Part shown: piece by piece, positions 1 through 54,534 of the stretch
Layout: every line of letters begins with the position of its first letter
Numbering within the stretch: the stretch's first letter is position 1
NCBI GenBank assembly: GCA_018475625.1
Contig: JAAKEZ010000013.1
Location: forward strand, 1 to 54,534
Direction: 5' to 3'
Length of the DNA stretch: 54,534 nucleotides
Source of the DNA: Candidatus Bathyarchaeota archaeon A05DMB-2
Lineage (GTDB): Archaea; Thermoproteota; Bathyarchaeia; Bathyarchaeales; Bathycorpusculaceae
The notes under the pieces: model-generated
Seen by the model: only the letters and a program-made list of their open reading frames with translations
Told to the model about the DNA's origin: nothing
Database searches by the model: none
Translations under genes and position numbers: made by a program

Positions 1-555
1 CCAAGCGCTATGACTGTGGAGGCACCTATGGCCGCCATTCCTCAAGGTTCCAGTCTGGTGATTCGCGGCACAGTGACTGACATTTCCGCTGGCACGAAGC
101 AGAAGGAGCAGGCTGCTCGGTTCCCGAACGGCGTTCCCGCTGTCTCCGACGAGAGCATGAGCGCGTGGATGGAGTACGTGTACATGCAGAAGCCGAAGCC
201 GACGAACGTTACTGGCGTAACCGTCAAGATCGACGTGATTGACTCGAACAACAACTACAGAAACATCGGCACAACCATGAGCGACTCGAGCGGCGCGTTC
301 AGTTTCCAGTGGACGCCGGACATTCCGGGAAAGTACACGGTGATTGCGTCGTTCGCTGGTTCTGAGTCTTATTGGCCTTCGTCTGCCGAGACAAGCTTCG
401 CGGTTGACGCTGCGCCCGAGGCTACGCCTGCACCGACGCCTACGCCTCCGTCTGTGGCTGAGCTGTACTTTATGCCTATGTCAGTTGGCATGATCATCGC
501 AATCGTTGTGGTCATTGCTCTGCTCGCGTTGCTGCTGCTGAGGAAGCGACCGTAA
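1..555 (+). CDS. C-terminal part of secreted PQQ-propeller/Ig-like surface protein (5' end outside window)
   Basis: The reading frame is open from the first base (P-S-A-M), so this is the 3' end of a longer gene. It contains an Ig/CARDB-like beta domain (about residues 10-135), a Pro/Thr-rich stalk, one transmembrane helix and a short basic RKRP tail, so it is a cell-surface protein anchored by its C-terminus. It is clearly paralogous to the end of the complete protein at 12055-14619: both share the blocks SDESM, DSNNN, QWTPDIPG and YWPSSAET, and the same anchor. Relative to that copy it has a short insertion after the first strand (KQKEQAARFPNG region). The missing N-terminus is expected to be a signal peptide plus PQQ-like propeller by analogy; this is inferred. 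Function is unknown. Confidence 0.85.
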   Translation, partial: PSAMTVEAPMAAIPQGSSLVIRGTVTDISAGTKQKEQAARFPNGVPAVSDESMSAWMEYVYMQKPKPTNVTGVTVKIDVIDSNNNYRNIGTTMSDSSGAFSFQWTPDIPGKYTVIASFAGSESYWPSSAETSFAVDAAPEATPAPTPTPPSVAELYFMPMSVGMIIAIVVVIALLALLLLRKRP

Positions 556-588
556 GCTGATGGCATTTAGCAGTCGGCAATCATCAAT

Positions 589-602
589 TTCCCCCTTTTT
601 TG
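589..602 (+). terminator. C5-T6 tract, probable transcription terminator
   Basis: A run of five C followed by six T lies about 35 bases after the stop of the surface-protein gene. Archaeal termination commonly uses such T tracts. The paralogue at 12055-14619 is followed by a similar C6-T4-AA-T5 tract, which supports a conserved 3' signal. Confidence 0.45.
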
Positions 603-770
603 GTGGATTACCTAACTCATTGGCGGAGAAAGAGAACGGGCTGAGTGGGCTCTGGGCTGAAATGTCACGATGGCTGCAGCTGTCATCGTGTCATTTTCCT
701 TTTCTCCTTTAGTTTGGTGTCCAGAGCCCCAGCAAACCCTTTTGGAATAGTTGAGTACAAGGCAGCATGG

Positions 771-847
771 TGGTGGACCGGTGGGGATTTGAACCCCAGA
801 CCTCCTGAGTGCAAGTCAGGCGTTCATACCAACTGAACTACCGGCCC
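771..847 (-). tRNA. tRNA-Ala (anticodon TGC), CCA encoded
   Basis: Reading the minus strand, a complete cloverleaf forms: acceptor GGGCCGG pairs with CCGGTCC, D stem GTTC/GAAC, anticodon stem CCTGA/TCAGG with loop CTTGCAC (anticodon TGC), five-base variable loop, T stem TGGGG/CCCCA with loop TTCAAAT. The acceptor contains a G3-U70 wobble pair, the classical alanine identity element, and the discriminator is A. The 3' CCA is present in the DNA (771-773). No intron is seen. A weak TATA-like AAATAT lies upstream around 880 on the minus strand. Confidence 0.97.
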
Positions 848-992
848 GCTGGATTTTAGCATTTCTTAGGACGGTTCCACGATATTTAGGTTTTTGTCCG
901 CCTAGAACACCGCGCACATGAGTAGTTCGTGAAAAATGAAAGAAAAAAGATAGTAAAAGTGTGAAACAATTAACGGGTAAACGTTAAAAGGC

Positions 993-1133
993 TTAGTATC
1001 GTCTTCGTGGGGGTCGTTTCTTTGCCCAGCATTCTCGGCAGTAAACTGGTCTATTCGGGTCAGGCTTGAACGGAACTTCGCATTCTTGGCCGCATTCAGA
1101 ACAGACTGCCTTATGCATCTCTTTCTCGGACAT
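993..1133 (-). CDS. small CxxC-x17-CxxC zinc-ribbon protein (46 aa)
   Basis: A 46-codon frame starting at ATG 1131-1133 and ending at TAA 993-995. Residues 11-14 (CSEC) and 32-35 (CREC) form two knuckles separated by exactly 17 residues, the spacing that defines the CxxC-x17-CxxC domain (TIGR04272 type) of short archaeal and bacterial proteins. A basic tail (KKRPPRRRY) suggests nucleic-acid binding. It lies in the same orientation as, and just upstream of, tRNA-Ala. A role in RNA or DNA binding is inferred; the family has no settled function. Confidence 0.8.
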   Translation of the reverse strand: MSEKEMHKAVCSECGQECEVPFKPDPNRPVYCRECWAKKRPPRRRY

Positions 1134-1236
1134 TAACTATTCAACTCCTATTTCTTGATTCGCGTGCAGAAATCACTTCTTGCACGATGCTCTTAACCAT
1201 GAGCCAGAAGCATATAAAACTTGTCATCAAGAACGG

Positions 1237-1377
1237 ATGCAAACACCAAACGGAGCGGTGGCGATTTACGCGGACGCCAGCTTGCAAACTGCTGAATGCG
1301 CTGAATGCTTAAAAACGGAGATTCTAAAAGCAAGAACGCCCCTTAGAGTTCTCTCAGGGAGGCGAGAAAATGCTTGA
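1237..1377 (+). CDS. possible leaderless small ORF (46 aa) overlapping the adenosine-kinase start
   Basis: A TATA-like CATATAAAAC at 1211-1220 lies about 22 bases before ATG 1237, which would give a leaderless transcript. The frame reads to a TGA at 1375-1377 and overlaps the start of the next gene in ATGCTTGA, an arrangement typical of translational coupling. The predicted peptide contains one CxxC (CAEC) but no recognisable domain. It may equally be the untranslated leader of the kinase gene. Low confidence. Confidence 0.25.
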   Translation: MQTPNGAVAIYADASLQTAECAECLKTEILKARTPLRVLSGRRENA

Positions 1378-1858
1378 GTTAAAAACTGTTAAAATCGACC
1401 CAGTGAAAGACTGCAACGTGATTCTGGGCATGGCACACTTCATAAAAACCGTTGAAGACCTCTACGAAGCGCTGGTTAACGCTGTGCCGGGCATACGGTT
1501 CGGAATTGGCTTCTGCGAGAGTTCCGGTCCATGCTTGGTGCGGAGCGAGGGAAACGACGAAGAACTGAAGCGCATGGCAGCTGAGAAAGCCTTCGAAATC
1601 GCCTGCGGACACAGCTTTCTCATCTACATGAAAAACGCTTACCCCCTGAACGTACTAGACAAGGTCAAGCATGCACCAGAGGTGTGCACGATTTACTCGG
1701 CAACCGCGAACCCGCTCGAGGTAATAATAGCGGAAACGGAGCAGGGCAGGGGAATCATAGGCGTGGTGGACGGGTTAAAAAGCCGAGGTATCGAATCAGC
1801 CGAAGATGTTAAAGAACGCAAGGAGTTTTTGAGGAAAATAGGCTACAAACTAGGCTAG
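1370..1858 (+). CDS. adenosine-specific kinase family protein (162 aa)
   Basis: The whole protein matches the short, single-domain adenosine-specific kinase family (PF04008) found in archaea and some thermophilic bacteria. Recognisable blocks are the glycine-containing FGIGFCESSGP segment (about 45-55), ACGHSFLIYMKNAYPLN (about 78-95) and EQGRGIIGVVDG (about 123-135). The length is normal for the family. A strong GGGAGGCGA ribosome site lies 8 bases before ATG 1370. Family members have been reported to bind or phosphorylate adenosine to AMP. AMP is the entry substrate of the AMP phosphorylase/RuBisCO pathway encoded at 15.6-19.5 kb, so a metabolic link is plausible; this link is inferred. Confidence 0.88.
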   Translation: MLELKTVKIDPVKDCNVILGMAHFIKTVEDLYEALVNAVPGIRFGIGFCESSGPCLVRSEGNDEELKRMAAEKAFEIACGHSFLIYMKNAYPLNVLDKVKHAPEVCTIYSATANPLEVIIAETEQGRGIIGVVDGLKSRGIESAEDVKERKEFLRKIGYKLG

Positions 1859-1947
1859 CGGCTTAAACGTGTGGCGACAAGGTGAAGTCGCTTTGACTTC
1901 CGGGCTCCGCCAAGACCGCGCTGGCAAAAAACTGGCGGTTCAGTTAT

Positions 1948-2166
1948 TTATCCTTGGATGGTTAATTCCGGCTGGACTTCAAAACTGATTTTATCTTTCA
2001 TTTTCTCCGCGGTGTACGCGACAAGCTGGTTAAACTGCTTATCAGGAAGGACATTGCGTGCTCTGGATAACGTTTCCAAGCAGATTTCTTTAAAAACGAG
2101 GTCGGCGCAACCTACTTTGGCGTCATCAATCAATTCCTTGCAGGCTTTGAGGATTTGTTCACTCAT
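1948..2166 (-). CDS. conserved-looking hypothetical protein (72 aa)
   Basis: Not recognised. The 72-residue protein is soluble, mostly helical by composition, with three cysteines (positions 9, 20 and 29) and no CxxC pair. The minus-strand reading is favoured over the opposite frame because AAGGTGA sits 8 bases before its ATG and the composition is protein-like. It converges with the adenosine-specific kinase. A divergent promoter region of about 170 bases separates it from the Mrp ATPase. Confidence 0.6.
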   Translation of the reverse strand: MSEQILKACKELIDDAKVGCADLVFKEICLETLSRARNVLPDKQFNQLVAYTAEKMKDKISFEVQPELTIQG

Positions 2167-2337
2167 GGGACTTCACCTTGCATCAGGTAAGTTAACCCTT
2201 AAACATTAAAACACTTATGAATTCTAAATACATATCCAAAATACCGCAGATTTCAAGAAAAAAGTCGCCCCTAACGGCCAGTAAGCTTAAACATTATAAC
2301 CTACACATAAAACCTAAAGTCAAAAACAGGTGTTTTC

Positions 2338-3204
2338 ATGGCATCATCACAAGAATCGAAACCCACCGACGTTTTTAAAAGGCAAATGACGGAACAGCGC
2401 CAACTCCTCCGACTCAGGATGGATAAAATTAAGCACAAAGTCGCCGTGATAAGCGGAAAAGGCGGGGTGGGCAAGAGCACCGTAACCGTGAATCTAGCCG
2501 CCGCCTTCGCGTTACACGGAAAAACAGTGGGCGTGCTAGACGCAGACATTCATGGACCAAGCGTTCCCCGACTCCTCGGCTTAAACGGGCAACAGGTAAA
2601 GGTGGGACCGCCCGGAGCCTTCCCAGTCAAAGGACCCTTGGGCATGAAGGTTATTTCTATAGACTTCTTTCTGTCCGAAGAAACCACTCCCACCATCTGG
2701 CGGGGACCGCTTAAAATGACTGCTATACGTCAGTTGCTTTCAGACATTGTTTGGGGCGAACTGGATGTTCTCTTCATTGACTTGCCGCCTGGAACCGGCG
2801 ACGAACCCTTGAGCGTGGCGCAGCTTTTGCCTGAAATGGATGGAGTTATAATTGTCACGATGCCGTCAGACCTTTCAAGAGCCGTGGTTGAAAAAGCCGT
2901 AACATTTGCTCGAAGGCTGAACATGCCTATTATCGGCATAGTTGAAAACATGAGCGGTTTCATCTGTCCGCATTGCGGTTACAAAATTGACATATTCCAG
3001 TCTGGTGGCGGAGAGAAGATGGCCGAAGAAACAGGGGTGCCTTTCCTCGGAAGCATTCCCATAGACCCGCAAGTTAGCACGGATTCCGACAAGGGGGAGC
3101 CTTTCGTGATTCGGCACCCTGATTCTGCTGCGACCAAAGCGTTTGTTGGAATAGTTAAAAATGTTGAGGTGTACCTTGACAGAAGAGGGACTGCAAAGGC
3201 TTAG
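2338..3204 (+). CDS. Mrp/NBP35-type iron-sulfur carrier ATPase
   Basis: P-loop ATPase of the Mrp/NBP35/ApbC family (288 aa), which carries and transfers Fe-S clusters to apoproteins in the cytoplasm. The deviant Walker A GKGGVGKST lies at about residues 40-48, the switch motif DADIHGPS at about 68-75, and LPPGTGDEP at about 145-153. The C-terminal CPHC pair (C210, C213) is the bridging-cluster site of the homodimer. There is no N-terminal four-cysteine cluster site. A TATA element (CATTATAA, 2292-2299) and AGGTGT ribosome site precede ATG 2338. It stands alone, converging with Alba. Confidence 0.95.
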   Translation: MASSQESKPTDVFKRQMTEQRQLLRLRMDKIKHKVAVISGKGGVGKSTVTVNLAAAFALHGKTVGVLDADIHGPSVPRLLGLNGQQVKVGPPGAFPVKGPLGMKVISIDFFLSEETTPTIWRGPLKMTAIRQLLSDIVWGELDVLFIDLPPGTGDEPLSVAQLLPEMDGVIIVTMPSDLSRAVVEKAVTFARRLNMPIIGIVENMSGFICPHCGYKIDIFQSGGGEKMAEETGVPFLGSIPIDPQVSTDSDKGEPFVIRHPDSAATKAFVGIVKNVEVYLDRRGTAKA

Positions 3205-3314
3205 GTAGCCAAGTTTTTGCGTTTTCCTTTTAAATTTCCAGATGTTTGCTACTAAAACAATAGAAAGATGTGGAGATGCTGATTTTGAGTCTTCTTTGCT
3301 GCCGTCTTTTCATG

Positions 3315-3602
3315 CTATTCTTTTGAAAGGGTTATCTCTATCGTTGAAACCATTCTGGACTTGTTTTCCCCCTCTCTTGGAGGCATCTCGGCTGTTCCGA
3401 TGGCTATCTTGCTCACCTTTAAATCTTTCAGGAAACGGCTCCGTGTAATCTCTGCAACGTCAACTGCTGTGGTTATTGCTTGTCCTCGGGCTTTCAGCGT
3501 TATGTCTTTGCTGCTGCCTGACGAGAAAGCAGTGATGATTGCAAGCACGTAGCTCATGGGGGGTTTGTTTCCAACGAAGATAACGTCCTGTTTATCCGCC
3601 AT
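3315..3602 (-). CDS. albA: DNA/RNA-binding protein Alba
   Basis: Alba is a small dimeric chromatin and RNA-binding protein. The N-terminal VFVGNKPPMSYVLA segment aligns with the conserved GKKPxMNYVxA block, including the lysine that is acetylated in Sulfolobus Alba. The middle ITLKARGQAITTAVDVAEI helix and the C-terminal ISTIEI-like strand (here VSTIEITL) are typical. The start chosen is ATG 3602 because GGAGTGA lies 8 bases ahead. An ATG four codons earlier overlaps the ribosome site. Length 95 aa, normal for the family. Monocistronic; a TATA-like CTTATAAG lies near 3700 on the minus strand. Confidence 0.96.
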   Translation of the reverse strand: MADKQDVIFVGNKPPMSYVLAIITAFSSGSSKDITLKARGQAITTAVDVAEITRSRFLKDLKVSKIAIGTAEMPPREGENKSRMVSTIEITLSKE

Positions 3603-3740
3603 TTTATCATTCACTCCTTTTTGTTTTCATTGTGTTGTCGGTAACGTCCTGTGCGTCTCTCCTTTAGCACGAACGTTACTGATTTAATAGGCAAACTTCC
3701 TTATAAGCGCAATTCAAATAACTGGAATATCTGACACTAC

Positions 3741-4640
3741 GTGATGGGATGCTGGGGAATTCGCTCTTTAGGTGCCGCAGTAAGCTGGGCGGTGGCGCTG
3801 AGGCTTTACAGAAAAGCCTTGTCAGACACGAAACCGATGTCCACCAACATCTTGCGCTGCGTAACAAACGCTGCAGTGATGCTTTTTCATGCTAATATTA
3901 GGAAACGCAGGTGCCTTGGCTGGTCTTCCCATGACTGCTGTTGTCATGACATTTTTGAGCGGTGTTTTTGGGCTAGGATTAGGCGACACGTTTTGCATCA
4001 TTGCTTTGCAGTCTGTGGGCGTGGCGAGGGCGGTGCCTCTGGTAGCCACGTATCCTCTGTTCAGTCTGGTGTGGTCAACGTTCCTGCTTGGCGAGCCTTT
4101 AACTTTGACTGCTGTTCTGGGCGCTTGTGTGATTCTTTTTGGGATTTGGTTGCTAAGTAAAGATAAGAATGAGGAAACTGGAGTTAGGGGGAAGCTTCCG
4201 CTTACGGGCGCTATTGTGAGTTTAGCAACGGTGATGGTGTGGTTGGTGAGTGTTACGCTGATGGGCTCGCCGTAACCTTTCAAGCGCAAACAGTTTGGAA
4301 ACCAATTACTCAGTTATCACCTTGCGGATAGTCTCCATCGTGGTTTTTCTGCTGATGCTGGCTCCTTTTCTGGACCGGGACTGCGGTTTTCTAAAAATGA
4401 AGCGTAAAACTGTGATTGAACTATGCATCGGCGGGCTTGTCGCAAACGGCGTTGGGTAGCTGTTAATGAACTATAGTTTCCTGAATGCTCTGGAAGCTCG
4501 GGGCAGTGCCTATCTCTTCCACGACGCCGTTGTTCACGGAGGTGGTGGGCTTTCTTTTCTCCCATAAGAAAGTGACGGCTGAAACGGTTTTGGGTGCTGT
4601 GGTGATTGTTTTCGGTGTTTTCTTGATTTTTCTGTTCTAA
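3741..4640 (+). pseudogene. decayed EamA/DMT-family transporter
   Basis: Pieces of a ten-helix drug/metabolite transporter appear in order but in different frames. The first is an N-terminal segment (LGAAVSWAVALRLYRKAL) in one frame from 3741. The second, from about 3889, is the end of the first EamA domain (GLGLGDTFCIIALQSVG, then GACVILFGIWLLS) in a second frame. The third, from about 4300, is helices ending in GGLVANGVG. That segment hits TAG at 4457-4459, and the C-terminal FLFSHKKVTAETVLGAVVIVFG is in yet another frame, ending at TAA 4640. At least two frameshifts, one nonsense codon and a probable deletion near 4275 make it non-functional. No single frame covers the family length of about 290 aa. 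Confidence 0.85.
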
Positions 4641-4688
4641 CAGGTTTCTGCATAGTCTCGCGCTCTTGTGCTTCTGGAAAGCGGTATA

Positions 4689-4698
4689 GTTTTATACT
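4689..4698 (+). promoter_or_regulatory. TATA box of the HTH regulator gene
   Basis: GTTTTATACT lies about 26 bases upstream of position 4720, the predicted transcription start, and about 45 bases before the chosen ATG at 4740. Position is inferred from archaeal TATA-to-start spacing. Confidence 0.5.
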
Positions 4699-4712
4699 TC
4701 GTCCTAGAAGGG

Positions 4713-4728
4713 TTGACTTGCAAGTCAA
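4713..4728. promoter_or_regulatory. perfect 16-bp palindrome overlapping predicted transcription start
   Basis: TTGACTTGCAAGTCAA is identical on both strands. It lies between the TATA box (4689-4698) and the ATG (4740) of a helix-turn-helix regulator, exactly where the transcript should begin. This is the expected place for a repressor operator. Autoregulation by the downstream protein is inferred. Confidence 0.6.
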
Positions 4729-4739
4729 GGGGGTTGCCT

Positions 4740-5510
4740 ATGTCTGTGTCGCCCAGTATCCGAGAGGTTTTGGCAAGAAGAATCGCTGGAGAGATAATTC
4801 TCTCAGGAAAACCCGGCGCGACCATGCGGAAGTGGCGCGAGCTTTTCGCGGTTTCCCAGATAAACCTCTCTGAGAAGATGCGGCTTTCATCTTCAGCGGT
4901 TATAAGCGACTACGAGAGCGGCAGGCGAGAAAGCCCCGGCTCCAAGTTCATCAGACGATTTGTTCTGGCGCTTCTGCAGATTGACGAGGAGAAAGGTAGC
5001 CGCTTTATCAGGGAATTCGAGAAACTGACGAGTTCGCCGACTATGGCTATTATCGACCTCCGAGAGTTCCCCATTCCAGTTCGCGTCGAATACCTCTGCA
5101 AAGCCATAGATGGGAAGATTGTGACATGCGCGGACAAGTACGTTAAAGAAGTCAACGGCTACACAGTGGTTGACAGCAGAAAAGCTGTGGAAGCGCTCTC
5201 AGGCTTAGAGTATGCTCAAATGTTTGGGGCGACGACCGAGCGGGCTTTGATATTCACAAATGTGGACAATGGATGCTTACCCATGATGATTGTGCGGGTC
5301 AGCAGCTTAAAACCGCGGGTTGTGGTTTTTCACCGCACCGAACCCGACGCGGACGCAGTAAGGCTGGCTGAATATGAGCAGCTGCCGCTTATCTACTCAA
5401 AAGCGCCAAGCACCGAGCAACTTGTGAAGTCGCTGCGGAAACTGTACCGCATAGCCCTGCGCATAAAGCTTGGCAGACGGGTTCGTCCACCCCCGAAAAT
5501 AAGCGCTTGA
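4740..5510 (+). CDS. archaeal HTH transcriptional regulator (COG1709-like)
   Basis: A 256-aa protein with an N-terminal Cro/XRE-type helix-turn-helix at about residues 30-75 (SQINLSEKMRLSSSAVISDYESGRR is the recognition region) and an uncharacterised C-terminal alpha/beta ligand-like domain. This two-part layout is that of the archaeal COG1709 predicted regulators. The start is placed at ATG 4740 because GGGGG lies 5-9 bases upstream. An ATG 24 codons earlier would sit upstream of the TATA box and is rejected. A 16-bp palindrome in its own leader suggests autoregulation. No neighbour in the same operon. Confidence 0.85.
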   Translation: MSVSPSIREVLARRIAGEIILSGKPGATMRKWRELFAVSQINLSEKMRLSSSAVISDYESGRRESPGSKFIRRFVLALLQIDEEKGSRFIREFEKLTSSPTMAIIDLREFPIPVRVEYLCKAIDGKIVTCADKYVKEVNGYTVVDSRKAVEALSGLEYAQMFGATTERALIFTNVDNGCLPMMIVRVSSLKPRVVVFHRTEPDADAVRLAEYEQLPLIYSKAPSTEQLVKSLRKLYRIALRIKLGRRVRPPPKISA

Positions 5511-5776
5511 AAACTTCGGTCACTATGCAGAATGTTTTTCGCGCTGATCATTCTGAAAAACTTCAACGTTCATCCAGATGTGAACCTATATCACACAGCT
5601 ACAACTGATCCAGCATATTTGGAGCCAGCAAAAAACCAGAGCAGACGCATCCGCAGTGATTTGCTTTTTCTTGCGCTGGAGATTTTCTCCTGAAGTCGTA
5701 GTTAACTTAAAAAATGAGCATAAACATATCGTAGGCGAATCACGGTGAGAAAGGAATAGACTGGTGGAGGCAGGAA

Positions 5777-7303
5777 GTGGCACAAGCAACTTTCGAAGAA
5801 ATAAGCGCGTCCGACTTCTTCTATCGCAACAGAGACATTGCCGGGTTCACAAACCCTTCTAGAGCTATTTTCGCCGCCATACGCGAACTCGTCGAAAACT
5901 CGTTGGACGCTGCTGAAAGCCAAAAAATCCCGCCAGACATCTACGTGCGGCTCTCCTTCGAAGCTGAAGCCACAAAAGACACGCAGATTTACAAGTTGCG
6001 CGTGGAAGACAACGGCTCAGGAATTCAGCCTCGCTTCATCCCCTCCGCCTTCGGGCAAGTCCTCTACGGCTCAAAATACAAGCTGAAGCAGATGCGCGGC
6101 ACCTTCGGCTTAGGCGGCAAAATGGCAGTGCTGTACGGGCAAATCACCACGCACCAGGCTGCGTACGTCACCTCAAGCACTGGTCAAGCAAAGATTTACT
6201 CGTTCAAACTGATGATTGACATCCAGCGGAACCGCCCCATAATCCTCGACCGCAAAGTGCTCATTAACAAGGATCAGTGGCGTGGAACCATTGTGGAGTT
6301 CAGCCTTGAAGGCGACTATCTGAGAGCAATGCCCAAGATTCTGGAGTACTTCAAACAGACAGCCATGGTGAACCCGTACGCAAACCTCACCTTCGTAGAT
6401 CCAAAAGGCAGACTCTACAAGTTCACAAGAGCCACCACAGAAATGCCTGAGCCACCCAAAGAAACGTTGCCGCATCCGTATGGCGTGGATGTGGAGCTGC
6501 TTCAACGGCTCATTCAGATAACCCCTTACAAGACCATGGCAGAGTTCCTCAAGTACCATTTCCACAGGGTCGGCGACATCACCGCCCAGAAATTCCTTGA
6601 TTTCAGTGGAGTAAGCCCCTCAAAAAACCCGAAGCGCCTTTCGCATGAAGAAATCGTGCGGTTGATGCAGAACCTCAAACGGTTCAAAGAATTCCTGCCG
6701 CCTGACGCCAGTTGCCTCTCGCCACTGGGCGAAGAACTCCTCCGTGCAGGAATAGAGAAGGAGCTGAAACCCGAATACCTGGTTGTGCACCAGCGCAAGC
6801 CCTCGACTTACGCGGGTCACCCCTTTATCATCGAAGTAGGCATCGCTTACGGCGGAGAAATCCCCAAGAAAGGCAGCTTCGTTCTCTATCGCTTCGCCAA
6901 CAGGATACCACTGCTTTATGATGAAGCAAGCGACATCTCGTTCAGAGTAATAAACAGTATGAACTGGCGCAGATACAAAGTCTCCCCAGATATGCCCATC
7001 GCCATCGTCGTGCACATCTGCAGCACCAAGGTGCCGTACAAGACGGTTGGAAAAGAATTCATAGCCGACAGAGCCGAAGTCCGGCGCGAAGTGGCAAACG
7101 AGCTACGCGAGGTCGCTCGCCAGCTTCAGCACTTCTTGTCCAAGCGTGAACACGTGGATCGGGAAAAGAAGCGGCTCGGCATCTTCGCCAAATACCTACC
7201 CAAGATTGCGCAGTTTTCTGCAACCCTCGCTGGGAAGGAGAAGTTGCCAGACGTTGACAAGTTAATTAAGAGTGTGCAGAAGTATGGAGCAGAAGAAACA
7301 TAA
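5777..7303 (+). CDS. top6B: DNA topoisomerase VI subunit B
   Basis: ATP-binding subunit of the type IIB topoisomerase, which relaxes and decatenates DNA by passing one duplex through another. The GHKL ATPase motifs are intact: ELVENSLDAAES (about 36-47), DNGSGI (about 77-82), GTFGLGGKMA (about 111-120). The H2TH and transducer domains follow (the latter around FANRIPLLYD). Length 508 aa, near the family norm of about 530. It starts at GTG 5777 with GGAGGC upstream. Its 3' end overlaps the start of the A subunit by 20 bases, so the two are translated together. Confidence 0.97.
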   Translation: MAQATFEEISASDFFYRNRDIAGFTNPSRAIFAAIRELVENSLDAAESQKIPPDIYVRLSFEAEATKDTQIYKLRVEDNGSGIQPRFIPSAFGQVLYGSKYKLKQMRGTFGLGGKMAVLYGQITTHQAAYVTSSTGQAKIYSFKLMIDIQRNRPIILDRKVLINKDQWRGTIVEFSLEGDYLRAMPKILEYFKQTAMVNPYANLTFVDPKGRLYKFTRATTEMPEPPKETLPHPYGVDVELLQRLIQITPYKTMAEFLKYHFHRVGDITAQKFLDFSGVSPSKNPKRLSHEEIVRLMQNLKRFKEFLPPDASCLSPLGEELLRAGIEKELKPEYLVVHQRKPSTYAGHPFIIEVGIAYGGEIPKKGSFVLYRFANRIPLLYDEASDISFRVINSMNWRRYKVSPDMPIAIVVHICSTKVPYKTVGKEFIADRAEVRREVANELREVARQLQHFLSKREHVDREKKRLGIFAKYLPKIAQFSATLAGKEKLPDVDKLIKSVQKYGAEET

Positions 7304-8378
7304 GTCCCGGGTCGCAGAGAAAAAGAACGAAGTGGTAGCCAGCCTGAAAAACTTCGGCACCAGGATTTACGACCAACTGGACAAGGGCGTTTTTCCCACA
7401 ATAAGCATGCCCAGCCGTTCCACCGAGAATATCCACTACGATCCGCACCTGCGCCAGTTCATCCTCGGCGATAAGAGCGTCAGCCGAAGTGCCCGAAACA
7501 TTCGTCACGTGAAACCTTTCACGCAACTGTCTTGGGCGGCAATGTTCTCAAACGAGCTTACCATCCAACGGAAGACCTCCACTTTGAGAGACGTTTACTA
7601 TTCGGCGCAAGCGTATAATATGACGTTCAAGGATCAGCAGGAATCCAACAACATCATCACAGACCTGGAAACCGTGACAGGCTTCTCACGAGAAGATTTT
7701 AGCATTTTCCCTGAAGAGCGCTCCGCGGTCTTCGGCGACCTTACAATCGAGTACACGGTTCCAGGCTACGAAGGCAAAACCCTCAACTTAACCTCACACC
7801 CAGACGGCGTGCTGATCGGTCCAGCGCTGACGTCCTCCGAGTTCGCCCACACCACAGCCGACAAAGTCATCGCCATAGAGAAAGGTGGCTTATTCACCCG
7901 ATTTATCGAAGAAAACGTGCACAAAAAACACAACGCCCTGCTCGTTTTGACCGCAGGACAAGCACCACGGCAAACACGCCACTTCATCCGACGTCTCCAC
8001 GACGAGTTGAACCTGCCCGTTTACATATTCACAGACGGCGACCCATGGGGAATGCACATCGCCATGGTCATCATCTCAGGCTCCGCAAACGCAGCACACC
8101 TGAGGGAGCTGAACACGCCTGACGCGGTTTGGAGTGGTGTCTGGGCAACCGACATCGTCAACTACAAGCTGCCAACCGATCCACTGGACGACGTGGACAT
8201 TAAACGGCTCTACGAGCTACAGAAGGACCCGCGGTACCAAAACGACCCGCTGTGGCAACGGGAGATAAAGACGTTCCTGAAGATCCGGAAGAAGGCGGAG
8301 CAAGAGGCTTTCAGCAGATACGGACTAACCTACATAGTGGATGAATACCTGCCCACCAAACTTAAACAAACCACGTGA
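7284..8378 (+). CDS. top6A: DNA topoisomerase VI subunit A (Spo11-like)
   Basis: DNA-cleaving subunit of topoisomerase VI. The catalytic tyrosine region LRDVYYSAQ and the Toprim metal site (TDGDPWGMHI, with the DxD dyad) are present, giving the normal order of winged-helix then Toprim domain. Length 364 aa from ATG 7284. A GTG four codons earlier (7272) is an alternative. The gene overlaps the end of top6B, an operon arrangement seen across archaea. Both subunits appear complete, so the enzyme should be active. Confidence 0.96.
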   Translation: MEQKKHKSRVAEKKNEVVASLKNFGTRIYDQLDKGVFPTISMPSRSTENIHYDPHLRQFILGDKSVSRSARNIRHVKPFTQLSWAAMFSNELTIQRKTSTLRDVYYSAQAYNMTFKDQQESNNIITDLETVTGFSREDFSIFPEERSAVFGDLTIEYTVPGYEGKTLNLTSHPDGVLIGPALTSSEFAHTTADKVIAIEKGGLFTRFIEENVHKKHNALLVLTAGQAPRQTRHFIRRLHDELNLPVYIFTDGDPWGMHIAMVIISGSANAAHLRELNTPDAVWSGVWATDIVNYKLPTDPLDDVDIKRLYELQKDPRYQNDPLWQREIKTFLKIRKKAEQEAFSRYGLTYIVDEYLPTKLKQTT

Positions 8379-8505
8379 CTGGGAAAAGCGATACGCTGAT
8401 TATTTTGCCAGCCCATTTAGAGTGGTTCCTGTGCTGACCTGCCAGAGGGGAAAATCTAAATGTGAGTGCTTCGATGAATATACCAAGTTAAGAGTTGACT
8501 ATCAC

Positions 8506-8886
8506 ATGACTGAAAAAGTTAGAGAAGACCCAGTTAAGATGCATAAAGACGCTAACAATCTTATGGACTCTGGAAAATACGGGGAAGCAAGAGACCTATT
8601 CCTGCGAACCGCGGAACTATACCGCAAAGCCCAAAACTTCTTTGACGCCACAACCATGCTCTACAAAGCTGGCGAATGCAGCTTCGCGTTGAAGGAGTAT
8701 GAAAAAGCCGTGGAAAACTTTGCAAAATCAGCAGAACTGTCCTTGCAGAAAGGATTCGACAGATTCGCCGTGAGCGCATTTGAATACGCAAGAGATAGCC
8801 AGAAAGCTTTAGGAAACACCGCCGAAGTCTCCGAGTTGGAGAAGAAAATCAAAGAAATCAAAACAAAACTCGAAAGCGCCTTCTAA
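8506..8886 (+). CDS. TPR/SNAP-like helical repeat protein (126 aa)
   Basis: The protein is almost entirely amphipathic helix pairs with tetratricopeptide-type spacing: GKYGEARDLFLRTAELY, then FFDATTMLYKAGECSFAL, then KEYEKAVENFAKSAEL, then a C-terminal Lys/Glu-rich helix. A protein-protein scaffold role is inferred from the fold. The start at ATG 8506 is chosen because a TATA-like ATATACC (about 8479-8485) lies 20-27 bases ahead, which would give a leaderless message. A longer frame from 8341 overlaps top6A and looks non-coding at its N-terminus. A T7 run follows near 8915. Confidence 0.7.
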   Translation: MTEKVREDPVKMHKDANNLMDSGKYGEARDLFLRTAELYRKAQNFFDATTMLYKAGECSFALKEYEKAVENFAKSAELSLQKGFDRFAVSAFEYARDSQKALGNTAEVSELEKKIKEIKTKLESAF

Positions 8887-8998
8887 AACCCGCTGCACCC
8901 TAAGCAGCCTCATCTTTTTTTGCGAACCTATCTTTTTCTAAGAAACTTTAATCAACACGCAGCCCAATTCTAACATCAGAATTCTAACGGCGCCAAAT

Positions 8999-10693
8999 AT
9001 GCCAACACTCTTCAAATCACTCGCGGAACTCCTCGAAAAAATAGAAAACACGCGGAAACGGCTTGAAATTACGGCTTTAACAGCCGACTTCCTAAAAACG
9101 CTAGCGCCTGAAGAAGTGGAGCCTGCGGTTTCCATGATTCTCGGCAGACCTTTCACAAAATGGAACCCGAAAACGCTGGATGTAAGCTGGACAACCCTCA
9201 CAGCTATACTGCAAACCGTAACTGGTGCAGGTTGGAACGCTTTCGCGGAAGCTTTTCGCGACACAGGTGACATCGGTTCTGCAACCAAATCCGTCTTTGA
9301 ACAAACCAAACTGAAAAAGCAAGCGCAGTTGCTGGAGAAAGAGCTCACGGTACCTGAAGTCAGACGCATGCTGGAAGCCATCGCCGAAACCACAGGTTCA
9401 GGCTCCAGAGAAAAGAAAGAGCGATTAATCACCGCGCTCCTCAGCCAAGCGTCACCAGTCGAAGCCAAATACCTCGTGAAGATTTTTACTGGCGAAATGC
9501 GCACGGGACTGCACGAAGGCTTAATGGAGCAAGCCGTCGCCAAGGCATTTGAGGTTCCGCTGGCAACGGTACAGAAAGCGAGCATGGCGATGGGTGACAT
9601 CGGCGAAGTAGCCGCTATAGCGAAAGAAGGCGGCAAAGACGCCCTTACAAACATCAGCTTCAGACTTTTCAGGCCCGTCAAACTCATGCTCGCGCAGACA
9701 GCCGCTGATGTTGCTGAAGCTTTGGAGGAGCAAGGCGGAAAAACCGCGTTCGAGTACAAGTACGATGGCGCAAGAGTGCAAATCCACAAGCAAGGTGGCG
9801 AAGTGCGCATTTTCAGCCGAAGACTAACCGACGTGACGCAGAGCCTTCCAGAAATCGGTGAAGTCGTGAAAGCTAACGTCAAAGCCACTGACGCGATTCT
9901 GGAAGGTGAAGTCATAGCCGTGGATGCTGCTGGAAGTCCTGTTCCGTTCCAGCACCTGATGCGCAGGTTCAAGCGGGTGCATGAGGTAACGGGTATGGCT
10001 GAGAAAATTCCGGTTCGGCTTTTCCTGTTTGACGTTCTGTATCTTGACGGCAAAAGCCTCATCACAGCTCCGTACTTGCAGCGCAGGCAGATTCTGGGTG
10101 AGAACGCTGGCGACATACCGTTGACCACTCAGATTGTCACCGATGACAGGGATGAAGCGGAAAGGTTTCTGCAGCGAGCGATTGATGCTGGGCATGAAGG
10201 GTTGATGGCTAAGAAACTTAACAGTCCATACACGCCTGGAACGCGTGGGAAACGTTGGCTGAAGATTAAGCCTGTGTTGGAGCCGTTGGACTTGGTGATT
10301 GTGGCAGCTGAGTACGGTCACGGACGCAGACACGGTTGGCTCTCTGACTATTATCTGGCTGCACGTGATGCTGAAACTGGCGAATTTCAGACGGTTGGCA
10401 AGACGTTCAAGGGATTAACTGACGCAGAAATTGTGGAGATGACTAAATTGCTTAAGGCGATTGCGGTCAGCGAAGAGGGGAACAGGGTGATTGTGCTTCC
10501 CAAGATAGTGGTCGAGGTGGCGTACAATGAAATCCAGAAAAGCCCGAAATACCATAGCAGGATGGCGTTGCGGTTCGCGCGGATAACGCGCATACGATAT
10601 GACAAGGATGCGGAGGGCGCTAGCACTTTGGAGCGGGTTCGGATGACTTATGAGCAGCAGTTTGCGAAAAAAGGCAGATATAAGGCTGAATGA
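8999..10693 (+). CDS. lig: ATP-dependent DNA ligase
   Basis: Replicative archaeal DNA ligase I-like enzyme (564 aa) that seals nicks with ATP. An N-terminal DNA-binding domain (1-220) is followed by the adenylation domain with nucleophile motif I YKYDGARVQIHK (about 250-261), motif III-like LFLFDVLYLDGK, motif IV EGLMAKKLNSPYTPG and motif V RGKRWLKIKP, then an OB domain ending in ALRFARITRIRYDKD. All nucleotidyl-transfer motifs are intact. Its TGA overlaps the ATG of the next gene (ATGA), so the E1-like gene is probably co-expressed. Confidence 0.97.
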   Translation: MPTLFKSLAELLEKIENTRKRLEITALTADFLKTLAPEEVEPAVSMILGRPFTKWNPKTLDVSWTTLTAILQTVTGAGWNAFAEAFRDTGDIGSATKSVFEQTKLKKQAQLLEKELTVPEVRRMLEAIAETTGSGSREKKERLITALLSQASPVEAKYLVKIFTGEMRTGLHEGLMEQAVAKAFEVPLATVQKASMAMGDIGEVAAIAKEGGKDALTNISFRLFRPVKLMLAQTAADVAEALEEQGGKTAFEYKYDGARVQIHKQGGEVRIFSRRLTDVTQSLPEIGEVVKANVKATDAILEGEVIAVDAAGSPVPFQHLMRRFKRVHEVTGMAEKIPVRLFLFDVLYLDGKSLITAPYLQRRQILGENAGDIPLTTQIVTDDRDEAERFLQRAIDAGHEGLMAKKLNSPYTPGTRGKRWLKIKPVLEPLDLVIVAAEYGHGRRHGWLSDYYLAARDAETGEFQTVGKTFKGLTDAEIVEMTKLLKAIAVSEEGNRVIVLPKIVVEVAYNEIQKSPKYHSRMALRFARITRIRYDKDAEGASTLERVRMTYEQQFAKKGRYKAE

Positions 10694-11754
10694 CAATAAT
10701 TATTCAACCGGTGAAAGCCTTGGACGAAAAAGCGTTTGCCGCTGAATTCTACAGTCGCCAAGTAGCTATGAGAGAGTTAGGCTGGAAGGGTCAGCGGAAA
10801 CTGGGAAAGGCGAAGGTTGCGGTGGTCGGCGTGGGCGGTTTAGGAACCGTGTCAGCACTCTATCTGGCTTTGGCCGGTGTTGGGCATCTGCGGCTGATTG
10901 ACCAAGACACAGTGGAGACTCCAAATCTGCATAGGCAAATCCTTTACACACATGATGACTTACATTACCCGAAAGTTGAGGTAGCTGCGGAACGCTTGAT
11001 GAAGCTGAATCCGCTTTTGGAGGCAGAAGCGATTTCTGAGAATGTAAATGCTGGCAATGTTGAGCGCCTTCTTTCCGGCGTGGATGTTGTGGTTGATGGG
11101 TTGGATAACATGGTGACACGTTACTTGGCTAATCGAGCGTGCGTGAAGCTGGGTGTCCCGTACGTTTTTGGTGCAGCTATCGGATTGGAGGGAAACCTTT
11201 CGGTTTTTTCTCCTCCTGAAACTGGATGTTTGGAATGTTTACTGCCGAACCTTTCCGACAGCGACTTGTTGACTTGTGACACTCGCGGCGTTTTAGGCGC
11301 AACACCAGGAATCATCGGAGCGATGCAGGCGATGGAGACGATTAAGGTTATTGCAGGTGTGGGTTCGCCCTTGAAAGGCAAGCTCATGGTGTGCGATTTT
11401 AACGACATGACTTTTGCCACAATCGACATCTCCAAAGCGGCTAATTGCCAAGCATGCAGAGGAGTTTCGGCAACGATTGGTGGCGGCGAGAGACTTGTTT
11501 GGCTGTGCGGGCTAGAAACTGCTAACATCAACCCCGAGAAGCCTTTGAAGCTGAACCTAGACCAAGTTTACGAGGCAGTGCAGAAGCAGTTTCCTGTTCG
11601 CTTAAAGTCGCATCTAGCAGTAATATTCGACTACAAAGGGCTGGAAGTGAGCCTGTTCAACGGCGGGCGAATGCTGATAAAAAACGTAAAGGATGAAGAC
11701 GCTGCGTTGAAGGCTTACAAGGAAATCCTGAAAACGCTGAAAATAGACAGGTAA
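10690..11754 (+). CDS. ThiF/MoeB/HesA-type E1-like ubiquitin-fold protein activator
   Basis: Adenylates the C-terminus of ThiS/MoaD/SAMP-like ubiquitin-fold proteins for sulfur transfer or conjugation. The nucleotide-binding VVGVGGLGTVSALYLA (about 47-62), the RQ motif YSRQ (about 21-24), and DNMVTRYLAN are present. Two cysteine pairs (CLEC and CQAC) can bind the structural zinc. An extra C-terminal module of about 85 residues starts at CGLETANINPEK, as in many MoeB/ThiF homologues. It overlaps the DNA ligase stop by four bases. No ubiquitin-fold substrate gene lies in the window, so the exact pathway (molybdopterin, thiamine or tRNA thiolation) is open. Confidence 0.9.
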   Translation: MTIIIQPVKALDEKAFAAEFYSRQVAMRELGWKGQRKLGKAKVAVVGVGGLGTVSALYLALAGVGHLRLIDQDTVETPNLHRQILYTHDDLHYPKVEVAAERLMKLNPLLEAEAISENVNAGNVERLLSGVDVVVDGLDNMVTRYLANRACVKLGVPYVFGAAIGLEGNLSVFSPPETGCLECLLPNLSDSDLLTCDTRGVLGATPGIIGAMQAMETIKVIAGVGSPLKGKLMVCDFNDMTFATIDISKAANCQACRGVSATIGGGERLVWLCGLETANINPEKPLKLNLDQVYEAVQKQFPVRLKSHLAVIFDYKGLEVSLFNGGRMLIKNVKDEDAALKAYKEILKTLKIDR

Positions 11755-12054
11755 TTAATGCTGTGAAAACTAGCGCTTACAAAAGTCTATAGCCCCTATA
11801 TAAAGAATCAATTACTGATTTTAGTGCTGAGTGAATTTTTGCGTGCTGTTGTGCTACCATTTTTAATTGCCAGACTAAACGCCTGATTTTGGTAAGAACC
11901 GCTACTCTGCGTCGTTTTATGACTGCGAGAAATTAGCCGCGCGTAAGTTGAGTATGAAAGGTGAGTGTTTTGTGATTGTGCCTACACAGTCACATACTTT
12001 TATTTTGATAACAAACAATTGAACTTTCATAAAATTTAAGGAGAAAAAACGGAA
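11755..12054. other. intergenic region with hairpin/TATA-like element
   Basis: No protein-like frame is seen. AAAAGTCTATAGCCCCTATA followed by TAAAG at 11781-11805 resembles elements at 36901, 47736 and 47804. Near the end, an A-rich AAGGAGAAAAAAC supplies the ribosome site for the surface protein at 12055. Confidence 0.5.
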
Positions 12055-14619
12055 ATGCAAATTTTAAAGGGCAAAAAATCTACTACTGCGATTGCTTTGT
12101 TTCTAGTGTTAACTTTTGCTGTGTCGCTGACTGCTTTGCCGCTTGCTAACGCGCACACGCCTCCGTGGGAAATTACTACGTATGCCTACATCAATGTTGC
12201 GCCTAATCCTGTTGGTAAGGGTCAGCAAGTGCTCATTGTTTTTTGGCTCGACTTGGTAATACAAAATGCTAACATTAGCAACAACATTAGATTCCGCAAC
12301 TACCAACTTACCATCACAAAACCTGATAACACCACCGAAACAACAACCATAGATTTCGTAACCGACTCAACATCATCTGCTTATATTCCGTTCACACCCG
12401 ACCAAGCTGGCATATACAGATTAAACTTCACTTTTCCTGGACAAGTGTACGATTATGGCGGCCCTTACCAGGGTGACTATTACACAGCCAGCACCGCGTT
12501 AACGACACTTACTGTACAGGAGGAACCAATAACGAAACTACCGACGACTCCACTTCCAACGGAATACTGGACACGCCCGATAAATGCGCAAAACCTTCTT
12601 TGGGGCATCGTTTCCTCTAATTGGCTAGGCGGAGCAGCTAACAGCGCTTCTACTGACATTTGGCAGAAAGACGGCAGCGCACCTAGGAGTGCACACATAA
12701 TGTGGACAAAACCATATGAATTTGGCGGCTTAGTCGGCGGAACGCGGTTGCCAGATGCAACATACTACCAAGGCTTTTCATATGAGACAAGATTCAGCAA
12801 TCCAATAATCATCAGTGGCGTACTCTATTACCTTAAACCGCTAAACCACGCTGGGAGCGGTGGTGGTTACACCGCAGTTGACTTGCGGACTGGAGAAGAA
12901 ATATGGAGCAGTGACACGTTGGGCAGCCTCACTTCTGCAGCGCCGAGCAAAGCACAACTCTATGAAGTTGAGAACCCGGATCAGCACGGGGTCGTTCCCC
13001 CAATATTATGGCAAGTTGTTGGCGCTACATGGAATGCTTACGACGCATTTTCAGGAAAATACCTTTTTAACTTGACTGGAGTCCCAGCCGGTACAGAAGC
13101 ATATACTCCGAAGGGCGAAATACTGCGCTATATACTCAGCTACAACACCACTTCTCGCAGCGGCAGGTTGCTTCAGTGGAATAACACTGCGGCGATTCTA
13201 AACTCTGCAGACGTATTCAATCTGCCAGGCTGGAGACCAGTAGGAACGACCATAAACGCTCAAGGCACTCCCGCTGTTCATGGAACCGCTTATGACTTTA
13301 ACGTGACAGTAACGGCGGATTTAACTGGAAGCGCAGCACCAACCATAGTAGGCGTCATTCCTGGTGACCTTATACTTGGACGTAGCAGCAACGTTCAACT
13401 GACTTCGTTGCCGAACCCCAACACGAACCCGTGGACGCTGTGGGCATTGAACCTTAATGCATCTCGAGGACCAATTGGGAGTCTATTGTGGCGTCAGGAT
13501 TACGCAGCACCGCCAGGCAACATCACCAGAATGCTCGCGTGGCAACCGATAGACACAGTTTATCGAACATTTACGATGACAGACTTTGAGACTGGGCAGC
13601 GGCTTGGCTACAGCCTTGACACTGGAGAATTGCTGTGGGGTCCGGTTGGACCGACCGACATAGGCTTCCAATACTACAGCAGCAGAGAAGGCTTTCCCGC
13701 GATGGGTAATCTTTACGTTACAGGCTATGGCGGAATAGTTTACTGCTATTCGATGAAAAACGGAACTCTACTGTGGACATACGGTAACGGTGGACCAGGC
13801 AACAGCACAAGTAGCGGAGACGAAACACCGTGGGGACGCTATCCAACTCACGCTGCCGCAGTTGCTGACGGGATACTTTACACGATGTCAGGTGAGCACT
13901 CGCCTAACACACCGCTTTACAAGGGATACAGAGCGCGCGCCATTAACGCTACCACAGGACAAGAGATATGGACTCTTCTGGACTGGTCTGCTTCAGGACT
14001 AGGAACATCAGTTGCACCAGTCGCCATCGCGGACGGATACATGGTTTTCCTCAATGCATACGACGGTCAATTATACTGTGTCGGCAAGGGTCCAAGCGCC
14101 ATGACGGTGACGGCACCAGACGTTTCAATAGAATTGGGCAGGTCCCTAGTCATCAGGGGCACCGTTACCGATGAGTCTCCAGGCTCAAAAATCAAGGGCA
14201 CCGCTGCAATTTCTGACGAGAGCATGACCGCTTGGATGGAGTACATGTTCATGCAGCAACCACGGCCAGCAAACGCAACAGGAGTTCCAGTAACGATAAG
14301 TGTGATAGACTCTAACAACAACGTCAGAACCATCGGACAGGTCACAAGCGACACTTCAGGCAAATTCAGTTTGCAGTGGACACCGGACATACCAGGCAAC
14401 TACACGGTCATCGCCACATTCGCAGGCTCCAATTCGTACTGGCCATCGTCCGCAGAAACCTTTTTCGCGGTAGATCCTGCACCTCAGGCAACTCCAACAC
14501 CGACACCTCCGCCGCAGTCCGCAGCTGACTTGTACTTCGTGCCCGCAGTCATCGGCATCATCATAGCAATAGTTGTAGTGGGAGCTGTCATAATACTGAT
14601 GCAAAGAAAACGACCATAA
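12055..14619 (+). CDS. secreted PQQ-like beta-propeller protein with Ig-like domain and C-terminal anchor
   Basis: An 854-aa exported protein. Residues 1-33 are a Sec signal peptide (basic KGKKS start, long hydrophobic core, ALPLANA cleavage-like end). The central 200-680 region carries PQQ-propeller blades of the type DLRTGEEIW, SLDTGELLW, SMKNGTLLW and NATTGQEIW, ending with GQLYCVGKG. An Ig-like domain follows (about 690-800), then a Pro/Thr stalk and a single transmembrane helix with RKRP tail. It probably coats the cell surface; ligand unknown. It is a paralogue of the truncated gene at 1-555. A strong AAGGAG ribosome site precedes ATG 12055. No neighbour shares its operon. Confidence 0.9.
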   Translation: MQILKGKKSTTAIALFLVLTFAVSLTALPLANAHTPPWEITTYAYINVAPNPVGKGQQVLIVFWLDLVIQNANISNNIRFRNYQLTITKPDNTTETTTIDFVTDSTSSAYIPFTPDQAGIYRLNFTFPGQVYDYGGPYQGDYYTASTALTTLTVQEEPITKLPTTPLPTEYWTRPINAQNLLWGIVSSNWLGGAANSASTDIWQKDGSAPRSAHIMWTKPYEFGGLVGGTRLPDATYYQGFSYETRFSNPIIISGVLYYLKPLNHAGSGGGYTAVDLRTGEEIWSSDTLGSLTSAAPSKAQLYEVENPDQHGVVPPILWQVVGATWNAYDAFSGKYLFNLTGVPAGTEAYTPKGEILRYILSYNTTSRSGRLLQWNNTAAILNSADVFNLPGWRPVGTTINAQGTPAVHGTAYDFNVTVTADLTGSAAPTIVGVIPGDLILGRSSNVQLTSLPNPNTNPWTLWALNLNASRGPIGSLLWRQDYAAPPGNITRMLAWQPIDTVYRTFTMTDFETGQRLGYSLDTGELLWGPVGPTDIGFQYYSSREGFPAMGNLYVTGYGGIVYCYSMKNGTLLWTYGNGGPGNSTSSGDETPWGRYPTHAAAVADGILYTMSGEHSPNTPLYKGYRARAINATTGQEIWTLLDWSASGLGTSVAPVAIADGYMVFLNAYDGQLYCVGKGPSAMTVTAPDVSIELGRSLVIRGTVTDESPGSKIKGTAAISDESMTAWMEYMFMQQPRPANATGVPVTISVIDSNNNVRTIGQVTSDTSGKFSLQWTPDIPGNYTVIATFAGSNSYWPSSAETFFAVDPAPQATPTPTPPPQSAADLYFVPAVIGIIIAIVVVGAVIILMQRKRP

Positions 14620-14922
14620 CGCTGCAGCCAGAAAGCAAACCATATTCCCCCCTTTTAATTTTTGTGCAGAATTGGAAGAGCTGTTCTGCTGTGCCCAACG
14701 CTATGAGCAGAAGCCAACTATAAACTGAAAACTCGATAAAGTGATTAGGGCTTTTATTCAACTCACATCCAATAGTCCCCCTTTATCATCGTGGATCCTT
14801 TTGGCAATGTTCCCATTTTCATGAGTTTGAAAGATGTCTGACGATGAGAGGAGAAAAGTGTTCAATTCCAAATTAAGCTTATTTGCCTAAAGCATTATAA
14901 TGTCTAACAAGGATGCACCAAA
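14620..14922. other. intergenic region: T-rich terminator and promoter of the next gene
   Basis: A C6-T4-AA-T5 tract at about 14645-14663 is a probable terminator of the surface-protein gene. Near the 3' end, CATTATAA at about 14894-14901 could be a TATA box, and AAGGATG about 7 bases before 14923 a ribosome site. No protein-like frame lies between. Confidence 0.5.
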
Positions 14923-15618
14923 ATGAAGTACGAAATTAAGTACAAACCGTCCTACGCTTTGCTCGTGGTAAACTTGGATCAAGGCGAGACAATCACGGCA
15001 GAATCTGGCGCCATGACGTACATGGATCCGACTATAGAAGTGCACACGCGGAAACGCGAAAAGAGCCTTCTGGGCAGCTTGGGCTTAAGCATCATCGGCG
15101 GACAATCCTTCTGGGTCAATGACTACACAGCGGCAAGCGGTTCAGGCGAAGTCAGCTTCGTAGCCGCACCTGTGGGCGACATAGAACAGCTAGAGGTTAA
15201 GCCAGGACAAGGTTACGTGATACAGAAATCCGCTTACATCGCGTCAACGCAGGGCATCGACCTGGATGTGAAGTGGGAAGGATTCACCAAAGGCTTATTC
15301 GGTCAAGGTCTGTTCATGATTAAGGCAACGGGAAACGGGCAACTGTTCATTAACACTTTCGGCGCTATAGACACGCACAAGCTCGAGACAGGGCAGACAC
15401 TGATAGTTGACAACTTCCACTTGGTCGGCTTCAGCGACTCATGTAGCTACAAGGTTACACGGTTCGGTGGATTGAAGGAAACACTGCTGAGCGGAGAAGG
15501 CTTAGTGACGCAGATTACAGGTCCCGGCGAAGTGCATATTCAGACCAAGAACCTGCGGGAATTCGTAGAGTGGCTCTGGACGCTGCTGGAGCCTCGAGTG
15601 CGGTCAAGAGCCCGCTAA
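14923..15618 (+). CDS. TIGR00266/AIM24-family protein (231 aa)
   Basis: The sequence matches the single-domain AIM24/TIGR00266 family throughout: ITAESGAMTYMDPTIEV (about 26-42), a Gly-rich loop near LGSLGLSIIGGQSFW, VAAPVGDIEQLEV, and FVSF/IKATGNGQLFINTFG in the last third. Family members form beta-rich, oligomer-like folds. In yeast mitochondria AIM24 is a membrane-organising protein, but the archaeal role is not established. It ends about 30 bases before a convergent gene, with a T8-containing tract between. Confidence 0.88.
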   Translation: MKYEIKYKPSYALLVVNLDQGETITAESGAMTYMDPTIEVHTRKREKSLLGSLGLSIIGGQSFWVNDYTAASGSGEVSFVAAPVGDIEQLEVKPGQGYVIQKSAYIASTQGIDLDVKWEGFTKGLFGQGLFMIKATGNGQLFINTFGAIDTHKLETGQTLIVDNFHLVGFSDSCSYKVTRFGGLKETLLSGEGLVTQITGPGEVHIQTKNLREFVEWLWTLLEPRVRSRAR

Positions 15619-15648
15619 ACCCTCAACCTTTCTTTTTTTCCAGCATGG

Positions 15649-17193
15649 CTACCTTTCCAGCATAAACGGCTTCTCACGCGTGACTTTCTCAGGAACCTGA
15701 TCCAGCAGCATCCGCTCTTCTGCCTTCTTGCTGAGCACGACGGGCTGAAGCCTCTGTGCAAGCTCTAACGCTGACTCCAACTTGCTGCTTCTCTCCGCGT
15801 AAACCTCGAACAGTACGCCGCCTTTCTTCACCGCCTCGCCTAGTTTCGCCTTGAACAAGATGCCTGCCCCTTTCTCCTTCGGCGCCCCTGCTTCTCGAGC
15901 GACTCTGACTATGCCTTCAGTGCTTATCCACATAACCCTGCCCGCTTGGTCCGCGGTCACTTCCGCCTTCTGCGTGCCAACAGCTATGTCTTCGGGTTTA
16001 ACGTTTGGGTCTCCGCCCTGCGCTTCGATTATTTCACGAAGTTTTCTCTCTGCCCTGCCAGACTGCAGCATGTTTTCAGCCCGTTGCCGTCCGTCCTCGG
16101 CGCCAGCCATTTCGAAGAGCATGCCTGCGAGGATTACCGCCTTTTCCCTTAGGTCTGCTGGTCCATCGCCCATGAGCGTGATCAAGGCTTCTTGCGCCTC
16201 AAGTGCGGGTCCCACAGCGCAGCCCAATGGTTGATCTCCGAAGGTTAGGGCGCACTGGACGGTTATTCCTAACCGTTTGCCTAAGTCCACGAAGTCGGAT
16301 GCCAGCGTGTGCGCCTCGGTCAGGTTTCTGATTTTGGCGCCGGTTCCCGTGGGAATGTCGATTACGATGTGCGTGGCGCCTATGACTTTCTTCTTGCTCA
16401 TAATCGATGGCAGGAGCAGCGGGTCAATGCCCAGCGGATACTCGATCTGGATGAACAGGTCGTCGGCGGGCGCCAGTTCTAGGGCTCCGCCCCAAACCAG
16501 GCAGCCGTTTGTTTTCCCCACGACTTCCTTAATTTCAGCGATGGACAGGTTGACGGGGCACAAGGTTTCCACGCGGTCGGCTGTTCCCGCGGGAGAAGTA
16601 ACTGCCCGCGAAGACGTTTTGGGAATGGTGAAACCTGCCGCGGCAATAATCGGCACCACGAGCAGGGATGTTTTGTCTCCGGGCAAACCGCCGATGCTGT
16701 GCTTGTCCAGTATGGGAGCTTCGCCGAAGTTTAAGGTCTTGCCTGTTTCTGCCATCGCTCGTGACATGGCTTCTGCCTCGCCCATGTTTAACCCGTAAAC
16801 GTTCAGCGCTGTCAAGAACGCGGCAATCTCCACTTCGCTAAGGTGGCGTTCCACGACGTCTTTGACTATGGTGACGATGTCTTGTCCTCTGAGCCTTTCG
16901 CCGCGCACCTTCGCCCGCACGTGACTGAGGGACTCGGGAAGCTGAGCCAACTCCACTTGCACTGTTTCGTCGCCCCTCAGCCCGAGCGCTGCGGAGATTT
17001 CTTCGTAAAGTCCGATGCGGTTCGTTGGGAAGTGGGCGGCTATGTTGGCGATGGCGATTACCGTTTGGCTGCCGTGAGTTATTCGCATTCTGTCCGAGCT
17101 GTGCACGCCTATCTGGCTCGCGGTTTCCTCGCTTAGAATGGCTATGCGCTTGCCGCCAGCCGTGATTTTCAGCACTTCAGCCATAAGCTCCAT
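15649..17193 (-). CDS. deoA: AMP phosphorylase
   Basis: Archaeal member of the thymidine/AMP phosphorylase family, splitting AMP (or CMP, UMP) with phosphate to ribose-1,5-bisphosphate and base. An N-terminal archaeal domain of about 85 residues precedes the catalytic core with DKHSIGGLPGDKTS (phosphate/substrate loop), TSSRAVTSPAGTADR and VWGGALELAPADD. About 515 aa, the length of AMP phosphorylases rather than bacterial thymidine phosphorylases (about 440). The start could be ATG 17184, 17193 or 17199 or GTG 17202. It diverges from RuBisCO and forms, with it and the isomerase at 18585-19505, the three-step AMP salvage route to 3-phosphoglycerate. Confidence 0.96.
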   Translation of the reverse strand: MELMAEVLKITAGGKRIAILSEETASQIGVHSSDRMRITHGSQTVIAIANIAAHFPTNRIGLYEEISAALGLRGDETVQVELAQLPESLSHVRAKVRGERLRGQDIVTIVKDVVERHLSEVEIAAFLTALNVYGLNMGEAEAMSRAMAETGKTLNFGEAPILDKHSIGGLPGDKTSLLVVPIIAAAGFTIPKTSSRAVTSPAGTADRVETLCPVNLSIAEIKEVVGKTNGCLVWGGALELAPADDLFIQIEYPLGIDPLLLPSIMSKKKVIGATHIVIDIPTGTGAKIRNLTEAHTLASDFVDLGKRLGITVQCALTFGDQPLGCAVGPALEAQEALITLMGDGPADLREKAVILAGMLFEMAGAEDGRQRAENMLQSGRAERKLREIIEAQGGDPNVKPEDIAVGTQKAEVTADQAGRVMWISTEGIVRVAREAGAPKEKGAGILFKAKLGEAVKKGGVLFEVYAERSSKLESALELAQRLQPVVLSKKAEERMLLDQVPEKVTREKPFMLER

Positions 17194-17289
17194 GAACATC
17201 ACATCCAGCTTAGATTAGCAAATGTGATAGTTAAAGATTTTAAGGAAACTGCGATCACAAGTAACCGTGAGGAAACAGTTTTGAGGTAC

Positions 17290-18504
17290 ATGGACTTCGT
17301 TGATTTAAACTACAAACCCAAAGAGACAGACTTAATCTGCACCTTCACCGTGGAGCCAGAAGGCATAAGCCTCAAAGAAGCTGTAGGTGGAGTTGCCGCG
17401 GAAAGCTCGGTGGGCACGTGGACAGAGCTCACCACCATTAAGCCTTACGTGGAGCAGTTGGCAGCCCGCGTCTTCAGCATACAAGGCAGCACCGCGAAAA
17501 TAGCGTATCCAGTTGAGCTTTTCGAGGCTGGAAATATGCCTAACATACTGAGCAGCGTCGCGGGCAACGTGTTCGGGTTGAAAGCTCTTAGGAACTTGCG
17601 CCTCGACGACGTCGAGTTGTCAGACGAGCTTGTGCGAAGCTTTAAGGGTCCACAGTTCGGCATCGCGGGCATTCGCCAGCTCCTGAAAGTGCCTGAGCGC
17701 CCGCTTGTGGGAACTATAATCAAGCCGAAGCTGGGGCTGAAAACCGTGGACCATGCCCAGGTGGCTTATGAGGCATGGACTGGCGGCTGCGACATGGTCA
17801 AGGACGACGAGAACCTGAGCAGCCAACGCTTCAACCCGTTTGAAGAGCGCATCGCCCAGACCCTTGAAAGCAGAGACCGAGCTGAAGAGGAGACTGGCGA
17901 GCGCAAAGTTTACATGGCGAACATCACCGCCGAAACCGACACCATGCTGAAACGCGCCGAGACGGTGCTGGACCACGGCGGCGAATACCTCATGGTGGAC
18001 ATCTTGACTTGTGGCTGGAGCGCCCTGCAGACGCTGCGCGACCAGAATTTCAAGCTGGTTATTCACGCGCACAGGGCGGGACACGCTGCGTTCACCAAGA
18101 ACCCGAGGCATGGGATAGCCATGCGCGCCATAGCCAAAGTCGCGCGGATAATCGGCGTGGACCAGTTGCACGTGGGCACCGTGGTTGGCAAGATGTCCGA
18201 GACCAAACAAGAAGTCCTCGAAAACATCGACGCCTTGAAAATGGAGATGAGAGGGCTGAAGCAGATCATGCCCGTCGCCTCAGGTGGGCTGCATCCAAGG
18301 CTGGTGCCCGCGTTGATGGAGACGTTCGGAAAAGACTTCGTCATCCAAGCAGGCGGCGGCATCCACGGGCACACGAACGGAACAGTGGCTGGGGCGACGG
18401 CGATGCGGCAAGCTGTTGACGCCACGTTGAAAGGAATAAGCCTCGCAGAGTACGCTGAAACGCACGAGGAGCTTAAAGTGGCTCTGGAGCTTTGGAAAGA
18501 ATAG
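17290..18504 (+). CDS. rbcL: ribulose-1,5-bisphosphate carboxylase, form III (archaeal)
   Basis: Carboxylates ribulose-1,5-bisphosphate made from nucleotides, giving two 3-phosphoglycerates. Catalytic residues are all visible (numbered from ATG 17290): K145 in IIKPK, carbamylated K171 with D173 and E174 in MVKDDE, HAHR at 259-262, K301 of loop 6 in VVGKM, S331 in ASGG, and the phosphate-binding AGGGIHGH. The sequence looks closer to methanogen form III than to the Thermococcus type. The start at RYMDFVDL fits the family; a GTG at 17224 would add 22 residues but leaves only about 25-30 bases to the divergent gene. A hairpin terminator follows the stop. Confidence 0.96.
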   Translation: MDFVDLNYKPKETDLICTFTVEPEGISLKEAVGGVAAESSVGTWTELTTIKPYVEQLAARVFSIQGSTAKIAYPVELFEAGNMPNILSSVAGNVFGLKALRNLRLDDVELSDELVRSFKGPQFGIAGIRQLLKVPERPLVGTIIKPKLGLKTVDHAQVAYEAWTGGCDMVKDDENLSSQRFNPFEERIAQTLESRDRAEEETGERKVYMANITAETDTMLKRAETVLDHGGEYLMVDILTCGWSALQTLRDQNFKLVIHAHRAGHAAFTKNPRHGIAMRAIAKVARIIGVDQLHVGTVVGKMSETKQEVLENIDALKMEMRGLKQIMPVASGGLHPRLVPALMETFGKDFVIQAGGGIHGHTNGTVAGATAMRQAVDATLKGISLAEYAETHEELKVALELWKE

Positions 18505-18530
18505 CCTCAGAAGAGGCTCCCCTTTTCCTT
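18503..18530 (+). terminator. hairpin plus pyrimidine tract after RuBisCO
   Basis: AGCCTC (18503-18508) pairs perfectly with GAGGCT (18513-18518) around a four-base loop, followed by CCCCTTTTCCTTATTT. It begins inside the RuBisCO stop codon and lies between two convergent genes. Confidence 0.6.
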
Positions 18531-18584
18531 ATTTAAAGAAAGAAACAAGGCTGTTTAATGCGCCAGTGATCTTATGATTTTGGG

Positions 18585-19505
18585 TCACAGGAAGATCCAA
18601 GGATACTTCCGTTGAACAACCTCGTTCACAGAATGGGGCGGAATTATGCCTTCTTCGCAGATTACGCCGTGAACATACTCGCGCCTCGTAACGTCAAAGG
18701 CGGGGTTTCGGATAATCAGCTTTTCAGGAGCTTCCATCCAGACCTCCGTGGGGCTGCGCTCCTCAATTTTCTCGTAGTCACCGCACAGAGTTGCGGCGTC
18801 AAACTTGAGAAGTTCCGAGACGACGTAGAACGGTTTCCGTGCCTCGTAAGCCAAGACGGCTATGGCGCTTGTTCCTATCTTGTTGACGACGTTTCCTTCC
18901 GAGGTCAACGCGTCTGCGCCCACAATCACGAGGTCAACGTCGTTCATGAAGGCTCGGGCGGCTGAATCCACAATCATCGTCGTCTTGATGCCGAGCGCTA
19001 CGAGTTCTTTGGCGGTGATTCTGCCTTGAAGCGCTGGGCGCGTCTCCGTGCAGATAACTTCGAAGTTTCTGCCGTCTTCCTTGGCTTTGCTTAGCAGGCG
19101 GGTCACGGTGGACGAGTGGCAGTGCGTTAGGATTACTGAGCCGTCGCGGATTCTTTTAGCACCTATCTCCGCGATGAGTTCTTTTGAGGCTTCCAGCTTT
19201 TTCTGGAAGCTCTTTGAGCTTGAGGAAACCAGCGAAGCTAAGGCAGAGACACTTCTCTCGTCGCAGTCTTCCACGCGGGTAATTATCCATTTGATGGCGT
19301 TCCTCATCAGTGGTTCAGTTTCCCTCGACGCGAAAAGAACGGTTTTGGCTTCATCGAGTTCCTTAACAAAGTTTTCACGCGTTTTTGCTCGTGTCTCCTG
19401 AGCCAAAGCTTCCAGCGCTTTAATGGCGGCGATGGCGACGTTTCTTGCGCCCTGCACCTCCAACCTGCGGATTCTGTCAACCGTTTCGCGTACTTTTTCA
19501 GCCAT
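18585..19505 (-). CDS. ribose-1,5-bisphosphate isomerase
   Basis: Member of the eIF2B-alpha/MtnA-like isomerase family that converts ribose-1,5-bisphosphate to ribulose-1,5-bisphosphate, the step between AMP phosphorylase and RuBisCO. The catalytic pair is present as C129 (THCHSSTV) and D198 (VGADALTSEG), matching the Cys/Asp pair of the Thermococcus enzyme. Length 306 aa, family-typical. The start is ATG 19505, with GAGGG 8 bases ahead; frame extends upstream but into the divergent promoter and is not protein-like. The presence of RuBisCO and AMP phosphorylase beside it argues against an initiation-factor or methylthioribose function. Confidence 0.93.
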   Translation of the reverse strand: MAEKVRETVDRIRRLEVQGARNVAIAAIKALEALAQETRAKTRENFVKELDEAKTVLFASRETEPLMRNAIKWIITRVEDCDERSVSALASLVSSSSKSFQKKLEASKELIAEIGAKRIRDGSVILTHCHSSTVTRLLSKAKEDGRNFEVICTETRPALQGRITAKELVALGIKTTMIVDSAARAFMNDVDLVIVGADALTSEGNVVNKIGTSAIAVLAYEARKPFYVVSELLKFDAATLCGDYEKIEERSPTEVWMEAPEKLIIRNPAFDVTRREYVHGVICEEGIIPPHSVNEVVQRKYPWIFL

Positions 19506-19596
19506 AACTTTGCCCTCGAGATTTGTGTTTGTTAAACGAAATATGAATGGCGAAACATATAAGGCAATTGAAACAAGTCTCATAGGTGACCCACGC

Positions 19597-20742
19597 ATGG
19601 AAATGCTGCCAGAAAACGAAACCGTCCGGAACTTATTGAAGCCGATAGTCGGTCCATGGTACGAGGCGCTGGAGAACCCGCAGAAAGCCCAAAAACAGGT
19701 TCTATGCAACCTGATTAAGAAATACGGAACCACAGACTACGGAAACAGCCATAACGCACTTCAAATCGCGGGAACATCCGATTATCAAGCGAACTTTCCG
19801 ATAATCGACTACAAGGGACTCTCGCCATATCTTACGAAAGCAAAAGACGGGAACTACAAATCTATTCTACCTGAACCGCCAGAATGCTGGGTCATGACTA
19901 GAGGCTCAACTGGAAAAGCCAAGGTACTGCCAGCCACGCAGACACATCTTAAACAGATTTTTACCTGTGGCGCAAGAGCGCTGGTGCATTACGCGTTGAG
20001 AACGAAGAACTTTGACGTTTTCGCAGGTGACATTCTGAACCTGAATTTTCCCAGTAGCGTCCACACCATGACCACAGACGGCAAAGAAGTCACTTACGGC
20101 TACAGTTCAGGAACCTACGCGCGGCTCAACCCCATGTTTGACAGGGTCAGCTTGCTGCCGCGCCAAGAAGACATAGACGCGCTTGGTTCCGGAATCGCCA
20201 AGAGCGACTGGGAGAAACGGTTTGAGTTAGCCTATCAGCAAGCACTCGGCAAGAACGTGACCGCGACCATGGGCGTGACACCAGTAATAATGGCGTTCGC
20301 CAGATACGTCAAACGGAAGCACGGCAAGAAACCCGCTGACCTATGGAAATTTCAGGCGCTTTTCTGCACCAGCGTGCGCAAGATACAGTTCAAGTATGGA
20401 CCCGTTCTCAGAAAATACTTTGGACCCGCACCAATCGTGGAGATGTACACGGCGACCGAGGGCGTATTCGCCCAACAATATGACGATTTGCCGTACGTGA
20501 CGCCTAACTATGACGCCTACTTCTTCGAGGTTGCCACCGGCAAGGGCGTGAAAATGCTGTATGAACTCAAACGGGGCGAATGGGGCAAGTTGATAATCTC
20601 CTCATGCATGTTCCCCCGCTACGACATCGGCGACATGATAGAAGCAGCTGGAAAAAACTATTTCCGAGTGTTCGGAAGACTGAATGCGCTAACGCTTCTG
20701 GAACACAGATTGTACCGGTTGTTTCTGGGATGGCTTCTCTAA
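19597..20742 (+). CDS. GH3-like acyl-acid adenylating enzyme
   Basis: The protein resembles the GH3 auxin-responsive family, members of the ANL adenylating superfamily that activate carboxylic acids with ATP. Visible features are the ATP-loop-like VMTRGSTGKAK (about 97-107), GYSSGTYARL, the aromatic/adenine motif EMYTATEGVFAQ and the hinge-like YDIGDMIEA. It ends soon after FRVFGRLN, so the usual C-terminal amidating domain is reduced or absent (381 aa against about 500-600). ATG 19597 is chosen because AGGTGAC lies 7 bases upstream and a CATATAAG TATA element is at about 19555-19562. Divergent from ribose-1,5-bisphosphate isomerase, 91 bases apart. Substrate unknown. Confidence 0.85.
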   Translation: MEMLPENETVRNLLKPIVGPWYEALENPQKAQKQVLCNLIKKYGTTDYGNSHNALQIAGTSDYQANFPIIDYKGLSPYLTKAKDGNYKSILPEPPECWVMTRGSTGKAKVLPATQTHLKQIFTCGARALVHYALRTKNFDVFAGDILNLNFPSSVHTMTTDGKEVTYGYSSGTYARLNPMFDRVSLLPRQEDIDALGSGIAKSDWEKRFELAYQQALGKNVTATMGVTPVIMAFARYVKRKHGKKPADLWKFQALFCTSVRKIQFKYGPVLRKYFGPAPIVEMYTATEGVFAQQYDDLPYVTPNYDAYFFEVATGKGVKMLYELKRGEWGKLIISSCMFPRYDIGDMIEAAGKNYFRVFGRLNALTLLEHRLYRLFLGWLL

Positions 20743-21158
20743 GAAGGCGGAGATGGAGGAGGATAGCGTCTCCGTGCCATGCTGGCGAAGTATATGGCGG
20801 CGATTATTATGATTACGCCGATTATCAGGAGCACGAAAGCCGCGTCCATCCCTGCCGTAAGAAAACCAGTGATTCGGAGCAATGCAAAGAAGCCGATGAT
20901 TATCAGGATTAAGCCGCCGATCAGCCATGCGACAAAGCCGTACTCGCCTTTCTCGTGTTTCTCGCCCTTTTCCGGTTCCCTCTTTTCATGCTTCTCTTCT
21001 TTCTCGCCCTTCTCAGCTTTTTCTTCTCTCCGTGGAGGTGGCGCTGGGGGTGCTGCCGCAGGCGCCGCTGGCGCTTCCACTTTCAAAGAGGCTCCACATC
21101 GCGGGCAGAAAGCCATATCTTCTTCAACTTTATTGCCGCATTTTGGACAGTACGCCAT
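20739..21158 (-). CDS. zinc-ribbon membrane protein
   Basis: The N-terminus YCPKCGNKVEEDMAFCPRCG is a classic zinc_ribbon_2 domain (two CxxC knuckles). It is followed by an Ala/Pro-rich linker, a long Glu/Lys/His charged stretch (EKGEKEEKHEKREPEK) likely to be disordered or helical, and two transmembrane helices with a basic/Pro-rich tail. Start ATG 21158, preceded by AAGGTGAGG. Its stop overlaps the convergent GH3 stop by four bases. Similar ribbon-plus-helix proteins are common in archaea; function unknown. Confidence 0.85.
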   Translation of the reverse strand: MAYCPKCGNKVEEDMAFCPRCGASLKVEAPAAPAAAPPAPPPRREEKAEKGEKEEKHEKREPEKGEKHEKGEYGFVAWLIGGLILIIIGFFALLRITGFLTAGMDAAFVLLIIGVIIIIAAIYFASMARRRYPPPSPPS

Positions 21159-21280
21159 AAACCTCACCTTAACAAAAGAACCTTATCGGTGAATAAGTAT
21201 TTAAAATATACACTCGCGTCTTGCAAAAAAGGAAAAGCATATGTGCTGTAACCGCAAATAGTCGAGTAGGGGAAGGTAGA

Positions 21281-21775
21281 TTGAGCGAAAAATCAAGTGC
21301 TCAAAGGAAACCGTATAAAGCGACTGAAAACCTGGTAAGCGGCGTCGCAGCAGGTTTCGTCTTAATTCTAATCGCCATAATCTTCATCAACACTCCAGGT
21401 CTCTGGGACAGCATCGTGTCATTTTTCAGCAACCTCACCTTCGCCACGGTTCCTGGAACCGACATATCCCTGCCCGCGCCGATAGCTCCAAGCGCACACA
21501 CGATCCTTTACGGCGCTGTTTTCCAGTTCGTTCTAGGTGTGGGAATAATGGAAATCATGGTTCTGGCGCTTAGGCTTGCGCTACATTCGCCCGTGAGCAG
21601 GGTCGCAGAGACAGTTGGGAACATTGTGTTCTGGTTCGGAACCACCTACCTGGTAAATACCTATTTGAATGATGCAGCAACCATAAACAAGTGGTTCGTT
21701 TTCTGGGCTGGACTACTTGTGTTCCTTGGCTTGTCCCTGTTAGCCAGAGGTTTCGTTCTCTTAGCTAAGCGGTGA
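21281..21775 (+). CDS. hypothetical four-helix membrane protein (164 aa)
   Basis: Not recognised. A basic N-terminus (EKSSAQRKPYKATEN) precedes four hydrophobic helices at about 20-45, 70-100, 110-125 and 135-160. Start TTG 21281 is favoured by GGGGAAGGTAG immediately ahead. A T/A-rich GTATTTAAAATATA around 21198-21211 is a promoter candidate. Its last 15 bases overlap the convergent glycosyltransferase. Confidence 0.75.
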   Translation: MSEKSSAQRKPYKATENLVSGVAAGFVLILIAIIFINTPGLWDSIVSFFSNLTFATVPGTDISLPAPIAPSAHTILYGAVFQFVLGVGIMEIMVLALRLALHSPVSRVAETVGNIVFWFGTTYLVNTYLNDAATINKWFVFWAGLLVFLGLSLLARGFVLLAKR

Positions 21776-22504
21776 GCGCCTCAGGTTCTGCACCTTCAGG
21801 TGCCACCAGAGCGATATAACTTGCCCAAACATGCTTAACGAATCCTGTAGAAGTCGCACTTTCGTTTCTCTGCCGCTCTTCCAGTCCACAGGAATTTCCT
21901 TTATCCTGTAGCCTCTGCGGTGTGCTCGGACGAGGATTTCCGTGTCCCAAAACCAGTGACCCGCACTTACTTCGTCGAGCAACTGCATAAGCGGCTCACG
22001 TTTGAACGCCTTGAAGCCGCACTGGTGGTCTTTCAGTTTGGAGCCTAATAGCCAGCGAACCAGAAGATTGTATGCTTTTGAAGCAATATGCCGTGTGCCG
22101 CTTCTCTTAACCCTGCTCTCAGCCAGCATCCTCGAACCCGTAACGATGTCGAAGCCTTCAGATTCCACGCTGCGGATGAGCGCGTCCAAGTGGCGCACGT
22201 CGGTAGCCAAATCCACATCCATGTAAACCAGTATGCTGCCGCTGGCTTGTTTGAACGCGTTTTTGAGTGCATTTCCTCTCCCCAAACGCTTATCCCTGTG
22301 GATGTGTTTCACCACGCTGGGAAAACGTGCGGCAAGGACTGCGGCTTTCTTGTTGGTGCCATCGGTGCTGCCGTCCTCAGCAATGATTACCTCAAGAAAA
22401 ACCTCATATTTTTCGAGCGCGTCCATGACTTTCGTCACCGCCGACTCGATGCTGTCAGCTTCATTGTAGGTTGGAAGAACGACTGAGACCTTAATAGATG
22501 GCAT
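21761..22504 (-). CDS. family 2 glycosyltransferase, dolichyl-phosphate sugar synthase type
   Basis: A GT-A fold enzyme of the DPM1 type, predicted to move mannose or glucose from a nucleotide sugar to a polyprenyl phosphate at the cytoplasmic membrane face. The VVLPTYNEADSI start, EDGSTDGT, the DxD-type YMDVDLATD (about 95-103) and the DHQCGFKAFKRE motif are all present. 247 aa, without membrane helices, as in soluble DPM synthases. It is the last gene of a four-gene minus-strand block and sits two bases from the PMT-family gene, which would use its product as sugar donor. Confidence 0.92.
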   Translation of the reverse strand: MPSIKVSVVLPTYNEADSIESAVTKVMDALEKYEVFLEVIIAEDGSTDGTNKKAAVLAARFPSVVKHIHRDKRLGRGNALKNAFKQASGSILVYMDVDLATDVRHLDALIRSVESEGFDIVTGSRMLAESRVKRSGTRHIASKAYNLLVRWLLGSKLKDHQCGFKAFKREPLMQLLDEVSAGHWFWDTEILVRAHRRGYRIKEIPVDWKSGRETKVRLLQDSLSMFGQVISLWWHLKVQNLRRSPLS

Positions 22505-22506
22505 CC

Positions 22507-24246
22507 TCAGAACACCCAGCTATAGAACCACTTCAAGCTGTCAATCTGTCCAGTTGACGCCGGCGTGCCGGAAATGACGGGGTAGAACAGCGCAAACAGC
22601 AGCACCACCACCGCAAAAAAGGCGACGGCAGCTACTTTCACCCATCTGTTACTCCAGTACTTGCTGATAAAGTAGGCAGAAGCCAGGCAGAGGAGCGGCA
22701 CGCTAACGTAGAAGTGATAGATGAACGTGATTCTCGAGATGATGATGTAGGGAAGCCACTGGAAAAAGAAAACAACCGCGATGAAAACCGCAGCCAAATC
22801 AAACCCTCCAACAGCGCCCTCAACTACCGCCGTTTGTTTAGTTGCATTTTTACGAAAACGACTGCGCAGGGCTGCTGCCGCTGTGGCTGTCGCACCAATA
22901 ATTGATGCGAATCCTACCCACCAAATCGCGGGGTTACCTAGCAGCGTGATGGTTGACTTCATGTTAAGCGGCAGGGATGAGCCGTAAAGCCACACGGGTT
23001 TCAGCATTAAAGGCCAACTCCACCACGCCGAAGAGAACGGGTGAGTCGCAACCAACGTTGAGTGGTAGATGTACATCGACCCCTGCAGCCCCAAAACATC
23101 CAGAAACGAGCGCCCCGCAAGCATGTCCGGGATGTACGTGAGGAAGTAGATGCACACGGCAATCAGCAGAAACGAGGGAAGCAGATAAAACGGGTGGTCT
23201 AGAATAGCGTTAAGCTTCTTGGACAGGCTTCCCGCCAGCCGCCTGACATCTTTCAGTCTCAACGCGAAGAGGATAACGAGCATTCCTATGAAGCCGTAGA
23301 GCACAAGCCACTTCGTAGAGAACCCGAGCGCGAAAAACAGGAACGACAGGAACAATGGTAGAACTGATGTCTTCCACCCTTCTTTGAACAGGTTTGCGAG
23401 GTATATAAAGAAGAAAAGCTGAGAAGTCAACGAAAAAAACACCACGTAAGTGTCCACAGTTGCCATCCGCGCCATCGTGAAATGCATAAAATCAAAAGTC
23501 AAGAGTAAGGCGGAGGCGAACGCGCCAATCCATGTGCCAAACAGTTTCTTGCCCAAAACGTAAATCAACGGAATCATCAGCATGGCGAAAACGGCGCCCA
23601 TTATCCGCCAGCCGAACGGGCTGAAACCGAAAATTACGATTCCCGAGGCGATTATGAATTTTCCCAGCGGCGGGTGCGTCCACTCGTACGGATGCTGAAG
23701 ATGCAGGTAATTTTCCGCCGTTCGAACATAATATACTTCGTCGAAGAAGGTTTCCGACATGTACGTGAGCGGAACCTGAACCTTCCCTTGCTCGTCAACC
23801 AGCCTCTGCAGGTTCGCGTCAGAAGCGCCCTCGCTGTTTACCGCGACGATTGGAAGTTTCTGGTTATCTTGGCTGAGAACCGCCAACTCGGCGATTTCAA
23901 CAGAAGCCTGTTCAAAATCAAAACGCACATATCGAGTGTTGCTGTTAATGGTGGTTTTGTTCCATTTATAATAGGCATAAGGATATGTAATGTTAAGGCT
24001 TCCTTGAAAGTTCCAGTTTCCATGCGAACCAGTATAAACTTGAACGATAGTTGAGCCGTTCTTGACTAACAGGTAAATGGTGCCGACGTTCTGTGTCGTG
24101 CCGAGGTCAACGTAGAAAGCCTTGTTTCCATGAGTTTGCCAAGTGCTGACGGGAATCTGTGTTGAGCCGAGGTTTGAGACCGCGATTGAAAAGAAAACTG
24201 TGCAGAGCACGGCAATAGTCAACATGTCTCGCTTGTTGATGTCCAT
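22507..24246 (-). CDS. PMT-family dolichyl-phosphate-mannose protein mannosyltransferase with extra N-terminal beta domain
   Basis: GT-C polytopic enzyme (579 aa) that transfers mannose from a dolichyl phosphate to protein Ser/Thr. The first helix (about 8-28) is followed by a soluble region of about 120 residues that looks like a discoidin (F5/8 type C) beta-sandwich (VDLGTTQNVGTIYLLVKNG, NTRYVRFDFEQASVEIAELAV). The family signature follows: FFDEVYYVRTA with the catalytic Asp-Glu, and EWTHPPLGK. About ten further helices continue to the C-terminus. The inserted domain before the DE motif is unusual. Operon with the flanking glycosyltransferases (gaps of 2 and 6 bases). Confidence 0.88.
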   Translation of the reverse strand: MDINKRDMLTIAVLCTVFFSIAVSNLGSTQIPVSTWQTHGNKAFYVDLGTTQNVGTIYLLVKNGSTIVQVYTGSHGNWNFQGSLNITYPYAYYKWNKTTINSNTRYVRFDFEQASVEIAELAVLSQDNQKLPIVAVNSEGASDANLQRLVDEQGKVQVPLTYMSETFFDEVYYVRTAENYLHLQHPYEWTHPPLGKFIIASGIVIFGFSPFGWRIMGAVFAMLMIPLIYVLGKKLFGTWIGAFASALLLTFDFMHFTMARMATVDTYVVFFSLTSQLFFFIYLANLFKEGWKTSVLPLFLSFLFFALGFSTKWLVLYGFIGMLVILFALRLKDVRRLAGSLSKKLNAILDHPFYLLPSFLLIAVCIYFLTYIPDMLAGRSFLDVLGLQGSMYIYHSTLVATHPFSSAWWSWPLMLKPVWLYGSSLPLNMKSTITLLGNPAIWWVGFASIIGATATAAAALRSRFRKNATKQTAVVEGAVGGFDLAAVFIAVVFFFQWLPYIIISRITFIYHFYVSVPLLCLASAYFISKYWSNRWVKVAAVAFFAVVVLLFALFYPVISGTPASTGQIDSLKWFYSWVF

Positions 24247-24252
24247 TCCCGG

Positions 24253-25491
24253 TTAACCTGCCTCCTTGAAGTTCTCTGCCGTTTTGGCAGGGCTGGTTCG
24301 GAGCCGTGTCCGCCCTTTCAGCTCATCCCACATGAGTATCAAAACGTACATGAACGTTAATAGATTAATCAAGCTTACCGCCAAAACCACCGGGTCACCG
24401 CTGAGATTAGGACCATACGGCAAGCCTACATAAGCATTCAGCCAGTAAAGAACGTAAGCCACGTTAACAAAAAAGGTCCCCGTCAAAACCGCATACAGCA
24501 AACGCGACTTCTTGACGAACGGAAACAGCAACGCCAGCATGCTTATAGCTGGAAACAGGTACCGCTCATGAATCCGAGTGGGCAGCATGAAGAAACCGAA
24601 GAATAAAACGAAAGCGCCAAACAGCATAAGAGCCTCGTCGGAAGCACCGCCGCATTTGTGGACAAAATACAGCGTAAACAGTGCCAGCGCCGCGAAAAGT
24701 GCCCAGCCTACAGTGTTAAGCGTCAAGAAACCGACGCCTTGAATGTCAGGTATCCACATGCCCCCGAGACCCCACATGTTAAACGCGTTAAGAGAAGTAA
24801 CTTGGTAACTCGGATTATTGTACGCACCGAAATAGATGTTGCTCAGGAAAGTCACCGGGTTGTTCCACTCAAACGGGATAATCACCACAAAAACCGTGAC
24901 AACAACCGCCAGCAACGAGGTTAGCAGACGCCGCCACTGCGACCTGTACTTGCTAAGGATGAGGTATGCGATTAGCGGTGCCAAAGCGATTCCCTGCGGT
25001 TTCGTCAGAACGCCAAGCGCGAAAGTCACCGCCGAAAGCTCAGGCTTCGAAGCCAAAGCCAGCATGACCGAGAGGACAAGGAAGAACGTATAGATGGCAT
25101 CGAACTGTCCCCAAACCGCCCCGTTAAAAACCACAGCGGGGTTAAACGCGTAAAGGGCAGTAGCCAAAAGCGCCATGTTGAACGTTAAACGTTTCCGTAC
25201 GAACGCAAAAATCAGTCCCGCCGTGGCAAGGTCGAACAGGTTGGGAACCAGCTTGATGACGTAAGCCATCTGCGGCGTTCCTGAGAGCGAGAGCGCGTTC
25301 GCCAAGGAGCCGAAGCCCCAGAAAAGATAGATGTTGAAAGGCGGATAATCGCAGAAGCGAACCACATTATAGAAAGTTCGGGGTCCAACCTGTGCAGCAG
25401 TGCCAAACCACGATGCAAAAGTGCTCAGGTCTAATTGATAACCGGGCACAGCGAACAGGAGAAACCTGACTAGAAACGAAAGCGCAAGCAC
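24253..25491 (-). CDS. polytopic GT87/PIG-M-like glycosyltransferase
   Basis: A GT-C-type membrane protein (412 aa or more) with about ten helices. Landmarks are QLDLSTFASWFG (the first-loop acidic site), YPPFNIYLFWG, NPAVVFNGAVWGQFDAIYTFF and LTKPQGIALAPL, typical of GT87/mannosyltransferase proteins acting on lipid-linked sugars outside the membrane. The first usable start is GTG 25491, but protein-like sequence (KINLALGRRAAIG) continues upstream in frame to about 25536. A GAGAGGG ribosome site sits 9 bases before an ATC codon there; see findings. The gene is six bases upstream of the PMT gene in the same transcript. Confidence 0.85.
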   Translation of the reverse strand: MLALSFLVRFLLFAVPGYQLDLSTFASWFGTAAQVGPRTFYNVVRFCDYPPFNIYLFWGFGSLANALSLSGTPQMAYVIKLVPNLFDLATAGLIFAFVRKRLTFNMALLATALYAFNPAVVFNGAVWGQFDAIYTFFLVLSVMLALASKPELSAVTFALGVLTKPQGIALAPLIAYLILSKYRSQWRRLLTSLLAVVVTVFVVIIPFEWNNPVTFLSNIYFGAYNNPSYQVTSLNAFNMWGLGGMWIPDIQGVGFLTLNTVGWALFAALALFTLYFVHKCGGASDEALMLFGAFVLFFGFFMLPTRIHERYLFPAISMLALLFPFVKKSRLLYAVLTGTFFVNVAYVLYWLNAYVGLPYGPNLSGDPVVLAVSLINLLTFMYVLILMWDELKGRTRLRTSPAKTAENFKEAG

Positions 25492-25648
25492 CGCCGCTAA
25501 ACCTATGGCTGCCCGTCTTCCAAGCGCAAGGTTGATTTTTTGTTCCCTCTCTGAAACTGTAATTCACGGGCTTTTTGGATAAAAGGGTTTTTGAAAACAG
25601 CACAGTCTCTGGCAAATGTTGGTTGCCGGCAAAATCTGGGCAGGCGCG

Positions 25649-27553
25649 TCAAGATGCCACCTTGTATATTCGCAGGGTTCCGTTATAAACGGGTTGCAAC
25701 CAGCTTACCTCGTCAAACTTCGCGGTGCATCCCGGGTAATATCTAAGCTCATCCAAGCCAACGTAAACATATGACACGTTATACGTGGTGACAACTTGCC
25801 GCAAATCCACCTCGGTTCCATTGTAAGCTCGGTCAATGTCGCTAAGCCTGTTCTGCACCTCATCAAGCGGCACTCCGTGACCGTAAGCCCAGTTGACGTA
25901 CGAGGCGACCGCCAATCGTCCCCCAATCATTATCGGCGGGCAGTGAATCGAGTAGTACGTCAAGAACACTGCCTTCTCAGGAGTGTTTTCTCTAACCCAC
26001 ATCCCTAAGTTATACTCGTCCCAGCTTGCCGCCGTGTAGTTTGTCCCGAGATTGTACGCTAAAACGTTCGCCGACGCCAGAACCGAAAACAAAAGTAGCA
26101 CCAAGGCCACGCTTCTCTTGATTTTCGCCAGAGCAGCGCCGCTCAGCACCGCGATTGGTATCCAGGCAAACGTGAAGAACTTGTACATGTCCCATGGATT
26201 AGGTGTGACGGAAATAAGGTTCGGAATGAGAATGAGAAAGAGAAGAACAAGCTTCAGCAGGGTGCCACTGACTTTTCTGATAAAAACCAAAGTGACAATG
26301 AGGGGAACTCCGAGGTTCAAAAAATAAAACAGAACTGGATTATCCTTCAGGAAATTCAACACCCAAAGAGGCGCGATGACTATTGGAACCGCAGGATTAC
26401 CAGAAATGATGAACGGCAGCGCCAAGCCAGCCGACACCAAAAAGTACAGGTAATGCTTTCTGAAAGTCCCCGCTTTCAGCAGGATGCTCACGAAGTAAGC
26501 AACGTAGCAGCAAATGAACGATATAACATGGAATGGAAACACCAAGCCTGCCAATATGCCCGCCAAGATCACCCTGTTTTTGTCGCCCATGTCTCTGAGA
26601 AGCGCCAGAACAAGCACAAAAACTGGCAAGCCAATAAGAAGCGGTCTCTGCTGAAGCAGATTATCAAACATGGGTGGCAAACCGAATAAACCAGCGTATT
26701 GGAAAGTGTAATTTTGCGCGGGGTTGAATGAGCCATCGGCGAATGCTGAGAAGAGCAAAAAGTAGGTGAAGCCCCAGCCGAACGTGGCGATGACTGCTGC
26801 AAATATTGCTTCGCGTTTGCCGTAAGCTCTTGCGAGAGCGTAAACTGCCAAGGCAAAAACCGCGATGAAGACCGCGTTCAAGAACGGCAGCAACTGCGGC
26901 AAGAAACCATAAACTTTCTCCAAAATAGCCGTGTGGAAATCCACGAAATAATGATAACTCATCTTTTCGCCTGCGTAGTAGGGCATCTGCGGCGGGAAAT
27001 TGCCGTTGTTCACGCTCTCAATTATCTCGTAGTGAAGAGGCGTGTCCTGCCAGTTGGAGCCTGTCAAAGCAATACCTGAACCAGTTTCAAGCCAGACGCT
27101 TCGGTAAAGAACCGCAAAAGAGACAACAAAAATCAGCAGGATAACTGCCAGAATCGCCCTGTTCCGCTTGCCCGTTTTGATGAAATCCTTGACGGAAAAA
27201 GCGGCTTGCTTGCGCCAATCAACCAGCCCATAGACCGCGGTTAAAAACAGGAAAGTGCCGATAATGGTAAGCGGGGAATACCCGAAAAGCAAAGACACAT
27301 AATACACCAGCTGCGTAGACACCAACACGCTGAAAATCGGGACAAACGCGAGAATCTCGTAGGTTTTTAGCTCGAAGAATCTGAAGAAAATCAAGCCGGG
27401 GACGAGAAAGGTGAAGACAAATGCCGTTAAAAGCGCAACAGTAGCCGACATAAACGATGCCAAAACCAGCACCAGCAGAACGGTGAATACCCAATGCCTC
27501 TGCAGGGAAGTCAGTGCTGGTTTTTTCTTAACTTGATCCGTTAGTGAAGGCAT
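25649..27553 (-). CDS. large polytopic membrane protein, glycosyltransferase-C-like
   Basis: A 634-aa protein with about 13 membrane helices and a soluble C-terminal part of about 130 residues. The layout and the loop motif SNWQDTPLHYEI followed by YHYFVDFHTA recall DUF2298-type GT-C proteins, but I cannot assign a reaction. The first gene of the glycosylation block, it is probably leaderless: TATA element GTTATAAAAC (27573-27582, read as GTTTTATAAC on this strand) lies 26 bases before ATG 27553. Role in protein or lipid glycosylation is inferred from neighbours. Confidence 0.75.
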   Translation of the reverse strand: MPSLTDQVKKKPALTSLQRHWVFTVLLVLVLASFMSATVALLTAFVFTFLVPGLIFFRFFELKTYEILAFVPIFSVLVSTQLVYYVSLLFGYSPLTIIGTFLFLTAVYGLVDWRKQAAFSVKDFIKTGKRNRAILAVILLIFVVSFAVLYRSVWLETGSGIALTGSNWQDTPLHYEIIESVNNGNFPPQMPYYAGEKMSYHYFVDFHTAILEKVYGFLPQLLPFLNAVFIAVFALAVYALARAYGKREAIFAAVIATFGWGFTYFLLFSAFADGSFNPAQNYTFQYAGLFGLPPMFDNLLQQRPLLIGLPVFVLVLALLRDMGDKNRVILAGILAGLVFPFHVISFICCYVAYFVSILLKAGTFRKHYLYFLVSAGLALPFIISGNPAVPIVIAPLWVLNFLKDNPVLFYFLNLGVPLIVTLVFIRKVSGTLLKLVLLFLILIPNLISVTPNPWDMYKFFTFAWIPIAVLSGAALAKIKRSVALVLLLFSVLASANVLAYNLGTNYTAASWDEYNLGMWVRENTPEKAVFLTYYSIHCPPIMIGGRLAVASYVNWAYGHGVPLDEVQNRLSDIDRAYNGTEVDLRQVVTTYNVSYVYVGLDELRYYPGCTAKFDEVSWLQPVYNGTLRIYKVAS

Positions 27554-27572
27554 GTGGTTTAGAAGCGTTTTG

Positions 27573-27582
27573 TGCGGTTATA
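27573..27582. promoter_or_regulatory. shared TATA region between two divergent genes
   Basis: GTTATAAAAC reads as GTTTTATAAC on the other strand. It is 26 bases from the start of the minus-strand membrane protein (27553), and about 65 bases from the aspartate kinase start (27647). It could serve both directions; position only. Confidence 0.45.
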
Positions 27583-27646
27583 AAACTTGTTTGAATTAAA
27601 CCGCCACTGCCATTCGTGAAGAAAATTATTAAAGCTAGGTGCAAGT

Positions 27647-29062
27647 TTGCTAAACTGTGTTCAGGAGGACAAGGCTTTCAAAAACAAGATTTCCGTGGCA
27701 AAATTCGGCGGTAGCCTCTTAGACGCTGAAGGCAAAGGAATCCCCAAAATTCTCAAACGCATCAAGGAACTTAAGGCAAAAGATACCGTGGGACCAATAG
27801 TTGTGTTCTCGGCGCCTATGGGCTGCACTGATGAACTCATCAGGATAGGCGAATCGTACGCGCAAGGCAAGCCAGAATCGCTGGATTCAGTTTTCGAGAT
27901 TTATGAGCGCATAGCAAAACTCCATGTGAAAGGCAATTTTCTAAAACAAGCACTGTCTGAAATAGCTGACTATAAGGCGGAGACGCAGGAAACTCTCGCC
28001 GCTGTTAACAAGCGCTTCAGCGGCAACGTCAAAGCCAAAACCCTCACGTTCGGCGGAGAGCTTGCAATGGCGTCGTTAGCAACCCGTATTTTGGAGAGCA
28101 GCGGCTTGGACGCATACTGTGTCCCGGTTGAGAATTGGCCTATCGTCACAGACGACAATTTTGAGGATGCAACACCAAACTACGAGCTAAGCAAAAAAAG
28201 AACCGGCACGCTGACTGAACCGCTGGAAGACGGCAAGGTCATTTCGCTGGCGGGTTTCCTCGGCGTAACCGCGGACGACTTAGAAACCGTCTTGGGCAGA
28301 GGCGGCTCAGACCTCACCGCAGTTTTCACCTCATGCTTATTGAAAGGCAGATACCAGACGGACACGCTTCTGTTTAAGGATGTGCCGGTGCAGAGCGCTG
28401 ACCCGAAGGTTGTGAAGGGGCAGAAAACTGAGCATGTTAAGGCGCTCACGTATAACGAGGCGCATAAGGCTTCGATGATGGGCATGAAAATAGTGCAGAG
28501 TCCAGCAATCGCGATGGCGAGGCGTTTCATGCAGCCGTTGCGAGTGGTGCCCATAGACGAACCTGAAAAATTCTCGGTGATTCAGTCTGAGACGAGCGGC
28601 GGCGAAATCGTGAAGTGCTTAACTGGCAAAGCTGGTTGCGCCATTCTCTCCATGAGTGACGAAAAAAGCAGGTCGCTTGAGGATTCATTGCGAGTCTGGG
28701 AGAAACGCAACGACTTCATGGACTTAGGCGCTGAAACGCTGGAGACAGGCGAGAGAATCCGCGACTTCCTGTTTTTGGACTCGGATTTCCTGAGGAAGAA
28801 CGAGGAGAAACTGAAAGGATTCGACGAAAACCTCAAAATAGAATACGGGTTAGGCGTGGTAACACTCATCGGCGACAAGATGAAGGATTCTCCAGGCGTA
28901 GCCTCAACCGCCATAAGCGCCATTCCAGGAATCAACATCAAACGTGGTATATTCGCGCCGCACACTTCACAAATAATCATAGTGGTGGAAGAAAAGAACG
29001 TTTACGCTACGGTGGCGGCTATCCACCTCAAGAAAGCAGAAATGAACAAGTCAGTCCATTAA
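27647..29062 (+). CDS. lysC: aspartate kinase
   Basis: Phosphorylates aspartate at the start of lysine, threonine and methionine synthesis. The kinase domain shows SVAKFGGSLL (about 16-25), VVFSAPMGCTDELIRIG, TFGGELAMASLATRIL and LGRGGSDLTAVFTSCLL (about 217-233). The C-terminus carries ACT regulatory modules, the last around GVASTAISAIPGINIKRG. Length 471 aa, normal. Start TTG 27647 is supported by TAGGTG 5 bases ahead. A second AGGAGG (27663-27668) lies inside the gene and has no start codon at the right distance. No other amino-acid gene is adjacent. Confidence 0.93.
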   Translation: MLNCVQEDKAFKNKISVAKFGGSLLDAEGKGIPKILKRIKELKAKDTVGPIVVFSAPMGCTDELIRIGESYAQGKPESLDSVFEIYERIAKLHVKGNFLKQALSEIADYKAETQETLAAVNKRFSGNVKAKTLTFGGELAMASLATRILESSGLDAYCVPVENWPIVTDDNFEDATPNYELSKKRTGTLTEPLEDGKVISLAGFLGVTADDLETVLGRGGSDLTAVFTSCLLKGRYQTDTLLFKDVPVQSADPKVVKGQKTEHVKALTYNEAHKASMMGMKIVQSPAIAMARRFMQPLRVVPIDEPEKFSVIQSETSGGEIVKCLTGKAGCAILSMSDEKSRSLEDSLRVWEKRNDFMDLGAETLETGERIRDFLFLDSDFLRKNEEKLKGFDENLKIEYGLGVVTLIGDKMKDSPGVASTAISAIPGINIKRGIFAPHTSQIIIVVEEKNVYATVAAIHLKKAEMNKSVH

Positions 29063-29117
29063 CGTGCAATTCAGCCTTTCTCAGAAGTTGCACATGTTTA
29101 AGGGTCAAACCCAAGCG

Positions 29118-29360
29118 TCAGGATTCCTGTATCTTACTTTTGGGTCCTCTTCCCATATAGCCTCGAAGTGTCGCAGGAATTCTTCGCTTGAAAGAAGCTT
29201 CTCCATTCTTGGTCACGGCACAATACCTGTTTGACTCGTAATATAAGCACAGTTTCAGAAGAGCGCATGTATCAAGAATTGGAAAATTCGCTTCTGGTTT
29301 GTTTGGAGTAAGTCTAAAAATTGTTAGAAGACGCACCAGACATAAACAGGATAGGTGCAA
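29118..29360 (-). pseudogene. possible remnant of an archaeal winged-helix (HTH_45-like) gene
   Basis: The 29063-29447 stretch has no complete gene. On the minus strand, LLKLCLYYESNRYCAVTKNGEAS resembles the wing of HTH_45 regulators (leucine helix, then Y-x-VTKNGExF). The DNA-binding helices and normal termini are missing. Decay is inferred; it could be chance. Confidence 0.3.
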
Positions 29361-29447
29361 TCAAATAGCGCAACTCATTTTAACCATAAAACACTATTTT
29401 AACCCCTTGGAATAGATCAGAACAGCCCGTTAGAACGTGAAAATCAG

Positions 29448-30692
29448 GTGCAAGCGCTAAACAGGAAAAAGCCACGGCTTATAGTCTTCGATGTTGAAGG
29501 AGTACTAATCCCGAAAAACCGCTTCTTTTTCGAAGTCGGCAAAACCGCGGGGCTCCCGCGGTTAATCAGGATACTTTTCATCGGTTTCCTGTATCAGATA
29601 GGTGCCATCTCGTTGAAATCGGCGTTGAAGCGTGTTTTCACAGGCTTACGTGGTGTCAAAATGCCTCTGCTCCTTCAGGTTGCTGATAAGATCCCCATCA
29701 TGCCTAGTGCGGCAAGCGTTTTTCGTCAGCTTAGAGCTGAAGGTTGCAAAATCGTGTTGATAAGCTCAGGATTACCTGACACCATCGTTAAGAAACTGGC
29801 AACCGTAGTGGGCGCCGATTACGGTTTCGGCTTTGAAATAGGCTTGAACAGTGAGACCTTGACAGGGGAAATCTGGGGCGATGTCATAGAAGCAAACGGA
29901 AAATATCAAGTGTTGTCAAAGATTCTCGCGTCTGAAGGGCTAAGCTTAAGCGACTGCGCCGTGGTGGCTGACGACCGCAACAACGCCTCCCTTTTCCTCG
30001 CTGAAACCAAGAAAATTGGGTACAATCCAGATTTCGTTTTACGCATCAAAGCAGATGAAGTTGTCACCGGCAGGCTTTCAAAAATCCTGCCCGTAATAAA
30101 CGGAAAACATGGACACGCGAGTTTTCCATCAAGAAACGATTTTGTGCGAGAAGCAATCCATGCTTCAGGCTTCTTTGTGCCCATAGTCGCCAGCTTAATC
30201 AGCACGCTCATAGCCGCCGCGCTAATATGCGTGGTAATCGCCCTTTACGTGGTGTCAGAACTGACACGGTTAGACGGAAAGAGCCTGCCTGTTATCTCGA
30301 CGATAACCCGAAGCGCCGTGTCTCAGACGGAAATGTACGATTTCGCCGCCGCTCCACTGTATTTCGCTGTGGGTATACTGGCAACTTTGCTGCTTTTTCC
30401 TGCGCCAGCAAGTAGCGCCGCCATCGCTATTTTCACTTTGGGCGACAGCGCAGCATCGCTTTTCGGAGGACTCATCTCTAAAACGCCTTTGCCACTGAAC
30501 AAGGGCAAAACGTTGGAGGGTTCATTGGTTGGGTTCTTTTTTGCCTTTCTGGCAGGTTCGATTTTCATACCGCCGCCGATTGCACTGATTGGCGCGGCGG
30601 TTGCGATGACCATCGAGTTCCTTCCGTTGCCTATTAACGACAACGTTTTGATGCCGGTAGTTACAGGGTTAACATTATGGCTTATAATTTAG
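29448..30692 (+). CDS. fusion of HAD phosphatase and dolichol/phytol-kinase-like membrane domain
   Basis: Residues 8-215 form a HAD-IB hydrolase with FDVEGVLIP (D15; the usual second Asp is Glu17), LISSGLPD and DDRNNASLF. Residues 230-414 are six or seven membrane helices with the dolichol/phytol kinase signature (SELTRLDGKSLP, TLGDSAASLFGG, NKGKTLEGSLVG, ending in LPINDNVLMPV). That domain family phosphorylates polyprenols with CTP. A single protein holding both suggests control or recycling of dolichyl phosphate, the sugar carrier used by the glycosylation genes at 21.8-27.6 kb. Starts at GTG 29448. The functional link is inferred. Confidence 0.85.
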   Translation: MQALNRKKPRLIVFDVEGVLIPKNRFFFEVGKTAGLPRLIRILFIGFLYQIGAISLKSALKRVFTGLRGVKMPLLLQVADKIPIMPSAASVFRQLRAEGCKIVLISSGLPDTIVKKLATVVGADYGFGFEIGLNSETLTGEIWGDVIEANGKYQVLSKILASEGLSLSDCAVVADDRNNASLFLAETKKIGYNPDFVLRIKADEVVTGRLSKILPVINGKHGHASFPSRNDFVREAIHASGFFVPIVASLISTLIAAALICVVIALYVVSELTRLDGKSLPVISTITRSAVSQTEMYDFAAAPLYFAVGILATLLLFPAPASSAAIAIFTLGDSAASLFGGLISKTPLPLNKGKTLEGSLVGFFFAFLAGSIFIPPPIALIGAAVAMTIEFLPLPINDNVLMPVVTGLTLWLII

Positions 30693-30715
30693 AAATCCTG
30701 CTGCGTTCAAGCTAT

Positions 30716-31189
30716 TTAGATGGCGACTAACGATTCTTCATAGTCGAGAACTGCGTATTTCTTGCCTTTTTTGACCACTCTATGCCCTTCCTTTTCCAAA
30801 AGGAGTCGTTGCGCTTCGGCTCCGCCTGGATATTTCTCGTTCAGCAAGCCGCCAGCTTTCAGCGTGCGCCAGTAAGGGGTAATATTTGTCTCGCCGAGTT
30901 GTTTCTGTTCCTCTGCCGCATGTGCTGCAATCCAAGCGAAAATGCCCGTGGTCATTGGGCAGCCTATGGTGGCTTTGTGCTTTTGGGCGAGAGTTGAGCG
31001 TATCTCGTTGATGGTTGTGACTTTTCCCGCTGGAACTTTTCTCATCATCTCGTCCACTTCGATGGGGGCGGGGATGACCACGGTGCCGGTGCCCCAGCGT
31101 TTGCTCATTTTATCCGTGATTTTTTCCACTCTGGGAAGCCCTTTGCTGTCGTTTAGTTTTTCGCACCAAGATGGCTTTTTGCTCGGCAT
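30716..31189 (-). CDS. MGMT-family protein (alkyltransferase-like)
   Basis: A 157-aa protein related to the DNA-binding domain of O6-methylguanine methyltransferases. Family marks are the leading KMSKRWGTGTVVIPAPIEVDE block, KVTTINEIRSTLAQK and TPYWRTLKAGG. The methyl-acceptor motif PCHR is not present in that form; a cysteine lies in TIGCPMTTG. A base-flipping or repair-signalling role is possible but unproven. This subtype (COG-like MGMT proteins of about 155 aa) occurs in many prokaryotes. Convergent with the HAD/kinase fusion. Confidence 0.85.
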   Translation of the reverse strand: MPSKKPSWCEKLNDSKGLPRVEKITDKMSKRWGTGTVVIPAPIEVDEMMRKVPAGKVTTINEIRSTLAQKHKATIGCPMTTGIFAWIAAHAAEEQKQLGETNITPYWRTLKAGGLLNEKYPGGAEAQRLLLEKEGHRVVKKGKKYAVLDYEESLVAI

Positions 31190-31249
31190 AAATATGCACT
31201 AATCCTTAATGTCAGGATGTTTTTAATCAAACTTTCCTTTGAAAACCTG

Positions 31250-31516
31250 CTATGTTCGCTGTCCACTGGTTTTTCGAGAGTTAATAAGGTTGAGCTTTTG
31301 CTGGTGCGTCATCTTTTTTATCTCTCTTTCACGTTTCATGGCTGTTCCACGGGAATCGAAGAGTTCGACGTGCACCAATTTCAGGGGTTTATGCGCCTTG
31401 GTATATCTGGCGCCCTTGCCACTGGCGTGAAGCCTTGCTCGGGCATCGATGTTTTGGGTGTATCCAGTATAGAAGCTTCCATCCATGCACAAGAGGATAT
31501 AAACGTAGAAAGGCAT
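31250..31516 (-). CDS. GIY-YIG nuclease superfamily protein (88 aa)
   Basis: Short stand-alone GIY-YIG domain of the UPF0213/YhbQ type. The core elements are FYVYILLCMDGSFYTGYT (both aromatic-glycine motifs), the arginine-bearing helix KGARYTKAHKP, and the acidic VELFDSRGTAMKREREIK. Start ATG 31516 is preferred to an in-frame TTG six codons earlier. The catalytic residues look present; family members are thought to act on damaged or structured DNA. Sits 22 bases downstream of the nuclease-like hypothetical, in the same orientation. Confidence 0.88.
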   Translation of the reverse strand: MPFYVYILLCMDGSFYTGYTQNIDARARLHASGKGARYTKAHKPLKLVHVELFDSRGTAMKREREIKKMTHQQKLNLINSRKTSGQRT

Positions 31517-31538
31517 CCGCCACTGCCGCCTCAAGCAG

Positions 31539-32204
31539 TTAAGAAGAGCCGTAATCGAAAACGATGCCCTTGTGCAAGGCGCGTTTCATGTAGGCTTCTG
31601 GGTCAAGTTCCTGGGTTTCTGCATGATCAACGTCGATTATGTAGATGTCTTGTATGCGAGCGTTTTGTATCTCTTCTTCCGTGACTGGAGGGTTTTGATA
31701 ATAAAGGTCGCAAAGTTCTTTTATTGCCTCAACCTCTTTCCGTGTTCTTTTTTTCGGTGGCTTAGCCAAAGCTCTTGGAAACGGCAGGATATAGTGAGGC
31801 GGCATTCCCAACGCAAATTTCCCAGCGAAGCTACTGTAGCGGATTATCTTGCTGGCTAAACGCGCTGAAGTGTAAGTTAAAGGGCACAAAGCATGTTCCG
31901 GCGGAATGAAGCCGGTCTCTACTTCAACAATGAGGTTTCCGTAACCCTTCACCGAGTACAAGTCGCAGGTCAAGATTTCATTAAGAGGATGCTCAAGCTG
32001 CACCTCATAGCCCTTCAGGATGAGGTATTTGGCGCACACAAGCTCCATCACAGAATGGTTAATCTTGACCACATTTTCTTTTTGAAGGTTCACAAGCCAG
32101 TCCTTAAGCAGTGTAAGCTTGTTCTCAACCTCTTTTCCCACGCCACTCGTAAGCCGTGACAGCAAGGCGTTTAAGTCCTGCTCGAATTTCTCCTTGTTAT
32201 TCAT
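31539..32204 (-). CDS. archaeal hypothetical protein with PD-(D/E)xK-like core (221 aa)
   Basis: No characterised homologue recognised. A helical N-terminus (1-60) is followed by YLILKGYEVQLEHPL and CDLYSVKGYGNLIVEVETG, the pattern strand-Asp-(x12)-Glu-x-Glu seen in PD-(D/E)xK folds (D81, E94, E96). The expected lysine is replaced by glutamate, so nuclease activity is uncertain. The remainder has a Lys/Arg-rich segment (LAKPPKKRTRKEVE). It precedes the GIY-YIG gene, so a repair pair is conceivable; this is inferred. Confidence 0.65.
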   Translation of the reverse strand: MNNKEKFEQDLNALLSRLTSGVGKEVENKLTLLKDWLVNLQKENVVKINHSVMELVCAKYLILKGYEVQLEHPLNEILTCDLYSVKGYGNLIVEVETGFIPPEHALCPLTYTSARLASKIIRYSSFAGKFALGMPPHYILPFPRALAKPPKKRTRKEVEAIKELCDLYYQNPPVTEEEIQNARIQDIYIIDVDHAETQELDPEAYMKRALHKGIVFDYGSS

Positions 32205-32673
32205 CCTTCATTTCCTTACAGTAAATGTTAACACACGATATATTTGGGTTTAATCTTCATGATAATATATAAGCCCAACCCCGCTCAAACCATGACCGAA
32301 CGCGGCACTTAACCTTTCAGAAGGTTAAATACTTACCATCATTCCAAAGCTTCCTCGCACATTAACATGCATTGCTTTCGCTGTTTATGTCAAAAAAATA
32401 TAATCAACAAATATTGATTAACTACGCCTCTGTGCAAGCAAATTTATATACAATATTATGCATATTGTATATTTGCCAAGTTGGGAAGCAAGCTGGAACG
32501 ACTCAACATGGAACAGTTGTCACTTTGACTAACTGTCCAGCCAATCCCACGCGATAACATCAAATGGGCAAGGCATCGGCTGTTGGTTAACAGCTGGCTG
32601 AACTATGTTGATGGCGTTCGGGCTTAGACTCAACTTGGCATTCATTTTTTAACCTAAGAAAATCAAGAGGACC
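32205..32673. other. 470-base intergenic region, A+T-rich, with large palindrome and hairpin
   Basis: No convincing gene. It contains a nearly symmetrical palindrome at 32438-32476 and a short perfect hairpin GCTGTT/AACAGC near 32580. A downstream small regulatory RNA cannot be excluded. Confidence 0.5.
32438..32476. promoter_or_regulatory. 39-base imperfect palindrome with ten-base perfect arms
   Basis: TATACAATAT and ATATTGTATA are exact reverse complements around TATGC. Outside them, GCAAAT at 32438 and ATTTGC at 32471 also match as inverted ends, with a short asymmetry. It is a candidate operator or a paired TATA region, with no gene immediately next to it. Confidence 0.45.
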
Positions 32674-32979
32674 TTATTCTGAACCGAGCAGCAGCAAACC
32701 GCAGAGGATGTTAGCTACACCGATGAAGCCTATGGCGGCTAAAGCGGCAGGCGCTAATGGTGATGAGAAAATTTGAATTCCCATAAGAAACTGAACGGAA
32801 AAAAATGCTGACATGGTACCTGAGACCATCAGCAGAACGGTAAGGTACTTGCGAATTGAAGCCAATGCTTCAAAAACTTGAAAGCGCTCCGTCCGCGTGG
32901 TGTCCTTAAGCAGGTTGTCTACGTCAACAACTTGAGTTTCCACGTCGATGTAGGATTTCTTTCGCTTTCTAAGTCTCAT
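32674..32979 (-). CDS. hypothetical two-helix membrane protein (101 aa)
   Basis: Not recognised. Basic N-terminus (RLRKRKKSYIDVE) and two hydrophobic segments (about 42-66 and 75-100). ATG 32979 is taken as the start (in-frame GTG and TTG lie just upstream). It is the last gene of the permease operon. Confidence 0.65.
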   Translation of the reverse strand: MRLRKRKKSYIDVETQVVDVDNLLKDTTRTERFQVFEALASIRKYLTVLLMVSGTMSAFFSVQFLMGIQIFSSPLAPAALAAIGFIGVANILCGLLLLGSE

Positions 32980-33023
32980 ATCAATCACTGATAGGTTGTG
33001 TTTCAAATTTTAAGTTTGCTTCT

Positions 33024-34496
33024 TCATCGCTCAGAAGAGGTTACGCTTAACATCCCAGCCAAGAGTTGGATAACGCTTACGAAAACGAGGATGCCAATGA
33101 TCAGGGTTAACATGACCGAAGAAACGCCATTCAGCACTATTGCATTAGTTCCTAATAGGTAAGCAACGAACGCTGTGAAACCGCCTAGTCCCAAGCTTAT
33201 TCCTCCGAAAGCGATACGTATGCGATGGTGACCTATCATCTTAATGTAGTAAACCAACAGCGCCACAATGATAAGTTCGAAACCTAGGACCAACACGGAA
33301 GGCTCTATGAATAAAACTAGAAAAACTGAAGCAGCTATTCCCGCAATGGGCGTTAAAGGGTACAGAGGGGCTTTAAACGGTCTTTTCAAGTGAGGCGCAA
33401 TTTTCCGGAGTTTAATCACCGACAAATTCACGACGGAGAAGCCTATGATGAAGCCGAGGTTAACCGCGTAAACAACAAAGTTCACAAATCCAGTTGCAGC
33501 AAAAATCACGGTGAAAATTGCGCTAACGATGATGGCAACGTGAGGCGTGCAATAGCGTTTATGAACCTTGCATAAACCTTTAGGCAAGTAACCGTCTCTG
33601 CTCATGGCGTAAAGCACACGCGATTGTGCCATTATTGCCTCGTTGGTTGCCGCTAGACCCGTAATAGCCAACCCTATCGTAATCAAAATGGCTCCGAAAG
33701 GTCCTAACACTTGTTCCGCGACGAATGCTATTGGCGACGATTGGTGACTTAGAACGTCTGGACGAACGATGCCGACAGCAACGGATACAACACTCGTATA
33801 GAGCACAATCAAAATCACCGCTGATAACACTATGGCAAGTGGGATATTTCTTCCAGGATTTTTCACCTCAGCTTGAGCGGCAGCAACAGCCTCAGCGCCC
33901 AAGTACAGTTCGAAAAGGTAGGCGGTGGCGGCGAAGATTCCGAGTATTCCTATAGAGGAACCTGCCGGATTCGCTTGTGGTTCTTGGGCATAAGACAAGC
34001 CGCCTATGACGAATACGGCTAGTATAGCGAGAACTACGATTGTTATGATGGTTTCTGCCGTCGCGGTTTCTTTGGTGCCTTTTAAGTTGATGAAGGCGAA
34101 CACTATCACCACAACCACCGCGGTTAACGGTATGTTAATCTGCGGAAAGAGATAAGAAACCACGTAAGCGAAACCAATGGCAGACAGCGCAGTGTAAAAC
34201 ATGTTGCTAAGCCATTCGAACCAGCCTGTGAGGAAACCTGTGAATCCACCGTAAGCCACTTTTGCAAACGTGTATTCACCCCCCGCTAACGGAATAGCTG
34301 TGCCCAGTTCGGCGTAGCTGAACATTGTTAAAAGACTGAGAAAACCGCAAACGACGACTATGGGAATGATGGCGTAGCCCGCCATGCCTGCAGCCTCACC
34401 GATTATCACGAAGTTGGCTGCACTTAGTGAGCCGCCTACACCCATCATAGTTGTGCGTATAAGGCCTAGGTTTCTTTTCAGATGTTGTTCATCCAT
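33024..34496 (-). CDS. APC-superfamily amino-acid permease
   Basis: Twelve-helix transporter (about 490 aa) of the APC superfamily. The conserved first-helix loop (here GVGGSLSAANFVIIGEAAG), NLKGTKETATAET, the periodic helix pattern and PLAGGEYTF are typical. Substrate cannot be read from sequence; an amino acid or polyamine is likely. The start at ATG 34496 lies four bases after the stop of the upstream tiny membrane protein, so they are probably coupled; ATG 34514 is an alternative. Transcribed together with the 73- and 70-aa proteins upstream. Confidence 0.9.
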   Translation of the reverse strand: MDEQHLKRNLGLIRTTMMGVGGSLSAANFVIIGEAAGMAGYAIIPIVVVCGFLSLLTMFSYAELGTAIPLAGGEYTFAKVAYGGFTGFLTGWFEWLSNMFYTALSAIGFAYVVSYLFPQINIPLTAVVVVIVFAFINLKGTKETATAETIITIVVLAILAVFVIGGLSYAQEPQANPAGSSIGILGIFAATAYLFELYLGAEAVAAAQAEVKNPGRNIPLAIVLSAVILIVLYTSVVSVAVGIVRPDVLSHQSSPIAFVAEQVLGPFGAILITIGLAITGLAATNEAIMAQSRVLYAMSRDGYLPKGLCKVHKRYCTPHVAIIVSAIFTVIFAATGFVNFVVYAVNLGFIIGFSVVNLSVIKLRKIAPHLKRPFKAPLYPLTPIAGIAASVFLVLFIEPSVLVLGFELIIVALLVYYIKMIGHHRIRIAFGGISLGLGGFTAFVAYLLGTNAIVLNGVSSVMLTLIIGILVFVSVIQLLAGMLSVTSSER

Positions 34497-34500
34497 GTTC

Positions 34501-34722
34501 TCAGCTTTCTTCATAGTAGAGGAAGAGACCACTTATGAGCGACAGCAGACCGAATATGATGAAAATCCATAGGTAAAATCCAACACCATTCTTGGTGACT
34601 CCTATCATGGAATGTATGCCGAAGACGTTGTAGAAGAAGAGGAACGCGAAAATCACAGCTATTCCTCCTATGGCAGTTTGTGTTACGCCGACTATTTTTG
34701 TTAGGGTTCTCCTAGCGTTCAT
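34501..34722 (-). CDS. tiny two-helix membrane protein (73 aa)
   Basis: Not recognised. Two membrane helices (about 14-33 and 47-68) with a basic N-terminus. It sits between the 70-aa protein (7 bases away) and the permease (four-base coupling), as expected for an accessory subunit. That role is inferred from position. Confidence 0.7.
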   Translation of the reverse strand: MNARRTLTKIVGVTQTAIGGIAVIFAFLFFYNVFGIHSMIGVTKNGVGFYLWIFIIFGLLSLISGLFLYYEES

Positions 34723-34729
34723 GACTGAG

Positions 34730-34942
34730 TCATCTCTTGAGCAGGAGGATTATTCCGGCTATGAAGTCTGCTGCTGCGATGGCTATGAACATTAGGGTCA
34801 ACAGTGAGGCGGTTGCTGGTTCTGTGAAAACGGTTATGTCGATTATGTTTAGTAAGGCGAGGAAAACGGTGCCTGTTAGGATTAGGCTGGTTACTATTAG
34901 GAAACCGCCTATTGCGATGGTGAGTCTGACGAGTTTCCGCAT
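34730..34942 (-). CDS. tiny two-helix membrane protein (70 aa)
   Basis: Not recognised. Two helices (about 8-33, 45-66) and terminal KR. First gene of the permease operon. It has the same two-helix design as the next protein, but little identity is visible. Confidence 0.65.
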   Translation of the reverse strand: MRKLVRLTIAIGGFLIVTSLILTGTVFLALLNIIDITVFTEPATASLLTLMFIAIAAADFIAGIILLLKR

Positions 34943-35109
34943 ACTGGGTAACGCACCAATCGTGGCTAGTTTAGGTTTTTAACTTATGGTATTAGCGGCT
35001 ATCAAGATTTAATATATTCGGCAATTCCCTGAACAGGTGCAGAAGAATTGCTATTCGAAGCGTAAACGATGGGTGAAAGGGAAGCTGGAAAGTTCTGTAA
35101 CGTTGGTTT

Positions 35110-35295
35110 TTAGGGTTTTAGGGCTGTTAAGACGAGCTTTGTTGTGTTTACATCCACTTCGGTTATCTTGCAGTTTGGGAAATCCTTGTTTTCGCCTAGA
35201 ACGTTTTTTACAGTGACATTGTTGCCTTCGGTTTTTGCGTAGACCACATCTTTGAAGAGAATTTTTCCGTTTAGAATGACGTTAAATTCGCACAT
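35110..35295 (-). CDS. CooT-family nickel-binding protein
   Basis: A 61-aa protein with the CooT signature: cysteine as residue 2 (MC-), then NVILNGKILFKDV and an acidic beta-rich tail. CooT dimers bind nickel through Cys2 and help mature nickel enzymes such as carbon-monoxide dehydrogenase. No CO dehydrogenase or hydrogenase gene lies in the window. It stands alone between the permease operon and the rhomboid gene. Ni binding is inferred from the family. Confidence 0.85.
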   Translation of the reverse strand: MCEFNVILNGKILFKDVVYAKTEGNNVTVKNVLGENKDFPNCKITEVDVNTTKLVLTALKP

Positions 35296-35389
35296 TTTTG
35301 CTGGTCACCATCCATGAAAATGTTTTCTCTGGTTATAAGGGCTTTGCTCGCTGGTTTTCAGGATTAGCTCCAGTCATGAAAATGAGTTT

Positions 35390-36025
35390 TCAGGTTATTA
35401 TACTCAAAATGTAGGGGATTAAAATTGCTGCTACCACAAGATATGTGATTAATAGCGCTATAGTTATCAGGAGATTTCTAAGCCAGTTTTTGCTCCATGC
35501 CAGCCCAAACGGAATGCCTATGGCGAATCCTATTATGTGGGCGATGTAGGCTACGTTTCCTTCTGCGCCGGAATATACGGCAACTGCATTGTACACGAAA
35601 TATAGGATGGCTATTAATCCTTGGGGTAGAATAAGGATTGAGAATTTCAGGGGTTTGGTAAGCATGACTATTGCCGCTAGCGTGAATATGGCTGCTGAAG
35701 CGCCAATTAACGGGGTTGATCCATCGTAGAATAGGAGGCTCAGAGGAAAAGCTATGATGCCACCGATGAAGAAGGCGCCTAGTGCTTTTAGGACTCCTTG
35801 GTCCTCTTCGATTGTGTTGCCGAACGCGTACAGGAAAAGCATGTTACCAGCTAGATGCAGAATGTCAGCGTGAAGAAACAACGATGTAACAACCGTCCAG
35901 ACTCTTCCTTTAAGAAGGTTATCTCTGCTGAAAGCTAGATATTCCAAGATTATGTCGGGGTTTGAAAGCCAGAAAAACAGCGTAATCAGTATGCACGCGA
36001 TGATTACGATGTTGATTTTCCTCAA
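35390..36025 (-). CDS. rhomboid-family intramembrane serine protease
   Basis: Six to seven helices with the rhomboid catalytic set: HADILHLAGNMLFLYAFG (about 50-67), GASAAIF with the nucleophile serine, and HIIGFAIG with the catalytic histidine. It cleaves transmembrane substrates inside the lipid bilayer; the substrate is unknown. 211 aa from TTG 36025, chosen because AGGTG lies 5 bases ahead. A TTG seven codons upstream is the other option. Confidence 0.93.
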   Translation of the reverse strand: MRKINIVIIACILITLFFWLSNPDIILEYLAFSRDNLLKGRVWTVVTSLFLHADILHLAGNMLFLYAFGNTIEEDQGVLKALGAFFIGGIIAFPLSLLFYDGSTPLIGASAAIFTLAAIVMLTKPLKFSILILPQGLIAILYFVYNAVAVYSGAEGNVAYIAHIIGFAIGIPFGLAWSKNWLRNLLITIALLITYLVVAAILIPYILSIIT

Positions 36026-36295
36026 TTGTACACCTGTTGATTTCAATGCTGTTTCTGTTTAATGAAAATTGTGATTGAGACTTAGACGTTAATGCGAGGT
36101 TTGCGCGGTTTTGCGTTAACGAAAAACGTTCATTTGAATCTTTAGCCTATTCCAGCTGCAATTAATCTAGGCAATTTCTTAAAACAGCTTAAGTCTCTTC
36201 TTTTCATGTTAATTTTCGTTATTTAGTCTAGATAAGTAATTATAATTCATGATTATTATACGCATTAAACTGTGATTCGTTAGTGATGGTTTCAG

Positions 36296-36760
36296 ATGCC
36301 TGAAAAAAACTCTTCCGCAGTCGACATTTTCAGCATGCTTTCAGAAAAAGAGGAAAAGGCGAAAAAGAAGCAGAGAGAAGAGATTTTGGCTGCGTCAGGC
36401 GTGAAGGAGTTTTTTACGGAAGGGAAAATCAGCATCAACAAGCGAACGTGCTGGGGACTTGAATGCAAGCTTTGCATCAACGCTTGTCCGACCAACGCTT
36501 TGTACTGGAAGAGCGGTGAAATTGGAATCGTTGATGAACTTTGCGTTTATTGTGGTGCCTGCGTGTTAAGTTGCATGGTGGACGACTGTATAAAAATCGA
36601 GCGGAAACGAGAAGACGGCAAAGTGGAACGGTTCAGCAAGGTCAAGGACATCGTGAAGCTTCAAGAGAAAATTAACGCTAGGAAACGTTGTGAACGGGTA
36701 AGCGAAATCTTCCCAACCGCGGAAGCATACTGCGAGAAGTACAAGAAGCGTCTAAAATGA
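36296..36760 (+). CDS. 4Fe-4S dicluster ferredoxin-like protein with unusual cysteine spacing
   Basis: A 154-aa protein with a charged helical N-terminus (1-45) and basic C-terminal helix around a dicluster core. The first site has C52-x4-C57-x2-C60-x3-C64-P, with two extra residues between the first two cysteines. The second is a standard C83-x2-C86-x2-C89-x3-C93 but lacks the following proline, and an extra C98 follows. Electron transfer is inferred. A TATA-like TTATTATACG occurs around 36252-36261. Its partner enzyme is not visible. Confidence 0.85.
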   Translation: MPEKNSSAVDIFSMLSEKEEKAKKKQREEILAASGVKEFFTEGKISINKRTCWGLECKLCINACPTNALYWKSGEIGIVDELCVYCGACVLSCMVDDCIKIERKREDGKVERFSKVKDIVKLQEKINARKRCERVSEIFPTAEAYCEKYKKRLK

Positions 36761-37405
36761 ACTTTTTCGGTTCTCTAATGCTCGGAGCACATACCCTCTC
36801 TTGTTTCAAGGAGTCATGTGTCGCGCTGCCAGTTCGGCGGATAGTTTCTTCCTCTCTTGTGTTTTCATCATGTTTTGGCGTGTTTCGGCGCCAATAGCGA
36901 ATAGCCCCTCTATAGGTTCTGCAACGGGCACTATTCCGCTCTAATAAGCTGGCTAATCCGCTTAGAACCTGCCGCGCGGTTATTTTGAGGCTTTAAGCCA
37001 TCAAACCAAAAAGGAATCTGTATGTCTAAAATCGTTGTGACGCGGCAAGTGTTAGTCTTCTATGTTCTGCAGAACTTCCATTATTTTTGCGAGTCGCTGA
37101 GCTGTGGCGTCGTCGAGTTTTTGATTTTCCTCCAAGTTCGCCATGTGCTTATTGTTTGCCATGAGGAATCATTTGGCGGCTGTTGTTATAACAATTCTTG
37201 TGGCAGCTGCTTCGAAGTTCGAAGTGGTCGGAAAAATTGCGGGAGCAAATTAACACTTTAATGTAGTTTTTTGCAATTATAAAAAGCCATTTTGTACATT
37301 TTTATGACATTTTTCACGAAGAAAGCACACAAAAGCTGCTTTTCTGGTGAACTGGAAGTATTTGGTGGATAAGAGTTATTAACTCAAAAATCGCATTGCA
37401 TAGTT
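36761..37405. other. 645-base intergenic region with only a doubtful small ORF
   Basis: No convincing long gene. It holds ATAGCCCCTCTATA at 36901-36914, resembling elements near 11790 and 47740, a possible 36-codon ORF (37052-37162, minus), and the promoter of the parvulin gene. Confidence 0.5.
37052..37162 (-). CDS. possible small protein (36 aa)
   Basis: The ATG-to-TAA frame encodes a Glu/Lys/Asn-rich, probably helical peptide (EENQKLDDATAQRLAK region). Composition is protein-like but no ribosome site is clear. Could be the remnant of a larger gene. Confidence 0.3.
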   Translation of the reverse strand: MANNKHMANLEENQKLDDATAQRLAKIMEVLQNIED

Positions 37406-37681
37406 ATGCCAGATAAAGTTCATTGCGCCCATATTCTCGTTAAGTCTGAGAGCGAAGCCAAAGCGGTTTTGGAGCGGTTGAAGAAGGGCGAGAAGTTTGG
37501 CGCTGTGGCTCAGCAGGTTTCGCTTTGTCCTTCTGGGAAACGTGGCGGTGATTTGGGGACGTTTCTGCGTGGGAAGATGGTTAAGGAGTTTGAGACTGCT
37601 GCTTTTGCGCTTAAGAAGGGCGAGGTTTCGGGCGTTGTGAAGACAAAATTTGGATATCATGTGATCAAGCGTTTAGAATAG
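37406..37681 (+). CDS. parvulin-type peptidyl-prolyl isomerase
   Basis: Minimal 91-aa parvulin (PpiC/rotamase) that speeds proline cis-trans isomerisation in folding proteins. The whole domain is present without signal or anchor: HCAHILVKSESEAKAVLERL, FGAVAQQVSLCPSGKRGGDLG, FETAAFALKKGEVSG and KTKFGYHVIK. Cytoplasmic. Very similar in size to archaeal Par/Pin-like proteins. Confidence 0.95.
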   Translation: MPDKVHCAHILVKSESEAKAVLERLKKGEKFGAVAQQVSLCPSGKRGGDLGTFLRGKMVKEFETAAFALKKGEVSGVVKTKFGYHVIKRLE

Positions 37682-37758
37682 CTTTTGGCTTCTCTTGTTG
37701 AGTGCGCTGTTGAAATTGTGAATAGAATTGGGTCTAATTTTGGAAAATGGATTAATAA

Positions 37759-37790
37759 TCACGTGATTTGTTGCTCGAGTGGTCACGTGA
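37759..37790. promoter_or_regulatory. pair of TCACGTGA palindromes, 24 bp apart
   Basis: TCACGTGA occurs at 37759-37766 and again at 37783-37790. The first sits in a longer 12-bp perfect palindrome AATCACGTGATT. The two copies lie about 80 bases before the next gene start. Paired identical palindromes suggest cooperative dimer binding. Which gene they control is inferred. Confidence 0.55.
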
Positions 37791-37868
37791 AAATATGAAA
37801 CGAAAAGATAGGACAATTTGCGATGTTCAATTGTTGTTTTTGAAAAGCCAAGGTCATGGTGAAACTTT

Positions 37869-38066
37869 TTGAATATGCCTTGTGAGACTTGTCCTGAATT
37901 CAACCGAGAAACTGGTTATTGCCGTAAGGTTGACGAGTACCTGCTTAATGGTTACGCTAAACATTACTGGAGTCAAAAATGTGGTGAACATAACCAACAA
38001 AATTTTGCGATCTCAAAACTTTCAGGGACTTCTGGAAACTACTGCGAAGGCGAAGGATTAAAGTAA
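37869..38066 (+). CDS. small cysteine-containing hypothetical protein (65 aa)
   Basis: Not recognised. Cysteines: CETC near the N-terminus, then C-RKVDEY and a later C-GEHN, compatible with metal binding. TTG 37869 has GGTGA 6 bases ahead, making it a better start than the ATG two codons later. It lies between the palindrome pair and the copper exporter, in the same direction. Confidence 0.6.
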   Translation: MNMPCETCPEFNRETGYCRKVDEYLLNGYAKHYWSQKCGEHNQQNFAISKLSGTSGNYCEGEGLK

Positions 38067-38141
38067 GCTGTTTTGTCTGTTTTTATTTTTCTGTGCAAGA
38101 TTGTGGTCGTGTTTGCGTGTTTCCACGGTTAACATTAAATA

Positions 38142-38169
38142 AGATATATCTTTTACAGATACATTTATA
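38142..38169 (+). promoter_or_regulatory. promoter of the copper exporter with AGATATATCT palindrome
   Basis: TTTATA (38164-38169) is a likely TATA box, about 55 bases before ATG 38222. A 10-bp perfect palindrome AGATATATCT (38142-38151) lies just upstream, where a metal regulator might bind. The regulator is not identified. Confidence 0.45.
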
Positions 38170-38221
38170 AGCACTGCCACACACGAATACACACATAAAA
38201 TTCAGGAGCTTAAGGAAAATT

Positions 38222-40327
38222 ATGCCAAAAGCAAGAGACCCCGTATGCGGCATGGACGTCGACACAGAAACCGCCATCAAACGCAAAATAGGTGACCGAA
38301 CCTACTACTTCTGCAGTCAACAATGCGCTGATGTTTACGAGGCACCTGAACGCGAACTCAAAGCCATGAAACGACGAGTAGCCATAACATTGATCGCTGT
38401 AGTGGCTGTAGGTGGACTGCGGCTGCTAACTCTTTTCGGGATTGTCGCAGCGATAATGTATTTTGAGCTCGTCGGCGGCTTATCAGTCTATGGTCTAGCA
38501 ATCTTCATAGTCTCCACGCCGGTAGTGTGGGTCGCAGGCTTCAGCATAATCAAAGGCGCCTACTTCTCCCTCAGAAACCGCAAAATAAACATGGACGTCC
38601 TAGTCGCCACAGGCGTACTTGCAGGATGGATTTACGGCGCAGTTACCTCATTCATACCAGCGATGGCGACAGACGGAATAAGCTACCTAGAAATCTCAGT
38701 CGGCATCTTAGCCTTTGTCCTATTGGGCAAATACATCGAAGAAACCATACGCCGCAGATCAGCCGCATCCATAAGAAAACTCCTCGAACTCAAACCCACC
38801 ATCGCAACAGTCCTCCGAGACGGAAAAGAAGTTGAAGTCTCAGTTGATGAACTGCAAGTAGGCGACATCGTCATTGTGAAGCCAGGCGAAAAAATCCCCA
38901 CAGACGGCATCGTAACCGCAGGCTACTCATCAGTTGACGAGAAACTCATTACAGGCGAAAGCATACCAGTGGAGAAAAAAGTTGGAAACGAAGTAATCGG
39001 CACCACCATAAACAAAACCGGCATCCTACAGTTCAAAGTCACACGAGTCGGCGAAGACACAGCCCTCGCACAAATTGTGCGACTCGTCGAAGAAGCGCAG
39101 GCTTCAAGTGCACCTGTCCAAAGATTCGCAGACCGCGTCGTCGCAAAGTTCGTCCCCATCGTCTTCACCGCCGCAGCAGTGTCTTTCACCTTCTGGTACC
39201 TAACCGCTGGTTTCTCAACAGCGTTCTTGGCCTTGCTCGCAGTGCTGCTGATAGCGTGTCCATGCGCACTGGGAATAGCCACGCCAACCGCCATACTCGC
39301 AGGCGTCGGTAAAGGCGCCGAGTACGGCGTACTCCTCCGAAGCGGAGAATACGTCGAAAAAGCCAGAAAACTCAGCACCGTGGTCTTCGACAAAACCGGA
39401 ACCCTCACCAAAGGCGAACCTTCTGTAACTGACGTGAAAGCTTACAACGGCTTCACGGAAAAAGAGGTGTTGACATTCGCGGGTTCGACTGAAAAAGCTT
39501 CAGAGCACCCACTCGCAGAAGCAATCGTAAACCGCGCACAAGAAATCAAAGCCACACTCGCCGAAGCGGAAGCGTTCGAAGCCCTGCCCGGACGCGGCGT
39601 GAAATGCACCGTGAAAGGCAGAAAAGTGCTGCTTGGAAACCGCAAGCTCATGCAAGAAGAAAACATTCAAGCCGCACAGGTGGAAGCGGACATGGAAAAG
39701 CTGGAAAGCGAAGGAAAAACTGCCATGATTTTGGCAGTTGACGGCGAGCCTGCAGGCGTAATCGCTGCCATGGACACTCCGAAAGAAACCGCCGCTGAAG
39801 CAATAAAAGCGCTGAAAAGCATGAAACTGGAAGTCGCTATGCTGACAGGTGACAACGAGAAAACCGCCAAAGCAATCGCAACGCAACTGGGCATAGACAC
39901 CGTCATAGCGAACGTGTTGCCGTGGCAGAAAGTGGACGCTATAAAGAAACTGCAAAGCGAAGGCAAGGTCGTAGCCATGGTCGGCGACGGCATCAACGAC
40001 GCCCCGGCACTGGCGCAAGCAGACATCGGCATTGCCATCGGAAGCGGAACCGACATCGCCAAAGAAACAGGCGGCATCGTGCTCATCAAGGACGACCTGC
40101 GGGACGTGGCGCTTGGCGTGGAACTCAGCAAGAAGACCATGACCAAAATCAACACAAACCTGTTCTGGGCGTTCGCCTACAACACCGTCATGATTCCAGT
40201 CGCAGCCGCAGGACTGCTAAATCCGATTTACGCGGCAGGCGCCATGGCAATAAGCAGTCTCACAGTTGTAAGCAACTCAGCTCTGCTGAAGCTGGCAAAG
40301 TTCAAGTTCGAAAAGTTTAACGGCTAA
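38222..40327 (+). CDS. copA: copper-translocating P1B-type ATPase with N-terminal YHS domain
   Basis: Pumps monovalent copper or silver out of the cytoplasm. The N-terminus is a YHS metal domain ([20 protein letters not shown]; about 6-45) in place of the usual HMA domain. Eight membrane helices carry [14 protein letters not shown]. The soluble part contains DKTGTLTKG (phosphorylation Asp), SEHPLAEA and [11 protein letters not shown]. The last helices have [14 protein letters not shown] and [15 protein letters not shown], the CopA-type set. 701 aa, complete. SD AAGGA lies 7 bases from ATG 38222. Confidence 0.96.
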
Positions 40328-40356
40328 GACGCGTAGTATAGGGAGGTGAAAATTGT

Positions 40357-40545
40357 ATGGCTAAAGACCCAGTTTGCGGAATGAACGTTGACGAGAAAAC
40401 AGCGAAACTAAAATCGGAATACAAGGGCAAAACCTACTACTTCTGTGCGCCGTCTTGCAAGACGACGTTCGACAAGAACCCCGAAAAATATGCAGGCGGT
40501 TCGTCAGGCGGACACGCAGGTCACAGTTGCTGTGGCTGTTGCTAA
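40357..40545 (+). CDS. YHS-domain protein with His/Cys-rich tail
   Basis: Sixty-two residues: a YHS domain (KDPVCGMNVDEKTAK, YYFCAPSCKTTFDKNPEKY) nearly the same as that at the start of the copper ATPase, then GGHAGHSCCGCC, which should bind soft metals. A good GGGAGGTGA ribosome site precedes ATG 40357, 29 bases after the ATPase stop. It is probably a copper chaperone or store for the pump, inferred from adjacency and sequence. Confidence 0.9.
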   Translation: MAKDPVCGMNVDEKTAKLKSEYKGKTYYFCAPSCKTTFDKNPEKYAGGSSGGHAGHSCCGCC

Positions 40546-40546
40546 G

Positions 40547-40572
40547 CCGCGAAAAGCTACCGCTTTTTTCGG
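40547..40572. terminator. hairpin between convergent genes
   Basis: On the plus strand, CCGcGAAAAGC pairs with GCTTTTTTCGG around TACC: 10 pairs with one mismatch and one wobble. It could terminate from either side. Confidence 0.55.
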
Positions 40573-40587
40573 CAGCATTCAGTTTCT

Positions 40588-41394
40588 TTATTTTTGGTTT
40601 CGTGCCTTTTCTAGGGCTTTTTCAACTTCTTCGCGTATGGTGAAGCCGCCGATGTGCAGTATGGGCTCCTTCGTCTCCGGGTCGGTGACCATGGTAGCCG
40701 TGCAGGGGTAACTGTGGTGCGCTTTCGCGATGGCATCGTATAAGATGTCTTTTTTGGTGGAAACACCAGCGAGTTTCCGCGCTATGTACCATGTGGAGCC
40801 GCAGGGTGCGCTGCGTAGGACAGCGGCGTACTCGATGACTTCGTCTTTGCCGATTGAGGTGAGCGAAATCTCCAGTAGCGGGCGCCCAACCTTCGTTTCC
40901 TCAATAAACCTCGCGATAGTGGGCTTGTCCTTTTCCGGCGTCAGCGTGCAGAAAGGTTTCGGGAACGCGCATTCCAGCCCGAGCTCCATGCACTTCGCTT
41001 CTGCTTGCTTCCTTATGCCAACTGGAATCTCCTGCCAATCCTCTATCGGTGCGATTAACGCTTTGATTCCAGCTTTTTTTATGTGATTGGGCAGTTCAAG
41101 CAGCAGGTCTTTGTGCAGTCCAGATGCTAGGCAGATGTCGGCTTTCGGCAGTTTCCGTGGCATGTACTCTTCTGGGTTGTCGATGAACGCTGGCAGCTCG
41201 GCGGGGTCGGGCAGTTGGATGGCGGCGCGGACGTTGCGCACGAAGCTGTAAACGTTGTACTTGCAGCTTTCGCAGTAGAGCCCGCAGCTCTGGCAGAAGC
41301 ACGGGTCGTTGATGAGGTTGCGTATGACGCGTTCCATAAAGTCTTTGCTGTACACGAAAACTAGTGACAACTCTTCCTTGCTGATTTCCGCCAC
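40588..41394 (-). CDS. DUF166-family protein
   Basis: A 268-aa protein of the archaeal DUF166 family, sometimes annotated thymidylate-synthase-like without proof. An N-terminal cluster of cysteines (C32, C34, C37, C41, C44) suggests metal or cluster binding. A later PCGSTWYIARKL block is family-typical. Starts at GTG 41394, with AGGAGAA overlapping the stop of the preceding oxidoreductase gene, so the pair is an operon. Link to redox chemistry is inferred. Confidence 0.8.
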   Translation of the reverse strand: MAEISKEELSLVFVYSKDFMERVIRNLINDPCFCQSCGLYCESCKYNVYSFVRNVRAAIQLPDPAELPAFIDNPEEYMPRKLPKADICLASGLHKDLLLELPNHIKKAGIKALIAPIEDWQEIPVGIRKQAEAKCMELGLECAFPKPFCTLTPEKDKPTIARFIEETKVGRPLLEISLTSIGKDEVIEYAAVLRSAPCGSTWYIARKLAGVSTKKDILYDAIAKAHHSYPCTATMVTDPETKEPILHIGGFTIREEVEKALEKARNQK

Positions 41395-41399
41395 TTCTC

Positions 41400-42044
41400 C
41401 TAAAACGCGCCAAGGAGCACGTGCTCCGCGAACAGATCCTCGCTGAACGCGCCCACAAACTCCACCTTCTCGTTAATGACTATCTTCGGGACACCGATCA
41501 CGGCATACCTCTGTGCAAGGTCGGGGAACTCGCCTGCGTCTATGACGTCGGCTCGTATCAGGTCGCTTTCAACGGCTAACTTGTGCGCGACCGCCGCCGC
41601 CACGGGGCAGTGCGGGCACGTTAGGCTGACGAAGACTTGGATGTGCACAGGTGCTTTGACGTCGGCGAGGATGGCTTTTGTTTTGTCGGAGAGGTCGGTT
41701 GTGCCTTTCGACACGTTTATGACTGCCTCAATCAGGGTTTGCAGTTCGTAACCGTATGGAATCCCGTAGATTCGCACGCCGTAGTCCTTCTTGCCGATTA
41801 TAGCCAGTGCGGGAATCTTGTCGATTCCGAGGTCTCGGGCTTTGTCGCCGTCCGCCATGAAATCGTACACTTCCACCGTGATTTTGTCGCTTAGGGTTGC
41901 GAACTCTTGGGCTAAGCCGCGGGTTTCCGAGCAGAATCGGCACTCGATTTCTTGGGTGAAGTTTATGATTTTGACTGGGTCAACCATTTTCTCTTGAAGC
42001 TCTTTTCTGAGCAATTCTTTTTTATCGTCAGGTATCAGGCTCAT
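41400..42044 (-). CDS. two-domain thioredoxin/glutaredoxin-like disulfide oxidoreductase
   Basis: PDO-type protein (214 aa) with two thioredoxin-fold halves. C35-x2-C38 (ECRFCSE) lies in the first and C143-x2-C146 (TCPHCPV) in the second. The cis-proline regions KIPALAII and GVPKIVIN follow. It exchanges disulfides in the archaeal cytoplasm, often together with a thioredoxin reductase, which is absent here. ATG 42044 has GGAG 9 bases ahead. First gene of a two-gene operon with DUF166. Confidence 0.93.
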   Translation of the reverse strand: MSLIPDDKKELLRKELQEKMVDPVKIINFTQEIECRFCSETRGLAQEFATLSDKITVEVYDFMADGDKARDLGIDKIPALAIIGKKDYGVRIYGIPYGYELQTLIEAVINVSKGTTDLSDKTKAILADVKAPVHIQVFVSLTCPHCPVAAAVAHKLAVESDLIRADVIDAGEFPDLAQRYAVIGVPKIVINEKVEFVGAFSEDLFAEHVLLGAF

Positions 42045-42275
42045 GTTTGCTTTCTCCAACAAGCAGGGCTGCCGGGTTCAGTAGCGTTCTATTCACTATT
42101 ATCTCGTTTCTCTTACATATTATCTTTATGAGTCGTTCCTCATATTTCGCTCATTCCACAGTGTTTTTGACGAAACCCATATAAGCGGTTGTGAGAATGG
42201 AAGTCTTTGCTGGTTTTAACGAAAGAGTTGACAAGGCATGCGAAAACTGAACGCAATCATGTTGGAGATGAAAAC

Positions 42276-42695
42276 TTGAGCGGAGAAATGCATGCGAGAG
42301 CCGAGTTGATTAAAGGTTTCCAAATCGCCCTTTACGACGGAGCAGCTCATCGCGTGGTAGTCGATTTGCCGCCGGAGCTGGGAACGGGACTTGGACCTAC
42401 GTCGCTGCAACTCTGCGTGATGAGCCACGCGGGCTGTTACGCCACCATCTGCGTGTACACAGCCAAAAGAATGCGGCTTCCCTTGAAAGGGTTAACGGTT
42501 AAGGTGGAAGCCGTAGAAACCGACGAGGCAGGAACGATAACTGAAGAAAACTTTGACATCCACATTAAAGCAAACGCGCCCGAGGATAGGATTCAAAGGC
42601 TTCACGAGTTGACGGTGAAAAACTGCCCTGTCGGCATACTCTTAGAAAAAGCCAGCGTAAAAATCAACTACAACTTGAAAACCTCAAAAGAGTGA
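42276..42695 (+). CDS. OsmC-family peroxiredoxin-like protein
   Basis: OsmC fold (139 aa), generally a thiol peroxidase for organic hydroperoxides. It keeps the two family cysteines: one in MSHAGCYATICV, another in KNCPVG. TTG 42276 is favoured by GGAGATG 5 bases ahead; the frame begins earlier at 42207 without a ribosome site. It overlaps or abuts the diiron flavoprotein start (stop at 42695; next ATG 42701). Part of an oxygen-defence block. Confidence 0.87.
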   Translation: MSGEMHARAELIKGFQIALYDGAAHRVVVDLPPELGTGLGPTSLQLCVMSHAGCYATICVYTAKRMRLPLKGLTVKVEAVETDEAGTITEENFDIHIKANAPEDRIQRLHELTVKNCPVGILLEKASVKINYNLKTSKE

Positions 42696-42700
42696 AAGAA

Positions 42701-43888
42701 ATGAACAAAGTGTCTTTAGCAGATGGCGTAAACTGGGTTGGAGTTGTGGACTGGAACATACGCGACTTCCACGGCTACGTCACCAAACGCGGCACCACCT
42801 ACAACGCCTACCTTATACAGGATGAGAAAGTTGCGCTCGTGGACACGGTTAAGCACGCGTTTTCCGACGAGCTTCTCCGCAACGTCTGCGAAATAATTGA
42901 TCCTGCGAAAATAGACTATATAGTCGTTAACCATGTGGAGATGGACCACTCCAGTAGCCTGCCCATCGTTGCCAAGTACGCGAAGAACGCCACAATAATC
43001 GCGTCCCAGAAGGGAAAAGACGCCATAACCGAGCACTACGGCACAGACGACTTCCGCATCGAAACCGTCAAAACAGGCGATGAGCTGAAACTCGGAAAAC
43101 GCACGTTGCGCTTCATCGAGGCGCCTATGCTACATTGGCCTGACAGCATGTTCACGTACGTGGTCGAGGACAAAATCCTCATGCCCAACGACGCCTTCGG
43201 ACAACACCTCGCCACGTCTGAGCGGTTCGACGACCAGGTTGACGAGCACGTGCTGATGGAGGAAGCCAAAACGTACTACGCCAACATCCTAATGCTGTTG
43301 GGCGGACTCATCACGCGGAAGATTCAAGAAGTGGTGCAGATGGGCATCCCCATCGCGATGATTGCGCCGAGCCACGGCATCATCTGGCGCAGCAACCCTT
43401 CCAAAATAATCCAAGCATACTTGGACTGGAGCGCCGGCAAATCCGAGACCAAAGTGGTCATCGTTTACGATACGATGTGGGGCAGCACCGACAAGATGGC
43501 ACGCGCAATAGCTGAGGGCGCCGCAAGCGAAGGCGTGGACGTTAAAGTACTGAAGCTTCGGGCTGCGGACCTGACTGAGGTTATGACGGAAATCCTAGAC
43601 GCAAAAGCTATAGTCGTGGGTTCGCCGACGCTTAACAGCCAGATGTTCCCCACGCTCGGACAATTCCTAACCTACGCCACGGGCTTGAGACCCAAAGACA
43701 AGCTGTGGAGTTTTTTCGGCTCATACGGATGGGGCGGCGGCGCCGTCCGCGGCATGACCGAGGCTGTGAAGAAGGCTGGCTTCCAGGTCTATGAGCCTGG
43801 CGTGGAAGTGAAGTATGTTCCAGACCAAGAGGATTTGAAGAAATGCTTCGAGTTCGGGCAACAGATAGCCCAGAAAATCAAAGCCTAA
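42701..43888 (+). CDS. FprA-type diiron flavoprotein (oxygen/NO reductase)
   Basis: A-type flavodiiron protein (395 aa) that reduces O2 (or NO) to water in anaerobes. The metallo-beta-lactamase part holds all metal ligands: H78, E80, D82, H83 (HVEMDH), H145 (MLHWPDS), D164 (NDAFGQH) and H225 (PSHG). The flavodoxin domain begins near 250 with VYDTMWGSTDKMA for FMN. No rubredoxin is fused. Six bases after OsmC in the same transcript; rubrerythrin follows on a separate promoter. A T-rich stop region ends the gene. Confidence 0.95.
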   Translation: MNKVSLADGVNWVGVVDWNIRDFHGYVTKRGTTYNAYLIQDEKVALVDTVKHAFSDELLRNVCEIIDPAKIDYIVVNHVEMDHSSSLPIVAKYAKNATIIASQKGKDAITEHYGTDDFRIETVKTGDELKLGKRTLRFIEAPMLHWPDSMFTYVVEDKILMPNDAFGQHLATSERFDDQVDEHVLMEEAKTYYANILMLLGGLITRKIQEVVQMGIPIAMIAPSHGIIWRSNPSKIIQAYLDWSAGKSETKVVIVYDTMWGSTDKMARAIAEGAASEGVDVKVLKLRAADLTEVMTEILDAKAIVVGSPTLNSQMFPTLGQFLTYATGLRPKDKLWSFFGSYGWGGGAVRGMTEAVKKAGFQVYEPGVEVKYVPDQEDLKKCFEFGQQIAQKIKA

Positions 43889-44068
43889 AATTTATCTTTT
43901 TTATGATTTAGCAAGCCCGATAGAAGTTTTCGGCAACCAGAACAGTTAATCCAGTAGCCTCTAGTGATAGACTTTGAACCTTTACCTATTTTGAAGTGAC
44001 ATTTCATTTAAAATATGAGGAGCACTCCGTTGACGAATGTTTATGCCCAGCGCTAACTGCCAGCATAG

Positions 44069-44107
44069 CTTATAACTGACCTTTTGCAAGATTATTCTAT
44101 GTTAGGA
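44069..44107 (+). promoter_or_regulatory. promoter and ribosome site of rubrerythrin
   Basis: CTTATAAC at about 44069-44076 gives a predicted start near 44100. TTAGGAG follows and lies 9 bases before ATG 44118. Confidence 0.45.
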
Positions 44108-44117
44108 GAAGTTTGTT

Positions 44118-44621
44118 ATGACCAAAACTGATGAGAACCTGAAAGCAGCGTTCGCAGGCGAATCGCAAGCAAACAGACTCTACCTTGCCTTCGCGCGGAA
44201 AGCTGAGGAAGAAGGCTTCACCCAAGTCGCTAAGCTCTTCAAAGCCGCTGCGGAAGCCGAAACAATACACGCCCTCAACCACCTGAGAATAACTGGACAA
44301 ATAAAATCAACCGCCGACAACATAGGCACAGCTATCTCCGGAGAAACATTCGAATTCAAAAAAATGTACCCTGAATACCTAGAGGAAGCCAAACAAGAGG
44401 GCAACAAGCAAGCCGCGTGGAGCTTTGACGTGGCAAGCAAAGTGGAACAGGTACACGCTAACCTGTACCAAAAAGTCCTCAACGCCCTGAAAACCCAGAA
44501 ACAGCTGGAAAAGGTGGATTACTACGTGTGTAGTGTGTGTGGGAACACAGTCGAAGGCTCACCGCCAGACAAATGTCCAATCTGCGGCGCTCCCAAAGAA
44601 AAATTCTTCAAACCCACTTAA
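44118..44621 (+). CDS. rbr: rubrerythrin
   Basis: A 167-aa peroxide-scavenging protein with a four-helix diiron domain (AFAGESQANRLYLAFARKAEEEG, EAETIHALNHL, VEQVHANLY) and a C-terminal rubredoxin site (C-x2-C VCSVCG and C-x2-C CPICG). All ligands are seen. Typical of anaerobic archaea. Complements the FprA/OsmC pair just upstream. Confidence 0.96.
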   Translation: MTKTDENLKAAFAGESQANRLYLAFARKAEEEGFTQVAKLFKAAAEAETIHALNHLRITGQIKSTADNIGTAISGETFEFKKMYPEYLEEAKQEGNKQAAWSFDVASKVEQVHANLYQKVLNALKTQKQLEKVDYYVCSVCGNTVEGSPPDKCPICGAPKEKFFKPT

Positions 44622-44698
44622 ACCCAGATTCCCTCCATTTTTATTTTCGCCTATACACTTATATGTGCAAACGCGAAAGCTTACAATGGTGAATTTTC

Positions 44699-44917
44699 TT
44701 GGGTTGCTGGAAATGGTTCAACGGAGTTCTAAAAGAAGTCAACCTCCAGGTCACAGACGCTAACAAAGAACAAATTGATGATGTCATCCACAAGTATATA
44801 GGCGAACAATCCAACTACGGAAGATGCAGCGCAGACTGGAAAAAAGCCCGCAAAGAAATCAACGAAAGCCCAGAAATGAAGCAGGAACTCATCGCCCAAC
44901 TCAAAACACTCGCCTAA
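44699..44917 (+). CDS. hypothetical small protein (72 aa)
   Basis: Not recognised. Helical, charged protein starting WKWFNGVLKEVN, with a single Cys/Trp motif CSADWKKA. Start TTG 44699 is supported by GGTGA 6 bases ahead and a TATA-like CTTATATG (about 44658-44665). An overlapping ATG frame (44686) is judged a shadow. A T-rich tract follows near 44950. Confidence 0.65.
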   Translation: MGCWKWFNGVLKEVNLQVTDANKEQIDDVIHKYIGEQSNYGRCSADWKKARKEINESPEMKQELIAQLKTLA

Positions 44918-45041
44918 ACCGAAAATCCCAAAGCCGCTCCTTTCGCCTTTTTTCTTTTCCCAGACGCAACTTCACCCTATCAGTCCTTTTGCCTTTGAAA
45001 ACTTTATATGCCAATCCGCACAAGAATCTATCTGAGCAGCT

Positions 45042-47132
45042 ATGTTTTTAACCAAAATCAAAAAAAGAGACGGCAGAATCGCCGATTTCGACCCAAACCG
45101 AATCAAAAACGCCGTACACAAAGCCTTCCTTGCAGTGGAACTCGGCGACGGCGAAAAAGCCGAAACCATAACCCAAGAAGTCATCAAGATTTTAGAGAAA
45201 AAATTCAAAGATCAAACTCCAACCGTAGAAAACGCTCAGGACACAGTAATCTCAGTTCTGAAGAAGAACGGTTACGAAAAAGTCGCGCAGGAATATCAAG
45301 ACTACCGGAAAAAGAAGGAAGAACTCCGTAGCCTCAGAAAAATCCTCGGAATAGAACCCAAGCTAACAGTCAACGCCATGGAAGTCCTAAAAGCACGCTA
45401 CCTGCTACGCGATGAGCAGGAGAACATCATAGAAAACCCAACTCAACTATTCCAACGCGTAGCCAAAGCCATAGCTAAAATAGACACCACTTTCGGCGAT
45501 GACGCTGCAAAAACCGAAAAAATCTTTTACGAAATGATGGCTCGACTCGATTTTCTCCCCAATACACCAACCCTCTTCAACGCCGGAACCGACATCGGAC
45601 AATTATCCGCATGCTTTGTTCTACCTGTTGGAGACTCACTCAACGACATCTTCAACACCGTCAAAAACATGGCACTCATCGAGCAAACCGGCGGTGGCGT
45701 GGGATTCGATTTCTCAAGATTAAGACCGAAAGGCGACATCGTACGTTCAACCAAAGGCGTAGCATCAGGGCCAGTAAGCTTCATGCGCATTTTCGACACT
45801 GCCACAGAAGTGATTAAGGCTGGCGGCAAACGCAGAGGTGCCATGATGGGCATCCTGCGCGTGGATCACCCTGACATTTTGGAGTTTATCACTGCCAAGC
45901 AGAACCCGATGTTTCTGTCGAACTTTAACGTTTCAGTCGCAGCCACAGACGAGTTCATGGCTGCCGTCGCAGCGGATGGCGAATACTGGCTGGTTAACCC
46001 ACGCAACAAGGAAAAGGTGGAAAAGCTCAAAGCCAGAGACGTTTGGAACTTAATGGCGCGGTCTGCTTGGGCAAGCGGTGACCCAGGCGTGGTTTTCATC
46101 GACGAGATTAACAGGCATAACCCTACACCGCAGGTTGGGAGAATCGAATCTACGAACCCATGTGGCGAGCAACCATTGCTTCCTTATGAAAGTTGCAATT
46201 TAGGTTCGATTAATCTCTCTCGAATGGTTGAAGACGGCAAAATTGACTGGGCGAAGCTGCGGGAGACAGTGCGGAACGCGGTGCATTTCCTCGATAATGT
46301 GGTGGACGTGAACGTTTACCCGCTTAAGGAGATTGCCGACATAACGAGGGCGAACAGGAAAATAGGTTTGGGGGTCATGGGCTTTGCGGACATGCTTATC
46401 ATGCTTGGTGTGCCGTATGATTCTGAAGAAGCGCTGAAGATTGGCGAGGAAGTTATGCAGTTCATCGAGGAGGAAGCGCATCAGAAATCCAGGGAAATCG
46501 GCGAACTACGGGGTTCTTTCCCTAACTTTGAAGGCAGCATCTGGAAAGACAAGTACGGCGCTTTCCGGAACGCGACGGTGACGACTGTTGCGCCGACGGG
46601 AACCATCAGCATCATCGCTGGTTGCTCGTCTGGGATTGAACCGCTGTTCGCGGTGTCGTTTATGCGGAACGTGTTAGGCGGTGCACGGTTGTTTGAGACG
46701 AATGCGTTGTTTGAGGAGACAGCCAAAGCGCGTGGATTCTACAGTGCAAAGCTTCTCGAGGAAATAGCCAGGACAGGTTCGGTGCAGAAAATCGAAGGCG
46801 TTCCGGATGACGTGAAGCGGCTGTTTGTCACAGCGCTGGATATCGCGCCTGTTTGGCATGTCAGGATGCAGGCGGCTTTTCAGAAGAGCACGGATAACGC
46901 TGTTTCGAAGACGGTTAATTTGCCGAATGAGGCGAAGGTGGAGGATGTGCGGGAGATTTACGATTTGGCTTGGCAACTTAAATGCAAGGGCGTGACAGTT
47001 TTCAGGTACGGGAGCAAGCCTGAGCAAGTTTTGTACATTGGACAGGTTAAGGCTAAGGAGGGCTCGTTTGTTTCGGCGCAGTCTGAATATGCGGGTGGTT
47101 GCCCAACGCAGAATTGTCCGTTTCCAGCTTGA
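45042..47132 (+). CDS. nrdJ: adenosylcobalamin-dependent (class II) ribonucleotide reductase
   Basis: Reduces ribonucleotides to deoxyribonucleotides with a B12-derived radical. Residues 1-95 are an ATP-cone. The large barrel carries NTPTLFNAGTDIGQLSACF, GGGVGFDFSRLRPKGD, the catalytic NPCGEQPLLPYESCNLGS (Cys and Glu, about 362-379) and APTGTISIIAG. The C-terminal CPTQNC (near 690) is the redox-active cysteine pair. 696 aa, complete. TATA (ACTTTATATG, 45001-45010) gives a nearly leaderless start. The cobalamin adenosyltransferase follows in 20 bases. Confidence 0.96.
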   Translation: MFLTKIKKRDGRIADFDPNRIKNAVHKAFLAVELGDGEKAETITQEVIKILEKKFKDQTPTVENAQDTVISVLKKNGYEKVAQEYQDYRKKKEELRSLRKILGIEPKLTVNAMEVLKARYLLRDEQENIIENPTQLFQRVAKAIAKIDTTFGDDAAKTEKIFYEMMARLDFLPNTPTLFNAGTDIGQLSACFVLPVGDSLNDIFNTVKNMALIEQTGGGVGFDFSRLRPKGDIVRSTKGVASGPVSFMRIFDTATEVIKAGGKRRGAMMGILRVDHPDILEFITAKQNPMFLSNFNVSVAATDEFMAAVAADGEYWLVNPRNKEKVEKLKARDVWNLMARSAWASGDPGVVFIDEINRHNPTPQVGRIESTNPCGEQPLLPYESCNLGSINLSRMVEDGKIDWAKLRETVRNAVHFLDNVVDVNVYPLKEIADITRANRKIGLGVMGFADMLIMLGVPYDSEEALKIGEEVMQFIEEEAHQKSREIGELRGSFPNFEGSIWKDKYGAFRNATVTTVAPTGTISIIAGCSSGIEPLFAVSFMRNVLGGARLFETNALFEETAKARGFYSAKLLEEIARTGSVQKIEGVPDDVKRLFVTALDIAPVWHVRMQAAFQKSTDNAVSKTVNLPNEAKVEDVREIYDLAWQLKCKGVTVFRYGSKPEQVLYIGQVKAKEGSFVSAQSEYAGGCPTQNCPFPA

Positions 47133-47151
47133 ACGGAGGTGAAGGTGGCAG

Positions 47152-47706
47152 ATGGGTTATGTGTATTTGTATTATGGAACTGGCGGCGGAAAGACAGCAA
47201 ACGCGCTTGGGTTGGCTTTGCGGTCGGTGGGTCATGGCAAAAGCGTGGTGATTATCCAGTTCCTCAAGTGGAAAAAAGACATCGGTGAATACTTAGTCAA
47301 GGATAAGCTTGCGCCTTACTATGAAATTTACCAGTTTGGGCGGGAAGCGTGGCTTGGCGAAGAGGAGAAAACAGAGGAGTTTGGTGGAGAGAAGTTTACT
47401 GTTGAATGTGTCAAAAGCCAAGATAAGGAACTTGCTAAGAAAGCGCTTGATTTTGCAGGGAAAATTCTTCGTGAGAAGAAGCCGCATTTGCTCGTGCTGG
47501 ACGAGGTTGGGTTGGCGGCGCAGTGGAAACTAGTCGAAGTCAAGGACGTGCTGAAGCTGCTTGAAAACATGCCAGTCGAAACGACTGTGGTCATGACCGG
47601 GCGGTTGGCGCCGAAAGAACTTGTTGAGAGAGCGGACTTCGTGAACGAGGTTAAGCTGGTTAAGATGCCTGAAGACTTCAAGCTGACCGAAGGCATCCAA
47701 TACTAA
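47152..47706 (+). CDS. cobA: cob(I)yrinic acid a,c-diamide adenosyltransferase (CobA/BtuR type)
   Basis: Attaches the 5'-deoxyadenosyl group to the corrinoid cobalt, producing the active cofactor. The P-loop YYGTGGGKTANALG (about 6-19), VVIIQFLKW, LLVLDEVG and VVMTGRLAP are the family motifs. Its short 184-aa form is normal. It begins 20 bases after class II ribonucleotide reductase with GGAGGTGA ahead, so the operon couples the enzyme to its cofactor. A hairpin follows the stop. Confidence 0.95.
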   Translation: MGYVYLYYGTGGGKTANALGLALRSVGHGKSVVIIQFLKWKKDIGEYLVKDKLAPYYEIYQFGREAWLGEEEKTEEFGGEKFTVECVKSQDKELAKKALDFAGKILREKKPHLLVLDEVGLAAQWKLVEVKDVLKLLENMPVETTVVMTGRLAPKELVERADFVNEVKLVKMPEDFKLTEGIQY

Positions 47707-47714
47707 AAATCAAA

Positions 47715-47776
47715 CAAACTCTATCACTTGGAAAAGACTATACCCCCTTTATTTAAGGGGGTTTAAATAGAGTTTG
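47715..47776 (+). terminator. nested inverted repeats downstream of cobA
   Basis: Outer arms CAAACTCTAT (47715-47724) and ATAGAGTTTG (47767-47776) are perfect inverses. Inside, ACCCCCTT (47742-47749) and AAGGGGGT (47755-47762) form a strong stem with a 5-base loop. This is the best RNA-structure candidate in the 265-base gap before the methylase gene; terminator, processing signal or small RNA are all possible. Confidence 0.55.
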
Positions 47777-47838
47777 TAGTTGTGTGCTCTGCTATTCGGG
47801 GTAGTCTCTAGCTCCCTTTATATAGGAAGTTTAAATAG
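47736..47838 (+). repeat. two imperfect 35-base repeats
   Basis: The units 47736-47770 and 47804-47838 agree at 24 of 35 positions by hand alignment, both ending TTTAAATAG. Both contain a C-rich run then TTTAT/TTTATATA and a G-containing segment. Short parts recur near 11790 and 36901. Mobile-element remnants or regulatory duplicates are possible. Confidence 0.5.
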
Positions 47839-47971
47839 CGCTGAGCTGAAGCGCTGCAGACAGGCTTCGCTATAGATTTCTGTAAAGGCTTTTACAAATT
47901 AGGTGTTGGCGTGATTTAAGGTGAAGCGTGGAAAATAAAATGCAGCCAGCAACATATGGAGTTAGCGATTT

Positions 47972-50242
47972 TTAACCTGTTAGCATAGGCTCTTTCGATA
48001 GTAACTTATAAAGGGCATCTAACTTTATCTCCAAACCTAATTTCTCGCATATTCCATCATCAATGGCTTTTCTGGTGAAAGGATTTGCAAATTCTTCGGG
48101 AAGTGCCTTTAATTTTGATTCGCTCAGTCTCTTGCCATCTAATCGTTCTTCGTATAATTCCAAAAGGTTAGTCTTGGTTTTGCGACTTGGTTTACGAATG
48201 TCAAGAACAGGCATTTCTTGTAAGGATTCTTTCTTAAAGTCTACCCAAGGACCCTGCGTAACTTCTGCGGTCGATAGCAATAACAAGAGACCGAACGTTG
48301 AGTTCATCCACAGAGCAAGAATCTTGGCGATATCGTCATCTACATTTGTAGGCCACCAAACATTCGAGAGGACTTTTTCATTAAGGTATGCTGCTAGAAC
48401 TGGGTAGGTATTCAATCTAGCCCTCTCAGTTATCAATAGTTTTCCACTTTTAGTCCATAGTTTGCGGGCTTGTCTGGCATTCTTTGGTTCCAAATAGGCA
48501 TTGGGTTCTTGAACAATGGTTTTGATTGTGTTTGAATCGTAACCCCAAAGGGTTTTGTAGATGGTACCTGCCTCTGTTGTGCTAACTTTGAATGTTGAAT
48601 GAACTTGCCTTCTATCTGGACCTATTTCGGCACCTATTTTAGACAAGGTAGTTAGCCTGACACCGCCAACTATACCTTGATCGGGCGAGTAAATTATTCC
48701 CTTTCTCAGAAAAAGTAGCGTTCGGTTAAGCTCCATTTGCGAGAAAAAGTTATACACGCCAAAGTTGCTGTCTTCTAGCTTTGCAGAATAAACTTCCCCA
48801 ATCTTTTTTCCATGCAATTTAAGATGATAAGGCGATGCATTCGAATTTTCCACATCATAAAGTTTGGCGCTGCCATAAAGCCCTTTCAATTGTGTACCCA
48901 AATGAATAGACTCAAGTTCGTTGGAAGGCTTCTTCCACAAATTAACAAAAAACGTATAATCAGACACTTCACCACTCCTTTTCTTCCGCGCCACTATCAG
49001 AACTTCACTCAAATCCGTATTTTCACTGAAATTCCATTGATTATTCGTTTCATAACTGGTTATTATGTATTCAATATGATATTTCTCCAGAAGCATCTCC
49101 CGCACTTTCTTCCAAGAAACCCCCGACAAGACAGCCCTTGGAAGAACAAGCCCCAACCTACCATTTTCTTCCAAATATTTATCAGCTATAAAAACAAAAA
49201 CTGCTCCAAGCCCAGCTTGACCAATACCTGAAAGATTCTGATCCTTAAGTAATCGACCAAGAACCTTTTGTAGCACAGTTCGCTCTTTCTTAGGCAATGA
49301 ACCAAACAAAAGATTACCGCCCACGCTTCTCGTGAAAGGCGGATTCATTATACAAACATGAAAACTTGGAAGTTCAATAGATTTAGTCTCCCTTTTCGTA
49401 ACACTTACACTCTCTTGACCCCTATGTCTCTCTCCACTAGGAAGCATCATGTCTTGACCGAGAACTGAGGAAGAGAGGAAATTCACACTTCCCAAGTATT
49501 TTCCTTCACCTAATCTTAAAGCAATAAGATTAGAATCGCTCACTGGAACAGGATTATGTAAAGAAAGCACCGTGGCCGCAAGATGAATCGCATGATGCAA
49601 AACGTCAAAACCCCAAACACCTTCTTCGATAAGATACTTGGCCAACTCGTCAATTTTAAGATCATCACTTTCAAGCCTATGCCGTGCATCAATCTCCTTA
49701 TAAATCGCTGAAAGAAGGGTGCCCGATCCGCACGCGAAATCGACCACTCGAAAAGGTTCACCATTGTAAGTTGGAGGAACACTTCCAACATTCAAATCAG
49801 AAGGTAGTATTATCAAAAGTCTACCCAACAATCGAGCAGCAGGAAGCGACGTATAGTACGTTGCATTATACTTAACCAAATTTCCCAAAAGCAAATTGTG
49901 ATAAATTCTTCCAAAGAGATCATGTCTAAGCAGAACCCTTGACGAAGCAATGTCATATGATAAGTTAGCAAGTGATCTAAGTTCGCGGTCAACGACCGCG
50001 CTCGCGGGTAAATTCATGAGAATACTAAGACTAATGTCTAGAACGGGCTCATAGTCAATATTTTGAATTATGTATTGCCAAGAATTTTCCAGTTCCTTTT
50101 TTAGATTCGCAGACGACATAAACGTCGAAAGCGTAGGCACTTCCTTGTGAGAAGCAGCAATAATCTCATGAAAAACCATGGCGTCAACAAGTAACAGCCC
50201 AGCCGTCGATACAAGCTTATGGACATCTTCTTTCTTCCCCAT
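47972..50242 (-). CDS. N6-adenine DNA methyltransferase, type II/IIG-like
   Basis: A 756-aa class I DNA methylase. The SAM-binding motif FACGSGT is at about residues 168-174 and the catalytic motif IV NPPF at 300-303, an order typical of gamma-class N6-adenine enzymes. A helical N-terminus (1-160) and a long C-terminal segment (430-750) that probably recognises target DNA complete it. The module is visibly richer in A/T than its neighbours. One base separates it from a PD-(D/E)xK nuclease gene upstream. It is likely a restriction-modification pair, though no cognate sequence can be read here. Confidence 0.9.
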   Translation of the reverse strand: MGKKEDVHKLVSTAGLLLVDAMVFHEIIAASHKEVPTLSTFMSSANLKKELENSWQYIIQNIDYEPVLDISLSILMNLPASAVVDRELRSLANLSYDIASSRVLLRHDLFGRIYHNLLLGNLVKYNATYYTSLPAARLLGRLLIILPSDLNVGSVPPTYNGEPFRVVDFACGSGTLLSAIYKEIDARHRLESDDLKIDELAKYLIEEGVWGFDVLHHAIHLAATVLSLHNPVPVSDSNLIALRLGEGKYLGSVNFLSSSVLGQDMMLPSGERHRGQESVSVTKRETKSIELPSFHVCIMNPPFTRSVGGNLLFGSLPKKERTVLQKVLGRLLKDQNLSGIGQAGLGAVFVFIADKYLEENGRLGLVLPRAVLSGVSWKKVREMLLEKYHIEYIITSYETNNQWNFSENTDLSEVLIVARKKRSGEVSDYTFFVNLWKKPSNELESIHLGTQLKGLYGSAKLYDVENSNASPYHLKLHGKKIGEVYSAKLEDSNFGVYNFFSQMELNRTLLFLRKGIIYSPDQGIVGGVRLTTLSKIGAEIGPDRRQVHSTFKVSTTEAGTIYKTLWGYDSNTIKTIVQEPNAYLEPKNARQARKLWTKSGKLLITERARLNTYPVLAAYLNEKVLSNVWWPTNVDDDIAKILALWMNSTFGLLLLLSTAEVTQGPWVDFKKESLQEMPVLDIRKPSRKTKTNLLELYEERLDGKRLSESKLKALPEEFANPFTRKAIDDGICEKLGLEIKLDALYKLLSKEPMLTG

Positions 50243-50243
50243 T

Positions 50244-50837
50244 CTATTCCTCCTCCACTTCTTCTAACTCCAAAACCTCTTTCAACCGCTCAACATTAAC
50301 AGCCGTAGAAACCTTCGATGCAAATTCCCATAGAACTTCATTCATCCTATTTATCACAGGTCCAATTATGTCCTCCCTGACAACTCGAGTGTACGCACTC
50401 ATCAGATATGTCAAAAACTCATCAAAACCCACATCCGCATATTCTTCTGGTTTGGGCGCAACATGTAGCCATTTGTCAAGTCCCGCTCGATCAATGTAAG
50501 AAAGAAAACCGATATTGAACCGTCCCTTTAAAAGAGCATCCTTAACATCCAACTGATTTGGCACTAGTTTTTTCAATTTAATGTCAGCATACTCAACCAT
50601 GACACACAGGTCGCATACATTATTGTCCAATCTTTCCTTACACTGATCAACCAGCGCCGCCCACATGCCAAGCTTCTTTCCTTCAATGACTATCCTGACA
50701 CCGTTTAATTCTATTAAAACATCAGGTTCAGGTCGCCCCTTTCTCTTTCGCAGAATCACCTCACCTAAAGCCTTAAGTCCCCTCTCTGTCAAAAGCTCAG
50801 CCAAAATGACATTTAGATTCTCCTCCCTGAAGCTCAA
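50244..50837 (-). CDS. PD-(D/E)xK nuclease, probable restriction endonuclease
   Basis: A 197-aa protein with PEPDVLIELNG and VIEGKKLG: P38-D39, then E52-x-K54 after 12 residues, the metal-binding arrangement of PD-(D/E)xK nucleases. An N-terminal basic helix (ILRKRKGR) may contact DNA. The rest is helical with an acidic tail (LEEVEEE). No named restriction family is recognised. It is first in an operon with the adenine methylase (1-base gap). Cutting activity is inferred from the motif. Confidence 0.78.
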   Translation of the reverse strand: MSFREENLNVILAELLTERGLKALGEVILRKRKGRPEPDVLIELNGVRIVIEGKKLGMWAALVDQCKERLDNNVCDLCVMVEYADIKLKKLVPNQLDVKDALLKGRFNIGFLSYIDRAGLDKWLHVAPKPEEYADVGFDEFLTYLMSAYTRVVREDIIGPVINRMNEVLWEFASKVSTAVNVERLKEVLELEEVEEE

Positions 50838-50922
50838 TATAGACTCCCATTTTTATAGTAAAGGTGGCATTCCTTTATAGCAATTATCTTAAATTTCAAT
50901 CAAAAAGAACACAAAGTTTTTT

Positions 50923-52473
50923 TTATTCCCATTCTATGGTTGCTGGCGGCTTGTGCGTTATGTCGTAAACTACGCGGGTTACTTCTGGTATCTCGTTGGT
51001 TATTCTCGTGGAGATGGTCTCAAGCACGTTGTAGGGGATTTGGGCGAAGCTTGCGGTCATGGCTTCGCGGCTTTCCGCGGCTCGGACGGCGACCACGTAG
51101 CCGTAAGCTCTGGTGTCGCCTTTCACGCCTGTGGCTTTGGTGTCGGTTAACACGACGAAGTACTGCCAGAGCCGTTCGTCCAAGCGGTTTCTTTCGATTT
51201 CCTCCCTTACAATGCGGTCTGCTTTCTTTGCGATTCTGACTTTTTCCTCGGTTAATTCGCCGATAATCCTGACTGCCAATCCGGGTCCGGGAAACGGCTG
51301 CCTGTTGACTATTTCTTTGGGCAAACCCAGCATCTTGGCGACTTTCCGCACTTCGTCCTTGTACAGGTCGCGCAGGGGTTCCAGGATTTTTTTGAACTTG
51401 ATTTTTGCAGGGAGCCCCGCAACATTGTGGTGGGTTTTTATCTTGTCCGAGTGCTTCCTGAAGCCTGATTCGATTCGGTCGGGGTAAATCGTTCCCTGAA
51501 CTAGGTAGTCAGCGCCTGCCGTCTCGGCTTTTTCCTCGAAAACGCGTATGAACTCTTCCCCGATGATTTTCCGCTTCTTCTCCGGGTCGGTTACGCCCTT
51601 CAGCTTAGCTATAAACCTGTCTTGCGCGTCGGCGATTACGAAGTTTATTTTGAATTTTTGAAACGCGTCTCTAATCGCCTCGGGTTCGCCTTCGCGCATG
51701 AAACCATGATCCACAAAAACCGCCGTCAGCCTGTCATCTAACGCTTGGGCGGCAAGTGCTGTAGCGACGCTGGAGTCTATTCCTCCACTTAAGCCTATGA
51801 TGGCTTTGCCCTCGCCCACTTCCGCCTTCAACTCGCTCACCATCTTCTCGATTATGTCGCCCATCTGCCAGTTAGCCTCGCACCTGCAAACTTCGAAGAT
51901 GAAGTTGCGGAGCATCCGCATGCCATTTTCCGTGTGAATAACTTCCGGATGCCACTGCAACCCGTAGATGGGTTTCGTCTTATGCCTAAACGCGGCGACT
52001 GGGCAGCTTTCAGTGTGCGCCAACACCTCAAACTCGGGCGGTAGCGAGAAAACGGTGTCGCCGTGGCTCATCCAAACCTTTTCTTTTCCGCTTAATCCTT
52101 CCAGCACCCCGACTGGATTGTCGATATCAACGTGGGCTACGCCGTACTCCTTGCAGACGGCGGGCTCCACTTTGCCGTTGACGAGTTGGGCGACAAGCTG
52201 ATGCCCATAACATAATCCCAAAACTGGCAGATTCATCTCCAAAATTTTGGGGTCAAGCCTCGGCGCATTCGGCTCATAAACGCTCGAGGGGCCGCCAGAC
52301 AGGATTAAGCCTTTGATGTTGAGTTTCTCGTTTAGCTTTTTTACCTCGTCGGGGGTTATATCCTGTGGCACGATTTCGGAGTAGACGCCGTGTTCCCTGA
52401 CTCTTCTGCCGATGAGGTGGCAGTACTGCCCCCCGAAGTCCAGTACGAGTATTGTGTCATATCGCGTCTGCAT
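50923..52473 (-). CDS. guaA: GMP synthase (glutamine-hydrolysing), fused form
   Basis: Makes GMP from XMP, glutamine and ATP. The N-terminal class I glutaminase has GLCYGHQL with the nucleophile Cys and QWHPEV with the His. The PP-loop ATPase domain has GLSGGIDSS. The C-terminal dimerisation part ends KPPATIEWE. At 516 aa both activities are on one chain; many euryarchaea have two subunits. The start is ATG 52473 ([15 protein letters not shown]); upstream codons in frame do not look coding. Confidence 0.96.
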
Positions 52474-52625
52474 TTTGCTGTGGCTCACGCTTATTTGGGA
52501 ACTTGTCCCGTAATTTAAGATTGCTGTCGTATAACTGTGTAATCCAGCATGTGTTCCCAGCTTTCCGCCAGCGCAGCCTGCTTTTTCTGCGCCCTCGGCA
52601 TTCCATTCAACACGCAAAAAACTAA

Positions 52626-52636
52626 ACTTATATAAA
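52626..52636. promoter_or_regulatory. TATA element in the guaA/lrp divergent region
   Basis: CTTATATAAAC is nearly symmetrical. It lies 75-85 bases before the Lrp start (52711) and about 155 bases before guaA (52473). It most likely serves the Lrp gene. Confidence 0.45.
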
Positions 52637-52710
52637 CGTAATCGGCTGATTATCAGAAGCATGTTCCAAAAAGGTCAAGTTGACTGGAAAAACGTACAGA
52701 GGCTAAAGTC

Positions 52711-53154
52711 ATGGAATTAAGCGAAACCGACGTAAAAATTTTGAAGTGCCTCCTAGAAGACGCCAGATTTTCAAGCAGGCAAATAGCGAAGAACGTGGGC
52801 GTCTCGGTCGGCACAGTGCTGTCCAGAATCAAGAAGATGGAAGATGAAGGGCTCATAAAAGGCTACGCAGCCATCCTAGACCATGAGAAACTAGGCTACG
52901 AGCTGACCGTTGTGACGGAAATCACGGTTTCAAAGGGCAGGCTCGTGGAGATGGAGAGCGAAATAGCCAAAATCCCCAACGTCTGCGCCGTCTACGACGT
53001 AACAGGCTTGAACGACGCTGTCATCATTGCCAAGTTTAAAAGCCGCGAAGACCTCGGCAAATTCACCAAGAGTCTGCTGTCGTTGCCTTTCATTGAACGA
53101 ACCAACACGCATGTCGTTTTGACTACTGTTAAAGAGAACTTTCGAATCCTCTAA
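52711..53154 (+). CDS. Lrp/AsnC-family transcriptional regulator
   Basis: Typical 147-aa Lrp: an N-terminal helix-turn-helix (RQIAKNVGVSVGTVLSRIKKME, about 23-44), linker, then a RAM/ACT effector domain (VVTEITVSKG, VYDVTGLNDAVIIAKF). Lrp octamers or dimers sense amino acids. Its neighbours (serine acetyltransferase, cysteine synthase, GMP synthase) suggest a sulfur or amino-acid signal; inferred only. Confidence 0.93.
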   Translation: MELSETDVKILKCLLEDARFSSRQIAKNVGVSVGTVLSRIKKMEDEGLIKGYAAILDHEKLGYELTVVTEITVSKGRLVEMESEIAKIPNVCAVYDVTGLNDAVIIAKFKSREDLGKFTKSLLSLPFIERTNTHVVLTTVKENFRIL

Positions 53155-53182
53155 CACACACATTTCCGCTTAATCGAAAAAG

Positions 53183-54262
53183 CTAAGGCGCCACAACTTT
53201 AGCCTTTCTCATCGCAGATCTCTTCTTCTTGTATCTAAGTTCTGGACGAGATATGGTTATCTGAGTGTCCGACGCAACTTGGGTGGTAATCCACACGTTT
53301 CCGCCGATAACCACATTATCGCCTATGACCGCGTCGGCTCCAAGCAGGGTGGCTCCCGAATAAATCACTACGTTGTTCCCAATCGTCGGGTGCCTCTTTC
53401 TGCCCTTGATTACGCGTCCCTTCTCGTCCTTCGGAAAACTCAGCGCACCCAAAGTTACGCCCTGATACAGCTTCACGTTGTCGCCGATTTCCGTGGTCTC
53501 ACCAATAACTACGCCCGTGCCATGGTCAATGAAGAAGTTCTTACCGATTTTCGCGCCTGGGTGAATGTCGATGCCCGTTAACGAGTGCACATGCTCACTC
53601 ATTATCCTGGGAATCAGCGGCACCCCCCGCACGTAAAGCTCATGCGCTATCCTGTAAGTCGTAATCGCCAACACACACGGATAGCTGAGAATAACTTCTT
53701 CAGTGCTCACAGCAGCCGGGTCTCCATCATAAGCCGCCTGAATGTCACCACTGAGCATCGCCCTTATCTCTGGCAGCTTCTCCAGCAACTCTTTAACCAC
53801 CACCTGCGCCCTTTGCTGGCAGATGTCCTCGGGGCAAACTTGGATTTTTCGGCAGATGTACTTGAGGCTCTTCTTCACTTCCTCCGTCAGCCTGTCATAA
53901 ATCGACGTCAATGTGGTTCCGAGGAAGTATTTGATGTTGGCTTTGGTGACGTCTGCTTTCCCCAAGTAGCCTGGAAACAGCACCGTGAACAGGTCTTCAA
54001 GGACTTCGATGACGACTTTTTTGGATGGCAAGTCCCTGCCTTCGAGATGATCCATGCCGCCAATCGTTCGATAATTCTCCATCATCGCATCTACGAGTTT
54101 TGGTAAGCCTTTTTCAACCCAGTTTTTCTCCACAACCTCATTGTTTTTCATCAGCGTGTCCACCAACTTCTCAGTGCTCCAGCAGTAAGTTTCGAGGTCA
54201 TGGTTTTCGCATTCTCTGCATTCCTCAGGTCGAGGCTGTTTAGACTTGGGCTGCATTTTCAT
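53183..54262 (-). CDS. cysE: serine O-acetyltransferase, EpsC/CysE-like
   Basis: Acetylates serine with acetyl-CoA, the first cysteine-specific step. The N-terminal 170 residues are helical and include a Cys-rich start ([13 protein letters not shown]). The left-handed beta-helix shows the hexapeptide pattern [18 protein letters not shown] (with catalytic His) and [13 protein letters not shown]. 359 aa, longer than CysE of enterics (about 270) but like EpsC-type enzymes. ATG 54262 is used; ATG 54256 is equally possible. About 50 bases downstream of cysteine synthase on the same strand, so they form a cysteine operon. Confidence 0.94.
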
Positions 54263-54310
54263 GTTACCTTCTTTGATAATTGGCGAACGCGGAATATAAG
54301 AAAAGTGCCC

Positions 54311-54534
54311 TTAAAGGGCGGAACTGACGTTTGGCGGCTGCTCTTGGAACAACGGTGTGCTTAAGTACCGTTCTCCAGTGTCTGGAAGAACGACGACTAA
54401 AAGTTTGCTCGCGTTTTCACGTCTCTTCGCAACCTCTAACGCAGCAAAGGTAGCTGCACCTGAACTGATTCCCACCAGCAACCCTTCTTGTCTTGCGAGT
54501 TGCCGCGCCGTCTTCATCGCATCCTCGTCTTTGA
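54311..54534 (-). CDS. cysK: cysteine synthase, C-terminal part (gene continues beyond window)
   Basis: The minus-strand frame is open to the window edge; the portion seen is KDEDA then [19 protein letters not shown] and [13 protein letters not shown], the C-terminal PLP-binding phosphate-cup and signature of O-acetylserine sulfhydrylase. It supplies the second step after CysE. Upstream sequence is outside the window. Confidence 0.93.

Follow-up and report, generated by a model that had tools for sequence, protein, structure and literature searches.

The DNA analysed here (the window) is a 54,534-nucleotide stretch of the archaeon Candidatus Bathyarchaeota archaeon A05DMB-2, contig JAAKEZ010000013.1. 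On its reverse strand lie a gene for a 197-aa PD-(D/E)XK nuclease with a TTG start (50244-50837) and, downstream of it, a gene for a 756-aa gamma-class N6-adenine methyltransferase with a C-terminal specificity region (47972-50242), assigned by Pfam, an AlphaFold model and fold comparison. Both open reading frames were confirmed, and the single base that separates them (50243, after the TAG stop codon of the nuclease) agrees with the initial annotation, which described a methylase/nuclease module of two genes whose methylase has a long C-terminal specificity region. The TTG start matches the position of an ATG in the nearest relative, with which the methylase and the nuclease share 75% and 73% identity, respectively. 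Measured against this relative, pN and pS are 0.153 and 0.798 for the methylase and 0.145 and 0.862 for the nuclease; since pN is far below pS, both genes appear to be under purifying selection and maintained as proteins. Inside the 3' end of the nuclease gene is a ribosome-binding-site-like sequence, GGAGGAGGAATAGAATG, followed by the methylase ATG (50240-50256, reverse strand). The string GGAGGAGG that precedes this ATG suggests coupled translation of the two genes, and strings of this kind are not rare in the window.

The module has a GC content of 0.411 (41.1%) against 0.49 and 0.50 on its two sides, which bears out the earlier observation that its A/T-rich composition is unlike that of either flank, and no other non-overlapping 2866-bp stretch in the window is as A/T-rich. 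A second A/T-rich stretch at 34500-38250 (roughly 34.5-38.5 kb), with 41-44% GC and few open reading frames, nearly rivals it, so composition alone is modest evidence. By eye, the reading frames of this second stretch are rhomboid-like, ferredoxin-like and parvulin-like, and Rfam gave no match there. The neighbours of the module are housekeeping genes; neither another defence gene nor a helicase was found among the genes adjoining it.

The nuclease

The catalytic motif of the nuclease, PD39-x12-E52-G-K54, lies at 50676-50723 (reverse strand) and was defined from the sequence and from alignments A1 and A4. Catalytic residues are present in all 91 relatives, and E26, D39, E52 and R69 do not vary in any of the 91 sequences. 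K54 is replaced by E or D in 23 of the 91, always together with a change of E5 to Q, and the window copy keeps K (50676-50678). This double replacement is possibly an active-site charge swap. The link is complete among the gap-free rows of alignment A4 and involves four changes on the tree, but as just two independent pairs are well supported I rejected the coupling as significant on the tree. The loss of the catalytic K in roughly one in four members of the wider family raises the alternative that the module is inactive or methylation-only, its nuclease no longer cutting or acting as a structural or regulatory subunit. Decayed copies among the relatives (L082, L088) and PglX of BREX, which methylates and is not a nuclease (PMC12707154), point the same way. 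For the window module, however, I regard this as quite improbable, because D39, E52 and K54 are all present, the first two belong to the invariant set, and the nuclease is under strong purifying selection.

The initial annotation recognised no restriction family in the nuclease, and this held: Pfam and PADLOC gave no match and NCBIfam a single one far below its cut-off, all at chance level. A profile built from 72 relatives meets AF1548 at the catalytic motif (E 0.002), and hhalign aligns the nuclease profile with the N-terminal domain of other single-chain restriction-modification proteins from archaea (97.9%, E 5.6e-13).

The model of the nuclease (pLDDT 85) has the usual PD-(D/E)XK core, with a helix at residues 5-19, strands at 27-30, 41-44 and 47-55, a helix at 59-71 and a strand at 77-85; D39 sits immediately ahead of the second strand and E52 and K54 lie within the third. 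The predicted protein consists of a minimal cleavage domain and a helical tail, and a recognition domain is absent from the prediction. This bears on the possibility that the two adjoining genes, arranged as ordinary Type II genes are, form an orthodox Type II pair: a nuclease that alone recognises and cuts its site, and a methylase that independently protects it. Because the nuclease model has no recognition domain, it is very unlikely that each enzyme finds the site for itself.

In fold comparison, the N-terminal domains of HsdR, BpuSI, DrdV and BsaXI are among the best rows (Z 5.8-7.9), with the nuclease model falling on BpuSI residues 18-173 (Z 7.8) and DrdV residues 21-143 (Z 7.2); at Z below 8 chance similarity is possible, and these matches are weak by themselves. 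Foldseek returned nothing for the nuclease model at E 0.001 or better.

The methylase

Against Pfam, the methylase scores 35 bits with N6_Mtase (cut-off 20.4) and 29.3 bits with Eco57I (cut-off 25.3), and no NCBIfam or PADLOC family matches near its full length. It is the sole N6_Mtase match in the host genome assembly, which is 96% complete. Motif I, DFACGSGTLL, precedes motif IV, NPPF, which is the gamma-class order. The predicted SAM-binding part of motif I, DFACGSGT (residues 168-175, 49718-49741, reverse strand), was placed with alignments A2 and A5, and in alignment A5 all of N300, P301, P302 and F303 of the gamma-class catalytic motif IV (49334-49345, reverse strand) are invariant.

The AlphaFold model (pLDDT 88, pTM 0.89) shows four parts on the reverse strand: a helical N-terminal segment (residues 1-104, 49931-50242, delimited by model secondary structure and VIA ranges), the catalytic domain, a mixed region where a recognition domain would lie, and a bundle of helices at the C-terminus (about residues 636-756, 47975-48337, from model secondary structure). 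The mixed region is a putative target-recognition region (about residues 430-635, 48338-48955), assigned from where it lies in the model when compared with MmeI and CamA; unlike that of the MmeI family, it is not hypervariable among relatives. By VIA-align, the methylase model matches CamA with Z 27.1 over 487 residues, BrxX with Z 23.2, DrdV 199-1029 with Z 22.1 (532 residues), BpuSI 182-866 with Z 21.6 and MmeI 174-889 with Z 19.4; it matches the last three along its full length. The ranges on DrdV, BpuSI and MmeI begin at the helical spacer, which in MmeI spans residues 156-300 after a cleavage domain at 1-155 (PMC4833311). Residues 1-104 of the modelled methylase would then correspond to the Type IIG helical spacer, and I propose them as the docking site of the nuclease. 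As the ranges covered by the nuclease and then the methylase model are complementary (18-173 and 182-866 of BpuSI; 21-143 and 199-1029 of DrdV), the break between the two genes falls at the boundary between R domain and spacer of the single-chain enzymes.

Weak matches of the methylase to mad2, DrmMI and PglX models could make it one component of a larger MADS-, DISARM- or BREX-like defence system. I consider this extremely improbable: the matches are far below the cut-off where one is given (MAD2, 27.6 of 720 bits), no BREX model comes near its cut-off, and partner genes are lacking among the adjoining, housekeeping, genes. Nor did a search for a recurrent third partner near the relatives find one, returning antisense reading frames and unrelated neighbours.

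Fused and separate relatives

On two bacterial plasmids, tblastn located single-chain proteins of 971 aa and 947 aa that combine the nuclease with the methylase. Such fused relatives occur on Sulfuricystis pSTJ1 and Aminobacter pUSP4 and in many Pseudomonadota; their parts stand in the same order and show 33-35% identity to the methylase subunit and 23-28% to the nuclease subunit, but they are made as one chain of 947-971 aa where the window system has two. A scan with the methylase alignment, using one genome per species, gave 80 loci, of which a contig edge cuts or breaks four. In all 76 loci with upstream sequence the nuclease lies directly upstream of the methylase on the same strand, an order without exception, and it is fused to the methylase in 41 and a separate gene in 35. 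Fusion of the nuclease to the methylase N-terminus in these 41 loci also argues against an orthodox Type II pair. The separate pairs commonly overlap by four bases (ATGA) or one base or are spaced by a few bases. One of them (L123) sits in a finished chromosome (CP030884.1), so separation is not merely a frameshift of draft assemblies.

On the tree, 11 changes between fused and separate are needed, at least six of them forced by well-supported branches, against 28 for shuffled labels. The archaeal clade that includes the window has nine rows with a support of 100, all separate, from Bathyarchaeota, Brockarchaeota, Njordarchaeota, Nitrososphaerota and one viral contig; more distant archaeal single-chain enzymes carry a homologous N-terminal domain. 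Close-relative searches of viral contigs with either protein gave nothing, whereas the methylase alignment search found four such contigs; no phage record matched the nuclease.

Copies in various states were also seen. Frame-shifted nuclease and methylase genes in Brockarchaeota and fragments in Bathyarchaeota (L082, L088) are decayed modules, and one locus (L070, in G130) holds nuclease fragments alone. Two matching two-gene copies (L094 and L095) lie in opposite orientation about 11 kb apart on one contig, JACAEN010000040.1.

Two genomes of one genus, G040 and G049, have a nuclease gene without the methylase (L044:5865-6461 and L045:1901-2452, respectively). A uracil-DNA-glycosylase-like gene, named by sequence, directly follows the nuclease where G019 has the methylase, and the methylase start context ATGAGTAAGAG is still present. 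No methylase of the module's family was found in the G049 assembly and only a weak fragment match in that of G040; the two assemblies are 80% and 84% complete, so a methylase could lie elsewhere. The nuclease frame is open in G040 and frame-shifted near the C-terminus in G049, and the two copies differ by dN 0.028 and dS 0.171 (dN/dS 0.16). These orphans fit a nuclease that is harmless alone. An open nuclease frame that outlasts its methylase should be lethal if the nuclease cut by itself, so a self-sufficient cutter, as in an orthodox Type II pair, is unlikely. A further reading is that the R subunit is truly modular, maintained for its function as a separate gene through long archaeal lineages, able to outlast its methylase and perhaps serving another methylase or another nuclease role, and this I consider rather unlikely.

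A probable two-subunit Type IIG-like system

Given the profile comparison, the fusions in 41 loci and the fold comparison, the nuclease is, on sequence and modelled structure, a Type IIG-like R domain, N-terminal in the single-chain enzymes, that here forms a subunit of its own. The suggestion of a new Type II system is therefore not supported. The initial annotation held that this idea would fail if the nuclease belonged to a common family, and that is partly the case: the domain is a known, Type IIG-like one, but separately made. The pair as a whole is probably a two-subunit (R + MS) Type IIG-like restriction-modification system. The 756-aa MS subunit would bind SAM and use its C-terminal region to read one DNA sequence, in which it would methylate an adenine, and the 197-aa R subunit, having no recognition domain, would dock on the methylase and cut unmodified DNA. 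The gene arrangement, catalytic motifs, near-total genetic linkage, recurrent fusion and matching folds can be read directly from the sequences. From these I infer that the two proteins form a complex, that cleavage depends on the methylase and is site-specific, and that the module methylates DNA and serves in defence against invaders.

The window pair has two traits of Type IIG enzymes, an N-terminal PD-(D/E)XK domain of about 200 aa and a gamma-class N6-adenine methylase with a C-terminal recognition region. It departs from the third, a single chain, which is found in 41 of the 76 relatives. As the system would work in a Type IIG-like manner yet is not a single chain, I file it as a new organisational variant. 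The single-chain Type IIG/IIC/IIL enzymes BpuSI, DrdV, MmeI and Eco57I share its order and folds (PMC4833311), that is, R domain, helical spacer, gamma-class methylase, recognition region and C-terminal helices, but the R of the window is a separate gene and polypeptide and sequence similarity to these enzymes is low. A review that catalogues Type IIG organisations shows R and gamma-M in one covalent chain in every case (PMC3874165). The nearest precedent for a separate R is HVO_A0006 of Haloferax volcanii, an R fragment that stands alone and was proposed to form a split complex with HVO_A0237 (PMC4389544). As in the window pair, a PD-(D/E)XK fragment equivalent to the Type IIG N-terminus is made apart from the methylase/recognition protein; unlike the window genes, these two are not adjacent, are flanked by transposase genes and are regarded as fragments. 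Deletion of HVO_A0006/HVO_A0237 left adenine methylation unaffected (PMC5867850). The Type IIB enzymes BcgI and BsaXI are also Type IIG-related and made of two polypeptides, but their separate part is S (RM + S) whereas that of the window is R (R + MS). Type I (HsdR + HsdM + HsdS) and Type III (Res + Mod) systems likewise have a separate nuclease subunit that depends on modification/recognition subunits, but the window nuclease lacks a helicase/translocase and has just 197 aa. In the literature I found no characterised R + MS Type IIG enzyme; REBASE, which lay outside the search, may already list this system by sequence.

Reviews treat the Type IIG nuclease domain as permanently joined to the methylase. 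The window pair belongs to a broad family, present in archaea and bacteria, that departs from this, its two parts being separate about as often as fused, with several switches. It offers natural fused and separate pairs for asking how Type IIG enzymes coordinate cleavage with methylation, and it lends support to an evolutionary connection of single-chain enzymes with subunit systems of the Type I kind. The family also shows that the nuclease half escapes annotation libraries, so its loci are probably recorded as orphan methylases.

Acquisition of the module

The nuclease occurs in five of 101 near genomes (the window genome counted) and in 13 of 398 across the phylum. In a genome of the same genus (G001), blocks matching the window stop at 47709 and resume at 50920, and the module is absent at that junction; beta-helix and PQQ-like protein genes lie at the G001 junctions. 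The repeats that flank the module, inverted or direct, are short and imperfect, with no sign of a mobile element. Given the composition, gain in the window genome is likelier than loss in G001. Horizontal acquisition, as first suggested for this module, is thus probable from its composition, its absence at the junction in a genome of the same genus and its patchy distribution. Between these two species of one genus (the G001 locus being L194), the block at 44059-47709, which carries rubrerythrin, ribonucleotide reductase and corrinoid adenosyltransferase genes, is inverted, with PQQ-repeat and beta-helix genes at its ends in G001.
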